Positions 1 to 63,600 of a DNA stretch of 63,600 bases are shown one piece after another. How positions within the stretch are numbered: position 1 is the first letter of the stretch; each line of letters begins with the position of its first letter. This DNA comes from Clostridia bacterium (GTDB lineage: Bacteria > Bacillota > Clostridia > Oscillospirales > Acutalibacteraceae). The stretch is from contig JAFVIF010000044.1 in assembly GCA_017474125.1 (NCBI GenBank), positions 1 through 63,600 of the forward strand, given 5' to 3'. The translations under genes were made by a program, and so were the position numbers. A model generated the notes under the pieces. The model did no database searches. It was not told where the DNA came from and worked only from the letters and a program-made list of their open reading frames with translations.

Positions 1-742
1 ACTTATATACTACGTATTCGCCGCCTGTCGTCTTTTTAGAAAGCACCTTTCCGTCGTTATCATAGGTGTAATCGGTAACCTTTTCGCTTTTCTCGGAATT
101 TCTTACCTCTTTAATCAGGTTACCCTTTGCATCGTAGGTATAGGAAATTGCTTCAGAGTAGTTACTGCTTACATACATAAGCGTGGTTTGTGTTCTCCTA
201 CCGTTTTCATAGGTATGATTATACTGCGCGTTAATAACCTCTTCACTGTCGTATACCAGCTCCATGGTAACTGTGCCGTCCTGATTGTACATATATTCTA
301 CACGGCTGGTAAGAATGTTGTCGGGAGTGCGGGATTCAATCCTTATAAGTCTGTTTCCCTGATAAACGTAAGTGTTAACGGTGGTAAGCATACCCTGATA
401 GGTAGATTCCTCCTTAAGCACCTTGCCGTCATTATCATAGGTAAGAACGGTGAAGCCGTTTTCAACACCCATATAGGTATAAACCTGTTTAACAACCCTA
501 CCGTTTTGGTCATAATAATCGGTTTGAACATTGCCGTCGGCATTTTCAATAACACAGTAATCAATCACGGTAACGCTGCTTACGGGTACTGTTGAGCAGA
601 AAATAATCACCGCCGCAGCAATTACCGCAATAACGCCTAAGCCCATTAATATAGCGATTCTTCTGCTTCTTGCCGCACTTCTCTTCTTTTTAGGCTTTAC
701 CTTTACGTCGGTGTTTACCTGAAATCCGTTTTCATTATTCAT
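1..742 (-). CDS. YD-repeat-like single-pass membrane protein, 3' part outside window
   Basis: The frame starts at 742 and is still open at base 1, so 247 codons are visible and the C-terminus is missing. Residues 1-25 are strongly basic (VKPKKKRSAARSRR), residues about 27-49 form one hydrophobic helix, and the rest is a chain of short units built on Y-x-x-D/N-G (YDQNGRVV, YDNDGKVL, YNQDGTVT, YDAKGNLI). This is the spacing of RHS/YD beta-strand repeats, so a cytoplasmic tail, one anchor and an outside repeat domain are inferred. An AGGAGG at 751-756 overlaps the mnmE stop codon, so it is probably co-transcribed with mnmE. The N-terminal anchor is unlike large RHS toxins, which normally carry a signal peptide. 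Function unknown. Confidence 0.8.
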   Translation of the reverse strand, partial: MNNENGFQVNTDVKVKPKKKRSAARSRRIAILMGLGVIAVIAAAVIIFCSTVPVSSVTVIDYCVIENADGNVQTDYYDQNGRVVKQVYTYMGVENGFTVLTYDNDGKVLKEESTYQGMLTTVNTYVYQGNRLIRIESRTPDNILTSRVEYMYNQDGTVTMELVYDSEEVINAQYNHTYENGRRTQTTLMYVSSNYSEAISYTYDAKGNLIKEVRNSEKSEKVTDYTYDNDGKVLSKKTTGGEYVVYK

Positions 743-754
743 TATAGCTTCCTC

Positions 755-2116
755 CTATTTTCCTACACAGAATTTTTTAAATATTTCGTCGGTTACCGAC
801 TCGCTTACACGCTTACCCGTCATTTCATAAAGGGCGGCAATTGCGTCGTCCACCATTACTCCGACGGCATCGGGGGTAACGCCTGCCGTTATGGCGTTTA
901 TAGCCTCGCTTACGGCAATAAAGGCGCGCCGCGCCAAGTCACGCTGTCTTTCGCTAACAAGCACCGCGCTGTCGGGACTAAGGCTTTCGGCCTTGGTTAC
1001 TCTTGCAACAGCCAAGGCAAGGGCGTCAGCGCCGTCCCCTGTTTTAGCCGATAAATAAACACATTCCTTATTGCCGCCAAAGTCCTTATTAAATCTACAG
1101 CCCTTATCACACTTATTTAATATAATTATGCAGTTTTTGTTTTCACATTCCTTTAAAAGCGCAAAATCCTCTTCCTCAGGCTCCCGTGAAGCATCGAACA
1201 CGGCAAAAACAAGCTGACTGTCGTTAAGGCGCTGTCTTGCAAGGTCGACGCCCATGGCTTCAACGCTGTCGCGGCTATCCCGTATTCCTGCCGTATCGGC
1301 AAGGCGTAAGGGAATTTCCCCAAGCATTACGGTATCCTCAATAACGTCCCTTGTGGTTCCTGCTATATCGGTTACTATTGAACGCTGAACGCCCGTAAGC
1401 AAATTCATAAGTGTTGATTTTCCTACGTTGGGACGTCCTACGATAACCGTTTCAACGCCTTCTCTCAGCACCCTGCCAACGTCGTATTCCTTAAGCATTT
1501 TATCAAGAGCAGACTCAACCCTTCTAAGCTCCGAAGTAAAGGTGTCAACGTTAAGCTCCCCTAAATCCTCCTCGGGATAATCGCAATAGGCGGCTATGCT
1601 TGCCGCGGCGCTTACCAGCTTTTCTTCAACGTATTTTAACTGCTTTGCCACTCCGCCTGCGTGGGCACTACGGGCAATCCTTAATTCGCTGTTATTTGAA
1701 GCCGATATAAGCCCCATAACGCTTTCGGCCTTAACTAAATCCATTTTACCGTTTAAAAAGGCGCGTTTGGTAAACTCACCCGCACCTGCAAGCACCGCGC
1801 CTGCATCTAAAACGGTTCTGAGCACCTCCCTAACCATAAGAGCGCCGCCGTGAACCGAAAGCTCCACAACGTCCTCCCCCGTATAGCTTTTGGGGGCGCA
1901 AAAGCGCAATGCCACAGCTTCGTCTATTCTTTTGTCACCGTTACGCACTTCGCCGAAAAGGGCTTGATAGCCCGAAAGCGAGGAAACGGTTTTCCCCGAC
2001 ACCGAATAGAAAACCTTATCGGCAATAAGGGCGGCATCCTTTCCCGAAATACGTACGACACCTATACTGCCCTCCCCCAAGGGGGTTGCAATGGCGGCAA
2101 TGGTGCGCTCTGCCAT
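755..2116 (-). CDS. mnmE: tRNA modification GTPase MnmE
   Basis: MnmE works with MnmG to place an aminomethyl or carboxymethylaminomethyl group on U34 of tRNAs reading NNA/NNG codons. The 453-residue protein has the usual length. The N-terminal tetrahydrofolate-binding and dimerisation domain covers about 1-120, followed by a helical domain interrupted by a G domain with GRPNVGKS (227-234), TTRD (254-257), DTAG (274-277) and NKCD (334-337). It ends in CVGK, the expected C-terminal catalytic Cys motif. AGGTG lies just before the ATG. In many Firmicutes mnmE sits with mnmG near the replication origin; here the next gene is a YD-repeat protein and the divergent neighbour is spoIIE, so the usual cluster is broken up. 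Confidence 0.98.
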   Translation of the reverse strand: MAERTIAAIATPLGEGSIGVVRISGKDAALIADKVFYSVSGKTVSSLSGYQALFGEVRNGDKRIDEAVALRFCAPKSYTGEDVVELSVHGGALMVREVLRTVLDAGAVLAGAGEFTKRAFLNGKMDLVKAESVMGLISASNNSELRIARSAHAGGVAKQLKYVEEKLVSAAASIAAYCDYPEEDLGELNVDTFTSELRRVESALDKMLKEYDVGRVLREGVETVIVGRPNVGKSTLMNLLTGVQRSIVTDIAGTTRDVIEDTVMLGEIPLRLADTAGIRDSRDSVEAMGVDLARQRLNDSQLVFAVFDASREPEEEDFALLKECENKNCIIILNKCDKGCRFNKDFGGNKECVYLSAKTGDGADALALAVARVTKAESLSPDSAVLVSERQRDLARRAFIAVSEAINAITAGVTPDAVGVMVDDAIAALYEMTGKRVSESVTDEIFKKFCVGK

Positions 2117-2161
2117 ATTTTCACCTGCTTTACTGCTTAAATTTCAATAATATTTCATTTT

Positions 2162-2190
2162 ATTTTACCACAAAGCAGACAATATTGCAA
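2162..2190 (-). promoter_or_regulatory. Sigma-A promoter of mnmE
   Basis: On the minus strand TTGCAA (2185-2190) is followed after exactly 17 bases by TAAAAT (2162-2167). This is a good vegetative promoter pointing at mnmE, with a leader of roughly 40 bases. Confidence 0.65.
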
Positions 2191-2268
2191 TAAATTTGTA
2201 TTCCTTCGCCCTTTGTTTACCCGCTTTTTATTAAAACTCTAAAAAAATATAAAAACCGCCACTTCTAC

Positions 2269-2302
2269 TGCGACAAAGTTTTTAAGTCGAAGCAGTTATA
2301 CT
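2269..2302 (+). promoter_or_regulatory. Candidate Spo0A-controlled promoter of spoIIE
   Basis: A -10 like TATACT lies at 2297-2302 with no good -35 at 17 bases. Instead there are two near matches to the 0A box TGTCGAA: TGTCGCA on the minus strand (within 2269-2277) and AGTCGAA on the plus strand (2285-2291), each 6 of 7. Sigma-A promoters activated by phosphorylated Spo0A, including that of Bacillus spoIIE, have poor -35 regions with 0A boxes in their place. The assignment is an inference from position and partial matches. Confidence 0.45.
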
Positions 2303-2343
2303 AATTGGTGGAAGAATAGGAATAAATTACGGACGGTGTAAAA

Positions 2344-4671
2344 ATGAAGGAAAGTACAGCTTATTTTAAAAGGAAACTATTATGGGTTAAGGAGCGAACC
2401 AGACTAACCGGCAACGAGCTGATAAGGGAAGGACTGACCCACCTTTTGTTTTTTGCCTGCGCATTTTTTTGCTCAAGAGCAGGCATTAACGAAAAATATT
2501 TGCCCTTCGGCTTATCGGCCGCGGCGGGAACACCCTTTAGCTATATGCCTGCCGCAGGGCTTGGGGCAATGCTCGGATATATTTTCCCCGTAACCGGAGA
2601 GGGCGGCTTTAGGTATATTGCCGCGGTGCTGTCGATTATGGCAATACGACTGCTGACGGCAAAAATAAAATTCACGCGGGAAAGCCCGCTGTTCGCCACC
2701 TTTATCACCCTTTTATCGGCATTTTTTACGGGGGTTGCCACCCTGCGAGGCTTACCGGGAGGAGTAGCCTTTGCAGGAGTGGAGGCCGCCCTTGCAGGAG
2801 GCGGCGCATACTTTTTACATAAAGGAAGCCTTGCGGCGCTGAACAGCGAAACGGGGCTTTCAAATCAACAGCTGACCTGCTTTGTAATTTCGCTTTCGGT
2901 GGTTTTGGCAGGACTTTCACGTTTAAGTGTCGGCGGAATATCGGTGGGCAGAGTGATTTTTATTGTATTTATTCTGGTTGCCGCCCACCGTTCCGGCGCA
3001 GGCGCAGGGGCGGTATTCGGTGTTGCCGCATCATTAAGCGCCTCCTCGGTAGGCGCTCCTTCCGCCGCGCTTATAATGCTCGGCTTTGGTGGACTTATGG
3101 CAGGAGTTTTTTCCGATATCGGAAAGCTGTCCTCGGCCTTCGCCTTTATCGGCGCTTCACTTATCGGCGCGATAATGGGAGGCTTTTCCGCTAATACGTC
3201 GCTTATAATAGTTGAAGCGGTTATAGGCTGCGGACTGTTTTTATTAATGCCGAAAACCGTTACGCGAAAGCTATCTAAGCTTTTTGCCGAAAAGGTGGCG
3301 GTTATGCGCCCCGAGGGGCTTAAAAAGGCGCTTACTATGCGGCTGAGCTTTGCAGGAAACGCGCTTCACGACGTCTCCTCCACCGTTGAACAGGTATCGG
3401 AGCAGCTCTCGAAAATCAATTCTCCCGATTTTAAAAAGGTGCTCAGCCGTATAGAGGAGGATGCCTGCAAGGGGTGTTCAATGCGTGTTTTTTGTTGGGA
3501 AACCAAACACGAAAGCACTATTGAGGCCGTTATTTCTATGACCAAGGCGGTGCGTAGCGGTGAAACCACACCCGAAAGGTTTTGCGACGAGGAGTTCAGG
3601 CTAAGGTGCATACGCAGTGCACGTATGGGTAATGCCGCCTATAAATACTATACCGAATACGCTTCAGCCATTGCAGCAGAAAAACGTATAGAAGAGGTGC
3701 GAAGCGTTGTTACCGACCAATTCTCGGGAATTTCAAAAATGCTTATAAGCCTTTCCAAGGAATTTGAAAACGAGGAAAAATACGACGGTGCCGCCGCTTC
3801 ACGTATTGCCGCCGCCCTTAAAAATTTAGATATCGTTACGGCGCAATGCGGAGTGAGGCTTGATAAATTCGACCGAATGACGGTTGATATATGGGTTAAA
3901 AATTCAAGAGATATAGTGCTGAACCGCGCCGAAATTATGAACGCGCTGTGCGTGGCCTGTGACCGCGATTTCGACCCACCCTGTATAACCTTTTCGGGAG
4001 GAGACGCCTATATAAGCGCCGCCGAGCACGCCACCCTGACCGCCGAAATCGGAGTGGAGCAAATTTGCTCCTCGGAAAATTCCATTTGCGGTGACTCCTA
4101 CGAATACTTTTTCGACGGCAAGGGCAGGCTTATTATGATTTTATCCGACGGAATGGGTACGGGCGGCCGAGCGGCGGTAGACGGTGCAATGGCCAGCGGT
4201 CTTATGAGCCGACTTTTAAAGGCAGGCTTTGACTACGATGCCGCCCTTCGTATACTAAATTCGGCAATGCTGTTTAAGTCCACCGATGAATCTCTTGCAA
4301 CCCTTGACGTTACGGCGGTAGATTTATTCACGGGCAAAACCTACCTTTTAAAGGCAGGCGCCGCTCCCACCATAGTAAGGCGCTCGGGCAGAGCAGGCAA
4401 GGCGCAAAGCACCTCCCTTCCCGCAGGAATTTTACGGGGCGTTACCTTTGACCGAGCCGTTATTACAATGAAAAAGGGAGATATTATTCTAATGCTGTCC
4501 GACGGTGCGGTAAGCGAGGGCACCGATTGGATAAGCGCCGAAATAGAGGGCTGGACCGACGGCAGTGCGCAGGCTCTTGCCGAGCGTATTGCTAAATGCG
4601 CGCGCAGGCGCCGTACCGATAAGAAGCAGGATGATATTACGGTTATTGCCGCTATTTTGAAAAACGCTTAA
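2344..4671 (+). CDS. spoIIE: Stage II sporulation protein E (SpoIIE phosphatase)
   Basis: SpoIIE is the membrane phosphatase that dephosphorylates SpoIIAA and so frees sigma-F in the forespore; it also associates with the asymmetric division septum. The 775-residue protein has the family layout. Residues about 35-310 are a polytopic membrane domain rich in Gly/Ala, followed by a central cytoplasmic regulatory segment (with KGCSMRVFCWE near 375), and a C-terminal PP2C domain from about 560. The PP2C domain shows the metal-binding SDGMGTGG near 601 and a second MLSDGAVSEG near 718. The ATG at 2344 is preceded only by a weak purine stretch. It is monocistronic in appearance: the next gene has its own promoter. 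It marks the organism as a sporulator or recent descendant of one. Confidence 0.96.
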   Translation: MKESTAYFKRKLLWVKERTRLTGNELIREGLTHLLFFACAFFCSRAGINEKYLPFGLSAAAGTPFSYMPAAGLGAMLGYIFPVTGEGGFRYIAAVLSIMAIRLLTAKIKFTRESPLFATFITLLSAFFTGVATLRGLPGGVAFAGVEAALAGGGAYFLHKGSLAALNSETGLSNQQLTCFVISLSVVLAGLSRLSVGGISVGRVIFIVFILVAAHRSGAGAGAVFGVAASLSASSVGAPSAALIMLGFGGLMAGVFSDIGKLSSAFAFIGASLIGAIMGGFSANTSLIIVEAVIGCGLFLLMPKTVTRKLSKLFAEKVAVMRPEGLKKALTMRLSFAGNALHDVSSTVEQVSEQLSKINSPDFKKVLSRIEEDACKGCSMRVFCWETKHESTIEAVISMTKAVRSGETTPERFCDEEFRLRCIRSARMGNAAYKYYTEYASAIAAEKRIEEVRSVVTDQFSGISKMLISLSKEFENEEKYDGAAASRIAAALKNLDIVTAQCGVRLDKFDRMTVDIWVKNSRDIVLNRAEIMNALCVACDRDFDPPCITFSGGDAYISAAEHATLTAEIGVEQICSSENSICGDSYEYFFDGKGRLIMILSDGMGTGGRAAVDGAMASGLMSRLLKAGFDYDAALRILNSAMLFKSTDESLATLDVTAVDLFTGKTYLLKAGAAPTIVRRSGRAGKAQSTSLPAGILRGVTFDRAVITMKKGDIILMLSDGAVSEGTDWISAEIEGWTDGSAQALAERIAKCARRRRTDKKQDDITVIAAILKNA

Positions 4672-4698
4672 ATAAGTGAAAAAAATTTTTATTTTTGA

Positions 4699-4727
4699 TT
4701 GACTTTACCGTAGGCATTTGCTATCAT
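4699..4727 (+). promoter_or_regulatory. Sigma-A promoter of the GH16 pair
   Basis: TTGACT (4699-4704), 17 bases, then TATCAT (4722-4727). It lies between spoIIE and the first GH16-like gene and probably drives both GH16 genes. Confidence 0.6.
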
Positions 4728-4753
4728 TTTACTTAGAAAGGAGCTTTTGCCTT

Positions 4754-5545
4754 ATGATAAATGAAAAATACACCCTTACCTATGAAAAAAATTTTTGTTT
4801 TCCCGACGCTTTATCCGATTTTGAGGTGTTGGAATTCAACGAAGCCTTTATAAACAACAACCCCGTTTCGGGTATTGTTCCCACCCACGTTGACGACGGC
4901 GAAAAGGACGTAAGCGAGGGTGGTGTTGTAAGCTACGTTAAGGATAACGTAAAAATTGAAAACAACCTTTTAAAGCTCGGAGTCACCAAAAACGACGACG
5001 GCTTTGCAGGCGCTATGATTAAAAACACCGCCCGTAAATTCGGCAACGGCTATATGGAAATTAAGGCGAAATTCCCACCCTTCTCAAAGGGTGTATGGCC
5101 TAAAATGACCCTTAAGGGCGAAAAGGAGGGGGTTATTACCGAAACCGATTTTGCCCAAATTATGGGTATAAGAGGCAAAAACGCCTGCTCCCTTATTGCT
5201 CACTATTATAACGGTGTCAGCCTTAAAACCTTGAACTATTTATACAGCCCCACTAACGCTTGGCCCCGTTATTATCCCGATATCCAAAGCGATGAGCTTT
5301 TAAGCGACGATTGGCATATTTTCGGCTATGAGCAAACCGAAATGGATGCAATTTTCACAGTTGACGGTATTGAATTTTCGCGCATAGCTATTGACCACCC
5401 CGTATTCAGAGCCTTCGGAAATGAGGGCGAGCTTATTTTGTCGGTATCGGTTGGTATGCCAAAAATCGAAGCCCCCGACGAAACCACCGTTGCCCCCTGT
5501 GAAATGCAGGTTGAGTACGTTAAGTTCTACGAGGAGGTAAAGTAA
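4754..5545 (+). CDS. GH16-fold protein with substituted catalytic acid/base (probable pseudoenzyme)
   Basis: This 263-residue protein aligns with the next gene over the GH16 jelly-roll core: FGNGYMEIKAKFP (97-109) matches YGYAEIRAKLP, and VWPKMTL matches IWPGFWT. The GH16 active site is E-x-D-x-x-E. Here residues 130-135 read ETDFAQ: the nucleophile Glu130 and the middle Asp132 remain but the acid/base Glu is Gln135. Retaining hydrolysis is therefore expected to be crippled, and a binding, transglycosylating or regulatory role is possible. The start at 4754 is chosen because AAAGGAG (4737-4743) lies 10 bases upstream; a longer frame from 4718 has no ribosome site. There is no signal peptide, so it should be cytoplasmic. 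It ends one base before the next ATG. Confidence 0.8.
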   Translation: MINEKYTLTYEKNFCFPDALSDFEVLEFNEAFINNNPVSGIVPTHVDDGEKDVSEGGVVSYVKDNVKIENNLLKLGVTKNDDGFAGAMIKNTARKFGNGYMEIKAKFPPFSKGVWPKMTLKGEKEGVITETDFAQIMGIRGKNACSLIAHYYNGVSLKTLNYLYSPTNAWPRYYPDIQSDELLSDDWHIFGYEQTEMDAIFTVDGIEFSRIAIDHPVFRAFGNEGELILSVSVGMPKIEAPDETTVAPCEMQVEYVKFYEEVK

Positions 5546-5546
5546 A

Positions 5547-6347
5547 ATGAAACTTGTTCACGATGAGCTTATTAAACACGGCTACAAATTGGTTTTTGAA
5601 GACCATTTCGACGGCGAAGAATTAAACCCCGACGTATGGACTGTAGTTAATATGCGTCAGGACGGACACAACGGCCACGGCGCATGGAGAAAAACCGAAA
5701 ACCTATCCCTTAAGGATTCTAACCTTACCATTACCGCACGTATTGAAGACGACGGCGAATACACCAGCGGTATGATTAATACAAGTAAAAGCTTTTGTTA
5801 TAAATACGGCTATGCCGAAATAAGAGCAAAGCTCCCAATAGGAGGCCCCGGTATATGGCCCGGCTTCTGGACTAAATCGGACTACCCCGGCGCACCCGTT
5901 AACTCGGAAATAGATATTTTTGAAATGTTTGGCAACGACCGTCAAATTGAAGCCGCTATGCATGCCTGGTGGAGAGATCGCAATTACGATACGGTTCATC
6001 ACATAAGCTACGGTGTCGGCAACAGCAAAAAGCGTTTTGACGGCGACGTTACCTTTTCCAACGAATATCATACCATAGGCTACTACTGGACCAAGGATTT
6101 CGCCGAATTCAGCGTGGACGGAGAGGTTTACGGGCATATGGATATAGGAAACTGTATGTTCAGCGCCTTCCATACCCCCATTTACTTTATTATAAGTATG
6201 GCCTTCGGTCTTCCCTTCCTGCCTGCTCCCGACGAAAAGAGAACCGAGCCTATTGAGTATAAAATCGACTACATCCGTCTTTATCAGGATGAAACGGGTG
6301 TTTTATACGACGTAGACGAGGAAAGACGAATTCACGAAAGAAAATAA
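5547..6347 (+). CDS. Glycoside hydrolase family 16, intracellular beta-glucanase-like
   Basis: GH16 enzymes are retaining endo-hydrolases of beta-1,3/1,4-glucans, laminarin, xyloglucan or related galactans. The 266-residue protein has the full signature SEIDIFEMFG, with Glu121 as nucleophile, Asp123, and Glu126 as acid/base. Aromatic residues suited to a glycan cleft (WPGFW 104-108, HAWW 139-142) surround it. No signal peptide is present, unlike most bacterial GH16 enzymes, so it would act on imported oligosaccharides. GAGGAGG at 5530-5537 lies inside the end of the preceding paralogue, and the two genes are separated by one base, so they are translated together. Exact substrate cannot be read from the sequence. 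Confidence 0.9.
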   Translation: MKLVHDELIKHGYKLVFEDHFDGEELNPDVWTVVNMRQDGHNGHGAWRKTENLSLKDSNLTITARIEDDGEYTSGMINTSKSFCYKYGYAEIRAKLPIGGPGIWPGFWTKSDYPGAPVNSEIDIFEMFGNDRQIEAAMHAWWRDRNYDTVHHISYGVGNSKKRFDGDVTFSNEYHTIGYYWTKDFAEFSVDGEVYGHMDIGNCMFSAFHTPIYFIISMAFGLPFLPAPDEKRTEPIEYKIDYIRLYQDETGVLYDVDEERRIHERK

Positions 6348-6360
6348 ATTTTAGGTGTTA

Positions 6361-6395
6361 AAACCCGATGAAAGCGTATTTCATCGGGTTTTTTA
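6361..6395 (+). terminator. Rho-independent terminator after the GH16 pair
   Basis: AAACCCGATGAAA (6361-6373) pairs with TTTCATCGGGTTT (6379-6391) across a 5-base loop and is followed by Ts. Confidence 0.88.
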
Positions 6396-6407
6396 TTGCC
6401 TAAAGTA

Positions 6408-6437
6408 TTGACTAAACAAGGGCTTTGGTTGTATAAT
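6408..6437 (+). promoter_or_regulatory. Sigma-A promoter of the EIIC-nth-pdxY-MATE operon
   Basis: TTGACT (6408-6413), 18 bases, perfect TATAAT (6432-6437). It is followed by a ribosome site TAGGAG at 6457-6462 ahead of the ATG at 6471. Confidence 0.75.
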
Positions 6438-6470
6438 TAAGGAGTATATATTGGGATAGGAGTACTCAAA

Positions 6471-7514
6471 ATGAAAAAGATATTTACCCGTATATTTATC
6501 GACGGCCTTTCGGGTATGGCATTAGGCCTTTTCGCCACCCTTATTATAGGTACTATTATAGGGCAGGTTGCCTCCTTTGTGCCCGGTACTGTCGGTGCCC
6601 ATTTGCTCTACATTTCAAGGTTTGCAAAAACCATTACGGGTGCAGGTATCGGTGTAGGTGTTGCCGCCAAATTAAAGGCTTCTCCCCTTACCACCGTTTC
6701 GGCCGCCGTTTGCGGTATGATTGGTGCCTTCCCCATTATTGCTCAGGGCAATTTTGCCTTTGGAAGCGCAGGCGAGCCCTTAGGCGCTTTTATTGCCGCC
6801 TACGTAGCCGTTGAAATCGGCGGCTTTGTTTCGGGCAAAACCAAGGTGGATATTATTATCACTCCCCTTTGCTGTATACTTTCGGGCTGTATTGCCGCCT
6901 TCCTTATCGGTCCCTATATTTCCTTTGCTATGAAGTGGCTCGGAAATTTAGTTAACGTTAACGTAGACGCTCACCCCATTATCGGCGGTATAATAGTTTC
7001 TACCGTTATGGGTATTTTCTTAACCCTGCCCATTTCCAGCGCCGCAATAGGCGTTTCGATGGGTCTTTCGGGCCTTGCCGCAGGCGCCGCCACCATAGGC
7101 TGCTGCTGTAATATGGTAGGCTTTGCTGTTATCAGCTACAAGGAAAACAGGTTCGGCGGCTTGATTGCTCAGGGTCTTGGCACCTCTATGCTTCAAATGC
7201 CCAATATTGTTCGCCACCCCTTAATTTGGCTGCCCTCCATTATTTCAAGCGCCATTTTAGGCCCCGTTGCCTCGGCCGTGCTTAAAATGGTAAGCACCCC
7301 AATTGGCAGCGGTATGGGCTCTGCAGGTCTCGTAGGACAGTTTGCCGCCTTCGGTGAAATGACCGCTACAGGCACTAAGCCCATAGTTGCCCTTTTACTT
7401 ATTGTTATTATGCACTTTATTCTGCCTGCCGTGGTAAGTCTTGCAATCAGTGAGGCTATGAGAAAAATGGGCATTATTAAAAACGGCTATTTAAGGCTTG
7501 ACAGCAATGACTGA
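6471..7514 (+). CDS. Orphan PTS EIIC-like membrane protein (PTS_EIIC_2 family)
   Basis: The 347-residue protein is almost entirely hydrophobic, with about ten predicted membrane segments and conserved Gly-rich turns (IGTIIGQVASFVPG near 25, TPIGSGMGSAGLVGQFAA near 277). These resemble the stand-alone EIIC-like PTS_EIIC_2 (PF13303) proteins. Classical phosphotransferase systems need IIA and IIB domains to phosphorylate the sugar during uptake; none is fused here or encoded nearby, so it may act as a facilitator, or use components encoded elsewhere. It is the first gene of a run with nth, a pyridoxamine kinase and a MATE exporter; its stop overlaps the start of nth. Substrate unknown. Confidence 0.75.
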   Translation: MKKIFTRIFIDGLSGMALGLFATLIIGTIIGQVASFVPGTVGAHLLYISRFAKTITGAGIGVGVAAKLKASPLTTVSAAVCGMIGAFPIIAQGNFAFGSAGEPLGAFIAAYVAVEIGGFVSGKTKVDIIITPLCCILSGCIAAFLIGPYISFAMKWLGNLVNVNVDAHPIIGGIIVSTVMGIFLTLPISSAAIGVSMGLSGLAAGAATIGCCCNMVGFAVISYKENRFGGLIAQGLGTSMLQMPNIVRHPLIWLPSIISSAILGPVASAVLKMVSTPIGSGMGSAGLVGQFAAFGEMTATGTKPIVALLLIVIMHFILPAVVSLAISEAMRKMGIIKNGYLRLDSND

Positions 7515-8133
7515 GAAGCAACGCACACTTTTAGCGGTTGAAGCCTTAAAGGAAAAATACCCCGAAGCCATTTGCTCGCTTAACTACAAAAATCCCTTTG
7601 AGCTGCTTATTGCCACACGACTTTCCGCCCAATGCACCGATGCAAGGGTTAATATGGTTACCCCCGCACTTTTCAGCCGCTTCCCCGACTGCTTTTCCTT
7701 AGCTACGGCGGATACCGATGAGGTGGAGGAGCTTATAAAAACCTGCGGCTTATATAAAAGCAAGGCCAAAAGCTTAGTCCAAATAGGCAAAATGCTGTGC
7801 GAGGAATTCGGCGGCCGGGTCCCCGACACTATTGAGGAGCTGATACGCCTTCCCGGTGTAGGCAGAAAAACCGCCAACCTTGTTTGCGGTGATATCTACG
7901 GCAAGCCTGCCGTTGTCACCGACACCCATTTTATAAGAATCTGCAACCGATTGGGCCTAATTAAAACCACCGACCCGTTTAAGGTTGAAATGAAAATGAA
8001 AAAGCTTCTTCCAAAAGAAGAAGCAAACGATTTTTGCCACCGCTGTGTTCTTTTCGGACGTGAGGTGTGCACCGCGCGAAGGGCAAACTGCGACGCTTGT
8101 CCTTTAAGCCAATTCTGTCCTAAGAAGGTGTAA
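7507..8133 (+). CDS. nth: Endonuclease III (DNA glycosylase/AP lyase)
   Basis: Nth removes oxidised pyrimidines from DNA and cleaves the resulting abasic site by beta-elimination. The 208-residue protein has the helix-hairpin-helix LPGVGRKTANLV (115-126) with catalytic Lys121, the catalytic Asp139 in VVTDTH, and the 4Fe-4S ligands Cys188-x6-Cys195-x2-Cys198-x5-Cys204. The ATG at 7507 overlaps the end of the EIIC gene by 8 bases; an in-frame TTG at 7498 is possible but has no better ribosome site. The length is typical. It is a routine base-excision repair gene in an otherwise unrelated run, probably through translational coupling. Confidence 0.97.
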   Translation: MTEKQRTLLAVEALKEKYPEAICSLNYKNPFELLIATRLSAQCTDARVNMVTPALFSRFPDCFSLATADTDEVEELIKTCGLYKSKAKSLVQIGKMLCEEFGGRVPDTIEELIRLPGVGRKTANLVCGDIYGKPAVVTDTHFIRICNRLGLIKTTDPFKVEMKMKKLLPKEEANDFCHRCVLFGREVCTARRANCDACPLSQFCPKKV

Positions 8134-8135
8134 AA

Positions 8136-8972
8136 ATGTCTCAAAAAAGAGTAGTAGCCATTCACGACATTTCCTGCTTCGGAAAATGCTCCCTTACAGT
8201 GGCTCTGCCCATTTTATCAGCCTGCGGTGCTGAGTGCGCCGTAATTCCTACAGCCGTGCTTTCCACCCATACGGGCGGTTTTTCAGGCTTTACCTTCCGT
8301 GATTTAACCGAGGATATTCTCCCCGTTGCCTCACATTGGAGAAGCGAGGGCATTACCGCCGACGTATTTTATACGGGCTATTTAGGCTCGAATAAGCAGG
8401 CCGAAATTGTAAAACGCACTATTGAAATGCTTCGCACCTCGGCAAGCTTGGTTATCGTCGACCCTGCTATGGCCGACTTCGGCAAGCTGTACACAGGCTT
8501 TTCCGATGATTTCCCCCTTGCTATGCTCTCCCTTTGTCAGTGCGCCGAAATAATCGTGCCTAATATTACCGAGGCCTGTATGCTTACCGGTATGGAATAT
8601 AAGGAAGGCCCGTATAGTGAGGAATATATAGAAATCCTTATCCGCCGTACCGCCGACCTGACGGGCGCTTCGGTGGTGCTTACGGGCGTTTGCTTTGACG
8701 ACAGAAGAATCGGCGCCGCAATTTGCGAAAAGGGTGATATCAAATACGCCCTTACCCGTCGAATTCCCGCCGTTTACCACGGTACGGGCGACGTTTTTGC
8801 CAGCGCTATGACGGGTGCGCTGATAAACGACCGTTCTCTGCAGGCGGCTGTGCAAATTGCCGTCAACTTTACCCGTGAATGTATAGAAAAAACACTTGAG
8901 GAAAACCCCGAGCGAGAATACGGCGTCAACTTTGAGTCTGCCATTCCCGAGCTATTTAAGGTACTTGAATAA
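8136..8972 (+). CDS. pdxY: Pyridoxamine/pyridoxal kinase
   Basis: The 278-residue protein belongs to the ribokinase/PfkB fold and phosphorylates the 5'-hydroxyl of pyridoxal or pyridoxamine with ATP in the vitamin B6 salvage pathway. Diagnostic parts are the N-terminal HDISCFGKCSLTVALPIL (10-27), the HTGGF substrate loop (45-49), VDPAMAD (108-114) and the anion-hole motif GTGD with catalytic Asp219. AAGGTG lies close before the ATG, which follows the nth stop by two bases. Being locked between nth and a MATE exporter suggests transcription from the promoter at 6408-6437. The symbol follows the pyridoxamine-kinase type; pdxK-type activity cannot be excluded. Confidence 0.9.
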   Translation: MSQKRVVAIHDISCFGKCSLTVALPILSACGAECAVIPTAVLSTHTGGFSGFTFRDLTEDILPVASHWRSEGITADVFYTGYLGSNKQAEIVKRTIEMLRTSASLVIVDPAMADFGKLYTGFSDDFPLAMLSLCQCAEIIVPNITEACMLTGMEYKEGPYSEEYIEILIRRTADLTGASVVLTGVCFDDRRIGAAICEKGDIKYALTRRIPAVYHGTGDVFASAMTGALINDRSLQAAVQIAVNFTRECIEKTLEENPEREYGVNFESAIPELFKVLE

Positions 8973-8974
8973 TT

Positions 8975-10372
8975 ATGTCTTTTTTCAGAACAGCCAAAAA
9001 CACGCTTATTGGCGATAAACATTTTTACTCTAAAATTTTTGCCATAGTTTTACCTATGATTATACAAAACACCGTTACAAACGTTGTAAGCCTGCTTGAC
9101 AACGTAATGGTAGGCAGGGTTGGTACTCTGCAAATGACGGCGGTTGCCATTGACAACCAGCTTATGTTTGTATTTAACCTTTGTATTTTCGGCGGTCTTG
9201 CGGGAGCAGGCATTTTTTCCGCACAGTTTGCAGGAGCAGGCGACCAAAACGGCTTGCGCCATTGCTTTAGAATGAAGTGGTACATTGCCCTTTTGATGTT
9301 TGCCCTTGCCCTTATTATTTTTATAGCCTTTCCTACCCCCCTTATAAAGGGCTATCTTGCCGAGAACACCTCGGCTGAGGATGTATTCGCCACCCTTTCA
9401 TATGCCAAAAGCTACTTAAAGGTAATGCTTTTCGGACTTTTCCCCTTCGCCGTTTCTCAGGTTTATGCCAGCACCCTTCGCGAGCTGGGCGAAACGCGAC
9501 TCCCTATGCTTTCCAGCGTTGTCGCTATTTTCGTAAACCTTATTTTTAATTATTTGCTTATATTCGGCAAATTCGGTTTCCCAAAGCTCGGTGTAGTAGG
9601 CGCCGCCGTTGCAACGGTGCTTTCCCGTTACGTGGAAATCTTTATTATAGTGCTGTTTACCCACCTAAAGGCAAAGCGCTTTACCTTTATTAAGGGCGCT
9701 TACAGCTCCTTCGAGGTGCCCCTTTCCCTGTGCAAAAAAATTATTAAATCGGGCTCGCCCCTGCTTATTAACGAATTTTTATGGTCAATGGGTATGGCGG
9801 TACTGCTTAGCTGTTATTCGGTACGAAGCCTCACGGTGGTTGCCGCTTCCAATATTGCCAACACCGCCGCCAACCTTTTTAACGTTGCCTTTATTTCAAT
9901 GGGCGGCGCCATTTCCATTGTGTTAGGACAGGCACTTGGCGCAGGTAACACCAAAAAAGCCGCCGATATGGTATGGAAGCTTATTGCCCTTTCGGTATTC
10001 TTAAGCACGGCATTGGGCATTCTTCTTGCCCTTGTCGGCCGTGCCGTACCTCTTATGTATAACACCGAGGCCGACGTTCGCGCTATGGCGACCAGCTTCC
10101 TTTACGTGCTTGCCGCCCTTATGCCCTTTTTTGCCTTTTCCCACAGCTGTTATTTTATTATGCGAAGCGGCGGACGAACCTTTATAACCTTCCTTTTTGA
10201 CAGCGTCGTTATTTGGGGCCTTAACATTCCCGTTGCCTATACCCTTTCGGCCTTTACGGGTATTAATATAGTGCTTGTTTATTTAATTGTTCAGGGCCTT
10301 GATATTTTTAAATGTATTTTAGGCTTTATACTGGTTAAAAAAGGTATTTGGATTCGTAAAATAGTGGACTAA
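8975..10372 (+). CDS. MATE family multidrug/metabolite exporter
   Basis: The 465-residue protein has the length and twelve-segment topology of MATE exporters, which use Na+ or H+ gradients to expel cationic compounds. N-terminal family features are VLPMIIQNTVTNVVSLLDNV (about 19-38) and GAGIFSAQFAGAG (about 76-88), mirrored in the second half by SMGGAISIVLGQALGAG (about 307-323), the internal repeat expected of the fold. It starts two bases after the pyridoxamine kinase stop and is the last gene of the run. Its stop overlaps the spoIID stop on the other strand by three bases, so the two genes are tightly convergent with no separate terminator visible. Transported compound unknown. Confidence 0.93.
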   Translation: MSFFRTAKNTLIGDKHFYSKIFAIVLPMIIQNTVTNVVSLLDNVMVGRVGTLQMTAVAIDNQLMFVFNLCIFGGLAGAGIFSAQFAGAGDQNGLRHCFRMKWYIALLMFALALIIFIAFPTPLIKGYLAENTSAEDVFATLSYAKSYLKVMLFGLFPFAVSQVYASTLRELGETRLPMLSSVVAIFVNLIFNYLLIFGKFGFPKLGVVGAAVATVLSRYVEIFIIVLFTHLKAKRFTFIKGAYSSFEVPLSLCKKIIKSGSPLLINEFLWSMGMAVLLSCYSVRSLTVVAASNIANTAANLFNVAFISMGGAISIVLGQALGAGNTKKAADMVWKLIALSVFLSTALGILLALVGRAVPLMYNTEADVRAMATSFLYVLAALMPFFAFSHSCYFIMRSGGRTFITFLFDSVVIWGLNIPVAYTLSAFTGINIVLVYLIVQGLDIFKCILGFILVKKGIWIRKIVD

Positions 10373-11301
10373 ACCACCTTACAGCCCTTATAGTACCATT
10401 CTAAAATTTCCTTATAGCTGCTTCCCTGCTTTGCCATATAGTCGGCACCGTATTGGCTCATACCCACGCCGTGACCGTAGCCGCGCACCGTAAAGGTAAA
10501 GGTGTCGTTTTTTGCACTTACGTCGAAATTTGCGCTTTTAAGTCCCAAGGCGTAGCGTATTTGCTTTCCCGTAAGGGAAACGCTTCCGAACTTCATGGTC
10601 ATAACGGTACCGCTGTCGCTGTAGACCGGAGATGAAAACCAGCTTTCAACCTTAACCTTTTCTATTTCGGGTAGCTTTTTAATTATCTCCTCACTGCTGA
10701 AGGAGGCTGTGCTTAAATAATTTGGACTTAATAAATCGCCTACGCTTTCCACGGGCACAAGGTAGGGATAGCCCTTGCTCCATACGTTTTCGGCCGCTTC
10801 GGTTTTTCCTCCCGAAATTGCAGTGTAAAGGGTTTGTGCAATTTTTCCGTTATAGGTTACGGTTTGCCCCAGCACAGAATTTATTGCCGATTTGATTTTA
10901 TCGGTGTACTCCTCACATTTATCTCCCCATTTTTTGCGCCTGCCCTCCTCGTTTATAAAGGCTTGGTCAAGGGTGGAATCGCCCGTAATATCATATTTTT
11001 CATTTTTGTTTTCGTTTTTGCGCCACAGCGCGAAGGTATATGCCGCCACCGCTTGAGCCTTTAAGGCTTCAAGGTGAAAGGAGGCAGGCATTTCGGCGCT
11101 TACCACCCCCAAAAGGTATTCCTCCGCCGATATTTCCCTTATTTCCTCGCTGTCCTTTTCCTTAAAGCGAAAGGTTACCGCCTCGCTCTTCACCTCGGTG
11201 CCTACCACCGCCACGGCTTCGGCTTTTCCTCCCGGTATAAGGGGGAAAAGCAATAGGCAAAGCGATAGAAAAAGGCTTATCCATCCGTATAAATTTTTCA
11301 T
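10369..11301 (-). CDS. spoIID: SpoIID-type peptidoglycan lytic transglycosylase
   Basis: SpoIID cleaves denuded glycan strands during engulfment of the forespore, in a complex with SpoIIM and SpoIIP. The protein (310 residues from the ATG at 11301) has an N-terminal signal anchor (ISLFLSLCLLLFPLIP) and the SpoIID domain: EEYLLGVVSAEMP with catalytic Glu70, LKAQAVAAYTFAL, and the C-terminal GYGHGVGMSQYGA. AAGG at about nine bases upstream favours 11301; an ATG three codons earlier (11310) lacks room for a ribosome site. Paralogues of this family also occur in vegetative cells, so the sporulation role is likely but not proven by sequence alone. Confidence 0.92.
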   Translation of the reverse strand: MKNLYGWISLFLSLCLLLFPLIPGGKAEAVAVVGTEVKSEAVTFRFKEKDSEEIREISAEEYLLGVVSAEMPASFHLEALKAQAVAAYTFALWRKNENKNEKYDITGDSTLDQAFINEEGRRKKWGDKCEEYTDKIKSAINSVLGQTVTYNGKIAQTLYTAISGGKTEAAENVWSKGYPYLVPVESVGDLLSPNYLSTASFSSEEIIKKLPEIEKVKVESWFSSPVYSDSGTVMTMKFGSVSLTGKQIRYALGLKSANFDVSAKNDTFTFTVRGYGHGVGMSQYGADYMAKQGSSYKEILEWYYKGCKVV

Positions 11302-11323
11302 AACCTTCATCCTTTTGTCATTA

Positions 11324-11340
11324 ATAGTATTAAATACTAT
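11324..11340. repeat. Inverted repeat between spoIID and the membrane-protein operon
   Basis: ATAGTAT-TAA-ATACTAT, two perfect 7-base arms, lies midway between the divergent genes. It could be an operator or simply AT-rich promoter sequence. Confidence 0.35.
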
Positions 11341-11374
11341 GCTTTATACACTTTTTATATTCGGAGCAGATACA

Positions 11375-12181
11375 ATGAAAATCAGAAATCTAACCATTTT
11401 TACAGTTGCAGTTACCCTTTTATCGGTAGCCGCCCGTACAGCCACGTTGCTTTACGCAACAGCCGAGGGCACCGGCTTTTTTATAGGCCGTCTTGCCGCT
11501 TTAGGCATTGCTTTGTCGGTAGCGGTGTTCCTTTTAACCGCAATTTGCTTTTCCTTCGCCTTTGCTGTAAAGGAAAAGGCAGTAGTGCCCTTTACGCCCT
11601 CCTTTGTTGAAAATATGGCCTGCGTTATTCTCGGCATTACCCTTATAGCCTACTCCTTAGGCTTTAATGCACACAGCTACATTTTCCCTTGGCAGCATAT
11701 ATTAGAGGCTGCTTCGGGAATACTCGGCGGCCTTTGGTTTATTCTTTACGGCTTAAACTTTAAGCTTCCCACCGTTACCGCCGTGCTTCCCTGCCTGCAT
11801 TTCATTATGCGTCTTGTAGTGGTATTTACCTCTCTCAGCACCGCCGCCCTTGTTGCAGAGCACGTTTTTTCCCTTGCTTATCACGTATCGGTAATGGTTT
11901 TTATGCTGAATTTCGGCAGAATTGTTGCCAACGTTCCCACGAAAAATACCAATAAGGTGTTTTTTCCCATTTCCTGCGCCGCCGTTATTTTTACGGGCAC
12001 CTCGGTTTTGAGCCGACTTATTATGCTTTTTGCTGACAAAACCCAGCTTATTCACGGTGAAGCCGCCCTTGATATTACGGGAATTGTGCTTTTGGTATTT
12101 ATGCTGCTTACAGCGGCTGATATATGTAAAGAAAAAGAAACAAAAACAGAGGAGGAGGTAAACGATGACCTTCAGTGTTAA
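11375..12181 (+). CDS. Unknown polytopic membrane protein
   Basis: I do not recognise a family. The 268-residue protein shows about eight hydrophobic segments, short loops and an acidic C-terminal tail (KEKETKTEEEVNDD). The ATG at 11375 is chosen because GGAG at 11363-11366 lies eight bases upstream; the longer open frame that starts inside spoIID has no such site. Its last 17 bases overlap the DUF5058 gene, whose ribosome site GAGGAGGAGG lies inside it, so the two are translationally coupled. It heads a four-gene run of membrane proteins ending with an M20 peptidase and may be an accessory subunit of the same membrane complex. Confidence 0.7.
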   Translation: MKIRNLTIFTVAVTLLSVAARTATLLYATAEGTGFFIGRLAALGIALSVAVFLLTAICFSFAFAVKEKAVVPFTPSFVENMACVILGITLIAYSLGFNAHSYIFPWQHILEAASGILGGLWFILYGLNFKLPTVTAVLPCLHFIMRLVVVFTSLSTAALVAEHVFSLAYHVSVMVFMLNFGRIVANVPTKNTNKVFFPISCAAVIFTGTSVLSRLIMLFADKTQLIHGEAALDITGIVLLVFMLLTAADICKEKETKTEEEVNDDLQC

Positions 12182-12971
12182 CAGTCCCGTTATATTTTTA
12201 ATGGTGGGAATTATTATTTTAGCTGTGCTCGGTCAGTCCTTTTATTTTCTTTTCCGCGCCTTAAAGCGCGCCAAGGAAAAGGGTATGGACTCCGCTCAGC
12301 TCAAGAAAACCATTACAGCCTCGGCTATTTTTACGGTTGCTCCCGCCGTTGCAATTTTGGTTGGTGTAGTTACTCTTTCAAAAAGCCTTGGCGTAGCCCT
12401 TCCCTGGCTTCGCCTTTCGGTTATCGGCTCCCTGTCCTACGAAACCATTGCCGCTGAGCGCGCAGTAAGCGAGCTTGGACAAGGCCTTGAAAAGCAAATC
12501 AGCGACCCTTCCGCCTTTGTTACGGTTGCTTGGGTTATGACCCTTGGTATTTTGGTGGGTCTTATTCTGACCCCCGTGCTTACCAAAAAAATTCAGGGCG
12601 GTATGAACAAAATCGGTATGAAGGATAAAAAATGGGCCGAAACCTTTAACAACGCAATGTTTTTAGGTATGATTTCGGCATTTTTAGGCTTCGTTTTCTC
12701 CAACGTTTCCCGCCTTTGGGATGCAGGCGCCCGCATTATAACCGAGAAAATACTTCAGCAGGACGGCAGCTATATTGTTGAAACCGCCACCGTCAGCGCA
12801 ACCTCGGGTCTTATTCCCGTTTGCGTAATGGCAGTTTCGGCCGTTATTATGGCTATTTGCGGTATTTTTGCCAAAACCCTTAAGCAGCATTGGATGAACG
12901 ACTATGCTCTGCCCATTTCGCTTATAGGCGGTATGGCCTCTGCCATTCCCATTACTAATTGGTTATCTTAA
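12165..12971 (+). CDS. DUF5058 family membrane protein
   Basis: The 268-residue protein resembles the DUF5058 family of Clostridia: an N-terminal helix, a basic loop (RALKRAKEKG), then several long hydrophobic helices, a charged middle loop (KKIQGGMNKIGMKDKKWAE, about 144-162), and further membrane segments ending in SLIGGMASAIPI. Function is not established. In this window it is bracketed by two other membrane proteins and followed by an M20 peptidase, with overlaps or 18-base gaps. A paired-permease transporter for peptides or acylated amino acids, cleaved by the peptidase after uptake, is an inference from context only. Confidence 0.7.
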   Translation: MTFSVNSPVIFLMVGIIILAVLGQSFYFLFRALKRAKEKGMDSAQLKKTITASAIFTVAPAVAILVGVVTLSKSLGVALPWLRLSVIGSLSYETIAAERAVSELGQGLEKQISDPSAFVTVAWVMTLGILVGLILTPVLTKKIQGGMNKIGMKDKKWAETFNNAMFLGMISAFLGFVFSNVSRLWDAGARIITEKILQQDGSYIVETATVSATSGLIPVCVMAVSAVIMAICGIFAKTLKQHWMNDYALPISLIGGMASAIPITNWLS

Positions 12972-12989
12972 GGAAGGGAGTAAAGCAAA

Positions 12990-13664
12990 ATGAAAAAAGA
13001 AATGACTTATCTTGAAAGCGTTCACCGCGACGGTCGTATTTGGGGCTTTACCCTTTTAGTGCTTATAATCCTTTTCCCTACCGCCCTTTGCCTTATTTTC
13101 GGTGTTCTCCCCAAGTGGGATGCCCTTTTAAAGGCTCTTCTTGCCGTGCTTCCTATGTACTGGGCTGTAGGTATTGTTGAAATTTTCACCTACGTTCCCA
13201 TGCTTGGCGCAGGCGGTGCGTATTTGTCCTTTGTAACAGGTAACATATCTAACCTTAAGCTTCCCGTAGCCGTTGACGCTATGGAAAAGGCAGACGTTAA
13301 GGCAAGCAGCGAGGAGGGCGAAATCATCTCCACCGTTTCCATTGCCGTTTCGAGTATTGTCACCACCTTTATAATTATTGTAGGCGTTATTCTCCTTATA
13401 ACGGTTGAGCCTATAGGTGCCTTCCTTTCCTCCCCTGTTCTGGAGCCCGCCTTTGCACAAATTCTCCCTGCACTTTTCGGCGGTCTTGCCGTAGTATTTA
13501 TTTCCAAAAACGTAAAATTATCAATAGCTCCCATTATTCTTATGCTCTCTCTGTTTATCTTTGTGCCTGCTCTTAACGAAGGCACCGTAGGTATTATGGT
13601 ACCCGTTGGCGTACTCTTTACCGTAGGCGTAGCAAGAATAATGTACAAAAGGGGATGGATTTAA
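12990..13664 (+). CDS. Membrane protein partner of DUF5058
   Basis: The 224-residue protein has about six hydrophobic segments, with a soluble acidic stretch (EKADVKASSEEGE, about 99-111) in the middle. GGAAGGGAG lies about ten bases before the ATG. I do not know a named function. The loop TYVPMLGAGGAYLSFVTGNI (about 67-86) is Gly-rich and sits between helices, the sort of segment that lines a transport path. It is separated by 18 bases from the DUF5058 gene and overlaps or abuts the M20 peptidase, so the three probably form one functional unit. Confidence 0.65.
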   Translation: MKKEMTYLESVHRDGRIWGFTLLVLIILFPTALCLIFGVLPKWDALLKALLAVLPMYWAVGIVEIFTYVPMLGAGGAYLSFVTGNISNLKLPVAVDAMEKADVKASSEEGEIISTVSIAVSSIVTTFIIIVGVILLITVEPIGAFLSSPVLEPAFAQILPALFGGLAVVFISKNVKLSIAPIILMLSLFIFVPALNEGTVGIMVPVGVLFTVGVARIMYKRGWI

Positions 13665-13666
13665 TA

Positions 13667-15106
13667 ATGGAAATTGCCTTAATTATTCTTGCCGCTTTTG
13701 TAGCCGTATTTTTAGGCGTTATTATTGTCCGCACCCTGCTTTTTACACCTAAAAGCAGCATTACCCCCGATACCGACGAGGTCATCTTTAATAAGGATAA
13801 GGCGGTAGAAAATCTGCAAACACTGGTACGCTTTAAAACCGTTTCCTATTACCAAAAGGAAAAGGAGGATGAAGGTCAGTTCAGCTCCCTTTTAGAAAGC
13901 CTCCCCACCCTTTTTAAGAAGGTTTTCGCCTCTTGCGAGGTAAAGCTTTTACCCGACCGTGCCATTCTTATTCATTGGAAGGGTAAAAACGACGGTGACC
14001 CCACCGTACTTATGGCTCACTACGACGTAGTACCCACCCTTGATGAAAAATGGGAGAAGCCTCCCTTTAGCGGTATAATTGAAAACGGCGTGCTTTGGGG
14101 CAGAGGTACACTTGACACCAAGGTTACCTTAAACTCAGCTCTTTGTGCCGCCGAGGAGCTTATAGGCGCAGGCTTTATTCCCGAAAACGATATTTACTTT
14201 GCCTTTTCGGGCGGTGAAGAGGTTAACGGCGATGGCGCTGTCAGAATTGTCGAATACTTTAAGGAAAACGGTATCCACCCCGCTATGGTGGTTGACGAGG
14301 GCGGTGCAGTGGTTGAAAACGTTTTCCCCGGTGTTAAGGGCGCCTGCGGTCTTATAGGCATTGCAGAAAAGGGTATGATGAACGTGCGCTATACAGCGCT
14401 GTCAGGCGGCGGACACGCTTCTGCGCCCAAACCGAATACACCTATTGTAAGGCTTAGCAGAGCCTGTGTAAGACTTGAAGACAACCCATTTAAAATGCAC
14501 CTTACAAAGCCCGTAAGGGAAATGTTCGATACCTTAGGTAGACACAGCAATTTCCTTTACCGTATGATTTTTGCCAATCTTTGGCTTTTTAGCGGTGTGC
14601 TTGACCTTATAGCCAAAAAGGGCGGCGGCGAAATGAACGCCCTTTTGCGTACAACCGTTGCCTTTACTCAAAGCAAGGGCAGTGAGGCTCCCAACGTTAT
14701 TCCTCCCAGCGCTTCCGTAATCTCAAATATGCGCCTTAATCCCGAGGATTCTAACCAAAGCGCACTTTCCTATCTTAAGAAAACGGTAAAGGACGAAAAA
14801 ATTCAAATCGAAAGGCTTTACGGTGTTGAGCCAAGCTCTATTTCCGAAACTAATTGTACCGAATGGGAAAAAATAGCTTCGGCAGTTGCTTCTACCTGGA
14901 AGGGCTGTATAGTTTCCCCCTACCTTATGGTGCAATGCTCCGACAGCCGCCATTATAACGGCTTTTGTAATCACGTTTACCGCTTTTCCTCTATGGATTT
15001 AACAAGCGAAGAACGGGCTTCCATTCACGGCAATAACGAAAAAATTCGCCTTGACTGTATATACCGCTCGGTGGAATTTTACATAAGGCTTATTAAAAAA
15101 TGCTAA
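13667..15106 (+). CDS. Membrane-anchored M20/M25/M40 family metallopeptidase
   Basis: M20 enzymes are two-zinc amidohydrolases that trim dipeptides, tripeptides or acyl-amino acids. The 479-residue protein begins with one hydrophobic helix (residues about 1-27), then the catalytic domain with metal-ligand motifs MAHYDVVP, GRGTLDTK and FSGGEEVNGDG, and a dimerisation insert. The ATG at 13667 follows the previous stop by two bases and has AGGGGATGG eight bases upstream; the ATG at 13655 is an alternative adding four residues. The N-terminal helix is unusual for M20 enzymes, which are mostly soluble, and suggests tethering to the membrane beside the two permease-like neighbours. A strong terminator begins inside the stop codon. 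Confidence 0.9.
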   Translation: MEIALIILAAFVAVFLGVIIVRTLLFTPKSSITPDTDEVIFNKDKAVENLQTLVRFKTVSYYQKEKEDEGQFSSLLESLPTLFKKVFASCEVKLLPDRAILIHWKGKNDGDPTVLMAHYDVVPTLDEKWEKPPFSGIIENGVLWGRGTLDTKVTLNSALCAAEELIGAGFIPENDIYFAFSGGEEVNGDGAVRIVEYFKENGIHPAMVVDEGGAVVENVFPGVKGACGLIGIAEKGMMNVRYTALSGGGHASAPKPNTPIVRLSRACVRLEDNPFKMHLTKPVREMFDTLGRHSNFLYRMIFANLWLFSGVLDLIAKKGGGEMNALLRTTVAFTQSKGSEAPNVIPPSASVISNMRLNPEDSNQSALSYLKKTVKDEKIQIERLYGVEPSSISETNCTEWEKIASAVASTWKGCIVSPYLMVQCSDSRHYNGFCNHVYRFSSMDLTSEERASIHGNNEKIRLDCIYRSVEFYIRLIKKC

Positions 15107-15141
15107 AATTAAGACAGTGGTTAAACCACTGTCTTAATTTT
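15105..15141 (+). terminator. Terminator of the DUF5058-M20 operon
   Basis: A 16-base perfect stem (15105-15120 with 15126-15141) with loop TTAAA, flanked by As and Ts. It overlaps the M20 stop codon. Symmetry would also let it act on the minus-strand GH42-like gene. Confidence 0.9.
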
Positions 15142-15258
15142 AATTCTGTCTATTGTAAAATTTGTTCCGCTTCCACAAAACCGAGCATATACTCCCTTTC
15201 GTTTTTCAAAAAATCATCACTTTTAATCTTTGCTGTATAAAATTTATCTTTCATATAA

Positions 15259-17304
15259 TTACTCTAATATAAGCATTTGTGCAGGGCACTCTCCGGTGGG
15301 GAGAGTTATTTTTTTATCTTTTGTTTCGTAGATTTTACCGCTGAAAAGCTCTCTGTATTTGCCGTCGGTTTTAAGCGTAATTACGGTTTCCTCCGCGCCG
15401 GTATTATAAACACCCGCAAAGGTAGAGTTTATATAAGTAAACACACCGTTTTCACAGTAAATATGTACGCCCGCCATTTTTGCTATTTCGCGGAAAATAC
15501 CGTTGTGAATATTTCCTAAACTGCTGTAGAAAATCTTATAATCTTCTTTTTCTTTCACCGCAAGACCGCATTTTCTGCTGTCTGCAAATCTTCCCAAAAC
15601 TCGTGCAGAGCCTTCTTCTACGTAGAAGGTGGGATTTTTAGGTGTTTCATAGCCGTAATTCAGGTCTAATCCTCTGATATTTACTTCGTCCTTTTCAAGG
15701 ACGTTGCAATTCATCTCAAGCAGTGCCGAAGTTCTCTCGATATCTTTACCCTCTGCATTGATATAATCGGGATATCCTACGAATAACAGGCTTCTTCCTT
15801 CCCCTTTCAGCGTTTCATTGATATATTTTCTTTCTTTTTCGGATAAAGAAAACGCATTGAGGAAAATAAACAGCTTATATTTATTTTTATCCACCTTTTC
15901 CATTTCGGACAGTGAACGAAGCTCATACGGTGCACCTATCCGGCTCAAAGCACCGCGCTGTTGACAAACGGTTTCAATATGAATACTGCTTTTGGGATTA
16001 ACGTAATATAAAGGCTCCTTGCCTACGAACACACAAATTTCGGCAGCAGAAGTACAGGGCTTTTCCACCACACTTTTTGAACACTCTACCAGATGCTTTA
16101 CCTCTGCCATAAGACCCTCGTCATAGTACCAGCCTTCCAGCATATCAAACCACCAGGTACCGCCCTGTCTATATAATCTGGCCATCATTTCACGTCTCAT
16201 TCCGTGAATGGTTTTTTCACGGGTGTTTAAAAGGTCTTTTCTGCCAAATTTTTCTACCAAAAGTTTAAAAGCTTCGGTTGTTTCGGGGTCGTCACACAGT
16301 CTGCGTGGATTGCTCAAAGCTGTTGGAGTTAAAAACGTAAGATTGTCAAAGGACGCAAAATGCATTTTATGGTTACCTGTAACACTTTCGCTCAAAAGCA
16401 TATATGCAGTTCCGTCATCATAATTTCTGAACTTGTACGAGGTCGGAGTGCCGATCATATCTACGTACGGGCTTTGATTTACTTTATCCAATTCCAAATG
16501 TCCCCATTGCCATAAAGCATTGCCAAGCTCCAATATATAGCCAAAGCTCAAACCGATAAGTTTCGAATAGTTAAGTTGTTCCTTTGCGGTTTTGCAAAAA
16601 TCAAGTGCCACGTCGGCATTGAGCTCATTGCTGAAACGACGGTATTTTATGAGAGTTTCATCCTCTTTGGGGTCTAAAAAGATTTGATTTGCAGGTTTAT
16701 TACGCTGCTCTTCGGTGGGGATTTCAATATTTTCATCACCCATATATTCTCTGAATGCCTTGAGCTTTACGGGATGGCTTTCTTCCTTGTCACCAAAGCT
16801 AAACCATTCGGTAGTATAACCTGCCAGCAGCCAATATCCTAAAATTCTGTCACCGTATTTATTTTCGGCATATTCTATAAACGCTCTTATATAGTTTCTG
16901 GTATCTTCACGCCATTTTTCATTTGCAGAAATCTGAGAAAGATGTGTAAAAGAATTGACGTTGCCGGGATTTTCATCCAGCCACCATTGTCTCGTGTCTA
17001 ACTGCAGATTTACTATAAAATATGCATCGGGAGCCACAGATAAAAACATTTCCATTTGTTTGTCCAGTCCCTCAAAACGATAATCGTTATCGCCAAACCA
17101 GAGCTCACCGTAAAGAGAATAAGGCATTTGTATTCCCGACCTCAAACCGGTACAGTAGGGATGAAAAATTCTTACACCGGCCTTGTAGAAATCGCCTACG
17201 TTATTAACAGTAGGTCTGAAGGATTTAAAGGCAAGGCTGTCGATAGGTTTTCCGTCAACTAAAATTCGATTGGTGCCGTTGATATTTTTAATACACGTTT
17301 TCAA
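15259..17304 (-). CDS. GH42-like glycoside hydrolase, intracellular
   Basis: The 681-residue protein looks like a clan-A hydrolase related to GH42 beta-galactosidases. A TIM-barrel region covers about 1-400, with the strand-4 motif YWLLAGYTTEWFS holding a candidate acid/base Glu. A Rossmann-like middle domain (about 400-570, containing YKLFIFLNAFSLS, as in the GH42 trimerisation domain) and a beta-rich C-terminus follow. There is no signal peptide. The start is a TTG at 17304 preceded by AAAGGGG at seven to eight bases; a longer frame from 17355 lacks one. The divergent AraC regulator suggests sugar-responsive control. Catalytic residues and substrate are not certain, and a sequence family outside GH42 is possible. 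Confidence 0.75.
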   Translation of the reverse strand: MKTCIKNINGTNRILVDGKPIDSLAFKSFRPTVNNVGDFYKAGVRIFHPYCTGLRSGIQMPYSLYGELWFGDNDYRFEGLDKQMEMFLSVAPDAYFIVNLQLDTRQWWLDENPGNVNSFTHLSQISANEKWREDTRNYIRAFIEYAENKYGDRILGYWLLAGYTTEWFSFGDKEESHPVKLKAFREYMGDENIEIPTEEQRNKPANQIFLDPKEDETLIKYRRFSNELNADVALDFCKTAKEQLNYSKLIGLSFGYILELGNALWQWGHLELDKVNQSPYVDMIGTPTSYKFRNYDDGTAYMLLSESVTGNHKMHFASFDNLTFLTPTALSNPRRLCDDPETTEAFKLLVEKFGRKDLLNTREKTIHGMRREMMARLYRQGGTWWFDMLEGWYYDEGLMAEVKHLVECSKSVVEKPCTSAAEICVFVGKEPLYYVNPKSSIHIETVCQQRGALSRIGAPYELRSLSEMEKVDKNKYKLFIFLNAFSLSEKERKYINETLKGEGRSLLFVGYPDYINAEGKDIERTSALLEMNCNVLEKDEVNIRGLDLNYGYETPKNPTFYVEEGSARVLGRFADSRKCGLAVKEKEDYKIFYSSLGNIHNGIFREIAKMAGVHIYCENGVFTYINSTFAGVYNTGAEETVITLKTDGKYRELFSGKIYETKDKKITLPTGECPAQMLILE

Positions 17305-17373
17305 AGTAATCGCCCCTTTTGTATTTTTCAACACAATTATGTCACACCAATACAACTAATTAAAGATATTTTT

Positions 17374-17387
17374 CAATAAATTTATTG
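17374..17387. repeat. Palindrome in the GH42-like/AraC intergenic region
   Basis: CAATAAATTTATTG is a perfect 14-base palindrome between the two divergent genes. It is a candidate AraC-family site, but it is short and AT-rich. Confidence 0.3.
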
Positions 17388-17431
17388 TATTTTTCGCTAA
17401 AATGTATTAAACTTTAGTCGGAGGGGATAAT

Positions 17432-18187
17432 ATGATTTTTCCGTTTGGCGATTATAACGTTTTAAATATCGGACTGTTTTCTTGGACAAACACCGTGATA
17501 AATAATTTTGAAAAGCCCCGTATAAAACACGGATTTGCGCTGATAACCAAAGGAAAATTTATAATACATACCGAAAACGAAGTAATTGAAGCGGTAAAGG
17601 GTGATTTGCTTTTTCTGCCGCTCTATTCCCGTTATAAAACACAAATAGATTACGCCTCAAGTTATAGTTTGAATTTTTCGAGTCCTGACCTTGACTGTCC
17701 TATTCCTATGAAACTATTTAGTAATGCTGATGAAAAATATGAAAAATATTTTGAACAGCTTATAAATTTAGCAAGAAATGGAGATAGTGAATTTTTAATA
17801 AAAAGCACTTTTTATAAGCTTCTTGACCATATAGTTAAAGATATAGCGGGAATAAAGCCCGAAAAAGAGTGTATAAGAGAAGCAAAAAAACTGATAGAAA
17901 GCGAAAATGATTATTCTATCAGTAAAATTGCGGAAATTTGTATGATAAGCGAAAGCGGTTTAAGACGGCAGTTTAAGGAAACCTACGGTACGTCACCAAA
18001 TGAATACAAAATGAAGATTAAAATAGAAAAGGCAAAATTTCTTTTTGAATCCTCCGACCTAAACGTTACACAGGTTTGTGAAAGGCTTAATTTTTACGAC
18101 ACTGCATATTTTTCAAAGATTTTTAAAAAACACACGGGTTATACACCCATAAGCTACAGAAAAAACAAAACAGGCGCCCTTTTTTAA
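17432..18187 (+). CDS. AraC/XylS family transcriptional regulator
   Basis: The 251-residue protein has an N-terminal cupin-like sensor domain (GKFIIHTENEVIEAVKGDLL, about 48-67) and a C-terminal pair of helix-turn-helix motifs. The second shows the family pattern VCERLNFYDTAYFSKIFKK followed by HTGYTPISYRK. GGAGGGG lies five bases before the ATG. It is divergent from the GH42-like gene across a 127-base spacer and is the likely regulator of that gene, responding to a sugar. It is slightly short for the family and AT-rich compared with metH next to it. Its terminator overlaps the stop and is shared with metH. Confidence 0.92.
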   Translation: MIFPFGDYNVLNIGLFSWTNTVINNFEKPRIKHGFALITKGKFIIHTENEVIEAVKGDLLFLPLYSRYKTQIDYASSYSLNFSSPDLDCPIPMKLFSNADEKYEKYFEQLINLARNGDSEFLIKSTFYKLLDHIVKDIAGIKPEKECIREAKKLIESENDYSISKIAEICMISESGLRRQFKETYGTSPNEYKMKIKIEKAKFLFESSDLNVTQVCERLNFYDTAYFSKIFKKHTGYTPISYRKNKTGALF

Positions 18188-18201
18188 AGGGCACCTGTTT
18201 T
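18167..18201. terminator. Bidirectional terminator between araC-like gene and metH
   Basis: AAAACAGGCGCCCTTT (18167-18182) pairs with AAAGGGCACCTGTTTT (18186-18201), one mismatch, with A and T tracts on both sides. It overlaps the ends of both convergent genes. Confidence 0.85.
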
Positions 18202-20587
18202 ATATTACGCTTTCAGCGTAGCGCACCGTTTCCATAGCGTCTTTTGCGTATTTATGGGCGCCCATTTTATCGGCGTATTCTTTAGTCAGAACAGCGCCGC
18301 CTACTATAACTCTGCAAAAAGGTGCTTTTGCCTTTACAAGGGCAACCGTTTCCTCCATTGCAGGTACGGTGGTGGTCATAAGAGCGCTGAGTCCCAAAAG
18401 GGGCGCCTTGGTTTCTATTACCTTATTTACTATAATATAAGGGTCAACGTCTTTGCCTAAGTCGATTACTTTAAAGCCGTAATTCGAAAGCAACAGCTTA
18501 ACTATATTTTTGCCGATATCGTGTATATCACCCTTTACGGTAGCAATAACAAAGGTTGCCTTTTCGTTTTTGTCGTCCGTTTCCATATTCGACTTAATTA
18601 CGTTAAAGGCGCTTTGAGCGGCCTCGGCGCTCATTAAAAGCTGGGGCAGATACGCCTTTTTATTCTCGTAATCCTTGCCCACCGTATTTAAGGCAGGGAT
18701 AATTTCTCCGTTTACTACCTCTAAGGGAGCTTCTGTTTTTAAAAGCTCGGCGGTAATAAGTCCCGCTTTATCCTTAAAGCCCTTAATTATTGCCTTTTGC
18801 AATTCACTTGCGAATTCCTCGGCGGTCTTTTCCCTATTCTCTGTTACCAAAGCAGCTTCCGTAAAAGCCTTGGCCGCTTCAATATAGCTTTCGCAGTTTT
18901 CATCCTTTCCGCATAAAGCGTTAAAGGCATAATAGGTTTTCATCATTTCCCACGAATAGGGGTTCATAATTGCCGCCGACAGGCCCTTTTGCAGGGCAAG
19001 AGCAAAAAAGGTGCTGTTTATTACCTCGCGGCAAGGGAGCCCGAAGGAAACGTTGGAAACTCCTAAAGAGGTGTGACAGCCTAAGGTGCTTTTAATAACG
19101 CTTAAGGCTTCAAGGGTAGCAAGAGCGGCATTTTTGTCGGCGCTAATGGTCAGAGCAAGGGTATCGAAGATAATATCCCTTTTATCAATGCCGTATTCCT
19201 CGGCGGTTTTTAAAATGCGCTTTGCTATATCTACTCTGCCCTCTGCCGTTTCGGGAATACCCTTTTCATCAAGGGTTAAAGCAATAATTGCGCCGCCGTA
19301 TTTTTTGGCAAGGGGGAATATAGCCTCCATACTTTCCTTTTTACCGTTAACCGAATTAATAAGAGGCTTACCGTTATAAAGGCGAAGGGCCGCTTCCAAT
19401 GCGGCAGGGTCGCTTGAATCAAGCTGCAGGGGTAAATTCGTTACCGCCTGCAAAGCCGTTACGGCAGAGCAAAGCATTTCCTTTTCATCAATTTCGGGAA
19501 GTCCCACGTTTACGTCAAGAATATGCGCGCCCTTTTCCTGCTGATTAACGCCCTCGTTTAAAATATAGTTAATATCATTATTTTTAAGGGCTTCCTTAAA
19601 CAGCTTTTTACCCGTAGGATTAATGCGCTCGCCGATAAGCAGCGGCTTATCACCGAAAAATACCGCGTGGGTATAGGAGGATATAAAGGTATAATTCTTT
19701 TTTTCGGTTTTTTTAGGCTTAATTTGGGCGGTTTTGTCCACAACCTCCTTTATATATTCGGGGGTTGTACCGCAACAGCCGCCTGCTATTCGCACACCAA
19801 GGCTAATATATTCCTTCATTGCTCCTGCGAATTCATCCTTGGTAACGTCAAAAAGGGTTTGGCCGTTTTTTATAACGGGAAGCCCTGCGTTGGGCTGAAG
19901 CATTACGGGGATAGAGGAATATTTTAAAAGCTCATTAACTACACCCTTTAGCTGCTTTGGGCCTAAAGAACAGTTAGCACCCAAGGCATCGGCACCCATA
20001 CTCTCAATTAAGGCCACCATTGCCGCAGGGGAAGCCCCCGTCATCAGCTTACCGTCCTCGCCGTAGGCATTGGTTACCACTACGGGCAAATCGGTGCTTT
20101 CCTTAACGGCAAGCAGGGCCGCCTTTGTTTCGTAGGAATCGTTCATTGTTTCAATAACGATAAGGTCGGCGCCGTATTTTTCGCCTAAGACGGCGGTGGC
20201 TTTAAAAATCTCCACCGCTTTTTCAAAATCCAAATCGCCAAGGGGCTTTAACAGCCTTCCCGTAGGGCCTATATCAAGAGCGATAAGCTTTTCGCCCTTA
20301 TTCTCGCTTTGCTTTCGGGCGGTGTCGGCATTTTCTATTGCCGCCTTTATAATTTGGCTTAGCTCATTTTGGCTGAATTTTAAAATATTTGCGCCGAAGG
20401 TGTTGGTTGTAACAACGTTACTGCCTGCATCATAATATGCCTTGTGAATGGCAATAACATCGTTTTTATGGGTAATATTCCACCTTTCGGGGCACTCTCC
20501 CGGAAGAAGTCCCCGTTTTTGTAAAAGTGTACCCATACCACCGTCAAAATAAACGGTGCCGTTATTTAAAAGCTCTTTAAAACTCAT
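18200..20587 (-). CDS. metH: B12-dependent methionine synthase, short form without activation domain
   Basis: MetH moves a methyl group from methyltetrahydrofolate to homocysteine through cobalamin. The 795-residue protein holds three of the four usual modules. The homocysteine domain (1-290) has zinc ligands Cys206 (GANCSLGP) and Cys271-Cys272 (GGCCGTTP). The pterin domain (about 300-565) contains GERINPTG. The helical cap and B12 domain (about 580-795) has GDIHDIGK (686-693) with cobalt-ligand His689. The C-terminal S-adenosylmethionine reactivation domain is absent, but the adjacent upstream gene encodes that domain alone. The four-gene order ABC-metF-activation-metH suggests one transcript. 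No methionine or cobalamin riboswitch was seen. Confidence 0.95.
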   Translation of the reverse strand: MSFKELLNNGTVYFDGGMGTLLQKRGLLPGECPERWNITHKNDVIAIHKAYYDAGSNVVTTNTFGANILKFSQNELSQIIKAAIENADTARKQSENKGEKLIALDIGPTGRLLKPLGDLDFEKAVEIFKATAVLGEKYGADLIVIETMNDSYETKAALLAVKESTDLPVVVTNAYGEDGKLMTGASPAAMVALIESMGADALGANCSLGPKQLKGVVNELLKYSSIPVMLQPNAGLPVIKNGQTLFDVTKDEFAGAMKEYISLGVRIAGGCCGTTPEYIKEVVDKTAQIKPKKTEKKNYTFISSYTHAVFFGDKPLLIGERINPTGKKLFKEALKNNDINYILNEGVNQQEKGAHILDVNVGLPEIDEKEMLCSAVTALQAVTNLPLQLDSSDPAALEAALRLYNGKPLINSVNGKKESMEAIFPLAKKYGGAIIALTLDEKGIPETAEGRVDIAKRILKTAEEYGIDKRDIIFDTLALTISADKNAALATLEALSVIKSTLGCHTSLGVSNVSFGLPCREVINSTFFALALQKGLSAAIMNPYSWEMMKTYYAFNALCGKDENCESYIEAAKAFTEAALVTENREKTAEEFASELQKAIIKGFKDKAGLITAELLKTEAPLEVVNGEIIPALNTVGKDYENKKAYLPQLLMSAEAAQSAFNVIKSNMETDDKNEKATFVIATVKGDIHDIGKNIVKLLLSNYGFKVIDLGKDVDPYIIVNKVIETKAPLLGLSALMTTTVPAMEETVALVKAKAPFCRVIVGGAVLTKEYADKMGAHKYAKDAMETVRYAESVI

Positions 20588-20595
20588 AAGGAAAA

Positions 20596-21195
20596 CTACT
20601 CCTTTTCTTTTAATCCCACAAAGGCGGTAACCGATTTTGAGGGTGACATAAGCAGACTGTTATTAAGGGTTACGCCGATTTTGCGCGGACAGTCAAGCAA
20701 AGCGAAAATATCCCGCTGAGTATCAACGGGCAAATCGCCGTAGCCGGCCGAAAAGCGTTTTGTTAAGGTAAACCTCGTTTCCTTTTCTATTTCGGCACAA
20801 AGGGTATTACAAAGCGCTTCAACCCGCTCGTTTCCTATTGCGTCAAGGAGTAAAGCGCGGGTTTGGGCCATATTAGAATATTTTAAAATAAGTCGGTCAA
20901 GGCCTATTCCTATGCTTGCGGCAAAAATCACCGCTTTTTTACAGCCGGAAAGCGCCGAAGCAAGGCTTTTTGAAGCAACCTTAAACAAAGTAAAATCGCA
21001 AACGCTTCCCGTTATATTAAGGTCAAGAATTATATAGCAGGCCTTATAGGAAAGAAGCCCTTCCGCCTCCTCCTTACACTGCTCAATTAACGCGGAAATT
21101 TCGCCGTAGGGCGCTTTTGCGCCTGCGTAGCGCAGTATTTCACTATTGCTGAATTGCGGCTGTGAAAAGGTTTTTACAACTACTGTGTTCATCAT
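20596..21195 (-). CDS. Stand-alone MetH reactivation domain protein
   Basis: The 199-residue protein resembles the C-terminal activation domain of methionine synthase, which binds S-adenosylmethionine and remethylates oxidised cobalamin. The conserved core is RFSAGYGDLPVDTQRDIF followed by CPRKIGVTLNNSLLMSPSKSVTAFVG. In most bacteria this is fused to MetH; here it is a separate protein directly upstream of the short metH with an 8-base gap, and its start overlaps the metF stop by four bases. Complementation in trans is therefore very likely. MMNTVVV offers two adjacent ATG starts. Confidence 0.9.
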   Translation of the reverse strand: MMNTVVVKTFSQPQFSNSEILRYAGAKAPYGEISALIEQCKEEAEGLLSYKACYIILDLNITGSVCDFTLFKVASKSLASALSGCKKAVIFAASIGIGLDRLILKYSNMAQTRALLLDAIGNERVEALCNTLCAEIEKETRFTLTKRFSAGYGDLPVDTQRDIFALLDCPRKIGVTLNNSLLMSPSKSVTAFVGLKEKE

Positions 21196-22067
21196 TTTTT
21201 CAAAATACTTGATAAATTACTTTGTATTTTTTCGGCAACGTCGGGCTTATTCATAGAATAAACGTGAACGTTGGTTATTCCGTTGGCAAAAAGGGCGATT
21301 ATTTGGTCGGTAGCATAAATAATGCCCGCCTGCTTCATAGCGTCGGGGTCGTTTGAGAACCTATCCACCAAGCTTTTAAAGCGCTGAGGCATAAAGGAAC
21401 CCGACAGCTTTATTGCGCGGTCAACCTGATTTGCATTGGTTATGGGCATAACGCCCGGTATAACCGGTACGGTAATACCCGCCTCCCTTATTTTATAAAG
21501 GAAGTTATATAAAAGGTTGTTGTCGAAAAACATTTGGGTGGTTAAAAAGTCACAGCCCGCCTCTACCTTTTCTTTTAAGTATTTAATGTCTTCCCCTTGG
21601 GTTGCGCTTTCGGGATGCACCTCGGGATAACAGGCGCCCCCTATACAAAAATCGGGGTTTGCCTGCTTTAATTCGTAAACAAGGTCAATGGCGTGCTTAT
21701 AGTCGCTTTTTCTAATATCAAAGCTCCCGTTTTCGGGGATATCGCCGCGAAGCGCCATAACGTTTTCAATACCTGCCGCCTTAATTTCGGCAATACGCTC
21801 CTTTACGGTTTCCCTTTTAGAGGAAACGCAGGTAAGATGCTCCAGAGTAGGCACCCCGTAAAGGTTTTTAATATTCTTGGCAATATCAAGGGTATATTTA
21901 CTTGTTCCGCCCCCTGCCCCGTAGGTAACGCTCATAAAGGAGGGGCACAGCTTGGCAATTTCCTCGGTGGCCGCTTTCACGTTTTCAAAGCTCGTTTCAC
22001 TTTTAGGAGGAAAAACCTCAAAGGAAAGCGACGGCACACCCTTACTTATAACGTCGGTAATTTTCAT
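21192..22067 (-). CDS. metF: 5,10-Methylenetetrahydrofolate reductase
   Basis: MetF reduces methylene-tetrahydrofolate to methyl-tetrahydrofolate, the methyl donor for the MetH encoded two genes downstream. The 291-residue protein is a typical single-domain FAD-binding TIM barrel: SFEVFPPKSETSFENV at 15-30, the VTYGAGGGTS motif near 49, LRGD near 106, and GGACYPEVHPES near 144. The last four bases overlap the reactivation-domain gene (ATGA). Together with the next two genes it supplies the complete folate-to-methionine methyl transfer route. Confidence 0.97.
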   Translation of the reverse strand: MKITDVISKGVPSLSFEVFPPKSETSFENVKAATEEIAKLCPSFMSVTYGAGGGTSKYTLDIAKNIKNLYGVPTLEHLTCVSSKRETVKERIAEIKAAGIENVMALRGDIPENGSFDIRKSDYKHAIDLVYELKQANPDFCIGGACYPEVHPESATQGEDIKYLKEKVEAGCDFLTTQMFFDNNLLYNFLYKIREAGITVPVIPGVMPITNANQVDRAIKLSGSFMPQRFKSLVDRFSNDPDAMKQAGIIYATDQIIALFANGITNVHVYSMNKPDVAEKIQSNLSSILKK

Positions 22068-22084
22068 ACACCTTCACCTCAATA

Positions 22085-23812
22085 TCAGTTAAAATCATTT
22101 GCTCTGAACTGGAGAGAATACAGGTCTTTATATATTCCCTCCTGCTGCATAAGCTCATTATGGCTGCCCTTTGCACACACCCTGCCGTTGTCAATTACGG
22201 CTATGGTGTCGGCAGTACGTATTGTGGATAAGCGGTGAGCAACCACTATTGTTGTTCTTCCCTTGCAAAGCTCGTCTAAAGCGCCTTGAATAAGTATTTC
22301 GGTGGTGTTGTCAAGAGCGCTCGTGGCCTCGTCCAAAATAAGCACGGCAGGGTTTTTAAGGAAAACGCGAGCAATGCTTATTCTTTGCTTTTGTCCTCCC
22401 GACAGACGAACACCCCGTTCACCGATTTCGGTATCGTACCCCTTTTCAAGGGTCATAACAAAATCGTGAATATTGGCACTTTTTGCGGCGGCTATCATTT
22501 CCTCCTCGGTAGCATCTAACCTTCCGTACATAATATTATCCCTGATTGTACCCGCAAAGAGAAAAACGTCCTGCTGAACGATACCGATATTACTGCGAAG
22601 AGAATTAAGGGTAATATCGTTTATATTTTTGCCGTCCAATAAAATTTCGCCCTCACTCAGGCTGTAAAAACGGGGAATAAGGTGACAAATGGTGGTTTTG
22701 CCGCCTCCCGAATGGCCTACAAGTGCAAGCTTTTCACCCTTCCTTATACGAAGAGATACGCTATCAAGTACCTCGCCGTCCTCGGTGCCGTAGGAAAAGG
22801 AAACGTTTTTAAATTCTATTTCACCCTCGGCTGTGCCTATATCAACAGCGCCCTGCTTATCCGCTTCGGGCTCCTCGTCCATAATTTCAATAAACCTTGC
22901 AAAGCCCGAAACACCGTTTTGGTATTGCTCCATAAAGCCGATAAGCTGGGTTACGGGGTTAATGAAAATATTAACCGAAACAATAAAGGTGGAATAATCG
23001 CCAAAGTCAATTTTACCTGCATAAAGATAAAGACCACCCGCAATTATAATAATTACGTTAAACACGTCGGTTATAAAGGTAGAGGAGGAATGGAACTGCG
23101 CCATTGCCTTATAGGCCTTATGGCAGGCGCCTACGAAAAGGTTGTTGTTTTTCTGAAACTTTTCCATTTCCTTTTCGCCGCCTACAAAGGCTTTGGTAAC
23201 GCGAATACCCGTTATACTGCTTTCGGTGGCGGCATTAATGCCCGAGGTGGTTACTCTGCGCTCGGCAAAGGCATCCTTCATTTTTTTACGAAGATGCATT
23301 GAAACAAACAAAAGCACAGGCACGCAGGCAAAAATAATAAGGGTTAAGGGCAAATTTATGGTAGAAAGATAAATAAAGGAGCCTATTACCGTAAGGGAGC
23401 TTATTATAATATTCTCGGGGCCGTGGTGGGCAAGCTCGGCAACGTCGAAAAGGTCGTTGGTCATACGGGAAACAATATGTCCCGTTTCGGTATTGTCGTA
23501 ATAGGTAAAGGGAAGCTTTTGCAGATGGGTAAACATATCGGTACGCATTTGCGCCTGCATACGGGTACCTATAAGGTGTCCGTAATACTGCACGAAATAA
23601 CGAAGCAGCATACGTATAACGTAAAGGAAAAGCACTCCTGCGCCTGCGGCAATAATAAGCTTATACCTTTTATTGGGAATAAGCACGTTTAACATTAGAT
23701 TGGTAATAATAGGATAAACAAGCCCTATTACCGAAATGAAAAGGGATGCCGTCATATCGGCGAAAAAGAGCCTTTTATGAGGCTTATAATATTCAATGAA
23801 ACGCTTAAACAT
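22085..23812 (-). CDS. ABC exporter, fused permease and ATPase
   Basis: The 575-residue half-transporter has six membrane helices in residues about 15-300 and a nucleotide-binding domain after about 330, with Walker A GHSGGGKTT, the Q-loop near IGIVQQDVFLF, signature LSGGQKQR, Walker B VLILDEATSALD and the switch His in VVAHRLST. It is of the homodimeric MsbA/LmrA type that exports lipids, drugs or peptides. GAAAGGAAG supports the ATG at 23812 rather than an earlier frame start at 23848. It lies 17 bases upstream of metF with no terminator between, so the methionine genes may be read from its promoter; a functional link is not evident. Confidence 0.95.
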   Translation of the reverse strand: MFKRFIEYYKPHKRLFFADMTASLFISVIGLVYPIITNLMLNVLIPNKRYKLIIAAGAGVLFLYVIRMLLRYFVQYYGHLIGTRMQAQMRTDMFTHLQKLPFTYYDNTETGHIVSRMTNDLFDVAELAHHGPENIIISSLTVIGSFIYLSTINLPLTLIIFACVPVLLFVSMHLRKKMKDAFAERRVTTSGINAATESSITGIRVTKAFVGGEKEMEKFQKNNNLFVGACHKAYKAMAQFHSSSTFITDVFNVIIIIAGGLYLYAGKIDFGDYSTFIVSVNIFINPVTQLIGFMEQYQNGVSGFARFIEIMDEEPEADKQGAVDIGTAEGEIEFKNVSFSYGTEDGEVLDSVSLRIRKGEKLALVGHSGGGKTTICHLIPRFYSLSEGEILLDGKNINDITLNSLRSNIGIVQQDVFLFAGTIRDNIMYGRLDATEEEMIAAAKSANIHDFVMTLEKGYDTEIGERGVRLSGGQKQRISIARVFLKNPAVLILDEATSALDNTTEILIQGALDELCKGRTTIVVAHRLSTIRTADTIAVIDNGRVCAKGSHNELMQQEGIYKDLYSLQFRANDFN

Positions 23813-23875
23813 TGCAAAACTTCCTTTCAATCTATTAAATTGTATCACATTTTTTTGTTCACTTCAACAAGGTGG

Positions 23876-23904
23876 TTGACAAAAAAGATAAAATAATATA
23901 TAAT
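23876..23904 (+). promoter_or_regulatory. Consensus sigma-A promoter of the tyrS T-box transcript
   Basis: Perfect TTGACA (23876-23881), 17 bases, perfect TATAAT (23899-23904), directly ahead of the T-box leader. Confidence 0.92.
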
Positions 23905-23910
23905 TTTTTA

Positions 23911-24162
23911 AGATATTAAAGGCTATGACCGAAAACAAGTAGCAATTTTTCCTTTATAAAGAGAAGCCCCGTTTGGTGCGAGGGGTCGTAAAGGGTCTTT
24001 GTGAATACAGTTCGAACAGCCGCTTTATGCCGCTTAATGCCCGTTAAAGCATAGTGTCAACGACACACCGAGGTACGCTTTGCGAAAAGCGTATAAATAG
24101 AGGTGGTACCGCGTAATTTCGCCCTCTGTCAAGCTTTTTTGACAGAGGATTTTTTATTTTTT
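23911..24162 (+). promoter_or_regulatory. T-box leader of tyrS (tyrosine specifier)
   Basis: The T-box core AGAGGTGGTACCGCG lies at 24099-24113. A terminator follows: CCTCTGTCAA (24123-24132), loop, TTGACAGAGG (24139-24148), then a T tract. The bases after the core (CGCCCTCT) can pair with AGAGG to form the antiterminator, which is incompatible with the terminator. Uncharged tRNA-Tyr would stabilise the antiterminator and let tyrS be transcribed. A TAC at 24006-24008 in GTGAATACAG is in a plausible specifier position, matching tyrosine. Stem I spans about 23925-24040; its details were not folded. Confidence 0.93.
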
Positions 24163-24174
24163 GGAGGAAACGAA

Positions 24175-25395
24175 ATGGGAATTTATGAAGAACTGGTTGC
24201 CCGCGGCCTTATTGCTCAGGTAACCAACGAGGACGAAATCAGAACAATGATAAACAGCGGAAAGGCAACCTTTTATATTGGCTTTGACTGTACCGCTGAC
24301 AGCCTTACTGCAGGTCACTTTATGGCGCTTACCCTTATGAAGCGTTTACAAATGGCAGGTAACAAGCCCGTAGCCCTTATCGGCGGCGGCACTACCATGA
24401 TCGGTGACCCCTCGGGCAGAACCGATATGAGAAAAATGCTTACCAAAGAGGATATTGACCATAATGCCGAATGCTTTAAGCGTCAAATGGAGCGTTTTAT
24501 TGAATTTGGCGAGGGCAAGGCAAAAATGGTTAACAACGCAGAATGGCTTTTAAGCCTTAACTACGTTGATTTACTCAGAGAGGTTGGTGCCTGCTTCTCG
24601 GTTAACAATATGCTCAGAGCAGAATGCTACAAGCAGAGAATGGAAAAGGGTCTTTCCTTCTTAGAGTTTAACTATATGATTATGCAGAGCTACGACTTCT
24701 ACTACCTTTTCCAGCACTACGGCTGTAATATGCAGTTCGGCGGTGACGACCAATGGAGTAATATGCTTGGCGGTACCGAGCTTATCAGAAAAAAGCTGGG
24801 CAAGGATGCTCACGCTATGACCATTACCCTGCTCACCGACTCTCAGGGCAAAAAAATGGGCAAAACCGCCGGCAATGCCGTTTGGCTCGACCCCAACAAA
24901 ACCTCTCCCTACGACTTCTTCCAGTATTGGAGAAATGTTGACGATGCCGACGTTCTTAAATGCATCCGTATGCTCACCTTCCTGCCCTTAGAGCAGATTG
25001 ATGAAATGGACAAGTGGGAAGGCAGCGAATTAAATAAGGCCAAGGAAATTTTAGCCTACGAGCTTACCAAAATGGTACACGGCGAGGAGGAGGCCGAAAA
25101 GGCGCTTAACGCCGCTAAAAATATGTTTGCAGGCGGTAAGGATTCTGCCGATATCCCCTCGGTTACCCTTTCAGCCGACGATTTAGGCGAAAACGGTATA
25201 GGTATACTTGATATTATGGTAAAAAGCGGTCTTTGCGCTTCTAAGAGCGAAGCAAGAACTCTTGTTACTCAGGGCGGTGTCAGCGTAAACGAAGAAAAGG
25301 TTACCGTTCCCGCTACCTTCTATACCGAAGAACAGCTTAAGGCAGGCCTTCTTATCCAAAAGGGCAAAAAGAAATTTATAAAGGTAACCCTTTAA
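24175..25395 (+). CDS. tyrS: Tyrosyl-tRNA synthetase
   Basis: TyrS charges tRNA-Tyr in a class I two-step reaction. The 406-residue protein has the HIGH-like TAGH at 45-48 in the Rossmann fold, the substrate-binding YDFYYLFQHYGCNMQFGGDDQW region, the KMSKS-like KMGKT loop after LLTDSQGK, and a C-terminal S4 RNA-binding domain (about 340-400). The ATG at 24175 is set by GGAGG at 24163-24167; the frame extends back into the T-box but has no ribosome site there. Expression is expected to be induced by tyrosine starvation through the T-box leader. It ends at a strong bidirectional terminator. Confidence 0.98.
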   Translation: MGIYEELVARGLIAQVTNEDEIRTMINSGKATFYIGFDCTADSLTAGHFMALTLMKRLQMAGNKPVALIGGGTTMIGDPSGRTDMRKMLTKEDIDHNAECFKRQMERFIEFGEGKAKMVNNAEWLLSLNYVDLLREVGACFSVNNMLRAECYKQRMEKGLSFLEFNYMIMQSYDFYYLFQHYGCNMQFGGDDQWSNMLGGTELIRKKLGKDAHAMTITLLTDSQGKKMGKTAGNAVWLDPNKTSPYDFFQYWRNVDDADVLKCIRMLTFLPLEQIDEMDKWEGSELNKAKEILAYELTKMVHGEEEAEKALNAAKNMFAGGKDSADIPSVTLSADDLGENGIGILDIMVKSGLCASKSEARTLVTQGGVSVNEEKVTVPATFYTEEQLKAGLLIQKGKKKFIKVTL

Positions 25396-25414
25396 GCAAA
25401 CACTAAAAAGTGAA

Positions 25415-25451
25415 AAGGGGCTGTCTCACTAAAGAAGTGAGACAGCCCCTT
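25415..25451. terminator. Bidirectional terminator between tyrS and the CapA gene
   Basis: AAGGGGCTGTCTCAC (25415-25429) pairs perfectly with GTGAGACAGCCCCTT (25437-25451). A and T tracts occur on both sides, so it serves both converging transcripts. Confidence 0.92.
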
Positions 25452-25457
25452 ATTTTA

Positions 25458-26801
25458 TTATTCTGCGCTATTTAAGCCGTTGTCGGTTTTAAAGCGAACC
25501 TCACAGCCTAAGTATTCCTGACATTTTGTCAGTCCCTCGGCTACAATTTTTTTGGTGCGCTCAAAGGATTTTTTGCCTGTAGAGGCGCTAAGCCCCTGAT
25601 TATAAAAGGCATTTTCGTCGGGCAATGCGTAAAGCACGTATTCTGCATTACTGCCGTAGCCCGTTTTATCAACCCACGCAGGGATAATATCTACACCGCT
25701 GAGCACAACCTTGCCGTCGCTGTACTTATCAAAGGTATAGTAAAAGAGCATTCCGTCCTCGGTGTGACCCGTGGGGCAATCCTCGTATAGCTGATTAAGT
25801 CGCTGATTGGAAACGGCATTACCCATAGAATAAAGGCATACCGTTTTATGGGTGCCGTCGGCGGAGGTAAGCAAATCAATAGGCTGAATAACGTGAGGGT
25901 GACCGCCTACAATAACGTCAACACCCAAATCGCAAAGCTTTTGGGCTATTTGCTCCTGCCAGCGGTTTTGGCGAATTTGATACTCGTTGCCCCAATGCAT
26001 ATAGAAAACTATAGCCTCGGCGCCGTTTTGCTTCATATCGGAAATAACAGACTGCACTTCGTTATAAAAGCTGTTTAAATCGTCGTAATTAAAGGAAGCA
26101 ATAAGGTCAACGCCCTCGCCCCTTACAGCTCTGCCGTTTATTGATTTAGTGCCCTCACCCTGAGAAACGTTTTCATAGGTGTAGCAGGCCATACCGATTT
26201 TTACACCGTCTACCTCCTTTACCGTATAAAGCTTGGAGGTCGTATCCTCACGCGTGCCTATAAAGGGCATATTTTTTTCTCTTAACACCCTTGCGGTACG
26301 CTTTAAACCGTTAAGCCCCGTATCGTAGCAATGATTATTGGAGGTAAGAAGCATATCTACACCCGATGCCTTAATATAATCAATAAGGCTGTCGGGAGTG
26401 TTAAAGGCAGGATAGCCTCTGTAATTTCCCGCTTCCCTGCCGCCCAAGGTTACCTCTAAATTAGCAATGGCAAGGTCAGCGTTGTTAAAGTAGGATGAAA
26501 CCTCTCGGAACAAGGGTGAAAAATTATAATCGTCACCCTCCTTTGCGGCTGTAAGTAAAGGCGAATGAATAAGTATATCACCTGTATTAACCACCGTTGC
26601 ACTGCTTACCACGTAGGGCTCCTCTGGTAGTGACGGCGTATCATCCTTTGAGCCTGTGTCAAGGGTTTTTCCGCCACCCATATCAATAAGCTTATCAATG
26701 CCGCAGCCTGCCAAGGCAACAATGATTATAAGTAAAACCGCAGTAATGCACAAAAATATATTGCGCCTTAATATTTTTTGTTTTCGCGTCCTTTTTTTCA
26801 T
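25458..26801 (-). CDS. CapA/PgsA-like cell-surface metallophosphatase-fold protein
   Basis: The 447-residue protein has a basic start, one hydrophobic segment ending in a lipobox-like LAGC (about 30-33), and a CapA domain. Motifs fit the calcineurin-like metal site: NTGDILIH, NLEVTLGG, TSNNHCYDTG, YMHWGNEY and VGGHPHVIQP. CapA relatives take part in poly-gamma-glutamate capsule assembly or act as uncharacterised envelope enzymes. There are no capB/capC genes here. It is the last gene of an operon with an LTA-synthase-like sulfatase and an unknown anchored protein, pointing to a role in wall or capsule polymer metabolism outside the membrane. Confidence 0.88.
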   Translation of the reverse strand: MKKRTRKQKILRRNIFLCITAVLLIIIVALAGCGIDKLIDMGGGKTLDTGSKDDTPSLPEEPYVVSSATVVNTGDILIHSPLLTAAKEGDDYNFSPLFREVSSYFNNADLAIANLEVTLGGREAGNYRGYPAFNTPDSLIDYIKASGVDMLLTSNNHCYDTGLNGLKRTARVLREKNMPFIGTREDTTSKLYTVKEVDGVKIGMACYTYENVSQGEGTKSINGRAVRGEGVDLIASFNYDDLNSFYNEVQSVISDMKQNGAEAIVFYMHWGNEYQIRQNRWQEQIAQKLCDLGVDVIVGGHPHVIQPIDLLTSADGTHKTVCLYSMGNAVSNQRLNQLYEDCPTGHTEDGMLFYYTFDKYSDGKVVLSGVDIIPAWVDKTGYGSNAEYVLYALPDENAFYNQGLSASTGKKSFERTKKIVAEGLTKCQEYLGCEVRFKTDNGLNSAE

Positions 26802-26822
26802 AACAATCCCCTACAAAAAACC

Positions 26823-27563
26823 TTACTTCACTTCTTTTAGCAAGGATATAAAGTCCAAACCGTTTTTAACGGCGGCCTGCGCTTCCTTGTTGCCGCTCAT
26901 AAGAGTTTCGCTTATATCTCGGCAATAAACAGTCATACCGTCTGGTATGGGTAAATCCTTATCGGTTGCACACTCGCTGTAATAAGATTGCGGCAACGGC
27001 AAGGGAGAGGTAAGCACCATACCGTTAATATAATTTGTAAAATAGTCGTACCCCTTTTCGCTTGTTATAACAAGCATACAGGTGGTATCGGTTACCACAA
27101 TACCCTGAAGCCGCTGCATAATGGTATTTTGATACTGCGCCGTGGATACTCCCGTTTCATAGGTGCAATTAATAACCGAAACGCAAACCTTTCCGTCACC
27201 GTTATAATCGGGACAAATTTTTTCGAAATACTCTTCTATATTCCCAACGTACATATCGGCAAGTATTCGGTTATCGTAAACAACTATTTTCAAATCGGGT
27301 GCTACCCTGTTTAAACAGCTTACCGTAACAAAAGCAACTATAGCTATAGCGACTATTACTAAAACAACCGCAACAGAGTGGTAATAAAAGAAATGGCTAA
27401 CCTTTTCACCAAAGGTTACGGGCTTTATTTCGCCGCTGTAGGCAACGTGCTCGGTATTGTTGTTTTCATTTTCCTGCTGCATACGCTTAAGTTCAAGAAA
27501 ATCCTTTCTTGCCTTGTCGCGCTGTCGCAGTGTTTCGCTTTTTTTATGGTTATCAGAACTCAT
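26823..27563 (-). CDS. Unknown single-pass membrane protein
   Basis: I do not recognise the family. The 246-residue protein has a charged, probably coiled-coil N-terminus (HKKSETLRQRDKARKDFLEL, about 6-25), one membrane helix at about 62-86 and an outside domain of about 155 residues with few cysteines and a beta-alpha pattern (LKIVVYDNR, KVCVSVINC, CMLVITSEKGYDYF). It lies 21 bases before capA-like and ten bases after the LTA-synthase-like gene, so it is co-expressed with both. The outside domain has the look of a small ligand or partner-binding domain; an accessory role in polymer assembly is an inference. Confidence 0.6.
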   Translation of the reverse strand: MSSDNHKKSETLRQRDKARKDFLELKRMQQENENNNTEHVAYSGEIKPVTFGEKVSHFFYYHSVAVVLVIVAIAIVAFVTVSCLNRVAPDLKIVVYDNRILADMYVGNIEEYFEKICPDYNGDGKVCVSVINCTYETGVSTAQYQNTIMQRLQGIVVTDTTCMLVITSEKGYDYFTNYINGMVLTSPLPLPQSYYSECATDKDLPIPDGMTVYCRDISETLMSGNKEAQAAVKNGLDFISLLKEVK

Positions 27564-27572
27564 AATTTACTC

Positions 27573-29123
27573 CTAAAAAATAATTTCAGGGCTTTCCATT
27601 TCAAGAATTTGCTCGTTATAAAAAAGAGATTTCTTTTGCAATTCGCCCTCTAAAAGCTCAAAGCCGTATTGCTCGGTAAGGGTTGGCATATCGGAAAACA
27701 AATTAACACCCATTCCAAGCTTTTCGCCTTCGATTTTTACACCCATAGCCGCAAGGGTTGTGGGGAACATATCAAAGGTGCCGAAAAGTCGGTTTTTAGC
27801 CTGCTTAGGCATTACCGCCGAATTAATAAAGCAGTTATAAACGGTACGGGTATAGCTTTGGTTTGCTTCCTTTAAAAATTCGGGGTCCATAGTAAGGTGG
27901 TCACCGCTTATAACAATGGTGGTGTTCTCATAAAAGGGCTGTTCCTTCAGCCAGCTTACAAACTCGTAAACCTTTCTTGATGAGCAGGAAAGCACATTGG
28001 CATATTGGTTGTCGTAGTTTTCCTCACAATCCTCACAAACGTAGCCGTCGGGGAAATGAGTATCGGCGGTAAGCATGGTAAAGTTGAAGGGCTCACCCTT
28101 TTGGGCAAGCGCGGTAACCTCTTCCATAGCAAACTCAAACAGCTTTTTATCCTCAAAGCCCCACCATTCACGGTAATCCTCAGGTAATCGACCCTCGTCC
28201 TTTAAGGAATTAATATCCACTATTTTATAATCGCCGTGCTCGGAAAAATATGTTTTTCTGCCGCCAAAATCGGCATCGCTTCCCACTAACAGGGTTTGAT
28301 TATAGCCGTTTTCCTTTAATATTTCACCAATAGTATTTACACCCGGCAAAAAAGAATTCTCTCCGCCGTAGGGCTGACTTGCCAAGGGAACCTTAATAAG
28401 CAGACCCGAGGTTTGAGCAACCATAGCCGCCGACGTCCATGTGGTGCCCGCATAGGAAAGGGCACCGCCCACCTTTTTGTTATGTGAAAAATTAATATTA
28501 TCCTCGGCTAAGGAATAAAGCTCAGGAATAAAGTTATGGGTTACGTTACCCCCCACCGACGGGTCGGCATAGGTAGCCTCCATTGATTCAAGGAAAATAT
28601 AAATGAGGTTACGCTTGGTTTTTGGGAATGTGAGGTTAACGCTTTTGCTGTCGGCATAGTTTTGCTTAATAAAATCAGATTCGGTGGAGGAAACGCTTAT
28701 ATAGTCAACCACCTCTAATTTGGCAATAAAAAGAGTGCTGGCAACAAGCAGGGTTGAAAGAGCAACGGGTAAAGCGGTTTTTTTGAAAAACTCGCAGGCT
28801 TTTGAAGCGCAGTACTTTATATACCGTTGGCTTTTTTCCTTTAGCTTTTTCATATATCCGCCAAGGAGAGTATAAAGGAAAATTTCTACACCCGAAACTA
28901 AAAGCGGCACTACCCCTACAAGCATAACGACACTGCCCGCGATGTCGCGGTTAGCACCCACCGCAGGAGCTTTAAGCTGAAATATAACCTGATCGAGATA
29001 AATTCTGTCGTATTTTCTAAGCAGCCAAATGGTAAAGAAAAACAGAACGTTACCCAAAACAAGCAGTACTATAGAAGTAACAAGCCGTTTGTTCAGAGGC
29101 TTCTTTTCACTCACTAACATCAT
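27573..29123 (-). CDS. LTA synthase-like membrane sulfatase/phosphoglycerol transferase
   Basis: The 516-residue protein has several N-terminal membrane helices (about 13-150) and an outside sulfatase/alkaline-phosphatase-fold domain. Active-site features match the LtaS/MdoB group: FLESMEATY with the metal-ligand Glu, GTTWTSAAM with the candidate Thr nucleophile, and ISGDHLTMD with Asp-His metal ligands. Relatives polymerise glycerol phosphate from phosphatidylglycerol or transfer phosphoglycerol or phosphoethanolamine to glycans. It has fewer membrane residues than classical LtaS, and no glycolipid synthase is near, so the acceptor is open. The start is the first ATG after the promoter; the ribosome site is weak (GAAAG). 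Confidence 0.88.
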   Translation of the reverse strand: MMLVSEKKPLNKRLVTSIVLLVLGNVLFFFTIWLLRKYDRIYLDQVIFQLKAPAVGANRDIAGSVVMLVGVVPLLVSGVEIFLYTLLGGYMKKLKEKSQRYIKYCASKACEFFKKTALPVALSTLLVASTLFIAKLEVVDYISVSSTESDFIKQNYADSKSVNLTFPKTKRNLIYIFLESMEATYADPSVGGNVTHNFIPELYSLAEDNINFSHNKKVGGALSYAGTTWTSAAMVAQTSGLLIKVPLASQPYGGENSFLPGVNTIGEILKENGYNQTLLVGSDADFGGRKTYFSEHGDYKIVDINSLKDEGRLPEDYREWWGFEDKKLFEFAMEEVTALAQKGEPFNFTMLTADTHFPDGYVCEDCEENYDNQYANVLSCSSRKVYEFVSWLKEQPFYENTTIVISGDHLTMDPEFLKEANQSYTRTVYNCFINSAVMPKQAKNRLFGTFDMFPTTLAAMGVKIEGEKLGMGVNLFSDMPTLTEQYGFELLEGELQKKSLFYNEQILEMESPEIIF

Positions 29124-29146
29124 TCTTTCATAATATTATATATTAC

Positions 29147-29175
29147 ATTTTAGTCCCAAGCGGCAAAATAGTCAA
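29147..29175 (-). promoter_or_regulatory. Sigma-A promoter of the LTA-synthase-like/CapA operon
   Basis: On the minus strand TTGACT (29170-29175), 17 bases, TAAAAT (29147-29152), about 20 bases ahead of the ATG at 29123. Confidence 0.7.
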
Positions 29176-29211
29176 TAGAATACGCTCTAAATTAACAGTT
29201 TGGCAATAAAA

Positions 29212-29237
29212 GACCCGCACGTTTTCACGTGCGGGTC
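29212..29237 (-). terminator. Terminator of the giant surface protein gene
   Basis: GACCCGCACGT (29212-29222) pairs perfectly with ACGTGCGGGTC (29227-29237) across a 4-base loop; Ts follow in the minus direction. Confidence 0.92.
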
Positions 29238-29245
29238 CTTTTTAA

Positions 29246-32200
29246 TTATTCTTCACCGTCACACTTTTTGCGACTGAGCACAAACAGAATTATTATTCCC
29301 AAAAGAACAACTCCTGCAATAACGCTCCAAACAACAACATGACTTGTATCGCCTGTTACAGGTGAATCAAAGGGCTCGTCGTATTCGTTTACAAACTTAA
29401 TTTCAGTCTTCACTTCGTTTTCAACAGAATACTTATCAGAAACAATCAGCTCGCCCTTGCCGTTATCGGTAACGGTAAGCTCTACCTTATAAACGCTTTG
29501 GTCGTATGTCATACCCTCCTCGTTTTCAGAGGTATCCTCCTTAACGGTGTAGGTATAAATACCTGCCTTTTCAATGCTAATGGGAGCAAATGAGAAGTTG
29601 CCGTTTATATCGTTGGTGGCTTCGCCGATTTTACCGCCCTTATCGTCGTAAAGCAGGAAGGTAAATTCCTTATCGGTGATGTCTCTGCCAATAAGCTCCT
29701 TGTTACCCTTTACGGTAAAGGAGGTTTTATCGGTAGTGTAATTGTTAACAACTATAATACCGTTGGCGCTTTCAGCCTCTACCTCTGCCTTAAGAACAGC
29801 TCTGCCGCTTGTATCAACGCCTTCGGTAACGGTAACTGTTACGGCATATTCGTTCTTGTCGTAGGTAATACCGTCAAGTCTGCCGTTAGCGTCTACACCG
29901 TCAGGCAGCTTTTCCTTTACAACAAAGAGGTGTTCGCCTGCTTGGTTAAAGGTTAAGTGCTCGCTGTTTTCAAAGGTGAAGCTCTTGCCCACGTTCTTAA
30001 CCTCAATTAAAGCGTTGCCTACAGCCTTAACTGCACCGCTTGCATCCTTTTCTCCTTTATAAAGGAGGAAGGTAAACATACCGTCGTTAAGGGCTTTGTT
30101 ATAGCTCTTTTCACCGCTGATTTGCGCCTTGATTTCGGCAGGCTTATAAAGGTTATTAAACTGAATATCGGTTTTAACAGCCTTTTGGTCGGTAACCTTG
30201 GTAAATACCTGCTCCGCGGTAAGGTTGCCGTTTGAATCGTCGGTAACGGTAATAAGCACTTCATAGTATGCGGTATCGTATACCATTAAGGGATCGGCAT
30301 TATCGGGAACGGTCTCCTTAACTATAAACTTATAGTCACCTGCCGCACTAAAGGTAAGAGCGGCAACGTTGCTAAAGGTAAACTCGCCGTTTTCGTTATT
30401 CTTCGCGGTGGCAATAACCGTATTAAGGTCGTCTTCCTTATAGAGCTTAAACTCAAAGGCCTTTTCTCCCGTGTACTTGGAAATGCTGTCGCCGTTAAGG
30501 TTCTTTTTGCCGTCAACGGTAACGCTTACGGGTGCAACTCCGTAGGAGTTAACAATTATAAGTCCGCTGCTGTTTTCGGGAGCAACCTCGGCGGTAAGAA
30601 TGCTTCTGCCGCTTGTATCAACACTTTCGGTAACGGTAACCTTTACAACGTGTTCCTTGGTATCATAGGTAACACCGTTATATTTGCCGTTTTGGTCAGC
30701 GCCCTCGGGAACAACCTCTTTAACAACGTAGTAGTAGTCCCCTGCTTTATCGTAGGTAAGGTAGCCTGTATCGGCCTCGTCCTTAAAGGTAAAGGCGTCG
30801 CCTGCGTTGCTTACCTCAAGCACTGCTTCGCCTACGGCATTTACCTTGCCGCTTGCATCGGGCAGCGCCTGATAAAGCTCGAAGGAGAACATACCGTCGG
30901 TAAGAGTCTTATTATAGCTCTTTTCACCCGTAATTTGTGCCGATATGGGAGCAACCTTGAGGGTGTTATTAAAGATAATATTTACTTCATTGGAGGTTTC
31001 ATCGTCAACCCTTATATAGCGTAGGTCGTAAACAAGTGCGCCTGCAAGATTGTCGGTTACGTCAATTTCAACCTCGAAATATGCTTTGTCGTATACCATT
31101 AAGGGGTTGGCGCCTGCAGGAACAAGCTCCTTAACCACAAAGCGATAGCCGCCCACCGTATTAAAGGTAAGCTGAGGAATAAGGCTAAACTCAAACTCGC
31201 CCTTGTCGTTATTCTTTACTATTTGTAAAGGAGTATTAAGGTCATTTGCCGAATAAAGGGCAAAGGAGAAGGCGTTATCTTCAACGTACTTAGAAATGCT
31301 GTCGCCAAAAAGATTCTTTTTGCCTACTATTTTTGCAGATACGGGGGTAACCGAGTAAGCGTTATTAAACTGTACGGTCTGTCCGCTGTAATCAACGCTT
31401 GCCTGAAGCTTACCGAAGCCGTCGTCGGTTACGCTAACCTTAACGGTGTATTCATTCTTATCGTATACAACGCCGTTAAGCTTACCCGATGCATCAATGC
31501 CTGCAGGGTGCTTTTCTCTAACGGTATAGGTATGCTCTCCTACCTTATCATAGCTTAAGTTAAAGCTAAAGTCAGCATTATAATGGTCGTAGGGGGTATT
31601 GTTGTAAACGGTGTCGATAACTGCTCCGTTTTCCAAAAGCTCAAAGGCAAAGGCTCTTGCCTGAAGAACTCTTATGCCGCCTGCAAGGTGCTTTGCACCC
31701 GTAATTACGGCACTTATCGGCTCGGTAACGTAGGTATTTTCAAATACCATAGCCGAAGCGCTCTCACCGTTTAAGGCTATTGCCGAAGTGGCCGAAAGAG
31801 CACCCGTTACGCTGTCGCCCGTTACGGTAACGGTTACGTGGTATTCTTTTGTATCGTAGGTTACACCGTTAAGCTTATTATTAACTGCGTTTTCGGGGAT
31901 AACCTCTTTAACAACGTAGTAGTATACGCCTTCCTTTTGGTAGGAAAGCTTGTCGAAGGTAACAGCTCCGTCTGCATCTGCCTTTGCAGTAAGAAGGGCG
32001 GTAGCGTTTTCATTTACAACAAAGCCGCTTTCGGTTTCGAAAAGTGCAAAGGTAAATTCATCTGCCACTATATTTCTGCCCACAAGGTGCTTAACAGCCG
32101 AAAGGTTGGGAGCAAGCTCAACACTTTCAGGAGTAAAGGTGTTCTCAAACTCGGCGCCCTCTACCTCGGCAACGGCAATTACGTTACCCGCGGAAGCGGT

Positions 32201-35200
32201 AGCAGAAGCGGTATCAACAACACTTCTGTCCTCGTTCATAATCTTTACGCCTATGGAATAGTATCCGTTAACGTCGTCTACGGTTATTTCTACGCAGTAT
32301 TCCTTATTGGTATAGGTAACGTTATCAATGGTTCCCGAATTTTCCTTAAGAACGTAGTAATGAGTGCCTACGTCGGTAAGCTCATCGTAAACAACCGATA
32401 TTCTGGCCTTACCTGCGGCGGCTGTTACGGGAGAAGCCGCTACGGGGGTATTATTTACAATATTATAATCATCATCTGCTTCAAAAAGAGAGAAGCTGAA
32501 GCCTGCGGGGAGGATATTTGCGGTTTGGTTGTATATATTTTTAACAACCTTGTTAATATCAATAACCGCTTCGGCGGCGCCGGTTACGTTGTAGACGTTA
32601 TTGAACTCAACGTTCACGGTGTTGCCGCTTACGGTAGCCTCGGAAACGGAATTAACGCTTTCAATATAAAGCTTTCCGTTACCGTCGTCGGCAACGCTTA
32701 CGTAGAAGCGACCGTGTACGGTATCGTAAATAACACCTGCGGCCACGTTGGCGCTGTCAACCTCTTCTATAACGCGGTAGTAGTAATTGCCAACAGAGGT
32801 ATAAACCTGATTTTTAAGCAAATCAACTGCTACGGTGTTTTCTCCGCCCTTAGAATAGGAAATGGTTACGGGGTCACCGAGGTTAACGTACTTGGTGCCG
32901 TCCCACTGCTGTAAACGGAAGGTAAAGCTACCGTTCCAATCTGCGGCGGCGCCGGTGTTATCGGTAAGATTTTTGCGAATGCTTACCGAAAGGTTTGCAG
33001 GATCGGTTTCCTCTGCTTCATAGGTGTTGGTAAAGCTTATATATGCAGTTTTTCCTGCGTCTACGGTTGCGGTTTTAACCGCCCCGTCAACAGTAAAGCC
33101 GCCGCCAAGACCAATTTCCTCCACCGTTACAACGGCATCCTCGGGAAGGTCCTTAATAGTAACCGATTCACCGTGCTTTAAGGTAACCGTGCCGTTAGAT
33201 TCAACGGTATCTCCCATTCCGTTAGAATACGAAACGGGATATTCGCTGTCGCTTGTGTTAGCGAAGGTAACCTTAAAGGTAAAGCTGTCGTTCAGGTGAG
33301 AGGGTATATCGCTTACTACGGTTTTGCTTATTACAACATCGCCCGTTGCAGGTACGGTGTTTACAAATTCAGCCGAAGCAATGTCAGAGGCGGCTACGGC
33401 AAGGGTAATTTCCTCTAAAGAGGCATCACCGTTAATGCTGTATACCTTGTAATCCTTACCTGCGGTGTTTTCGCTAACCTTAACGTCCTTGCCTATAAGA
33501 GCGCTTCCTACAAGGTAGAAGGCTTCGCCGTGCTTAATGGAAACGTTAAGGGTATTGTTAAAGTCAACTGTCGATTCTGTTCTTACACCCTGAGCATCTT
33601 CCTTAATAAGGGTAAGGCTTGCATTAAGGTCGGCAGAAACGGTAAATTCATATGACTGCTCGCGATCGGTTATGGTAGCATCGGCAATTTTGCTTACCTT
33701 AATACCCTCGTAGGGGTTAAGAACCAATAGGCCGTTGTTACCGAGGAAGGAGTCAATGTGGTAGCCTGTCTGTCCGATTTTACCTGCCTCCGGCTCGTGA
33801 ACGAAGGGCATATCGGAATAACCTATAGTACCTGTAACGTTAGAATCCTTAGGTATTACATAGTCACCAAAATAGTGGTGAACGGTGCCTGCAACAACAT
33901 ACCAGGAGCCGTCCTCTCTACGTGCAATGTCACCCACGTGGGTAAGCACGTGCTCGGAAATCTGCTCATATTCCCAAATGGCCTCTACTGCGCCCGAGCC
34001 GTTTATTCTGTACACAAGATTTCTGTGATAAAGAATATTATTTGCATCATATACGGGAGCGGAGCTGCCTTTATATAATGTTCCGTTTGTATCGGTATAT
34101 ATTGGGGTATCTACATTATAGTAGTAACGCTCGTTTTCTACGCTGGGTGCAAAATACGAAACGGTATTTTTGTTTTCATTATAGCTGTATTCATAATCAG
34201 CACCGCTTATATCATTCCACTGATTGGTGTAGAAAACGTAATTTCCGTCGGAATCCTTAACTAAGGGGTCGGGAGCGGTATTTTCAATATCAAGCAAATC
34301 AATCTTACTGCTGAGTCCTACCTCGAAAAGCAAACGGCTGGGAGCAGTAGCGCCCTTAATGGTAAGGGAGGATGGGTCTAACGGATCGGTTCCGTTAAGC
34401 TTAATATCGTATTCAACAAGGGGAATAAGTGAAGCGGGAAGCTTACCGATTACACGTGTGTCACCCGTTTCGGAAGCATCGGTGGTTTTACTGCCGTCAA
34501 GGGTTGTACGCACAAGAATGGTAGCGTACATCATATCGGTTTTTCTGTGGCCCTCGCCCACTGCATCGTAAAAGCCGTAGGACTTATTGGCAAACACAGC
34601 GGTATTTTTAAATTCGTCGGGTACGGCGCTAAGGGAAGCATCCTCACCGTCCCAGAAGCCAACAAACTTACCGTCCTTATCGGCATACCAGCCTATATAG
34701 TTGCTGTAAACCTCTTGTCCGTTTTCGTCAACGCTGTAATAGAGCTGACCGTGCTGATATGCATCGCTTATAAGCTTGCGTGCAACCGTAACGTCGGTTA
34801 TACCCATACGGGACTGTACCGCCCATACCATGTTGTCGCCGGCCTCGGTGGGATTGGCTTCGGTGCCCATTCCGCCCGAATAAATCATTTTTGCAAGGGT
34901 GGCACCGCTATAAAGAGTAGTGCCGAGTTGAATACCCTTAACAGCCTTAACCTCCATATTTTTGCCGATGTAATCGTCAAATTCAAGGAAGCCGTCGTGG
35001 TTAATGCCTATGGAAGACTCAACCATAGTGGGGTAATAAAGGGACTGAATGATAATCTGCTCAACGATATCCTCAAAGGCATCGGATAAATCGCTTGCGC
35101 TGTTTGCAGGGAAATACCTTGTAACGTAATCCTCACTCCAGCCGCGAGAAGCGTTTACGGGAGCAAGGTAGGTTACGGTTTTATTTTCGGTAGCGTTGTT

Positions 35201-36391
35201 GTTTATATTTACGTTCATGGTCTTGGTTGCACTGTTTTCCAAGGCCTTGAAGGTAGTCCAATAAGCATCGGTCGAGGTATTGTTAGAGGGGTCGAGAAGG
35301 CTTAAAGCGGGCTCCTTGGAGCCAACGTTAAGTCCAAGGGTATAAACAAGGGGCTCTGCCTTATATTTTTCCTCTATTTTATCTCTTGCCCAAGCGGCGG
35401 TTAACTGGGTTAAGAAGGAAATACCGTTACTGCCGTATTCGTCCTCACCGCCGTCACCGGAGTTAGATTCACCAATATTAGAATAATCAGTAGTAGCCGC
35501 AGTAGGACAGCCGTCACTCATAAGTACCATAACGGGAGTACGCTTTGTTCCTGCCTGAACACCATCGGTAACGGTAATATCGGCCACTTCGTTAAACATC
35601 TGCTGAGCCTTATATATACCGTTCTGTGTATAGGTGCCGCCTTCAACACGTTTACTGTTATTTGTGCTGAAAGAAGCGGTTACGCCTTCGGCCTTTGTTC
35701 CGGTCACACCGCTTGCAACCTTAACACCGTAACGGTTACTACCGCTTTGACGCCAGGAAGAAACAAGGTAAACACGGTTATTATTGCCGTCAATACCCTT
35801 TTCCCAACGGCCAAGGGGTAAAATAACGCTGGCGGTAGAGGTAGAGGAATCGCCAAAGGAAGTATTACCGCTATATGCAACAACACCTACGCGGTTATTT
35901 GCGTTAAGGTTTAAAAGCCTTTCAATAGCGGAATTTGCCGAGTTGACCATAGTAACGTAGGGGTCGGTGCCACTGCTTACGTTCATACTGCCCGAAAGGT
36001 CGAGTACAAGAATGGTATCTGTAGGCAGGGTCGAATAGCCCTCTATACTCTTTGAGGAAGCAATAGCAGAAAGGGCTACAAGGAAGTTATTTTCACCAAT
36101 GGAAAGCTTAAAGTCGTTTCCTTCGACCTCATCGGTAGCGGCTATATAGTCCTCAGCCGTTTTAAACACCGATTTATCCGACCAAACGCCACCTGCCCAA
36201 GTGGTGTTGGTGGCATTGGGGCCGAAAAAGGCCTTCCAGTCATTAAGGGTAGCGGGGTCGCTTTCCTTTCTTAAGAAGGCTGTTGCCGCGCTTGCGTTAA
36301 ATACAAAGGACGGTACCATGCTGAAAAGCAACACCGCCGCAAGCAATACGGAAAGCAGCTTTTTAAAACGAAAAACAGGTATTTTTTTCAT
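29246..36391 (-). CDS. Giant vWA and pilin-isopeptide-repeat surface adhesin, sortase-anchored
   Basis: The 2381-residue protein has a signal peptide (about 1-36, cut after ASA). A vWA domain follows at about 124-445, with MIDAS residues D131-x-S133-x-S135 and MSDG at 291-294, then a beta-rich segment to about 1016. Nine FctA/Spy0128-like modules begin near 1129, 1272, 1428, 1562, 1687, 1819, 1958, 2090 and 2225, preceded by a related domain at 1017-1128. Most carry Lys near the start, V-K-E in the middle and F-N-N/F-E-N at the end, the Lys-Glu-Asn triad that forms internal isopeptide bonds. The C-terminus has SPVTG (2343-2347), a membrane helix and RKK, a sortase signal of the (S/N)PxTG kind. 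It resembles a tip adhesin of pili, but no sortase or pilin gene is in the window. GGAGG lies before the ATG. Confidence 0.95.
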   Translation of the reverse strand: MKKIPVFRFKKLLSVLLAAVLLFSMVPSFVFNASAATAFLRKESDPATLNDWKAFFGPNATNTTWAGGVWSDKSVFKTAEDYIAATDEVEGNDFKLSIGENNFLVALSAIASSKSIEGYSTLPTDTILVLDLSGSMNVSSGTDPYVTMVNSANSAIERLLNLNANNRVGVVAYSGNTSFGDSSTSTASVILPLGRWEKGIDGNNNRVYLVSSWRQSGSNRYGVKVASGVTGTKAEGVTASFSTNNSKRVEGGTYTQNGIYKAQQMFNEVADITVTDGVQAGTKRTPVMVLMSDGCPTAATTDYSNIGESNSGDGGEDEYGSNGISFLTQLTAAWARDKIEEKYKAEPLVYTLGLNVGSKEPALSLLDPSNNTSTDAYWTTFKALENSATKTMNVNINNNATENKTVTYLAPVNASRGWSEDYVTRYFPANSASDLSDAFEDIVEQIIIQSLYYPTMVESSIGINHDGFLEFDDYIGKNMEVKAVKGIQLGTTLYSGATLAKMIYSGGMGTEANPTEAGDNMVWAVQSRMGITDVTVARKLISDAYQHGQLYYSVDENGQEVYSNYIGWYADKDGKFVGFWDGEDASLSAVPDEFKNTAVFANKSYGFYDAVGEGHRKTDMMYATILVRTTLDGSKTTDASETGDTRVIGKLPASLIPLVEYDIKLNGTDPLDPSSLTIKGATAPSRLLFEVGLSSKIDLLDIENTAPDPLVKDSDGNYVFYTNQWNDISGADYEYSYNENKNTVSYFAPSVENERYYYNVDTPIYTDTNGTLYKGSSAPVYDANNILYHRNLVYRINGSGAVEAIWEYEQISEHVLTHVGDIARREDGSWYVVAGTVHHYFGDYVIPKDSNVTGTIGYSDMPFVHEPEAGKIGQTGYHIDSFLGNNGLLVLNPYEGIKVSKIADATITDREQSYEFTVSADLNASLTLIKEDAQGVRTESTVDFNNTLNVSIKHGEAFYLVGSALIGKDVKVSENTAGKDYKVYSINGDASLEEITLAVAASDIASAEFVNTVPATGDVVISKTVVSDIPSHLNDSFTFKVTFANTSDSEYPVSYSNGMGDTVESNGTVTLKHGESVTIKDLPEDAVVTVEEIGLGGGFTVDGAVKTATVDAGKTAYISFTNTYEAEETDPANLSVSIRKNLTDNTGAAADWNGSFTFRLQQWDGTKYVNLGDPVTISYSKGGENTVAVDLLKNQVYTSVGNYYYRVIEEVDSANVAAGVIYDTVHGRFYVSVADDGNGKLYIESVNSVSEATVSGNTVNVEFNNVYNVTGAAEAVIDINKVVKNIYNQTANILPAGFSFSLFEADDDYNIVNNTPVAASPVTAAAGKARISVVYDELTDVGTHYYVLKENSGTIDNVTYTNKEYCVEITVDDVNGYYSIGVKIMNEDRSVVDTASATASAGNVIAVAEVEGAEFENTFTPESVELAPNLSAVKHLVGRNIVADEFTFALFETESGFVVNENATALLTAKADADGAVTFDKLSYQKEGVYYYVVKEVIPENAVNNKLNGVTYDTKEYHVTVTVTGDSVTGALSATSAIALNGESASAMVFENTYVTEPISAVITGAKHLAGGIRVLQARAFAFELLENGAVIDTVYNNTPYDHYNADFSFNLSYDKVGEHTYTVREKHPAGIDASGKLNGVVYDKNEYTVKVSVTDDGFGKLQASVDYSGQTVQFNNAYSVTPVSAKIVGKKNLFGDSISKYVEDNAFSFALYSANDLNTPLQIVKNNDKGEFEFSLIPQLTFNTVGGYRFVVKELVPAGANPLMVYDKAYFEVEIDVTDNLAGALVYDLRYIRVDDETSNEVNIIFNNTLKVAPISAQITGEKSYNKTLTDGMFSFELYQALPDASGKVNAVGEAVLEVSNAGDAFTFKDEADTGYLTYDKAGDYYYVVKEVVPEGADQNGKYNGVTYDTKEHVVKVTVTESVDTSGRSILTAEVAPENSSGLIIVNSYGVAPVSVTVDGKKNLNGDSISKYTGEKAFEFKLYKEDDLNTVIATAKNNENGEFTFSNVAALTFSAAGDYKFIVKETVPDNADPLMVYDTAYYEVLITVTDDSNGNLTAEQVFTKVTDQKAVKTDIQFNNLYKPAEIKAQISGEKSYNKALNDGMFTFLLYKGEKDASGAVKAVGNALIEVKNVGKSFTFENSEHLTFNQAGEHLFVVKEKLPDGVDANGRLDGITYDKNEYAVTVTVTEGVDTSGRAVLKAEVEAESANGIIVVNNYTTDKTSFTVKGNKELIGRDITDKEFTFLLYDDKGGKIGEATNDINGNFSFAPISIEKAGIYTYTVKEDTSENEEGMTYDQSVYKVELTVTDNGKGELIVSDKYSVENEVKTEIKFVNEYDEPFDSPVTGDTSHVVVWSVIAGVVLLGIIILFVLSRKKCDGEE
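29720..31333 (-). repeat. Tandem duplication of a two-domain unit inside the surface protein
   Basis: Modules at residues 1687-1957 (30521-31333) and 1958-2224 (29720-30520) repeat as an A-B-A-B pair. A starts GKKNL-x-GDSISKY and contains DDLNT/NDLNT; B starts with SYNK-x-L-x-DGMF after (T/S)GEK. The A and B modules are more like their counterparts than like each other, so a pair was duplicated as one unit of about 0.8 kb. Confidence 0.85.
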
Positions 36392-36498
36392 AATTTTTGC
36401 CTCCTTACCATACCGAAAAAAGCCTTCTCGGTCATCGTCACCTGTTTATATAACCTAAAAATGAGGGCAATACCTCACATTACATTATCTCATTTGTT
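36392..36498 (-). other. 5' leader of the giant surface protein gene
   Basis: About 100 bases between the promoter and the ATG at 36391. It can form a hairpin (ACCGAGAA pairing with TTTTTTCGGT) just before the GGAGG. No match to a known riboswitch class was recognised. Confidence 0.4.
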
Positions 36499-36527
36499 AT
36501 TATACCACCTAACATATGGCGTTGCAA
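36499..36527 (-). promoter_or_regulatory. Sigma-A promoter of the giant surface protein
   Basis: On the minus strand TTGCAA (36522-36527), 17 bases, perfect TATAAT (36499-36504). Confidence 0.78.
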
Positions 36528-36537
36528 CAAAAAAGTT

Positions 36538-36551
36538 GTTAAAGCTTTAAC
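36538..36551. repeat. Palindrome between the surface protein and ruvX promoters
   Basis: GTTAAAGCTTTAAC is a perfect 14-base palindrome located between the two divergent -35 elements, where a regulator could touch both. AT-rich, so chance is possible. Confidence 0.35.
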
Positions 36552-36575
36552 TTTTTTATACATTTATTAAAACAC

Positions 36576-36604
36576 TTGAATAATACCCGAAAAAATAGTA
36601 CAAT
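36576..36604 (+). promoter_or_regulatory. Sigma-A promoter of ruvX
   Basis: TTGAAT (36576-36581), 17 bases, TACAAT (36599-36604), followed by GAGGT ahead of the ATG at 36631. Confidence 0.68.
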
Positions 36605-36630
36605 TAAGAAAAAATTCAACGAGGTTTATT

Positions 36631-37059
36631 ATGATAATAATGAGTGTTGACCGCGGCAAGGCGCGTACAGGAATAGCATATAGCGACAAAAATGAAAGCT
36701 TTGCCTTCCCCTTAACCGTAATAACCGAATATAACGGCGAAAGGCTTGCAGAAAGAATAGCAGCCGAGGCTCAAAAGCTATCTGCCGAGCTTATTGTGGT
36801 AGGGCTTCCCCGCCGCACCGACGGCTCCCTTGGTGACAGCGCCGAGGAATGTATGGCTCTTGCCCAAAGGGTTGCCGCCTTAAGCGGTATTGAGGTGGAA
36901 ACGTACGACGAGCGCTTTACCACCGTATTGGCCCATACCGCCCTTAACGCCACCGACACCCGCGGCAAAAAAAGAAAGGCGGTAATCGACGCCGTAGCCG
37001 CCACTATGATTTTAGAGGACTACCTAAAATTCCGCCAAAACAAAAAAGCCCAAAATTAA
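36631..37059 (+). CDS. ruvX: RuvX/YqgF-type Holliday junction resolvase-like nuclease
   Basis: The 142-residue RNase H-fold protein matches the YqgF family, proposed to resolve Holliday junctions and reported to take part in pre-16S rRNA 5' processing. Key parts are the first acidic motif SVDRGKARTGIA (5-16), VVGLPRRTDGS (about 56-66), the YDERFTT motif (about 92-98) and the C-terminal DAVAATMILEDYL. Length is standard. It often neighbours alaS and yrzB/DUF1292 genes in Firmicutes; here it stands alone between the giant adhesin and a hairpin array, with its own promoter and terminator. Confidence 0.93.
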   Translation: MIIMSVDRGKARTGIAYSDKNESFAFPLTVITEYNGERLAERIAAEAQKLSAELIVVGLPRRTDGSLGDSAEECMALAQRVAALSGIEVETYDERFTTVLAHTALNATDTRGKKRKAVIDAVAATMILEDYLKFRQNKKAQN

Positions 37060-37074
37060 GCAAAAGCACCGAAC

Positions 37075-37104
37075 GGGAGACACTTCGTAAAGAAGTGTTC
37101 TCCC
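37075..37104 (+). terminator. Terminator of ruvX
   Basis: GGGAGACACTTC (37075-37086) pairs with GAAGTGTTCTCCC (37092-37104), one bulged T, followed by a T-rich tract. Confidence 0.82.
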
Positions 37105-37143
37105 TTATTCATTTTTTATATAAAAATTGACACTTTTAGTTTC

Positions 37144-37273
37144 AGTGATATTTTATTCGCCCTTAAACTGCCGAAGGCAATATCACTCGGCGGTAGCCGA
37201 ATATAACTGCGAAGCAATATAACTCGCCGATAGGCGAATATAACTGTGGCACCTTCCTTACGGAGGGTGCCAC
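37144..37273. repeat. Chain of short hairpins joined by a conserved 9-base linker
   Basis: Hairpins GCC-gaa-GGC (37170-37178), CGGC-ggta-GCCG (37188-37199), GC-gaa-GC (37209-37215) and CGCC-gata-GGCG (37225-37236) are each followed by the same linker AATATCACT or AATATAACT (37179, 37200, 37216, 37237). An inverted linker, AGTGATATT, lies at 37144-37152, and a 12-base stem (37246-37257 with 37262-37273, one G-T pair) closes the array. Stem sequences change with pairing kept while the linker is constant, so the unit is a repeat family shaped by structure. It lies between convergent ruvX and dinB. No protein is encoded here. Confidence 0.85.
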
Positions 37274-37294
37274 AACGCGTCGGTGCTTTTTTAT

Positions 37295-38509
37295 TTACGG
37301 CGACGGCAAGGAAAAGCCGGGTGAAAATCCCTTTTCCTTACCAACAAGGCTGGCGCGCGTTATGGCATTTTCTCCAAAGCGCGAACAAATGCTGCTTAAA
37401 ATTTCTTCTATACCGCAAAGGCGCATTTCCTCCTCCACTTGGCTGAACATATCAAGCTGAACGCTTCCCCGCCCCTCCTTTAAGCGCACTGCTCTGAGCC
37501 CTACGCTTCGGCAGGGCAATTCGCCGTGCTCCCGAAAAAGGGCCATTGCCGCCCTCGCTAAGGTAATTCCCGTTTGTGAGCCGCCGTCAAGCCGCGCCGA
37601 ATACTCCTTAACCGATAAATCGGTGCTTCGTACCGTAAGAGCAACCCCCGTTGCGTACATATTGTAATCTCTAAGCCTTTCACCAAGCTCCTCGGCATAT
37701 AAAAGAAGCTCCCTCCATACCTCTTCCTCCTCCTTTAGGTCGTAGGATAAGGTACGGCTTCGACCGATGCTTTTAGGTCGGTCGGTTGATTTTGGGGTGC
37801 AAACGGGAGAATTATCAAGTCCCATTGCGTTTGCCCTAAGACTGAGCCCGTTTTTACCAAGCATTCTGTATAGCATATTTTCATCACAAAGGGTTATATC
37901 CCCTATTGTAAAAACCCCTTTTCTCGCCAACGACTCGGCGGTGCTTTTACCAACGTAAAGCAAATCGGAGGCAGGCAGAGAATAAATTTTATCCTTAAAA
38001 TTTTCCTTACTTATTATTGTCAGCCCCTCGGGCTTTTTCATATCACTTCCCAGCTTTGCAAAAATCTTGTTAAAGCTGACCCCCACCGAAGCGGTTATGT
38101 TGAGCTCGTTTTTAATATCCCGCATTATTTTTTTGGCTATCTCCTCGCCGCTTCCGAAAAGAAGCCTGCTTCCCGTAACGTCAAGCCAGCATTCATCCAT
38201 ACCAAAGGGCTCCACCATATCGGTATAGCGGTGGTAAATTGCCCTCGCCTTTAAGGAAAATTCCTCGTATTTATCGTAAAGAGGCGGCAGCACGTAAAGG
38301 CCCGCGCATTTTTGCTTCGCCTTCCATATAGGCTCGGCGGTTTTAACCCCAAACCTTTTGGCTATTTCGTTTTTAGCAAGAATAATACCGTGTCGGTTTT
38401 CCACGCTTCCCCCCACTGCAACCGGCTCGGTCATAAGTGTTTGATTATATAAAAGGCTGACCGAAGCAAAAAAATTATTAAGGTCGCAATGAAGTATGGT
38501 TCTTTCCAT
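37295..38509 (-). CDS. dinB: Y-family DNA polymerase IV (DinB)
   Basis: DinB copies past DNA lesions with low fidelity. The 404-residue protein has the palm acidic residues Asp9 (CDLNNFFASV), Asp105 and Glu106 (GMDECWLDVTG), the FF steric-gate position (13-14), a helix-hairpin-helix thumb (SLPASDLLYVGKSTAESL), and a C-terminal clamp-binding motif QLDMF (about 357-361). The start abuts the stop of the upstream sigma-like gene, so it is the third gene of an operon under the LexA/XRE-type double operator at 39303-39338. Co-transcription with two small regulatory-looking genes is not the usual arrangement for dinB. Confidence 0.95.
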   Translation of the reverse strand: MERTILHCDLNNFFASVSLLYNQTLMTEPVAVGGSVENRHGIILAKNEIAKRFGVKTAEPIWKAKQKCAGLYVLPPLYDKYEEFSLKARAIYHRYTDMVEPFGMDECWLDVTGSRLLFGSGEEIAKKIMRDIKNELNITASVGVSFNKIFAKLGSDMKKPEGLTIISKENFKDKIYSLPASDLLYVGKSTAESLARKGVFTIGDITLCDENMLYRMLGKNGLSLRANAMGLDNSPVCTPKSTDRPKSIGRSRTLSYDLKEEEEVWRELLLYAEELGERLRDYNMYATGVALTVRSTDLSVKEYSARLDGGSQTGITLARAAMALFREHGELPCRSVGLRAVRLKEGRGSVQLDMFSQVEEEMRLCGIEEILSSICSRFGENAITRASLVGKEKGFSPGFSLPSP

Positions 38510-38863
38510 TTAATGTGTCACACCCTTTTCCTTTTTTATGGAGGGCCTTAAATTTTCAAGGCCGTTTAAATGTATTCTTTCAACCTGCCGTCGGCTGTAA
38601 TTTAGCATAACGGCGGTTTCCTCTAAGCTTTTTCCGCAAAGGTACTTTTGAGCAAGCACCTCGCTTTCGGTTTTATCGGTAAGGCTTTCAATATCCTCCT
38701 CTATAACGTCTCTTACCCACATAGCCTGCATTAATTTATCCTTATATTTATCCTTCTTATCAGCATTTTTCGCCGACAGCGCAAGATAGCGGTTAATTCT
38801 TGCCTGCTGTAAAGCATACAGCTCCAAATACTCCCTTTTTTCGGTAACAAGGGGATTTATCAT
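38510..38863 (-). CDS. Small sigma-70 region 4-like HTH protein
   Basis: The 117-residue protein has a charged helical N-terminus (about 1-60, with QQARINRYLALSAKNADKKD) and a C-terminal helix-turn-helix like sigma factor region 4 (QKYLCGKSLEETAVMLNYS, then RRQVERIHLNGLENL). Similar short proteins occur in phages and integrative elements as late-gene activators (ArpU/DUF1492-like). No region 2 is present, so it is not a complete sigma factor. Its first four bases overlap the zinc-ribbon gene and its stop touches dinB. A DNA-binding or polymerase-binding accessory role is an inference. Confidence 0.7.
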   Translation of the reverse strand: MINPLVTEKREYLELYALQQARINRYLALSAKNADKKDKYKDKLMQAMWVRDVIEEDIESLTDKTESEVLAQKYLCGKSLEETAVMLNYSRRQVERIHLNGLENLRPSIKKEKGVTH

Positions 38864-39225
38864 AGCATTCCTGCTCCCTTTAAGGCATAATACTGACCGT
38901 AGCTTAAGGTACAGCCGTGAATAAGATTATATCGGTCAACCTCGGCTACCGCTTTATATAACGGACTGTTTTTTCGTTTTTCCTCCTGCTCTTTTTGACG
39001 GGCATACAGCTTTTCGCCCGCGCTTCGGCAGCTATCGGAGCAATAACCTGCACCGGGATGCGGCACACGGCGGCCGCAATAGCTGCAATATTCTCCCTTT
39101 TTCTCGTGAAAATCCATACTGTCGCAATAGGGACAAAGCAACAGCCTTTCGCTACCTAACGGCCTCGGCTCAAAATAAACCTTAGCGTACAAAAATTCCC
39201 TACCACAAGCCGAACAATGATACAA
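38860..39225 (-). CDS. Zinc-ribbon protein, first gene of the dinB operon
   Basis: The 121-residue protein has four paired-cysteine knuckles in its first half: Cys4/Cys7, Cys31/Cys34, Cys47/Cys50 and Cys62/Cys66, enough for two zinc ribbons. A charged helix follows (KLYARQKEQEEKRKNSPLYK) and the C-terminus is DRYNLIHGCTLSYGQYYALK. I do not know a named family; the end recalls small phage-associated proteins. The start is a TTG at 39225, nine bases after a strong GGAGGA (39235-39240); no ATG fits. It overlaps the sigma-like gene by four bases. As the first gene of the operon it is most directly exposed to the double operator. Confidence 0.7.
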   Translation of the reverse strand: MYHCSACGREFLYAKVYFEPRPLGSERLLLCPYCDSMDFHEKKGEYCSYCGRRVPHPGAGYCSDSCRSAGEKLYARQKEQEEKRKNSPLYKAVAEVDRYNLIHGCTLSYGQYYALKGAGML

Positions 39226-39258
39226 AGCTTTTGTTCCTCCTATTTTTTAAAAAAATTC

Positions 39259-39287
39259 TTGACTTAGCTCGGCATCTGTAATATAAT
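39259..39287 (+). promoter_or_regulatory. Sigma-A promoter of the XRE-ImmA pair
   Basis: TTGACT (39259-39264), 17 bases, perfect TATAAT (39282-39287). Its expected start near 39294 lies on a degenerate copy (from 39292) of the 39323 palindrome. It faces the dinB-operon promoter. Confidence 0.82.
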
Positions 39288-39302
39288 GATTTTACGGATT
39301 CC

Positions 39303-39316
39303 CGAACACATGTTCT
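39303..39316. promoter_or_regulatory. LexA-type SOS box
   Basis: CGAACACATGTTCT contains GAAC-N4-GTTC (39304-39315), the Gram-positive LexA box. It lies one base from the -10 of the dinB operon, over its expected start point, and about 10 bases past the XRE start point. Confidence 0.8.
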
Positions 39317-39345
39317 ATTATATTACGGAATTCCGTAATTGTCAA
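39317..39345 (-). promoter_or_regulatory. Consensus sigma-A promoter of the zinc-ribbon/sigma-like/dinB operon
   Basis: On the minus strand perfect TTGACA (39340-39345), 17 bases, perfect TATAAT (39317-39322). The spacer consists almost entirely of a 16-base palindrome. Such a strong promoter would need tight repression. Confidence 0.88.
39323..39338. promoter_or_regulatory. Candidate operator of the XRE repressor
   Basis: TTACGGAATTCCGTAA is a perfect 16-base palindrome lying within the spacer of the dinB-operon promoter. A degenerate relative, TTACGGATTCCCG (39292-39304), overlaps the start of the XRE transcript. Two related sites next to an XRE gene suggest repression and autorepression. 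Confidence 0.65.
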
Positions 39346-39392
39346 GTGCTCAGCGGTATTTTTTGAAAATTTATCGGTTAGGTGGAATGAAA

Positions 39393-39719
39393 ATGGATTC
39401 TGTTTACAGTAGAATCGAAGCCTTATGCAAAAGGGACAAGGTAACGGTTACCGAGCTTTGTCGCGCCTGCGGCATACCCCGTGCAACCCTTTCTGACTAT
39501 AAAATGGGAAGGAGTAAATCTCTTTCGGCCTCTACCCTCTCTAAAATTTCGGCTTACTTTTCGGTAAGCGTTGAATATCTTTTAGAAGGCGAAAGCGCCA
39601 AGGTGAGTGAGGATGAATTAAAGGTTGCCCTTTTCGGCGGTGCCAAGGTTACCGATGCTATGTGGGAAGAAATTAAGCGCTACGCGCAATACATTAAGGA
39701 CAGAGAAAATGGAGCTTAA
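39393..39719 (+). CDS. XRE/ImmR-like repressor
   Basis: The 108-residue protein has an N-terminal Cro/C1 helix-turn-helix (TVTELCRACGIPRATLSDYK, about 18-37) and a C-terminal helix (VTDAMWEEIKRYAQYIK) like ImmR-type repressors. The ATG at 39393 has AGGTGG seven bases upstream; an ATG two codons earlier would leave only one base. It overlaps the ImmA gene by 11 bases. In integrative elements such as ICEBs1 the ImmR repressor is cut by the ImmA protease after DNA damage; the same pair next to a LexA box and dinB suggests the same logic. Target palindrome is inferred. Confidence 0.88.
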   Translation: MDSVYSRIEALCKRDKVTVTELCRACGIPRATLSDYKMGRSKSLSASTLSKISAYFSVSVEYLLEGESAKVSEDELKVALFGGAKVTDAMWEEIKRYAQYIKDRENGA

Positions 39720-40110
39720 GGATTTATATGCCCTTGCCGAAGCCAAGGGTGTACGGATTATGGACTTTTCACTACCCGAAAACAAGGCGGTCACCCTAAA
39801 AATTGCGGAAAACTGTTACATTGGTGTTGACCCTGCCGTTTTCGGTAGAGAATGTGAGGAGCGTATAATAATAGCCCACGAAATGGGGCATATTGCAACC
39901 GGCGGCTTTTACACCGAGGACACCGATGAGGAATACCGAAAAAAGCAGGAATTAAAGGCGGAAAAATGGGCGATGGAGCACTTAGTCCCCAAGACCGCTT
40001 TAAAAAACGCCATTAAAAACGGCTGTCACAGTCTTGAAAGCATGGCGGAGCATTTCTGCGTCAATGAAGAATATATGTCGAAGGTACTGCTTTACTATTT
40101 AGATAATTAA
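39709..40110 (+). CDS. ImmA/IrrE-type metallopeptidase
   Basis: The 133-residue protein has the zinc-protease motif HEMGH at 57-61, preceded by ERIIIA, and a downstream helical region with ELKAEKWAMEHLVP supplying a further possible metal ligand (Glu). ImmA-family proteases cleave their partner XRE repressor to release transcription. The ATG at 39709 overlaps the repressor gene by 11 bases, so both are made together; an open frame further upstream has no ribosome site. It ends at a bidirectional terminator. No integrase, relaxase or excisionase gene is near, so it is not an obvious part of a mobile element. Confidence 0.93.
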   Translation: MELKDLYALAEAKGVRIMDFSLPENKAVTLKIAENCYIGVDPAVFGRECEERIIIAHEMGHIATGGFYTEDTDEEYRKKQELKAEKWAMEHLVPKTALKNAIKNGCHSLESMAEHFCVNEEYMSKVLLYYLDN

Positions 40111-40111
40111 A

Positions 40112-40145
40112 AAATCCCAACGTGCGTTTTAGTACGTTGGGATTT
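40112..40145. terminator. Bidirectional terminator between ImmA and the ABC importer
   Basis: AAATCCCAACGT (40112-40123) pairs with ACGTTGGGATTT (40134-40145), loop of ten bases, A and T tracts on both sides. Confidence 0.9.
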
Positions 40146-40149
40146 CTTT

Positions 40150-40716
40150 TTATTCTATTACTATTTCTTTTTGGCAAAGCTTTTTTGCTTCGTCTCTTTG
40201 GTGAGAAATCAAAACAAGGGTTTTATTTTCGGTATACCTTTTTATTACCTCTATGGTTTTTTGAGCAGCTTCAGCATCAAGGCCGTTCAGGGGCTCGTCA
40301 AGAATAAGAAGGTCAAAAGGCTTGCTTAAGGCTCTTGCCAGAGCAACCCTTCGCTTCATTCCCCCCGAAAGCTCGTCGGGCATCATTCCGCCGCAATTCT
40401 CAAGCCCCAATTCCCTCAAAAGGAGGCTTGCCTTATGTTCGGATGAAAAAAGGGAAATATTCTTTTCCACGCAAACAAAGGGAATTAACCTGTCCTCCTG
40501 AAAAACTACCGAAAGCACCGCGCCCTCTTTTACCTTAACCTCACCTCGGCGCGGCTTTTCAAGTCCCGCTATAAGGCGAAGCACCGTAGTTTTACCCTTG
40601 CCGGAAGGGCCGTTAAGCCATACGTGTTCACCCTCCCTTATATTAAAGGAAAGGTTACTCAGCACCTCCTTACGGCTCGCCTTATAGGAAAAGGTGACGT
40701 TGTTAAAATTTATCAC
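40150..40716 (-). CDS. ABC importer ATPase, NitT/TauT type
   Basis: The 188-residue protein powers the importer encoded by the next two upstream genes. It has Walker A GPSGKGKTT (about 37-45), the Q-loop VVFQEDRLIPF, signature LSGGMKRR, Walker B DLLILDEPLNGLD, and the switch His in LISHQRDEAKKL. It is shorter than most TauB/SsuB ATPases (about 250), lacking the C-terminal extension. Its ATG overlaps the permease stop by four bases. It is the last gene of the Crp/Fnr-led operon. Confidence 0.94.
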   Translation of the reverse strand: MINFNNVTFSYKASRKEVLSNLSFNIREGEHVWLNGPSGKGKTTVLRLIAGLEKPRRGEVKVKEGAVLSVVFQEDRLIPFVCVEKNISLFSSEHKASLLLRELGLENCGGMMPDELSGGMKRRVALARALSKPFDLLILDEPLNGLDAEAAQKTIEVIKRYTENKTLVLISHQRDEAKKLCQKEIVIE

Positions 40717-41462
40717 TTTGCCACCCCTTTTCCTATTAAAAGCTTTAAAGCACCCTCTAAAGCAATACTGAAAATTATTATTACCGCCGTAATTGCAAAC
40801 ACCCGTGAATACTCTACCGACGATTGGCTGACAACCAGCATATCACCGAGAGAATCCCTGCTTCGGCAAATAACCTCGGCGGCAACTCCCGATTTCCAGG
40901 CAAAGCCGAGTCCCGTTATAAGGCTTGCACTGTAGGAAGGCAAAACCGCGGGAAAAACAATATAGCGGAAGGTATTAAAGCCGCCAAGACCCATTACACG
41001 CGCCATTTCGGTAAGGCCCTTGTCAACACCTCTCAGCGCCTGCTCGGTGGTGAGCCATATAATGGGAAGCACCGTAAGAAAGGCGATAAGCTGCGGTATA
41101 TAATCCTTGCTTACCCAAAGGAAAACAAGAATAATAAAAGCGGCTACGGGAACGGCTCGCATAAGACGGAGTATTGGAGAAAACACCGCCGAAATAAGGG
41201 TAAATTTATTGGCGGCTACGGCAAAAACGGTGCCTATTATTACGGCACAGCCGAAGCCTAATACTATTCTTATAAGCGAATACGCCGCCGACAGCCAAAA
41301 TTCCTTTTCCCCCGCCAAGGAGATAAACGCCTGTACGGTTGTTACGGGTGTAGGCATTGCAATAAGCAGATTTTTATTAAGAAGGGAAAAAGCAATCTGC
41401 CACGCTAAAAGCCAAAAGGCAACAATAAGTATTTTTTTAATTATTCTTTTATATTTTATCAT
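40713..41462 (-). CDS. ABC importer permease, NitT/TauT type
   Basis: The 249-residue membrane protein has about six helices and the BPD_transp_1 coupling loop EMARVMGLGGFNTFRYIVFPAVLPS (EAA-like, about 150-175), which contacts the ATPase. The family imports nitrate, sulfonates, taurine, thiamine precursors or similar small molecules. Its ends overlap both neighbours by four bases (ATGA), so permease, binding protein and ATPase are made in fixed order. The length matches SsuC/TauC. Substrate cannot be read from this protein. Confidence 0.94.
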   Translation of the reverse strand: MIKYKRIIKKILIVAFWLLAWQIAFSLLNKNLLIAMPTPVTTVQAFISLAGEKEFWLSAAYSLIRIVLGFGCAVIIGTVFAVAANKFTLISAVFSPILRLMRAVPVAAFIILVFLWVSKDYIPQLIAFLTVLPIIWLTTEQALRGVDKGLTEMARVMGLGGFNTFRYIVFPAVLPSYSASLITGLGFAWKSGVAAEVICRSRDSLGDMLVVSQSSVEYSRVFAITAVIIIFSIALEGALKLLIGKGVAK

Positions 41463-42451
41463 TTAGCTACGTAGTAGAAGCCTTCCTCGGGAAGCGCGCC
41501 GCCTACCGATTGAGGATTGGCCTCAAACATAATCTTTAAATAGCCCGAAAGCTTTGTTTTCATTTCTTCACCGGTTATAAAGGTAAGCCCGCAATTAGGA
41601 ATAGCCTTTTGAATTATAGGCGCCTTTACGGGGAGAATTTTATTATCCTCGCAAATTACCGCAGTGGCGGCAGGGTCAGCCAAGCCTGCTTTTATGGAAG
41701 CCTCATACTCTGTAAGGAACAGCTTAACGGCGTTGGGGTTTTCGCTTAAAAACTTATTATTTACAATAACACAACCCATAAGCAGAGCATCGGTATCGGA
41801 AATCTTCGACCATTCCTCACCCATATTAAGCACTACCTTAGCGTTTTCATACTTGGTAGGAAGCACGGTTGCAACGGGCTGGGGAGCCATAATTACGGCA
41901 TCCTTATCCTTTGCCCAAACGGTGGGAAGCTCGTTACCGTCGGATACGAATTCAATTTTCACATCCTTGTCGGGGTCAATATTATTGCCCTTTAAAACGT
42001 AACGGAGAATATACTCGGGGTTAGCACCCTGTCCGGGGGTGTAAATAGTTTTGCCCTTTAAGTCGGCTACCGATTTTATTTCCTGTCCGTTTGCAAGCAT
42101 ATAAAGCACACTGCTTGTATTTACGGCAATAACAGTTACGTTACCCTTTGTTTTATTATAAAGCACCGAAGCCTGATTGGTTGCTACGGCGGCAATATCG
42201 GCACTACCGTTAGATACGGCGGCAACTATATCGTTATTATTCTGCGCTACCGTAAAGGTGTAGGTGTTGGCGGTTTTGCCGTCCTTAGCCAAGGCAATAA
42301 GATTAGCGGCGCCGATACCCGTGGGGCCCGAAAGCACGTACATATTTACGTTAGTGCCCTTAAGGGGTTGGTCAATTTCCACAGGTGTGCAGCTTGCAAG
42401 GCAAGCAAGCGTGAGCACAAGCGTTAATACAATGCTGATAATTCTTTTCAT
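41459..42451 (-). CDS. ABC importer substrate-binding lipoprotein
   Basis: The 330-residue protein has a lipoprotein signal with LASC and the lipidated Cys21. The mature part is a two-lobed periplasmic-binding fold of the NMT1/SsuA-like class: SGPTGIGAANLIAL (about 41-54), NGSADIAAVATNQASVLY, and the family hinge DLKGKTIYTPGQGANPEYILR (about 124-144). Ligand is unknown; aromatic sulfonates, thiamine precursors and metal-free anions are all possible for this class. A four-base overlap links it to the upstream regulator and the downstream permease. Confidence 0.93.
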   Translation of the reverse strand: MKRIISIVLTLVLTLACLASCTPVEIDQPLKGTNVNMYVLSGPTGIGAANLIALAKDGKTANTYTFTVAQNNNDIVAAVSNGSADIAAVATNQASVLYNKTKGNVTVIAVNTSSVLYMLANGQEIKSVADLKGKTIYTPGQGANPEYILRYVLKGNNIDPDKDVKIEFVSDGNELPTVWAKDKDAVIMAPQPVATVLPTKYENAKVVLNMGEEWSKISDTDALLMGCVIVNNKFLSENPNAVKLFLTEYEASIKAGLADPAATAVICEDNKILPVKAPIIQKAIPNCGLTFITGEEMKTKLSGYLKIMFEANPQSVGGALPEEGFYYVAK

Positions 42452-43053
42452 AAAATCACCTTTATCCTTCCGTCCTCACGGACAATTAATTTTTTCTGTT
42501 CTAAATTGGCAAGCTCTCTGTAAAGGGTTGTCCTTCCCATACAAAGACTGTTTGCAAGGCCCGTCATTTTGCCTTCGTACCCTCCGTTTTTAAGAAGAAA
42601 GGCGTAAAGTCTGCCCTCGGCGCCCTCCCTCATCATAATAGAAAGCTTTTCGTTTAAAAAGCGTATACGGGATGACAAAAAGGTTATATAGTTTACCGCC
42701 AGCTCGGGATAGGCTTTAAAGCATTTACCCAGAGCCTCTTCGGTAATAAACTGCACCGTGCAGGGCTTTACGGCCACTATTCGGCTTATATATTCCTCTG
42801 TTTCACCGAAAACCGCCGCCGCACCGAACATACCTCCCTCGCTAAAGTGGGAAAGCACGCCCTCGCCGCCTACCGAAAGCGCCTTTGCGCTACCCGAAAG
42901 CACTACGCCTATACACCTGCGGAATTTATTTTCGCTGTATATGGTTTCGCCCTTCGCAAAGCATACGGGCTCCTTAAGCTCTATTTTTTCTGCCGCTTCC
43001 CCTACCCCTTTAAACAGATAGGTTTGGCTGAGCACCTTTCTTGCGTCCTCCAT
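42448..43053 (-). CDS. Crp/Fnr family transcriptional regulator
   Basis: The 201-residue protein has a cyclic-nucleotide-binding-like beta-barrel (about 20-120, with LSGSAKALSVGGEGVLSHF) and a C-terminal winged helix (GLANSLCMGRTTLYRELANL). It lacks the N-terminal four-cysteine cluster of FNR, so a ligand or redox signal other than an iron-sulfur cluster is likely. The ATG at 43053 has GAGGTG upstream; a longer frame from 43116 reads through the promoter. It is the first gene of the importer operon, so it probably controls its own transport genes through the palindrome at 43065-43080. Confidence 0.92.
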   Translation of the reverse strand: MEDARKVLSQTYLFKGVGEAAEKIELKEPVCFAKGETIYSENKFRRCIGVVLSGSAKALSVGGEGVLSHFSEGGMFGAAAVFGETEEYISRIVAVKPCTVQFITEEALGKCFKAYPELAVNYITFLSSRIRFLNEKLSIMMREGAEGRLYAFLLKNGGYEGKMTGLANSLCMGRTTLYRELANLEQKKLIVREDGRIKVIL

Positions 43054-43064
43054 TATACACCTCG

Positions 43065-43080
43065 CAAACTGTACCGTTTG
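43065..43080. promoter_or_regulatory. Candidate operator of the Crp/Fnr regulator
   Basis: CAAACTGTACCGTTTG is an imperfect 16-base palindrome (two mismatched positions) just downstream of the -10, within the leader, where a bound regulator would block the operon. Confidence 0.5.
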
Positions 43081-43095
43081 GAACACTTTTTCATT

Positions 43096-43124
43096 ATAAT
43101 ACCATATTGTTAACATTTTGTCAA
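43096..43124 (-). promoter_or_regulatory. Sigma-A promoter of the Crp/Fnr-importer operon
   Basis: On the minus strand perfect TTGACA (43119-43124), 17 bases, TATTAT (43096-43101). Confidence 0.72.
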
Positions 43125-43205
43125 TATAAAATACAATATTACGTCTTTTATTTTTTCAAAAATATGCTAAAATAGATTTATCACTTAAAAAAAAGAGGTA
43201 ATTTT

Positions 43206-45095
43206 ATGGCAAAAAAGCAATTTAAGGCCGAGTCCAAACGACTGCTCGACCTTATGATTAACTCTATTTACACCAACAAGGAAATATTTTTACGAGAAAT
43301 AATTTCCAACGCAAGCGATGCTTCGGACAAGCTGCACTATCTTGCTCTTACCGATGAGGCCGCAAGGAGTAAAATGGGTGAACTGAAAATTAAAATTTCG
43401 GTTGACAAGGAAAACCGCACCCTGACCGTAGCCGATAACGGTATCGGTATGACTAAAGAGGAGCTGGAAAACAACCTTGGCACCATTTGCAAAAGCGGCT
43501 CGTTGCAGTTTAAGGAGAATATGAGCGAGGACGAGGAAAAGGACGCCGTTAATATTATAGGTCAGTTTGGCGTAGGCTTTTATTCCGCCTTTATGGTCAG
43601 CGATACCCTTACGGTTAAAACCCTTTCCTATAAGGATACTCAGGGCTACTGCTGGACAAGCAACGGCGCCGACGGCTACAGCATCAGCGAATGTGATAAG
43701 CAAAGCGTGGGCACCGAAATTATTATGCATTTAAAGGACGATACCGACGAGATTAAGTATTCCGATTTCCTTGCCGAATACCGTATTAAAAGCCTTGTTA
43801 AAACCTATTCCGATTACATACGCTATCCCATAATTATGGACGTAGAAAAGACCAAGGACGAGGGCGAGGGTGAAAATAAAACCACCGTTACCTATATTGA
43901 AACCGAAACCCTTAACAGTATGGTTCCCGTTTGGAAAAAGAGCAAGGCTGAGCAAACCGAGGAGGAGCTCAACCGTTTTTACAAGGACACCTTCTTTGAT
44001 TTTGAGGACCCCCTTATGACGGTAAGCATTGATGCCGAGGGTGTTGTTTCATATAAGGCGCTCCTTTACGTGCCTGCAAAAACCCCTTACGATTACTACA
44101 CCAAGGAATATGAAAAGGGACTCAAATTGTATTCAGGCGGCGTTATGATTATGGAAAAATGCTCCGATTTAATTCCCGAGCATTTCCGTTTCGTAAAGGG
44201 TGTTGTTGAAAGCGATGATTTATCCCTTAACATATCCCGTGAAATGCTTCAGCAGGACGCAGGACTTAAAACCATAGCCAAAAACATTGACAAAAAAATT
44301 CACTCCGAGCTTAAAAAGGCATTAAACAACGACCGCGAAAAATACGAAAAATTCTGGAGTGCCTTTGGTATTCAGCTCAAATACGGTGCCGTTGCTCAAT
44401 ACGGTATTTATAAGGACGCTCTTAAAGATTTACTGCTTTTCCATTCGGGAAATACAGGCAAGCTTATTACCATTGAGGAATACCTTAAAGCTATGCCCGA
44501 GGAGCAAAAGCATATTTACTATGCCTGCGGCGAAACGGTGCAGAAAATAAACAGCCTGCCTCAGGCAGAATTGGTACGCGCCAAGGGCTATGATATGCTT
44601 TGCCTTACCGACGAGGTTGACGAATTCCTTATGAACGTATTAAGGGAAGAAAACGGCAAGGATTACTGCTCCATAAACAGCGACAAGGCCGACCTATTGG
44701 ATGAAAACGAGGAGAAAAAGGCAGAGGAAACAGCCGAAGAAAACAAGGAGCTTCTCACCTTTGTTAAGGAAGCCTTGGGTATTGCCGACGTAATCATTTC
44801 CAAAAAGCTTAAAACCCACCCCGTTTGTCTTTCGGCAAAGGGCGGAATCACCCTTGAAATGGAAAAATACTTCGCTTCCCTTCCCGGTGAGGATAAGGAA
44901 AAGGTTAAGGCGGAACGTGTGCTTGAATTAAATGCCGACCATAACGCCTTTACCTCCTTAAGCGAAGCCTTTAAAACCGACAAGGAAAAGGCAAAAACTA
45001 TGGCAGAGGTGCTTTACGCAAGCGCGTTGCTTATTGCAGGAATGCCCATCGACGACCCCAGCGACTACGCGCAAAAAATCTGCTCCCTCTTTTAG
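43206..45095 (+). CDS. htpG: Molecular chaperone HtpG (Hsp90)
   Basis: The 629-residue protein is a full-length bacterial Hsp90, an ATP-driven dimeric chaperone for near-native proteins. The N-terminal ATPase shows Asn35 in NASDASDKL, DNGIGM with Asp77, and the lid GQFGVGFYSAFMV. The middle domain carries the catalytic-loop SREMLQQD (about 349-356). AGAGG lies before the ATG. An extended -10 (TG at 43165-43166, then TAAAAT at 43168-43173) lies upstream with a weak -35. No CIRCE element is near, so it is probably not in the HrcA regulon that lies just downstream on the other strand. Confidence 0.97.
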   Translation: MAKKQFKAESKRLLDLMINSIYTNKEIFLREIISNASDASDKLHYLALTDEAARSKMGELKIKISVDKENRTLTVADNGIGMTKEELENNLGTICKSGSLQFKENMSEDEEKDAVNIIGQFGVGFYSAFMVSDTLTVKTLSYKDTQGYCWTSNGADGYSISECDKQSVGTEIIMHLKDDTDEIKYSDFLAEYRIKSLVKTYSDYIRYPIIMDVEKTKDEGEGENKTTVTYIETETLNSMVPVWKKSKAEQTEEELNRFYKDTFFDFEDPLMTVSIDAEGVVSYKALLYVPAKTPYDYYTKEYEKGLKLYSGGVMIMEKCSDLIPEHFRFVKGVVESDDLSLNISREMLQQDAGLKTIAKNIDKKIHSELKKALNNDREKYEKFWSAFGIQLKYGAVAQYGIYKDALKDLLLFHSGNTGKLITIEEYLKAMPEEQKHIYYACGETVQKINSLPQAELVRAKGYDMLCLTDEVDEFLMNVLREENGKDYCSINSDKADLLDENEEKKAEETAEENKELLTFVKEALGIADVIISKKLKTHPVCLSAKGGITLEMEKYFASLPGEDKEKVKAERVLELNADHNAFTSLSEAFKTDKEKAKTMAEVLYASALLIAGMPIDDPSDYAQKICSLF

Positions 45096-45129
45096 TAATA
45101 ACTCTTAAAAGCCATTGCACAACAAACAA

Positions 45130-45156
45130 GCCGATACGGGTAATTTCCGTATCGGC
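45130..45156. terminator. Terminator between htpG and dnaJ
   Basis: GCCGATACGG (45130-45139) pairs with CCGTATCGGC (45147-45156), 7-base loop, followed by a T-rich tract towards dnaJ. It lies between the convergent ends. Confidence 0.85.
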
Positions 45157-45183
45157 TTCTTACTGCTTTCAGCAAAAAATTTT

Positions 45184-46347
45184 TTATTCACCAAAAAGCT
45201 CCTTAACCTTATCAAAGAAGGTTTTGCGCTTTTTATGGTTGGAATCGGTCAAGGACTTTTCAAATTCCAAAAGCTTTGCCCGTTGCTCCTTGTTAAGGTC
45301 ACGGGGCACCTCTACTATAATTTTTACGTATTCGTCACCGTAGCCCGAATAGTTAAGACGCTTTATACCCTTACCGCGAAGCTTAAATTCATCTCCCGGC
45401 TGTGTGCCCTCGTGAATACTGAATTTTGCCTTACCGTCAAGGGTGGGCACCGTAATTTCACCGCCCAAGGTAGCCTGAGCATAGGTTATGGGCACCTCGC
45501 AGAAAATGTCAAAGCCCTCACGCTCAAAAATAGGATGGGGACGAACCGAAACGGTAATGTTAAGGTCACCTGCGGGGCCGCCGTTAAAACCTGCATCACC
45601 GCCGCCGCGAAGGGTCATACTCTGACCGTCGTCAATACCTGCAGGAATGTCGATAAGCTTTTCAAAGGTGTTTCTTACTCTACCCTTACCCGCACACTTT
45701 CGGCAGGGCTTATCGATAGTTTTACCCGCACCGCGGCATTTTTCACAAACCTGCTGTGTTTGAATTGTTCCGAAGGGGGTGCGCTGACCCATTACAACCT
45801 GACCGCTTCCGTGACAGTTGGGACAGGTTTTAACCTGAGTACCTTTTTCGGCACCGCTTCCGCCGCATTCGTCGCAGGCTTCGTTTCGGGTAACCTTTAT
45901 GTTCTTTTTACAGCCCTTTGCCGCTTCGTCAAAGGAAATAACAACGTTTGTTGCAGTATCGGCGCCGCGACGGGGAGCATTTGGGTCACGACGTCTGCCG
46001 CCGCCAAAGCCACCGCCAAACATAGAGCCTAATATATCGCCCAAATCACCGAAATCGCCAAAGCCGCCGCCAAAACCGCCGCCAAAGGGATTGCCACCCT
46101 GACCCGCGCCGAAATTAGGGTCTACGCCTGCGTGACCGAATTGGTCGTAGCGCGCCCTTTTTTCTTTATCGGAAAGAATTTCATAGGCTTCGTTTACCTC
46201 TTTAAAATTCTTTTCCGCCTCGGCATCTCCGGGATGAAGGTCGGGGTGATATTTTTTTGCCGCCTTACGGTAGGCCTTTTTCAGTTCATCGTCGCTAACA
46301 CCCTTGTCAACGCCCAAAACCTCGTAATAATCTCTCTTATCAGCCAC
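45184..46347 (-). CDS. dnaJ: Chaperone DnaJ (Hsp40)
   Basis: DnaJ delivers clients to DnaK and stimulates its ATPase. The 387-residue protein is a class I Hsp40: a J domain with HPD at 34-36, a Gly/Phe-rich linker (about 75-120), four CxxCxGxG zinc repeats ([32 protein letters not shown], about 150-215), and the C-terminal peptide-binding domain. The start is a GTG at 46347 with GGAGCG seven bases upstream (46355-46360). A 551-base inserted element separates it from dnaK, so read-through from the hrcA promoter must cross that element. Confidence 0.98.
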
Positions 46348-46370
46348 TTGTTTTCGCTCCTAGTTTAATT

Positions 46371-46921
46371 AGGATTTAGGATTTAGGATTTGGGATTTAG
46401 GGATACATTCCTTTAGCCTTTCTAAAAGCCATGATTATATTCCAATTCCTAAAATCCAAAGCCTTTTCATATTAAGATTTAAGGTATATCTTTACAATTT
46501 TTTAGTTCCTAATTTATTTATAATTGCGCTAATCATTTTACCGATTTCTTCCAACAGTAGCATTACTGTCGCTATGTCCGAATCTGATAAATAACCAAGC
46601 CTTTTGCATATTAATAATTGCGTAGTAATTTCTGCATTGGATCCTCTTGCTATAGCCAAGAAGTTTATATATTCTTTGGTAGATATTCTTGCATATCCTT
46701 CTGCAATATTAGACGGCACAGAAACAGCCGCTCGTCTGATTTGAGGAATCAATCCAAATCTTTCGCAATCCGGAATTTTCAATGTCACACGATATACCTC
46801 TTCTACCATATCCATTGACTTTTGCCATACTTTAAGTTCGGTATAGGGAGTTTTATCCATAATTTTATTACAAGAATTCGGGGTTAGTTCCCTAACCCCT
46901 AATTCCTAAATCCTAAATCCT
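46371..46921 (-). mobile_element. S23/four-helix-bundle element with 33-base terminal inverted repeats
   Basis: The element begins with tandem AGGATTT heptamers at 46371-46403 and ends with their inverse at 46889-46921. The two 33-base arms match perfectly over the outer 18 bases and differ at few later positions. The right arm reaches the first base of the dnaK stop codon and the left arm stops ten bases short of the dnaJ ribosome site, so the insertion fits between the two genes without harming either. It encodes only a four-helix-bundle protein. A third, partial copy of the repeat (about 46450-46461) lies just inside the left end. No transposase is present. Confidence 0.8.
46492..46860 (-). 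CDS. Four-helix-bundle protein (23S rRNA intervening-sequence/S23 family)
   Basis: The 122-residue protein matches the S23 four-helix-bundle family: LKVWQKSMDMVEEVYRVT (9-26), the signature PQIRRAAVSVPSNIAEGYAR (39-58), and REYIN/EYINFLAIARGSNAE in helix three. Such proteins are encoded within intervening sequences of 23S rRNA genes and in short repeat-flanked elements elsewhere, form pentamers, and have no proven function; the diversity-generating retroelement protein Avd shares the fold. The gene is clearly richer in A and T than dnaK and dnaJ, a sign of separate origin. No reverse transcriptase or template repeat is near. Confidence 0.92.
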   Translation of the reverse strand: MDKTPYTELKVWQKSMDMVEEVYRVTLKIPDCERFGLIPQIRRAAVSVPSNIAEGYARISTKEYINFLAIARGSNAEITTQLLICKRLGYLSDSDIATVMLLLEEIGKMISAIINKLGTKKL

Positions 46922-48753
46922 TATTTGTTATCGTCCACGTCAGAGAAGTCTGCATCGTATACGTTGTTGTCTGCACCGCCCTGAGGATTAGCGCCGCCCT
47001 GAGCCGCCTGCTGTGCTTCTGCGGCAGCCTTGTAAACCTTTTCGCTTACTGCGTAAATTTCCTTCTGAAGTCCTTCACTTGCAGCCTTAATAGCCTCGAT
47101 ATCGGTGCCCTTCAGCGCTTCCTTAAGCGCCTCCTTGGCAGTTTCAATCTTGCCCTTTTCCTCATCGCTTAATTTATCACCGAACTCGTTTACGGTTTTT
47201 TCGGTTTGATAAATCATTTGGTCGGCACCGTTTCTGATGTCAACCTCTTCTCTGCGCTTCTTGTCCTCGCTTTCGTACTGAGCGGCTTCTTGTACAGCCT
47301 TCTCAATATCCTCCTTAGACATATTGGTGTTAGAGGTAATGGTGATGGACTGCTCCTTGCCTGTACCTAAATCCTTGGCGGATACGTTAACGATACCGTT
47401 AGCGTCAATATCGAAGGTTACCTCAATCTGGGGGATTCCGCGGGGAGCAGGAGCAATACCGTCAAGGTGGAATACACCGAGCTGCTTATTGTCTCTCGCA
47501 AATTCTCTCTCACCCTGTAAAACGTTTACCTCAACAGAGGTCTGACCGTCAGCAGCGGTAGAGAAAATCTGGCTCTTTTTGGTGGGGATGGTGGTGTTTC
47601 TGTCAATAACCTTGGTGCAAACACCGCCCATGGTTTCAATACCCAAGGAAAGAGGAGTTACGTCAAGGAGAAGAAGACCCTTAACGTCGCCGCCAAGCAC
47701 ACCGCCCTGAAGTGCGGCGCCTAAAGCAACACATTCGTCGGGGTTAATGCCCTTAAAGGGCTCTGCACCGATAAAGTTTTTAACGGCTTCCTGTACGGCG
47801 GGGATTCTTGAAGAACCGCCTACCATAAGAACCTTATTGATTTCGCTCTTCTGAAGTCCCGAATCGGCAAGCGCCTGACGAACGGGGCCCATGGTAGCCT
47901 CTACAAGGTCAGCGGTGAGCTCGTTAAACTTAGCTCTTGTAATGGTGGTTTCAAAATGCTTAGGACCGGTAGCATCAGCGGTAATAAAGGGAAGATTAAC
48001 GTCGGCGGTGGTCATACCTGAAAGGTCAATTTTAGCCTTTTCTGCCGCTTCCTTAATACGCTGCATAGCCATTTTATCACCGGAAAGGTCAATTCCCTGC
48101 TCAGCCTTAAAGGTTGCAACGATATAGTCCATAACGCGCTTGTCGAAGTCGTCACCGCCAAGACGGTTGTTACCTGCGGTAGCCAAAACCTCTTGAACGC
48201 CGTCGCCCATTTCAATAATGGAAACGTCGAAGGTACCGCCGCCAAGGTCGTAAACCATAACCTTCTGGTCGTCTTCCTTATCAATAGAATAAGCAAGAGC
48301 AGCCGCGGTAGGCTCGTTAATAATACGCTTTACCTCAAGGCCTGCAATTTTACCTGCATCCTTGGTTGCCTGACGCTGAGCGTCGGTAAAGTAAGCGGGA
48401 ACGGTAATAACGGCTTCGGTAACGGTAGTACCGAGATAGCTTTCGGCATCAGCCTTAAGCTTCTGAAGAATAATAGCCGATATTTCCTGAGGGGTATAGT
48501 TTTTGCCGTCGATTTCTACTGTATTGGCAGTACCCATATCACGCTTAATGGAGCTGATGGTTCTGTCGGGGTTGGTAATAGCCTGACGCTTTGCAACCTG
48601 ACCTACCATTCTTTCACCTGTCTTGGAAAATGCAACTACGGAAGGAGTAGTTCTTCCGCCCTCGGCGTTAGGAATAACAACGGCCTCGCCGCCCTCCATA
48701 ACTGCTACGCAAGAGTTAGTTGTACCAAGGTCAATACCAATAATTTTACCCAT
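46921..48753 (-). CDS. dnaK: Chaperone DnaK (Hsp70)
   Basis: DnaK binds exposed hydrophobic peptides in an ATP-controlled cycle with DnaJ and GrpE. The 610-residue protein has the ATPase start [18 protein letters not shown] (4-21), the [11 protein letters not shown] motif (about 168-178), the linker [14 protein letters not shown], and a C-terminal lid ending in the family-typical acidic [17 protein letters not shown] lies before the ATG. It has the shorter ATPase subdomain typical of Gram-positives. The stop codon directly abuts the inserted S23 element. Confidence 0.98.
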
Positions 48754-48783
48754 AATAATTTCTCCTTTTAATATATAAATGTT

Positions 48784-49311
48784 TTAGTTAGCTACTTTAA
48801 CCATTGCGGCGCGGATAACGGTGTCACCAAGCTTATATCCCTGCTGCAATACCTCGGCGATAACGTTTTCGCCCAAGGCCTCGTCCTCAATGTGCATAAC
48901 CGCCTCGTGGAGGTTGGGATTAAATTCATCCCCCACCTTTGCCAATTCGATAACGCCCATTTTTTCGGGTGTTGCCAGAAACTGCTTAATAATCATTTCA
49001 AGACCCTTGCAGTAATCCTCGCCCGAAGCGTCGGCCGCTACAGCTCTGCCTGCATTGTCAAGCACAGAAAGGAATTCCTTAAACATACTTGCCTTTGCAT
49101 ATTCGGCAACGCTGAGCCTTTCACGCTCTGTTCTCTTTTTAAAGTTGTCGAACTCAGCGGCTGTTCTTTTTAAAAGGTCTTTGGTTTTATTAAGCTCGTT
49201 TTCCAGCTTTTCCAGCTTTTCATCCTTTTTAGCCTTTTTGGCCTTTTTTTCTTCCTTTACAGGCTCGGCCTCAACCTCTGCCGTATCCTGCTTCTTTTCG
49301 TTTTCCTGCAT
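48784..49311 (-). CDS. grpE: Nucleotide exchange factor GrpE
   Basis: GrpE dimers open the DnaK nucleotide pocket to release ADP. The 175-residue protein has a long charged coiled-coil N-terminus (KKAKKAKKDEKLEKLENEL, about 23-41) and the conserved core: AAEFDNFKKRTERER, GMEMI-like KGLEMIIKQF, and the wing GDEFNPNLHEAV with VLQQGYKLGDTVIRAAMVKV. AGGAGGCG precedes the ATG. It lies between hrcA (14-base gap) and dnaK in the standard order. Confidence 0.97.
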   Translation of the reverse strand: MQENEKKQDTAEVEAEPVKEEKKAKKAKKDEKLEKLENELNKTKDLLKRTAAEFDNFKKRTERERLSVAEYAKASMFKEFLSVLDNAGRAVAADASGEDYCKGLEMIIKQFLATPEKMGVIELAKVGDEFNPNLHEAVMHIEDEALGENVIAEVLQQGYKLGDTVIRAAMVKVAN

Positions 49312-49325
49312 ATCTGCGCCTCCTG

Positions 49326-50357
49326 TTATTCTGCAAATTCAAGATTTTCAGTCATAAGCTTGCTTACCTTTAAGGATACGTAAGCAATGCTTGAAAGGAT
49401 TCGTCCGTAGGACATTCTGGTAGGCCCTATAACACCGAGCCTGCCGAGTAACGAGCCCTTGGGGCCGTAGGGGGCAACTACAAGGGTGGAGCTGTCAAGC
49501 TCGCTATAGCCCGTTGTACTGCCGAATATTACCGCCGCCTTTTCCGCGGGCTTGCTTATAAGTGACAGTATACCCTCTTTCCTTTCAATAAAGGAAATAA
49601 GCTCCTGCTTATAGCTGTTGCCTGCAAATACCGAATACAGAAAGGATTCGCCTGCAAGCTCAATGCTGGATTTTCCCATATCCTTTATCATATCGAATAT
49701 GGCGGCAATTATGGGGGAAAACTCAAGAGCGTTAGCCCCTGCGTTATAAAGCAGGTTCTGCATTTGCACCGCCGTCATTTCCCACATAGCCTTTCCCTCA
49801 ATTCCGCCCTTTATAAGTGCGGTCAGTCTATCAAGCTTTTCCTTTGTAAGGACGGCTCCGCTTTTACAAAGCTTACTTAAGGCGCGGGAATCGGAGGTAA
49901 ATACCACCATCATAACCAGCCGCTCACCCATTGGGATAACCTCTACCCGCTTTACAGTCATATTATCATCGGCAATTTTAGCACAAAAGGCGGGAAGACC
50001 CGTAATGGAGCTTAATATTTTGGCCGCCGTTAAGGGGAGGCTTTCGGGCTCAACGCTTGCCTTTTCAAGGTAGGTGTCAACCGTTTGCTTTAAGGCTTCG
50101 GGCAGGCTTTCCTCGTTCATAAGACTGTTAACGTAAAACTCGTAGCCCTTGCCCGTAGGCACTCTTCCTGCCGAGGTGTGAGGCTGGCAGAGATAGCCAA
50201 GAGTGCACAAATCGCTCATTTCGTTTCTGAGCGTTGCCGAGGAGGGAGCGTTTTCAAGGGTGGTAGTAAGCCACTTTGAGCCCACAGGCTCCCCCGTGGC
50301 AATATGATATTTAACTATTGCCGCAAGTATTGCCTGCTTGCGCGGTGTCAATTCCAC
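49326..50357 (-). CDS. hrcA: Heat-inducible transcription repressor HrcA
   Basis: HrcA binds CIRCE elements and represses hrcA-grpE-dnaK-dnaJ until heat or unfolded proteins draw GroEL away. The 343-residue protein has an N-terminal winged helix (ATLRNEMSDLCTLGYLCQPH near 56) with HTSAGRVPT directly after it, and a C-terminal GAF-like dimerisation domain with SSTLVVAPYG. The start is the GTG at 50357, eight bases after AGGAG (50366-50370); a GTG at 50366 overlaps that ribosome site and is unlikely. Its own promoter carries the CIRCE element, so the operon is autoregulated. Confidence 0.97.
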   Translation of the reverse strand: MELTPRKQAILAAIVKYHIATGEPVGSKWLTTTLENAPSSATLRNEMSDLCTLGYLCQPHTSAGRVPTGKGYEFYVNSLMNEESLPEALKQTVDTYLEKASVEPESLPLTAAKILSSITGLPAFCAKIADDNMTVKRVEVIPMGERLVMMVVFTSDSRALSKLCKSGAVLTKEKLDRLTALIKGGIEGKAMWEMTAVQMQNLLYNAGANALEFSPIIAAIFDMIKDMGKSSIELAGESFLYSVFAGNSYKQELISFIERKEGILSLISKPAEKAAVIFGSTTGYSELDSSTLVVAPYGPKGSLLGRLGVIGPTRMSYGRILSSIAYVSLKVSKLMTENLEFAE

Positions 50358-50378
50358 TTCCCTCACTCCTTTTTTAAA

Positions 50379-50405
50379 TTAGCACTCTACACCCGAGAGT
50401 GCTAA
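50379..50405. promoter_or_regulatory. CIRCE operator
   Basis: TTAGCACTC (50379-50387), nine bases, GAGTGCTAA (50397-50405): an exact CIRCE inverted repeat in the hrcA leader, the binding site of HrcA. Confidence 0.98.
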
Positions 50406-50415
50406 CCGTAGTTAT

Positions 50416-50444
50416 ACTATACCCTTATTTTTCCCATTTGTCAA
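50416..50444 (-). promoter_or_regulatory. Sigma-A promoter of the hrcA operon
   Basis: On the minus strand perfect TTGACA (50439-50444), 17 bases, TATAGT (50416-50421), followed directly by the CIRCE element. Confidence 0.88.
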
Positions 50445-50504
50445 TAGATTTTTATGAATTTTTTGAAAACTTTTTTGACTTTCTCTGACCTTTAAAAATA
50501 ATTA

Positions 50505-50533
50505 GTGACAAATTGCCTTGGCCGTGGTATACT
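50505..50533 (+). promoter_or_regulatory. Sigma-A promoter of the hypothetical gene at 50568
   Basis: GTGACA (50505-50510), 17 bases, TATACT (50528-50533), 34 bases before the ATG. Confidence 0.6.
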
Positions 50534-50567
50534 ACCTATATAAAGTTTTATTATTGGTGGTATTATT

Positions 50568-51290
50568 ATGTATTACGAATCTTTAATTAAATATCTTTCC
50601 CCTTATTTTGACGAGCTTGGCATTACCGAAAACGGGGACGGCAGCTTTACCGGCAAAAACAGCACCTTCCGCGTTACTTATAACCAAGCAACCAAGTGCT
50701 ACAACCTTATATTAATTGACGGCGAAGCAGAAAACGTTATCGGCGCTTATCTTTTCGACGAAACCCAAACCGAAAAGGATACCGAAAGCGTTGCTATGGA
50801 CTTTGCCGATACCCTTCGCAAAAAGCTTGGCGTAGCAAAAAAGCGCAACGCTCAGGCTATTGAGCTCCCCAGCGACGAGGGCGGCGAAAACGTAAGCCTT
50901 TCCGGTCTTACCCAAAAGCTTTTGGCCTTCTTTCCTCAGCACAAGGAAACCTACAAGCTTCATTGCTCCGAATACGGCAGATTTTTAACCGTCGATTTTT
51001 ACAAGGAATACCTTATCCCCTCAGTAAAGGCCTTACTTGCTTCAGGCAACAAAAAGCAGATTAAAAAATTTTATGATGCCATGACCGATATTTACGTTCA
51101 CGGCGATAACGAGACCATGCCCTTTACCGTTGCCGTTGTTTCTGCCGCCGTTTACGACAACCCCGAGCTTAAGGGAAACGCAACAGAAGCAACAAAGGCC
51201 GATTGCGCCACCTTCGCTCAGAATATTTCTAATTTCTGTGACAAAATTAAGTCGAGTAAAAAGCTTCGCAACGCACTTGTAAAAAAATAA
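50568..51290 (+). CDS. Hypothetical cytoplasmic protein
   Basis: No family recognised. The 240-residue soluble protein has two apparent parts: an N-terminal alpha/beta part (1-85, with FTGKNSTFRVTYNQATKCYN and IGAYLFDE) and a mostly helical C-terminal part (about 105-240, with FYKEYLIPSVKALL and KKFYDAMTDIYVHGD). No signal peptide or membrane segment is seen. GGTGG precedes the ATG, and a strong terminator follows, so it is a single-gene unit divergent from hrcA. Codon use is like the neighbouring genes, consistent with a long-resident gene. The wide spacing of conserved-looking aromatic residues suggests a binding rather than catalytic role, but this is a guess. Confidence 0.8.
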   Translation: MYYESLIKYLSPYFDELGITENGDGSFTGKNSTFRVTYNQATKCYNLILIDGEAENVIGAYLFDETQTEKDTESVAMDFADTLRKKLGVAKKRNAQAIELPSDEGGENVSLSGLTQKLLAFFPQHKETYKLHCSEYGRFLTVDFYKEYLIPSVKALLASGNKKQIKKFYDAMTDIYVHGDNETMPFTVAVVSAAVYDNPELKGNATEATKADCATFAQNISNFCDKIKSSKKLRNALVKK

Positions 51291-51305
51291 GATATACTAA
51301 AAAGC

Positions 51306-51338
51306 ATACCCCTGAGATATTAAAAATCTCAGGGGTAT
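51306..51338. terminator. Bidirectional terminator
   Basis: ATACCCCTGAGAT (51306-51318) pairs perfectly with ATCTCAGGGGTAT (51326-51338), with a T tract after and As before. Confidence 0.92.
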
Positions 51339-51356
51339 TTTTTATTTTTTCACGTA

Positions 51357-51725
51357 TTATATATGATTTAAGGAGCCAAGGTCAATAATATCGCAGTAAA
51401 TAAGCTTATAACCCAAATTACTCTCACCGTCACGCTCGAAAAGGGACACCGCATCTCCCTTGCCCGTTTCGGTATCCACCTTGGTGAAAACCGTAAAGGT
51501 GCCGTCGGCATTTTCGGTGTAATTCTCAACCTTATGGGTGGTTATTCCGCTAAGGTGATTAAGAATATTTTCAAATCTGCCTGCCAGCACAAGGGCCTTG
51601 TCGGGAACGGCTTCAGCCGCAATTTCGTCGGGATACGCTTCGGGAGCAGCGTACTTATTAACGTAATAAAAGGAGGCAAAAACAAAAAGATGTACAGCAA
51701 AATATATTGCTAAAAGCTTTTTCAT
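51357..51725 (-). CDS. Hypothetical exported or membrane-anchored protein
   Basis: The 122-residue protein starts MKKLLAIYFAVHLFVFASFYYVNKY, a short basic stretch and one hydrophobic helix that is either a signal peptide or an anchor. The remainder is a small outside domain with acidic residues and a beta pattern (DGTFTVFTKVDTETGKGDAV, YKLIYCDIIDL). GGAGG lies nine bases before the ATG at 51725; a TTG one codon earlier is possible. It is alone, between a bidirectional terminator and a long AT-rich gap. Function unknown. Confidence 0.7.
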   Translation of the reverse strand: MKKLLAIYFAVHLFVFASFYYVNKYAAPEAYPDEIAAEAVPDKALVLAGRFENILNHLSGITTHKVENYTENADGTFTVFTKVDTETGKGDAVSLFERDGESNLGYKLIYCDIIDLGSLNHI

Positions 51726-51919
51726 CAATATTTTCCTCCCTTACTACATATACTGTATATTAATATTATACACACTATATATAGGGATTCTACATCAAAA
51801 GGATTACATTTTGGTTACAATCTTGTTACACACCACAATATGTAGTGGTGCCAATTTAACACTTTAAAGCATTTCTGTACCGTTTACACAAAAACTGTTA
51901 AACTTTTTTAAAAAATATG
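51726..51919. other. Gene-free AT-rich spacer upstream of the EF-G paralogue
   Basis: About 190 bases without a supported gene. It holds a hairpin CACCAC (51831-51836) with GTGGTG (51845-51850) and several alternating AT stretches that could serve the minus-strand gene as promoter, none convincing. Confidence 0.5.
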
Positions 51920-51948
51920 TTGATTATCACAATAAATTATGGTATACT
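51920..51948 (+). promoter_or_regulatory. Sigma-A promoter of the EF-G paralogue
   Basis: TTGATT (51920-51925), 17 bases, TATACT (51943-51948). Confidence 0.7.
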
Positions 51949-51966
51949 TGGTTTATAATAAAAAAT

Positions 51967-51984
51967 AAGCCGTACTTTCGGCTT
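51967..51984 (+). promoter_or_regulatory. Leader hairpin before the EF-G paralogue
   Basis: AAGCCG (51967-51972) pairs with CGGCTT (51979-51984) and a short T run follows, giving a weak terminator-like hairpin within the leader. It could attenuate transcription or merely protect the 5' end. Confidence 0.4.
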
Positions 51985-52009
51985 TTTCTCAATAAAAGGG
52001 AGTGTCATT

Positions 52010-54046
52010 ATGAAACAATTTACTTCAGAGGCCATTAAAAATGTCGTGCTGCTCGGCCACGGCGGTTCAGGAAAAACCACCCTGGCTGACGCTCTGCTTT
52101 ATAACGCAGGTCTTACCGACCGTATAGGCAACCCCGGTGAGGGTTCTACGGTTATGGATTTTGATGCAGAAGAAAAAAAGCGCGGCTCATCGGTTGGTCT
52201 TTCCGTTTATCCCATTATTGCAGGGGACAATAAAATCAACCTTATGGTTGCTCCCGGTCAGTTCGACTTTGTAGCAGGCGCACACGAGGGTCTTTCGGCC
52301 GCCGAAAACGCAGTTATTGTTATTTCGGGTAAATCGGGTCTTACCGCAGGTGCAAAAAAATCCTACGATATGGCTAAGGCTATGGGCAAGGGCATTGCCT
52401 TCTTTATAGGCAAGCTTAATTCCACCCACGCTCACTTCTACCGCGTAATCTCGGCTCTTACCGCAAACTACGGCGCCGCCGTTTGTCCCGTTGTTGCCCC
52501 CCTTGTTGAAAACGATGCGGTTACCGCCTACGTTAACCTTATCACCAATACCGCTTACCGTGCCGACGGCATTAAGCTTACCGAAATCAACTACACCCCC
52601 ACCGACGAGCTTATCAAAATGCGCGACCTTCTTCTTGAAGCCGTTGCAAGCACCGATGAAGCTCTTATGGAAAAATACTTCGAGGGTGAAGCCTTTAGCG
52701 AGGAAGAGGTTTATACCGCCCTTAAGAACGGTATGAAGTCGGGCGAAATCTGTCCCGTTTTTTGCGGCGTACAGGCAAGCGGCGACGCAATAAGCCTTTT
52801 TGCCGATATCCTTTACGCTATTCTTCCCGATGCAGGTATGTCGGCTGTGCTCAGCGCGGACGGAGAGGAAATTAAGGTTGATGCTAACGAAAAAGCCAAG
52901 CTGTTCGTATTCAAAACCGTTGCCGACCCCTTTGTTGGAAGGCTTTCCTACTTTAAGGTTGTTACAGGTAAGGTTGCAAGCGATTCACGGCTCATTTGTG
53001 TTCGTACGGGAAAAGAGGAGCGTATTTCCAAGGTTATGATTCCCAAGGCAGGCAAGCAGGAGGATTCGGGCGAGCTATACGCCGGCGATATAGGCTGTGC
53101 TTCCAAGCTGGGCGACGTTAAAACGGGCGATACCCTTTCCGCCGCAGGCGGCCCTGCAATTAATCCTGCCGACTTCCCCGCTCCCTGCATTTCTTCCGCA
53201 GTTTATCCCAAGAACAAGGGCGAAGAAGAAAAAATCTCATCGGGTATGGCAAGGCTTTGCGAGGAAGACCCCACCATTACCTACGTCTTCGATTCCTCCA
53301 CGGGCGAATACGTGCTTTCAGCTATGGGTGAGGTTCACATCGACGTTATCGCTTCCCGTCTGAAAGCAAAATTCGGCGCCGACGTAATTTTACAAAAGCC
53401 CAAGGTTGCATACCGCGAAACCATTAGAAAATCTGCCAAGGTGCAGGGTAAATACAAGAAGCAATCAGGCGGTCACGGTCAGTTCGGTGACGTTTGGATT
53501 GAGTTTTCTCCCACCGACAGCGAAGAGCTTGTATTCGAAGAATCGGTTGTTGGCGGCGCTGTTCCCAAAAACTTCTTCCCTGCTGTTGAAAAGGGTCTCC
53601 GCGATTCTGTTACCAAGGGCGTACTTGCAGGCTATCCCATGGTAGGCATTAAGGCCAACCTTTACGACGGCTCCTACCACCCCGTCGACTCTTCGGAAAT
53701 GTCCTTCAAAACTGCCGCTTCCCTTGCCTTTAAGGAAGGTATCCCCCAGTGCGCTCCCGTACTTTTGGAGCCCTTCGGCACCCTTAAGGTAATTCTCCCC
53801 GAGGATAATTTGGGTGACGTTATAGGCGATATTAATAAGCGCCGCGGCAGAATTATAGGTATGAATCCGCTGGAAAACAAGCAGCAGGAAATCGTTGGCG
53901 AGGTACCAATTGCCGAAATGAGCGACTTTGCTACCGCAATGCGTTCCATTACGGGCGGTATAGCCACCTTTACCCTTGCCTTTGAGCGTTATGAGGAGGT
54001 TCCTGCTCACATAGCTCAAAAGGTTATTGAAGAAGCAAACAAATAA
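52010..54046 (+). CDS. EF-G-like translational GTPase paralogue with eroded G3 and G4 motifs
   Basis: The 678-residue protein keeps all EF-G domains: a G domain (1-270), domain II, and domains III-V with RGRIIGMNPL and the EF-G C-terminal AEMSDFATAMRSITGG. The P-loop GHGGSGKTT (16-24) is intact. The G3 motif DTPG is VAPG (80-83), so the Mg-water Asp is missing. The G4 motif NKxD is GKLN (134-137), so the guanine-specifying Asn and Asp are both missing. The true fusA should therefore be elsewhere. Nucleotide binding or specificity is probably altered; a ribosome-associated but GTP-independent factor is possible. GGGAG lies before the ATG. Confidence 0.9.
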   Translation: MKQFTSEAIKNVVLLGHGGSGKTTLADALLYNAGLTDRIGNPGEGSTVMDFDAEEKKRGSSVGLSVYPIIAGDNKINLMVAPGQFDFVAGAHEGLSAAENAVIVISGKSGLTAGAKKSYDMAKAMGKGIAFFIGKLNSTHAHFYRVISALTANYGAAVCPVVAPLVENDAVTAYVNLITNTAYRADGIKLTEINYTPTDELIKMRDLLLEAVASTDEALMEKYFEGEAFSEEEVYTALKNGMKSGEICPVFCGVQASGDAISLFADILYAILPDAGMSAVLSADGEEIKVDANEKAKLFVFKTVADPFVGRLSYFKVVTGKVASDSRLICVRTGKEERISKVMIPKAGKQEDSGELYAGDIGCASKLGDVKTGDTLSAAGGPAINPADFPAPCISSAVYPKNKGEEEKISSGMARLCEEDPTITYVFDSSTGEYVLSAMGEVHIDVIASRLKAKFGADVILQKPKVAYRETIRKSAKVQGKYKKQSGGHGQFGDVWIEFSPTDSEELVFEESVVGGAVPKNFFPAVEKGLRDSVTKGVLAGYPMVGIKANLYDGSYHPVDSSEMSFKTAASLAFKEGIPQCAPVLLEPFGTLKVILPEDNLGDVIGDINKRRGRIIGMNPLENKQQEIVGEVPIAEMSDFATAMRSITGGIATFTLAFERYEEVPAHIAQKVIEEANK

Positions 54047-54067
54047 TCACCTTTCCCCATAAAAAAA

Positions 54068-54095
54068 GACGAACGAGCCGACTGACTCGTTCGTC
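54068..54095. terminator. Bidirectional terminator after the EF-G paralogue
   Basis: GACGAACGAG (54068-54077) pairs perfectly with CTCGTTCGTC (54086-54095), flanked by seven As and six Ts. Confidence 0.92.
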
Positions 54096-54122
54096 TTTTT
54101 TACTTTGTTAAAGGCTTTGCCT

Positions 54123-55832
54123 TTAAATATATTTCTTGATTTCGTCGTTAAGCACTTTTCTGAAGTTAATAAGGGTTAAATCGTCCTCGGGACAATAGGT
54201 GAATTTCATTTCTCCGAAGAAATCCTCAATAAGCTTAATGGCGGCTTCTCTGCCTGCAAGCTCGCTAAGCTTCATTAGTGCTTCATAGTCCAGTATGCCT
54301 TCATAAAAGATTTTCATTCTCGTACTGCTCAGAGCGGTGCCGTCGTTATTGGGATAGCACATAAAGGAGGTGCCCGGATAGTTTCCGTAGTTGCAGGGGT
54401 TAACCTTTACGTCACAGAGTCCGTGACTTAATTTATCATAATAATAGTTAAAGCCCCAATGCAAAAAGCCCTTCATATCAAAGTAGAACATCTGCACGCC
54501 CACAACTCTGCAACGGGGAGCCGTGGTGGTAATAAGACGGTTGGTAAAGCCCTCCACAAGGCTTTCACCCGTATAGTAAAGCCAACGGTTAGGTGCGTTT
54601 TCAATAAATTTCGGCATATCCCCGCTGTTTACCGAAATAATCGGGGAATGAATTTTTGCCTCTTTATAAACGTCGTAATGAGAAATGGCATCGCCGTTAA
54701 TATAACCCTCTATTTCGGGAAGCACCGTTTCAAGGCATCTCTTGTAATTTTCAAGGTGCTTATCGCTTGGCTCGTCGGAAATATGGAATAGTATATTCTT
54801 GTTTACACCTGTTTTTTGGAGCACAGGCTTTAAGGCTCTTAGGTAGCTCTTAATAAACAAGGCGTATTCCTCGCTGCTTGAATCGGTATCCCAACCGAAA
54901 AGCTGCTTGTATTCGCCATTTTCATAGCCCATAATTTTAGGTGCGGCCTTTGCACCCCACTGAGAATATAAATGGCTGTGCTCAAAGTGGGTTTGACCTG
55001 CGCGCTGACAAACCTTTATAAATCGCTCCAAAAGGGTGAAGTCAAATTCATAGCCGCTATGGGTTTTGGTCACCTTAACAAGCTGTGCGGTTTTTCTTTC
55101 ACAGCCAACCGAGGTATCAAGGGGAGGTGTAAAGGCGGGCAGTAAAATCATATTCATACCCGTGTCGGCCGCCGCCTTAGCAAAAGATTCAATAATTTCA
55201 AAATGCTTATCGGAAAACATTTCAACGTTATAGGTATCGGCAAGGCAGTCACAATGGAACCAGTTGGTATATAAAAGCCGTTGCTCGCCAAGGGTAGCGT
55301 TAATAACCTCTAACTTAAAGGTTTTCTCAACCATCAGATTATCGCTTGTTGCGCTGTAAAGCCTTATGGTAAAGCTATGTTCACCTGCAGGCAAGGGGTT
55401 TTTCTTGCCGCCAAGGGTAAACCACAATGACTGCCATGAGTTAGCGGCGTTAATAAGGTGTTTTTCGCCCTTTTCAAAGTTTATTTTCTGCCATTGGAAG
55501 CCTTCGTCGGCAACAGGGCTGTTATTGTTTCTTTTATAAAGAATATCGGGGAAAAGGCCGGGCTCTCCTCTGTCAAAATATTTATCGGGATTAACGGGAA
55601 GGGCATTAATAACGGGTACGTAGGCAACCTTGTATTCCTCCCACTCCTTAATATCGCTTTCAATGCGCGCATACATAAGCAATGAAGGCCTTTTAACGTC
55701 CTCAATTCTGTACGCAAGCTGAAAGGAAGCAGGCTCGTCGGCAAAAACCGATAGACTTTCGATTTCGCTTCCCTGCACCTTATCGGGAAAAACCTTACCT
55801 AAGGATGATACAATTTTAGCTTCAATATTCAT
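54123..55832 (-). CDS. GH123-like (DUF4091) glycoside hydrolase
   Basis: The 569-residue protein resembles the DUF4091/GH123 catalytic family of N-acetyl-beta-galactosaminidases. An N-terminal beta-sandwich (about 1-190, with FTIRLYSATSDN) precedes a TIM-barrel catalytic domain with NWFHCDCLADTYNV, MNMILLPAFTPPLDT and FHISDEPSDKHLENY, whose Asp-Glu pair fits the substrate-assisted mechanism of the family. There is no signal peptide, so it should act inside the cell. GGAGGTG lies six bases before the ATG at 55832; the longer frame start at 55853 is not needed. Substrate is not proven. Confidence 0.82.
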   Translation of the reverse strand: MNIEAKIVSSLGKVFPDKVQGSEIESLSVFADEPASFQLAYRIEDVKRPSLLMYARIESDIKEWEEYKVAYVPVINALPVNPDKYFDRGEPGLFPDILYKRNNNSPVADEGFQWQKINFEKGEKHLINAANSWQSLWFTLGGKKNPLPAGEHSFTIRLYSATSDNLMVEKTFKLEVINATLGEQRLLYTNWFHCDCLADTYNVEMFSDKHFEIIESFAKAAADTGMNMILLPAFTPPLDTSVGCERKTAQLVKVTKTHSGYEFDFTLLERFIKVCQRAGQTHFEHSHLYSQWGAKAAPKIMGYENGEYKQLFGWDTDSSSEEYALFIKSYLRALKPVLQKTGVNKNILFHISDEPSDKHLENYKRCLETVLPEIEGYINGDAISHYDVYKEAKIHSPIISVNSGDMPKFIENAPNRWLYYTGESLVEGFTNRLITTTAPRCRVVGVQMFYFDMKGFLHWGFNYYYDKLSHGLCDVKVNPCNYGNYPGTSFMCYPNNDGTALSSTRMKIFYEGILDYEALMKLSELAGREAAIKLIEDFFGEMKFTYCPEDDLTLINFRKVLNDEIKKYI

Positions 55833-55855
55833 AATAAGCACCTCCATATACACCT

Positions 55856-55884
55856 ATATTAACATATAAAAAAATGACTTTCAA
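55856..55884 (-). promoter_or_regulatory. Sigma-A promoter of the GH123-like gene
   Basis: On the minus strand TTGAAA (55879-55884), 17 bases, TAATAT (55856-55861). Confidence 0.55.
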
Positions 55885-55891
55885 TAGCTAA

Positions 55892-55920
55892 TTGCAAAAT
55901 CACCCCTTTTGTGATAAAAT
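55892..55920 (+). promoter_or_regulatory. Sigma-A promoter of the small gene at 55937
   Basis: TTGCAA (55892-55897), 17 bases, TAAAAT (55915-55920), close ahead of AAGGTG and the ATG. Confidence 0.65.
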
Positions 55921-55936
55921 CAAAAAGGTGATAATA

Positions 55937-56254
55937 ATGTTCGGATTTTTTAAGAGAAAAAAGAAAAATCCCGTACTCCTTGAAATGGACGGACGGGAAA
56001 TGAAATACGTTACCCGCCGCTTCTATAACGATAATGGCTCTCCCGAGGAGGAAATTGTCGGGCAAACGGGCAGAATAGTTTGTATCGACGGCGAAATCCG
56101 CATTTTATGCGGTGAAACCGACGTTTTTAAGGGCAGAGAGGAAGAGTGTGAATACTTCCGACTGCTTTCGGGCAACGGTATCACCGTTTCAGGCTTTAAT
56201 TCGGTTATAGGAAAGCAGGATAATATTACGGTTTATTACAAATACCATAGATAA
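55937..56254 (+). CDS. Small hypothetical protein
   Basis: The 105-residue protein begins with a basic patch (MFGFFKRKKKNP) and continues as a compact beta-rich domain (EMKYVTRRFY, GRIVCIDGEIRILCGE, ECEYFRLLSGNGITVSGF). AAGGTG precedes the ATG at 55937; the open frame extends upstream through the promoter but cannot be translated from there. It has its own promoter and terminator. The basic N-terminus might contact membrane lipid heads or RNA. No family recognised. Confidence 0.7.
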   Translation: MFGFFKRKKKNPVLLEMDGREMKYVTRRFYNDNGSPEEEIVGQTGRIVCIDGEIRILCGETDVFKGREEECEYFRLLSGNGITVSGFNSVIGKQDNITVYYKYHR

Positions 56255-56277
56255 AAGCGGAGCTATGCTCCGCTTTT
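56253..56277. terminator. Bidirectional terminator
   Basis: AAAAGCGGAGC (56253-56263) pairs with GCTCCGCTTTT (56267-56277), three-base loop. It overlaps the ends of both convergent genes. Confidence 0.88.
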
Positions 56278-56809
56278 ATTTTTCTAAAAAATCCAACAAT
56301 TCTTCAGGGGAGGCGGTAAATTTCAAGCCGTCCACCACGCTCTTTTCCATAAAGCCTTCCTTTGCAGTATGGGATAGCATACTAAACAAATGGTCGTAAT
56401 AGCCGCGCAGATTAAATATTGCAATCCTCTTATTTATTCTGCCAAGGGTATTAAGGGTAAGCACCTCGAAAAATTCGTCATAGGTGCCAATACCGCCGGG
56501 AAGCACGATAATTGCGTCACCCTTTTGCTCCAAAAGCGCCTTTCGGCTTCGCATATCCTCGGTATAAATAAACTCGGTACACTGCTCATACAAAACGCCG
56601 TCGGGCTTAAAAAATTTTGGAGCAATGCCTATTATTCGACCCTTTTCCTTACTCATTCCCCGAGCAACGGCACCCATAAGTCCGTTTTTACCTCCGCCGA
56701 AAATGAGGGTGTGTCCCCTTTGCGCCATTATGCGGCCCAATTCCTCGGTTTTAATTTTAAATTCCTCGTGTATGTTTTCCTTGGCCGCGCCGTATACAGT
56801 TATATTCAT
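56276..56809 (-). CDS. LOG-family nucleoside-5'-monophosphate phosphoribohydrolase
   Basis: The 177-residue Rossmann-fold protein belongs to the LOG (lysine-decarboxylase-like, TIGR00730) family, which cleaves the base from nucleoside or cytokinin 5'-monophosphates. Family motifs are FGGGKNGLMGAVARG (about 37-51), and PGGIGTYDEFFE (about 104-115) with the catalytic Glu. Length is standard for the bacterial type. Its start overlaps the SGNH hydrolase stop by four bases, and the SGNH gene overlaps dut by one base, forming a tight three-gene unit with two nucleotide-related enzymes. Confidence 0.92.
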   Translation of the reverse strand: MNITVYGAAKENIHEEFKIKTEELGRIMAQRGHTLIFGGGKNGLMGAVARGMSKEKGRIIGIAPKFFKPDGVLYEQCTEFIYTEDMRSRKALLEQKGDAIIVLPGGIGTYDEFFEVLTLNTLGRINKRIAIFNLRGYYDHLFSMLSHTAKEGFMEKSVVDGLKFTASPEELLDFLEK

Positions 56810-57852
56810 AGCTTAAATCCATTCTCCAATGCTGACGTAAGTGTTCTGCCTATTACCTTTGCCATTCTCATAAATCCCAAATCGTTGGGATGTGTGCCAT
56901 CCACGGTACAGCTTTCTTTCCATTCGCCGTCAAAAAGGTGACAGCCGTCTACAAAATAGACGTATTTGTCCCCTTCCTCCTTTGCTCGCCTATAGGTTTC
57001 CTGAATTATTTTTACGCCGCCCGAAACCCACGTGTCGTCGGGGTTTACAGAGGGCGCGGTAACTATAACTATGGGAATAAAAGGATTTTTAAGCCTTACG
57101 GTTTTATAAAAATTATAATGTGTATCGTGAAGGTGCTTTAAATCATATGCGTTATGGTGATAATCAAGAACAAAAGCGCTCATTTTAAGCTGTGAAATAT
57201 ACCGAGCTATTTCCTTTTCGCCCTTGGCATTACCCGAAAACCCTAAATTTATATGATCTACGCCTAATTTTTGGGCTATCATAGCGCAGTATGTGTTGCC
57301 GGGACGGCTTGCGGCCGCGCCGTGAGTAATTGACGAGCCGTAAAACACAATGGGATTACCCAAATAATTATAAACCGGCGGCTCCTTTATACTGCTTCCC
57401 TCTTTAACACCGACGTAAAGCTCGGTAACACCTTTAAGTAGCGGGAAGTTTATGGTATAACAGTTTTCACCCGACGTATAAAGCAAACTCTCGTACCCGT
57501 CTAAAGCGTTAGCGGGAGGACGGAAACCACCCACAAAAACCTCGCTTCCGTCATCTCGTCTTTTATAAAGGTCAAATCCCCAAACACTTGAAGGGGGCAT
57601 AATCGTAGGAGTAAAGTCTCCCTCGTAAAAAGCTCTTATGGCAACAAAGGGAGAATTTGTAACAAATCTTACTCTTACTCCCGTTGATTGCCGTTTAAAA
57701 CCGTCAAGTATGGGAAAATCACTCGGCAATCGGAAAAAGCCCTCTGCCGCGCCGTGTATGGTTACGGGCGCTTTGGAAGCATCGTACCAGACAATATCGT
57801 CTCTCTCGATTTTGCCCGGCACCTCCATATTTTTATCCACAAAGGTTTCCAT
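56806..57852 (-). CDS. SGNH/GDSL hydrolase with N-terminal beta-sandwich
   Basis: The 348-residue protein has an N-terminal beta domain (about 1-165, SsfX3-like) and a C-terminal SGNH esterase domain. Block I is YGSSITHG, with the nucleophile Ser. LGFSGNAKGE gives the oxyanion Gly and Asn region. DGTHPNDLG near the end gives the catalytic Asp-His pair. Such enzymes remove acetyl or acyl groups from carbohydrates or lipids. There is no signal peptide. It is placed between dut and the LOG gene with overlaps of one and four bases, a pairing that does not explain its substrate. Confidence 0.88.
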   Translation of the reverse strand: METFVDKNMEVPGKIERDDIVWYDASKAPVTIHGAAEGFFRLPSDFPILDGFKRQSTGVRVRFVTNSPFVAIRAFYEGDFTPTIMPPSSVWGFDLYKRRDDGSEVFVGGFRPPANALDGYESLLYTSGENCYTINFPLLKGVTELYVGVKEGSSIKEPPVYNYLGNPIVFYGSSITHGAAASRPGNTYCAMIAQKLGVDHINLGFSGNAKGEKEIARYISQLKMSAFVLDYHHNAYDLKHLHDTHYNFYKTVRLKNPFIPIVIVTAPSVNPDDTWVSGGVKIIQETYRRAKEEGDKYVYFVDGCHLFDGEWKESCTVDGTHPNDLGFMRMAKVIGRTLTSALENGFKL

Positions 57853-58292
57853 TACTGCTTACCCGTTGAACCGAAGCCGCCTGCTCCGCGCTGTGTTTCG
57901 TCAAGCTCATTTACTTCGTTAAATTCAACCGATAAAAAGGGCATTATTACAAGCTGAGCAATTCTGTCGCCGTTTTTAACGGTACGAACAGCTTCACCGT
58001 CGTTATGAAGCGCAACAATATATTCGCCTCTGTAATCAGAATCGGCAACGCCTACACAGTTAGCGGGGCGCAAATTTTCCTTTGCCGCAAGGCCGCTTCT
58101 TGCAAAAATGGCACCGAAGTAGCCGTCGGGCACGGCAATGCTGAGCCCCGTTCCTATTTTAACGGTGGTATGGGGAGCAATTTCCACGCTGTCGGTATCC
58201 AAACATGCATAAAGGTCGTAGCCTGCGGCGGCGGCACTTCCGCGACTGGGCAAAACAGCGTTTTCCTTTAGTCTTTTAATCTTTATTTCCAT
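57852..58292 (-). CDS. dut: Deoxyuridine 5'-triphosphate nucleotidohydrolase
   Basis: Dut splits dUTP to dUMP and pyrophosphate, keeping uracil out of DNA and feeding dTMP synthesis. The 146-residue trimeric enzyme has all five family motifs: GSAAAAGYDLYA (motif I, 18-29), ARSGLAAKE (motif II), GVADSDYRGEY (motif III, with catalytic Asp), GDRIAQLVI (motif IV) and RGAGGFGSTGK (motif V, near the C-terminus). GGAGG in the T-rich end of the nrdG terminator is its ribosome site. It lies next to the anaerobic ribonucleotide reductase genes, a sensible link in dNTP supply, though a terminator lies between. Confidence 0.97.
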   Translation of the reverse strand: MEIKIKRLKENAVLPSRGSAAAAGYDLYACLDTDSVEIAPHTTVKIGTGLSIAVPDGYFGAIFARSGLAAKENLRPANCVGVADSDYRGEYIVALHNDGEAVRTVKNGDRIAQLVIMPFLSVEFNEVNELDETQRGAGGFGSTGKQ

Positions 58293-58312
58293 AACTTTTC
58301 CTCCAAAAAAAG

Positions 58313-58334
58313 AGGGCGTGATTGTTCACGCCCT
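58313..58334 (-). terminator. Terminator of nrdD-nrdG
   Basis: CACGCCCT (58327-58334) pairs with AGGGCGTG (58313-58320) and Ts follow in the minus direction. It begins at the nrdG stop, and dut starts just beyond, so some read-through is possible. Confidence 0.82.
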
Positions 58335-58856
58335 TTAAATATCCAAAAGAACAACTTCGCCCTTTTCTCTTGTGGCGTTCATATCAATAAGCCTTTGGTT
58401 CTCGCTTCCGCGGAATTTGAGCATAAGGTTGCGTTTGTCCTTTTCAAACCGTCCGTCTATCAGCACGTCAATAAGAGACAAAATTTCCTCTATATTTTCG
58501 CTGTTTGGATAGCTGCCCTTTGTCAGCAGCTCTTCATAGGTAAAGCCCGTATAGCACCATACGTCCTTTTGGGGCAATTCCCTTTTAATACGGCGCAAAA
58601 GGTTTAAAACCTGAGGCTGATTCTTCGGCTCCATAGGCTCGCCGCCAAGAAGGGAAAAGCCCCGGATATATCCGGGGCGCAATGCCTCGATGATTTCATT
58701 CTCAACGCTTTCGGTATAAAGCTTGCCGTAATTAAAATCCCAGGTTGCACGGTTGAAGCATTCTTCACAGTGATTGGTACAGCCCGATACGAAAAAGGCC
58801 ACCCTTACGCCAAGTCCGTTGGCGATATCACGTTTTTTAAGTTCTCCGTAGTACAT
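58335..58856 (-). CDS. nrdG: Anaerobic ribonucleotide reductase activating protein
   Basis: NrdG is a radical SAM enzyme that forms the glycyl radical on NrdD. The 173-residue protein has the 4Fe-4S motif Cys26-x3-Cys30-x2-Cys33 (GCTNHCEEC), the GGEPME motif and a short barrel, all standard. The ATG lies two bases after the nrdD stop, giving a fixed co-expression. The enzyme is destroyed by oxygen, so the operon points to anaerobic growth. Confidence 0.97.
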   Translation of the reverse strand: MYYGELKKRDIANGLGVRVAFFVSGCTNHCEECFNRATWDFNYGKLYTESVENEIIEALRPGYIRGFSLLGGEPMEPKNQPQVLNLLRRIKRELPQKDVWCYTGFTYEELLTKGSYPNSENIEEILSLIDVLIDGRFEKDKRNLMLKFRGSENQRLIDMNATREKGEVVLLDI

Positions 58857-58857
58857 A

Positions 58858-61035
58858 TTATAAATGAAGCACTCTTTCCTTTATTTCCTGAGTACGTCCC
58901 TGATTCCAATACTGGGTGCCAATGTAACCGCAGGTACGTCTTGCAACGTTCATCTTGGTTTGGTCAAGGTTACCGCAGTTGGGACATCTCCAAACAAGCT
59001 TGCCGTCCTCGTTTTCGGTAATTTCAATTTCACCGTCAAAGCCGCAAAGCTGACAGAAGTCACTCTTGGTATTAAGCTCGGCATACATAATGTTGTCGTA
59101 AATGAACTTCATAACCTCAAGTACAGCCTCAATGTTGTTCTGCATATTGGGAACCTCTACGTAGGAGATAGCTCCGCCGGGAGAAAGTGCCTGGAACTTA
59201 GCTTCAAGCTCAAGCTTCTCAAACGCATCAATGGGCTCGGTAACGTGAACGTGGTAGGAGTTGGTGATATAGCTCTTGTCGGTAACGTCCTTAACTATAC
59301 CAAAGCGCTTCTGCAAGCACTTGGCAAACTTGTAGGTGGTACTCTCAAGAGGAGTTCCGTAAAGGCTGTAGTCAATGTTCTCGGCAGCCTTCCACTTAGC
59401 GGTGTACTCGTTAAGCTTTTTCATAACTGCAAGACCAAAGGCTTCGCCCTCGGGCTCGGTAAGCTTTTTGCCGGTCATGGCGTATACGCATTCCCAAAGG
59501 CCTGCATAGCCGAGAGAAAGGGTGGAATAACCGCCGTGGAGGTACTTGTCAATGGTTTCGCCTGATTTAAGACGAAGCAATGCACCGTGCTGCCAAAGAA
59601 TGGGAGCGGCATCGGAAAGGGTACCCGTAAGGCGCTCGTGACGGCACTGAAGCGCTCTGTGGCAAAGCTCCATACGCTTGTCGAATATTTTCCAGAATTC
59701 GTTTAAATCCTTCTGTGCGGAAAGACCGATATCTACAAGGTTTACGGTTACAACGCCCTGATTGAAACGACCGTAGTACTTCGGCTTGCCCTCCTCGTCA
59801 ACAAAGGGAGTAAGGAAGCTGCGGCAGCCCATACAGGTATAGCAGTTACCGTTGCCATTCTTGTCAATTTTGTTCTGAAGCATAATCTTTTCCGAAATAT
59901 AATCGGGAACCATACGCTTTGCAGTACACTTAGCGGCAAGCTCGGTAAGATACCAGAAACGGCTGTCCTCGGTAATATTATCCTCCTCAAGCACGTAAAT
60001 AAGCTTGGGGAAGGCAGGGGTAATCCATACACCCTTTTCGTTCTTAACGCCCTGTACTCTCTGCTGAAGAACCTCTTCAATAATAAGAGCAAGGTCGGCC
60101 TTGGTACGCTCGTCCTTAGCCTCACCCAAATACATAAATACGGTAACGAAGGGAGCCTGACCGTTGGTGGTCATAAGTGTAACAACCTGATACTGAATCA
60201 TTTGTACACCCTTGCGAATTTCTTCAAGCAAGCGCTTTTCGGCAATAGCATCAATTTGGTTTCCGTCAAGGGTAACGCCTGCCTCGGCATACTCCTCCTT
60301 AACCTGACTTCTAATCTTCTGACGGCTGATTTCTACAAAAGGAGCAAGGTGTGTAAGCGAAATACTCTGTCCGCCGTACTGACAAGAAGCAACCTGCGCA
60401 ATAATCTGCGTAGCAATATTACAAGCGGTGGAAAAGCTGTGTGGCTTTTCAATAAGAGTACCGCTTATAACCGTTCCGTTCTGAAGCATATCCTCAAGGT
60501 TAACAAGGTCACAGTTGTGCATATGCTGTGCAAAATAGTCGGCATCGTGGAAATGAATAATACCCTGCTCGTGAGCCTCTACAATATCCTTGGGCAAAAG
60601 AATACGCTTGGTAATATCCTTACTAACCTCGCCTGCCATATAGTCACGCTGTACCGAGTTAACGGTAGGATTCTTATTACTGTTTTCCTGCTTAACCTCT
60701 TCATTGTTACATTCAATAAGGCTTAAAATCTGCTCATCGGTAGTATTGGACTTACGAATAAGCGCACGGGTGTAACGGTAGGTAATATAGCTTCTTGCAA
60801 CACTGAATGCGCGCTGATTCATAATCTGGTCCTCGACCATATCCTGAATTTCTTCCACGCTTAATGCACGGTTAACGTTCATACAAGCCATTTCTACGTC
60901 TTCGGCAATACGCTTAATTTGAATAGGAGTCATTCGTTCACTACTAACAACGCTTTCGTTGGCTTTGGTAATAGCCGTAATGATTTTTGCTGCGTCAAAA
61001 TCTACTTCTCTACCGCTTCTTTTAATAATTTTCAT
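58858..61035 (-). CDS. nrdD: Anaerobic (class III) ribonucleoside-triphosphate reductase
   Basis: NrdD reduces ribonucleoside triphosphates to deoxy forms using a glycyl radical and formate or thioredoxin. The 725-residue protein has an N-terminal ATP-cone (KRSGREVDFDAAKIITAI, about 5-22), the ten-stranded barrel, a C-terminal zinc site (CQLCG and CPNCG pairs), and the glycyl radical motif RTCGYIG with Gly703. The ATG at 61035 has GGAGG seven bases upstream; the frame is open to 61092 but lacks a site there. Its long leader (about 280 bases) has many hairpins, and its promoter carries NrdR boxes. Confidence 0.97.
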   Translation of the reverse strand: MKIIKRSGREVDFDAAKIITAITKANESVVSSERMTPIQIKRIAEDVEMACMNVNRALSVEEIQDMVEDQIMNQRAFSVARSYITYRYTRALIRKSNTTDEQILSLIECNNEEVKQENSNKNPTVNSVQRDYMAGEVSKDITKRILLPKDIVEAHEQGIIHFHDADYFAQHMHNCDLVNLEDMLQNGTVISGTLIEKPHSFSTACNIATQIIAQVASCQYGGQSISLTHLAPFVEISRQKIRSQVKEEYAEAGVTLDGNQIDAIAEKRLLEEIRKGVQMIQYQVVTLMTTNGQAPFVTVFMYLGEAKDERTKADLALIIEEVLQQRVQGVKNEKGVWITPAFPKLIYVLEEDNITEDSRFWYLTELAAKCTAKRMVPDYISEKIMLQNKIDKNGNGNCYTCMGCRSFLTPFVDEEGKPKYYGRFNQGVVTVNLVDIGLSAQKDLNEFWKIFDKRMELCHRALQCRHERLTGTLSDAAPILWQHGALLRLKSGETIDKYLHGGYSTLSLGYAGLWECVYAMTGKKLTEPEGEAFGLAVMKKLNEYTAKWKAAENIDYSLYGTPLESTTYKFAKCLQKRFGIVKDVTDKSYITNSYHVHVTEPIDAFEKLELEAKFQALSPGGAISYVEVPNMQNNIEAVLEVMKFIYDNIMYAELNTKSDFCQLCGFDGEIEITENEDGKLVWRCPNCGNLDQTKMNVARRTCGYIGTQYWNQGRTQEIKERVLHL

Positions 61036-61062
61036 TGCGTTTTCCTCCATAATGATTGTAGT

Positions 61063-61233
61063 TTGTCGAAACGCTAAAAAGCGCTTCGACAAGCCACTTT
61101 TTAAGTGGCTTAAGCAAAATTAAATTTTAATATTTAATTTTGCACGACACTCATTGCAATGGAATAGGACAAATTTTTATTGAAAATTTGTCGCAAAATC
61201 AAAGATTTTGCGGCGAAACAATCTTGTTTCGCC
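61063..61233 (-). repeat. Chain of consecutive hairpins in the nrdD leader
   Basis: Almost every base is in a stem: 61063-61092 (TTGTCGAA with TTCGACAA, extended by CGC/GCG), 61091-61111 (AAGCCACTT with AAGTGGCTT), 61114-61143 (12-base stem), 61152-61161 (CATTGCAATG), 61168-61192 (GACAAATTTT with AAAATTTGTC), 61192-61212 (CGCAAAATC with GATTTTGCG) and 61212-61233 (GGCGAAACAA with TTGTTTCGCC). The stems are perfect, and adjoining ones share or touch end bases. The RNA lies between the NrdR-type promoter and nrdD. No known riboswitch is recognised. Confidence 0.85.
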
Positions 61234-61318
61234 TAACCTATACCATTATAATTTATTTCTGTCGTTTTTAGTATAAGCAAAAACAGAGCGACACTCTCCA
61301 TTTTTGTTGAGCCTAATC

Positions 61319-61346
61319 ATTATACCATATATTGTGTAAAAAGCAA
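61319..61346 (-). promoter_or_regulatory. NrdR-boxed promoter of nrdD
   Basis: On the minus strand TTGCTT (61341-61346), 16 bases, perfect TATAAT (61319-61324). The span 61322-61337 reads ACACAATATATGGTAT on the minus strand, 14 of 16 matches to the NrdR box, covering the -10 and spacer. Confidence 0.75.
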
Positions 61347-61353
61347 CAGCAAA

Positions 61354-61369
61354 ACACAAAATATTTTTA
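61354..61369. promoter_or_regulatory. Second, weaker NrdR-like box
   Basis: ACACAAAATATTTTTA on the plus strand, 12 of 16 matches, lies exactly 32 bases from the first box, about three helical turns. NrdR normally binds such tandem boxes on one DNA face. Confidence 0.55.
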
Positions 61370-61471
61370 TTTTGGCCGTTTTGTACAAATAGAGCTCCTT
61401 TTTTTCGGCTATTTCACCATTCGCCGAATTTCAACAAAAAAATACTGTTTTCCACCCGCGCACAAAATAAA

Positions 61472-61495
61472 AAGCCGTACCAAAAAGTACGGCTT
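61472..61495 (-). terminator. Terminator of the phosphoesterase operon
   Basis: On the minus strand AAGCCGTAC (61487-61495) pairs perfectly with GTACGGCTT (61472-61480), then Ts. It lies after the gene ending at 61528. Confidence 0.85.
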
Positions 61496-61527
61496 ACGGG
61501 TGTGCGCCATAATGAAAATTTGGTTTT

Positions 61528-61965
61528 TTATTGCTCGTTAAGACTTGCGTCAAGCATATCAAGAAGCCTGTCGCTCATAACGGCACAATTTTCAATATGT
61601 ACCTTGTCGCCTGCCACGAACAGCGTGCAGGAATCGTTGTTGCGCCTTAATGCCGTTATATCGGCAAATTTATATACCCGCTTGTTTCCCAAAAAGGTGG
61701 TGTAGCAAAACTCGGTATCGCTAAGTATTTTTATACTTTGATTGCGCCAGCAAGCAACCGCCAAAGAGCCCAGCAGCAACGCGGCAACGGCAAGGGGCAG
61801 AAAAATAATAAGCTTCTTTACAAAATACAGCACAACCAAAACGGGACATAAAGCTATAAGTATTACTCCAAAAACAAGAAGCCACAAAGGTAAATACATA
61901 TCGGCATCCTTTTCCCTTTCGCCAATTACAGCACTGACTATTGCCACCAAAAGCTTGAGCTTCAT
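61528..61965 (-). CDS. Hypothetical membrane protein with PH-like tail
   Basis: The 145-residue protein has two hydrophobic segments (about 26-50 and 52-72) and a C-terminal soluble part with a beta pattern (CYTTFLGNKRVYKFADITALR, DSCTLFVAGDKVHI) like a bacterial pleckstrin-homology domain. AGGGTG precedes the ATG, which lies nine bases downstream of the phosphoesterase stop, so both are read together. The first segment (LKLLVAIVSAVIG) is weak, giving two or three membrane passes. Function unknown. Confidence 0.75.
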   Translation of the reverse strand: MKLKLLVAIVSAVIGEREKDADMYLPLWLLVFGVILIALCPVLVVLYFVKKLIIFLPLAVAALLLGSLAVACWRNQSIKILSDTEFCYTTFLGNKRVYKFADITALRRNNDSCTLFVAGDKVHIENCAVMSDRLLDMLDASLNEQ

Positions 61966-61974
61966 AAAATCACC

Positions 61975-62673
61975 CTATATATAAAATAATTTTTTATCAT
62001 CTAAGCGCAGAATAACGGGGCGCTTGCCCATTGCCGCTCCCACGTCAATATCTATCCAGGTTTCGGTAAAAATCGGCCTGCCCGAATACTCACTGCCAAA
62101 AAGCACCGTGGGTGTGTGACCGAATACCACTATTCTGCCGTCCTCATAATATCGGGTATTTAAAGACGGTCGATTCCAAAGTAAATCGTAGGGCATATAA
62201 TCTTCAATCGGCTTATCAACGCTAAAGCCGCCAAGTCCGCTGTGGGTAAGCAGGTACTTTACACCGCCTACCTCAATCTCCTTATAAAGAGGAGCCCGCT
62301 CAATATATTTTATCATATATTTAATTTGCGACGCGGTAAACTGCCCCATAGAATCAATAGTAACGTCACCGCCGTTAGAGGCCCAAACGGCATAATTGTT
62401 TCGCGCCTCTGAGTGAAGCTCCAAAACACCGGGAATTCTGTCCCCCTCAAAAAGAAAACGGTTTTTGAGCAGCATTGCCTCGTGATTACCTAAAATTAAA
62501 GTAACGTTAGGCTGTGGCATAAGCCACTTAATAATGTTCATTCCGTCCTTGCCGCGGTCAATACAGTCGCCAAGCACGTACAAACGGTCTTTTTCACAAA
62601 AGCCGATTTCGGCAAACTTTTTCTTTATATCCTCAATAGGATAGCCGTGCAGGTCTGATACTAAATAAACCAT
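61975..62673 (-). CDS. Calcineurin-like serine/threonine phosphatase or phosphoesterase
   Basis: The 232-residue protein has the two-metal calcineurin motifs in order: DLHG (7-10), GDCIDRG (36-42), GNHE (about 62-65), LTHSGLGG and FGHTPT. This is the PrpE/ApaH/lambda-phosphatase type, acting on phosphoproteins or dinucleoside polyphosphates. AAGGAG lies before the ATG, and a clear promoter (62765-62793) precedes it. A small membrane protein follows in the same operon. The exact substrate cannot be read from sequence. Confidence 0.92.
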   Translation of the reverse strand: MVYLVSDLHGYPIEDIKKKFAEIGFCEKDRLYVLGDCIDRGKDGMNIIKWLMPQPNVTLILGNHEAMLLKNRFLFEGDRIPGVLELHSEARNNYAVWASNGGDVTIDSMGQFTASQIKYMIKYIERAPLYKEIEVGGVKYLLTHSGLGGFSVDKPIEDYMPYDLLWNRPSLNTRYYEDGRIVVFGHTPTVLFGSEYSGRPIFTETWIDIDVGAAMGKRPVILRLDDKKLFYI

Positions 62674-62764
62674 AGCTTTCTCCTTTTAGCTTTAAATCCA
62701 CTCACTAAAACCGCACCGCTCCAACATTTTTCGCAAGGGCGCGCCCAACACAGACTACGATAAA

Positions 62765-62793
62765 ATTATCACATACAAAAAGCCAAAAGTCAA
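62765..62793 (-). promoter_or_regulatory. Sigma-A promoter of the phosphoesterase operon
   Basis: On the minus strand TTGACT (62788-62793), 17 bases, GATAAT (62765-62770). Confidence 0.68.
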
Positions 62794-62827
62794 GACAAAC
62801 CCGATTCAAACATAAAACCAACCCGTA

Positions 62828-62866
62828 AACAAAAAGCACTCTGCTGTATGCAGAGTGCTTTTTGTT
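62828..62866. terminator. Strong bidirectional terminator
   Basis: A 17-base perfect stem (62828-62844 with 62850-62866) with a five-base loop, containing GCACTCTGC and flanked by A5 and T5 within the stem. It would end the minus-strand transcript of the gene at 63027. Confidence 0.9.
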
Positions 62867-63026
62867 ATAAATATTAATCCAACGGCTTCATTGCAGAAAA
62901 CAACCCATCATAATATGGCATAACTTTTCCCATTTGTCGTAAAATCTGTCGTAACTTTTTGAGGTAGTTTACTATTCAAATAATGAAGCACATATATTCT
63001 TACCTACATATCGCAAACCTATCCTA

Positions 63027-63600
63027 CTATAGATCTTCCATATGTTCTTTGATAAATTTCACACACGCTTCTGTAAAGTAGTAAATGAACTGCTCATAAT
63101 TTAATGTTGTATGAAAAACGTAGGTTGTTTCTTTTTGGCGTTCTCGATGATAATTATAAGATAGGATCAAGTCTTTTTTTGTTTCTAACGAAGCAACCCA
63201 AGTCGCATCATCATCGTCGTGTGCAAAAAATTGCATCCCCCAATACTCAAAATCATGCACAACTATATCACGAGTAAATTTTATAATATTAAAAAAATCA
63301 TTCAAATCGATATCGTGACTTGTTTCAAAACTGCGTCCCATGTATTCATCTTCAAAATGCGACAGTTTAAAATTATTTAAAATATAATTCTTGCCCTTTA
63401 TACTAAAACAATTGCAGAATTTCGAATAGAAAAGAGGCTTTGTTTTGTCTGTATGACCAGAAAGAGTGCATAGCGCATCAAGACCGATTTTCAAAAACAA
63501 GATCCTCAAAGGATCACGGCCAGGACGAATTTTATCAATATCGTTTGCCAATGAAATGAATCGTTGCACTTGGAACAACGCCTGTCTTCGAGCTAAGGAG
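63027..63600 (-). CDS. Unknown protein, 5' part outside window
   Basis: The frame is open from the right window edge (63599) to a stop at 63027, so at least 190 residues are visible and the true N-terminus is probably beyond the window; a TTG at 63578 is the only nearby start and lacks a ribosome site. The protein is soluble, rich in aromatic and charged residues (FFNIIKFTRDIVVHDFEYW, FAHDDDDATW) and ends in CVKFIKEHMEDL. I recognise no family. Base composition is clearly more AT-rich than the rest of the window, consistent with an acquired accessory gene. Confidence 0.65.
   Translation of the reverse strand, partial: SLARRQALFQVQRFISLANDIDKIRPGRDPLRILFLKIGLDALCTLSGHTDKTKPLFYSKFCNCFSIKGKNYILNNFKLSHFEDEYMGRSFETSHDIDLNDFFNIIKFTRDIVVHDFEYWGMQFFAHDDDDATWVASLETKKDLILSYNYHRERQKETTYVFHTTLNYEQFIYYFTEACVKFIKEHMEDL

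Follow-up and report, generated by a model that had tools for sequence, protein, structure and literature searches.

The question raised by this locus is whether dinB, a gene for an error-prone polymerase, forms a dedicated, damage-induced mutagenesis module with its four neighbors, or whether it lies beside a control switch of separate origin. The locus sits in a 63,600-nucleotide stretch of a Clostridia bacterium genome (the window), and the initial annotation read it either as an SOS mutagenesis cassette with two-layer control or as the remnant of an integrative element. From sequence comparison, we consider it moderately probable that it is a chromosomal, domesticated switch of phage type, in which genes for an XRE repressor and an ImmA protease face genes for a zinc-ribbon protein (Znr) and a sigma-region-4-like protein (Sig4). 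This putatively damage-responsive switch would lie beside an SOS-controlled dinB, with which it appears to have merged in the window’s genus. Taken as a whole, the family does not qualify as an SOS cassette: at its core there is probably a domesticated switch of phage-like type, with a separately SOS-controlled dinB next to it. Repressor/protease switches of this type are already known, and this one differs in its Znr-Sig4 partners and, in the window’s genus, in the fusion with dinB and the predicted promoter shared by two repressors.

Five open reading frames (ORFs) were verified at 37295-40110, with dinB, Sig4 and Znr on one side, the divergent XRE and ImmA on the other, and a LexA-type box between them (Table 1). 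The ORFs, the Pfam domains and the position of the box bear out the tight operon, the divergent repressor and protease and the LexA box described initially. The start codon of dinB begins at the base right after the Sig4 stop codon, Sig4 and Znr overlap by 4 bp, and ImmA and XRE by 11 bp; the XRE start codon was picked using the ribosome site and relatives. The source genome is a metagenome-assembled genome, 86% complete, with one LexA above the family cut-off and one IMS-domain protein, the DinB of the window. Neither an integrase nor a relaxase was found among the 20 window proteins around the site (Pfam scan) or recognized by eye among the remaining window ORFs of at least 100 aa, in agreement with the initial annotation; phage late structural and lysis genes were absent from the same 20 proteins. 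A remnant of an integrative and conjugative element was rejected as a candidate, since neither set showed an integrase, a relaxase or a structural gene of a phage, and Znr-Sig4 is better likened to a prophage pair than to a part of such an element. In L141, a prophage that has portal, terminase, capsid and HNH genes, the pair occupies the early/late junction.

Table 1 Features of the locus and its divergent control region, in window coordinates
Feature	Position	Strand	Evidence or remark
dinB, Y-family DNA polymerase IV	37295..38509	-	Pfam IMS E 1.9e-40, IMS_C E 8.7e-20
Sig4, stand-alone sigma-region-4-like protein, 117 aa	38510..38863	-	Sigma70_r4 E 1.6e-6
Znr, 121 aa with two four-cysteine zinc ribbons; start codon TTG	38860..39225	-	Invariant Cys; weak Pfam matches
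Promoter of XRE-ImmA, TTGACT-17-TATAAT	39259..39287	+	Consensus 11/12
Probable remnant of third XRE operator, O3	39292..39307	-	Begins 31 bp after O2
LexA-type box, CGAACACATGTTCT	39303..39316		Immediately follows the Znr promoter -10
Promoter of Znr-Sig4-dinB, TTGACA-17-TATAAT	39317..39345	-	Consensus 12/12
Predicted XRE-type operator O2, TTACGGAATTCCGTAA	39323..39338		Fills the Znr promoter spacer; TTAC-N8-GTAA within this spacer in 41/49 loci
XRE repressor, 108 aa	39393..39719	+	HTH_26 E 7.7e-11, HTH_3 E 5e-8
ImmA, M78-family metalloprotease, 133 aa, HEMGH	39709..40110	+	Peptidase_M78 E 2.4e-8
Terminator-like hairpin 3' of ImmA	40112..40145	+	Stem of 14 pairs, then T-run

Palindromes of 16 bp are spread over the divergent region, and one of them lies within the -35/-10 spacer of the near-perfect Znr promoter. 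Their pattern, TTAC-N8-GTAA, is a probable XRE operator: 172 sites occur in 49 divergent regions, against a mean of 9.3 and a maximum of 17 in 50 shuffles, the motif having been derived from the same sequences in which the sites were counted. In the window a single intact XRE operator is left, which may weaken repression by XRE and counts against our main explanation. The spacing from O2 to O3 is 31-32 bp in relatives, and the left half of the O3 remnant is the GTTC of the LexA-type box. A box occurs at the same place in the other two genomes examined from the window’s genus (loci L052 and L140), and its dyad is preserved at this promoter position in 3/3 genomes while O3 decays.

Relatives were collected by a scan with XRE only, which yielded 48 further loci, or 50 with the window and G150. 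A divergent Znr is present in 48/48 scan loci (50/50 overall), and Sig4 follows Znr in 46/48 (48/50 overall), the remaining two being cut by contig ends. ImmA lies beside XRE in 38/50 loci, and dinB is linked in 33/50. Within this XRE-defined group the five-gene order is recurrent and not rare: all five genes are found in 22/50 loci, and 11 more lack ImmA alone. Of the 17 loci without dinB, three are cut by contig ends, which leaves 14 where dinB would be visible; 12 loci have no ImmA, and ImmA is missing from 12/12 genomes with such a locus and found in 4/4 control genomes. The constant core is XRE facing Znr-Sig4, with dinB and ImmA variable, and a dedicated SOS mutagenesis cassette is not supported as a general reading given these 14 and 12 loci. 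A tree of XRE, Znr and Sig4 implies four changes of dinB linkage and one of ImmA. Three of the 17 dinB-less loci (L075, L089 and L099) were excluded from the linkage count made with this tree; L075 and L099 stop at contig ends, as do the dinB genes of their genomes (L129, L133), and could be linked loci that the assembly broke apart. That the unit survives in 12 loci lacking ImmA and in 14 where dinB would be visible but is missing also counts against our main explanation.

The unit is sparse, occurring in 6/150 sampled genomes of the bacterial family. In that sample, the six top XRE matches (at least 186 bits) come from exactly those six genomes that carry the unit in full, and the next scores are 139.6 and then 82. 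Across 11 close pairs, dN/dS ranged from 0.03 to 0.34 wherever it was unsaturated, and a switch like CapH-CapP or ImmR-ImmA is retained on chromosomes under purifying selection, with no mobile element in sight. Among the neighbors of 49 loci, taken from mechanically picked ORFs and housekeeping-like by eye, the commonest family is present in 8 loci.

A LexA-type box belonging to dinB itself lies at most 100 bp upstream of the gene in 30/33 linked loci. The other three are the window, L052 and L140, the three genomes of the window’s genus examined; there the box lies in the divergent promoter and dinB is fused to the Znr-Sig4 operon, a merger seen only in this genus. No LexA-type box was found in the 17 loci without dinB. 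A strict box pattern, composed after the boxes had been seen, matched either the region upstream of dinB or the divergent promoter in 33/33 dinB-linked loci, whereas a background of 455,932 bp that includes coding DNA contained 10 occurrences. The gene next to linked dinB varies (20 neighbor families in 29 loci, L140 excluded, a count that false ORFs may inflate). All 33 linked DinBs form one clade in a quick tree (SH-aLRT 98), and D9 and D105-E106 are kept in every aligned copy. The two-layer control proposed initially fits the anatomy of the window’s genus, where XRE-type and LexA-type sites share one promoter, and is not supported as a general reading: because dinB has its own box in 30/33 linked loci, the two controls are neighbors rather than layers in most of them. 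Regulatory rewiring is readable here, from separate controls in 30 linked loci to one merged promoter in one genus. In some gut bacteria this small, conserved control unit, phage-derived by its looks, often adjoins the gene for an error-prone, probably damage-inducible polymerase.

The window carries a LexA-type box at a promoter and its source genome encodes a LexA, the sequence marks of a LexA (SOS) regulon; the sequence marks of ImmR-ImmA and CapH-CapP are likewise found, in that XRE adjoins an M78 protease gene and TTAC-N8-GTAA arrays lie at the promoter. Upstream of recA, 500 bp contained no such box in 3/3 genomes of the genus. Two box patterns tried genome-wide were rarer than their reversed controls (6 vs 47 and 7 vs 23 strand hits), and a LexA regulon defined by pattern was dropped, there being no enrichment over the reversed control. 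The boxless recA and the box patterns below reversed controls count against the main explanation, as does a Sig4 without sigma region 2.

The XRE protein matches the PADLOC model capH over nearly its full length (E 1.1e-7), ImmA matches capP over the protease part (E 2.4e-5), and RmrA models match both; capH, capP and the best RmrA span E 1.1e-7 to 2.4e-5. In 38 aligned ImmA relatives both His and the Glu of HExxH are invariant. With 133 aa, ImmA reaches no further than the protease part of the 242-position capP model, a further point against our main explanation. Single-stranded-DNA sensing by PprI requires its further domain, and may not apply to ImmA because the latter is the protease part only. 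In an alignment of 50 XRE relatives, the linker reads FGG in 38/38 loci with ImmA, and its second G is replaced in 12/12 loci without it. As an ImmA cleavage site FGG was set aside as a hint only, since the 12 ImmA-less loci are a single clade and the ImmA-bearing XRE outgroups outside the unit (L108 and L112) have FGE and FGD; the lack of FGG in such relatives also counts against the main explanation. Searches of solved structures by sequence returned none for ImmA at 0.01 and none for XRE at 1e-4. Matches to XRE in phage and plasmid records numbered 16 and 1, all below 60% identity.

Znr and Sig4 are two uncharacterized protein families that travel with the switch. The eight Cys of Znr are invariant in 45 aligned relatives (L059, L067, L075, L076 and L089 left out), and its zinc-ribbon Pfam matches are under the Pfam cut-offs. 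Sigma70_r4 matches 25/47 aligned Sig4 relatives at 0.01 (L099, which is cut, left out), and no sigma region 2 was found in Sig4. One query set of relative proteins omitted the Znr of L067 and the DinBs of L073 and L095. Among solved structures, sequence searches linked Sig4 to one sigma factor at 0.0054 and Znr mostly to zinc-finger and zinc-ribbon proteins. Znr has no match in phages; Sig4 matches phrog_36, ‘transcriptional regulator’ (E 8.9e-8). By analogy with the annotation of the resembling phage proteins, Sig4 together with Znr is probably an activator acting on RNA polymerase.

TnSmu1 reportedly carries a small XRE repressor and an M78 protease, and the control region of PBSX combines a divergent layout with several Xre operators. 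ICEBs1 is described with the same small repressor and protease as the window (PMC8072749), which differs from both mobile elements in that no integrase or relaxase was found. In Bacillus subtilis PBSX, xre is described as sharing an operon with a COG2856 gene and as connected with DNA damage (PMC2701414), and a sigma-like control factor, Xpf, is reported (PMC10141391). Xpf has sigma regions 2 and 4, whereas Sig4 matches region 4 only; the arrangement is otherwise similar. Unlike the window unit, PBSX is a defective prophage with lysis, and the accessible text on it describes no zinc-ribbon partner or dinB. In Deinococcus, the M78 protease IrrE (PprI) is described as removing the XRE repressor DdrO after damage, beside a LexA system; the motif-sharing regulon there comprises ~20 genes, and the accessible part of that source describes no promoter shared by DdrO and LexA (PMC8072749). 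CapP, once activated by single-stranded DNA, is reported to cleave CapH (PMC10904395). XRE and ImmA resemble CapH and CapP of CBASS, but among the five window proteins PADLOC found neither a CBASS cyclase or effector nor any other matched gene beyond the regulators, and the genes controlled here are proposed to be Znr and Sig4, plus dinB with the LexA-type box in the genus. The SOS mutagenesis cassettes ImuA-ImuB-DnaE2, UmuDC and YqjW-YqjX/YolD are described as operons with an SOS-linked Y-family polymerase (PMC6511836, PMC12926913); no match to UmuD, YolD, ImuA or DnaE2 was found among the five window proteins (Pfam, NCBIfam).

Two mobile-looking loci come close to the window. L128 shares with it dinB, an M78 protease and zinc-ribbon-like and sigma-like ORFs, and L137 is similar but has no M78 ORF in the 3.7 kb examined. 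In both, dinB directly faces XRE, and their DinBs form a clade separate from the linked DinBs. Virus cargo was rejected as a candidate: among the best 80 of 211 viral XRE relatives none had a Sig4 or DinB match, and one had a weak Znr match 3.6 kb away. No paper on this gene set was among the literature matches listed, most subscription journals lying outside the coverage.

In the mechanism we propose, XRE would bind the palindromes and hold the strong Znr promoter shut. Upon DNA damage ImmA would cut XRE, by analogy with IrrE/PprI-DdrO and CapP-CapH, both stimulated by single-stranded DNA, and with ImmA-ImmR; RecA-driven loss of LexA would free dinB. For most relatives, dinB expression could rise after either of these events, from the gene’s own promoter or by read-through from Znr-Sig4, which would amount to an OR gate. 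In the window’s genus, Znr, Sig4 and DinB would be fully expressed only once both repressors had gone, an AND gate because both repressors’ sites share one promoter. The fuller version of this idea is possible, if on balance doubtful: two unrelated repressors, each removed by proteolysis (XRE by ImmA, LexA by RecA), would jointly occupy one promoter, as an AND gate governing both a stand-alone sigma-like activator and an error-prone polymerase, with the evolutionary steps (separate promoters, operon fusion, a LexA box overwriting an XRE operator) still readable in relatives. If so, DinB-type mutagenesis in these gut Clostridia would require two damage signals.

Alternatively, the locus could be a domesticated relic of phage control with a job unrelated to mutagenesis, in which XRE-ImmA governs Znr-Sig4, Sig4 drives other genes and dinB is an old neighbor captured by the promoter in one genus. 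The 14 loci where the core persists and dinB would be visible, the box that dinB retains for itself in 30/33 linked loci and the likeness to the L141 junction pair all speak for such a relic, against which stand the linkage of dinB in 33/50 loci despite a varying next gene, and the one genus where the genes became fused and their common promoter carries the box; we regard it as rather unlikely. A defense or toxin-antitoxin-like unit is quite improbable. Here a CapH-CapP-like switch would silence Znr-Sig4, which upon loss of XRE would disturb RNA polymerase and halt growth or phage. The capH, capP and RmrA matches of XRE and ImmA fit this, as do the strong promoter, the tight-looking predicted repression and a proposal that COG2856/Xre pairs are toxin-antitoxin-like (PMC2701414, as far as its accessible text goes). 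However, the matched PADLOC models are regulators and not effectors, PADLOC gave no match at 0.01 for Znr, Sig4 or DinB, the recurrent neighbors are housekeeping-like by eye, and the linkage of dinB is left unexplained.

Finally, it is highly improbable that the LexA-type box does nothing and that XRE alone controls the operon. The boxless recA and the genome-wide pattern counts below the reversed control would suit an inert box, but its dyad is kept in all three genomes of the genus beside a decaying O3, a box at dinB persists in 30 other loci, and LexA is present in the genus along with a similar box at lexA, GAATAAATGTTC being found in the lexA promoters of two of its genomes. The sequence GAAYNNRTGTTC occurs at six places, namely the window promoter, lexA, a site ~200 bp before a TetR-like gene, and three sites inside ORFs.

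The window, an entire 63.6-kb contig from a 2.0-Mb metagenome-assembled genome, contains all five genes described in the initial annotation at the places given there, as judged by open reading frames (ORFs) and domain matches. Znr (zinc-ribbon), Sig4 (sigma-region-4-like) and dinB (Y-family polymerase) are consecutive genes that overlap or touch, and the divergent XRE and ImmA (M78 protease) genes overlap as well. A promoter scan of the window found two strong promoters in the gap between XRE and Znr. The Znr promoter matches TTGACA-17-TATAAT perfectly; the palindrome TTACGGAATTCCGTAA makes up nearly the whole of its spacer, and a LexA-type box, CGAACACATGTTCT (plus strand), abuts its -10 element. 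The ten neighbours scanned encode chaperones, a tRNA synthetase, two surface/capsule enzymes and similar proteins; further ORFs were judged by eye, including one for a surface-type protein of 2381 aa that carries repeated domains and, at its C-terminus, a sorting-like tail. An S23-like gene lies between dnaK and dnaJ.

Features of the window
Feature	Position	Strand
dinB	37295-38509	minus
Sig4	38510-38863	minus
Znr	38860-39225	minus
XRE	39393-39719	plus
ImmA	39709-40110	plus
Surface-type protein	29246-36391	
23S_rRNA_IVP (S23-like) protein	46492-46860	

An XRE-only scan of an 84,980-species collection yielded 48 loci, mainly from gut metagenome-assembled Clostridia or Oscillospiraceae, to which the window and genome G150 were added, giving 50; L052 is identical in sequence to L002, the copy from genome G094. 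All five genes occur together at 22 of the 50 loci. ImmA without dinB was found at 16 (one also lacking Sig4 at a contig end), dinB without ImmA at 11, and neither at one locus cut by a contig end. Among the 17 dinB-less loci, 14 extend 0.9-4.2 kb beyond Sig4, enough to reveal dinB, and lack it; the other three are cut. Loss of ImmA is a single change on the tree of unit loci, and it is real, since ImmA was found genome-wide in 0/12 genomes of ImmA-less loci versus 4/4 controls. Allowing that some picked ORFs may be false, the next gene belongs to 20 families over 29 linked loci beyond dinB and to 26 families over 46 loci on the other side. In 11 close pairs, dN/dS was 0.03-0.34 wherever synonymous sites were unsaturated.

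The motif TTAC-N8-GTAA (≤1 mismatch) occurs at 172 sites in 49 divergent regions, compared with an average of 9.3 over 50 shuffles, often as four sites spaced about 31, 32 and 41 bp, and fills the Znr promoter spacer in 41/49 regions. Where dinB adjoins Znr-Sig4, it has its own LexA-type box within 100 bp upstream at 30 of 33 loci. At L053, the only locus besides the window scanned for terminators, an 11-of-12 promoter lies in the region of this box, and the stretch from Sig4 to dinB contains no terminator-like site. Fifteen dinB copies were fetched from genomes of dinB-less loci, and 11 of the 13 with readable upstream DNA have a box; SOS control therefore accompanies dinB itself. A LexA-type box is absent from the 250 bp before two unlinked copies (L125, L130) that belong to the linked lineage.

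In each of the three genomes from the window's genus, dinB lacks a promoter region of its own and the box lies within the Znr promoter instead. Measured between match edges, their Sig4-dinB gaps are -32, 3 and 22 bp; of the other linked loci, 28 have gaps of 69-140 bp, and two have gaps of 262 and 352 bp. The box overlaps the position of the XRE-type operator O3, whose right half is kept in the window and L052 and gone in L140, a pattern that can be read as replacement of O3 by a LexA box. The window's genome has a LexA gene, and the lexA promoters of two genus genomes contain GAATAAATGTTC. No LexA-type box was found in the 500 bp preceding recA in any of the three (L224, L225, L226), a hint that the SOS regulon may be reduced. 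Genome-wide, box-pattern counts were lower than in the reversed control, and the argument for a working box rests on position and conservation rather than enrichment. A possible further LexA target in the window's genome, GAACAAATGTTC (L101, about 1501), lies roughly 200 bp upstream of a TetR-like gene.

Layout, sites, conservation and selection are the established part of the mechanism. From known families, XRE would be a repressor, ImmA a protease acting on it and Sig4 an activator, with LexA lost via RecA; Znr might partner Sig4, a guess from their fixed pairing. Site positions suggest an OR gate in most relatives, with a separate dinB promoter, and an AND gate in the window's genus, with sites for both putative repressors on one promoter. 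PADLOC models placed XRE near CapH and ImmA near CapP, and single-stranded DNA activates CapP and PprI alike (PMC10904395); together these make a damage signal for ImmA plausible, though the window ImmA is shorter.

A quick tree of 52 polymerases placed all 33 linked DinBs in one clade of 40 (SH-aLRT 98). The remaining seven members are unlinked copies, of which two (L129, L133) may have been split from their loci by the assembly. A separate lineage comprises eight copies from a nine-locus group that has no linked dinB. A single IMS protein is encoded in 40 of 48 genomes and two or three in seven; one genome has none. The linkage thus appears old, inherited by descent and lost several times.

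Znr matched 8/150 sampled family genomes: six with the unit (dinB linked in four), one with a prophage (L007/L141) and one with an unrelated match (L008). The same six led the XRE profile (each at least 186 bits), followed by G028 (139.6 bits; no Znr, Sig4 or ImmA within 1.5 kb either side of XRE) and then 82 bits. XRE matched 15/394 genomes of the order at E≤1e-25. The four from the window's family combine XRE with Znr, Sig4 and dinB, and the remaining 11 showed no Znr within the short flanks examined. The Znr profile gave the same four strong matches and seven weak ones. The unit is therefore sparsely distributed, and in the genomes sampled it is confined to one family.

Sig4 has a match in phrog_36, a family of phage transcription regulators. 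Phage_antitermQ is touched by four of 47 Sig4 relatives and DUF1492 by one. Prophage L141 encodes a protein that shares the C-terminal half of Znr; a phrog_36 protein is encoded some hundreds of bases away, and HNH, portal, terminase and capsid genes follow. We infer that a phage control region gave rise to the unit; no virus carrying it was found among the phage and viral sequences searched.

CapH-CapP, PBSX, ImmR-ImmA, IrrE/DdrO and SOS mutasome cassettes each have part of this anatomy. No description of the five-gene set was found in the portions consulted of the literature on related systems (PMC2701414, PMC10141391, PMC4243946, PMC8072749, PMC6511836, PMC12288472, PMC10904395, PMC12926913). 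A looser parallel is offered by DdiA, an XRE-type co-regulator in the damage response of Myxococcus; the main text of its paper does not mention ImmA. At two mobile-looking loci (L128, L137), XRE faces dinB beside zinc-ribbon-like and sigma-like ORFs, with an M78 protease in L128; this gene set is analogous, but the proteins differ and other palindromes lie upstream of dinB. At L108, L109 and L042, further XRE-ImmA pairs lie opposite a Sig4-like protein, with neither Znr nor dinB nearby; their occurrence in two families suggests that XRE-ImmA opposite Sig4 may be a wider pattern.
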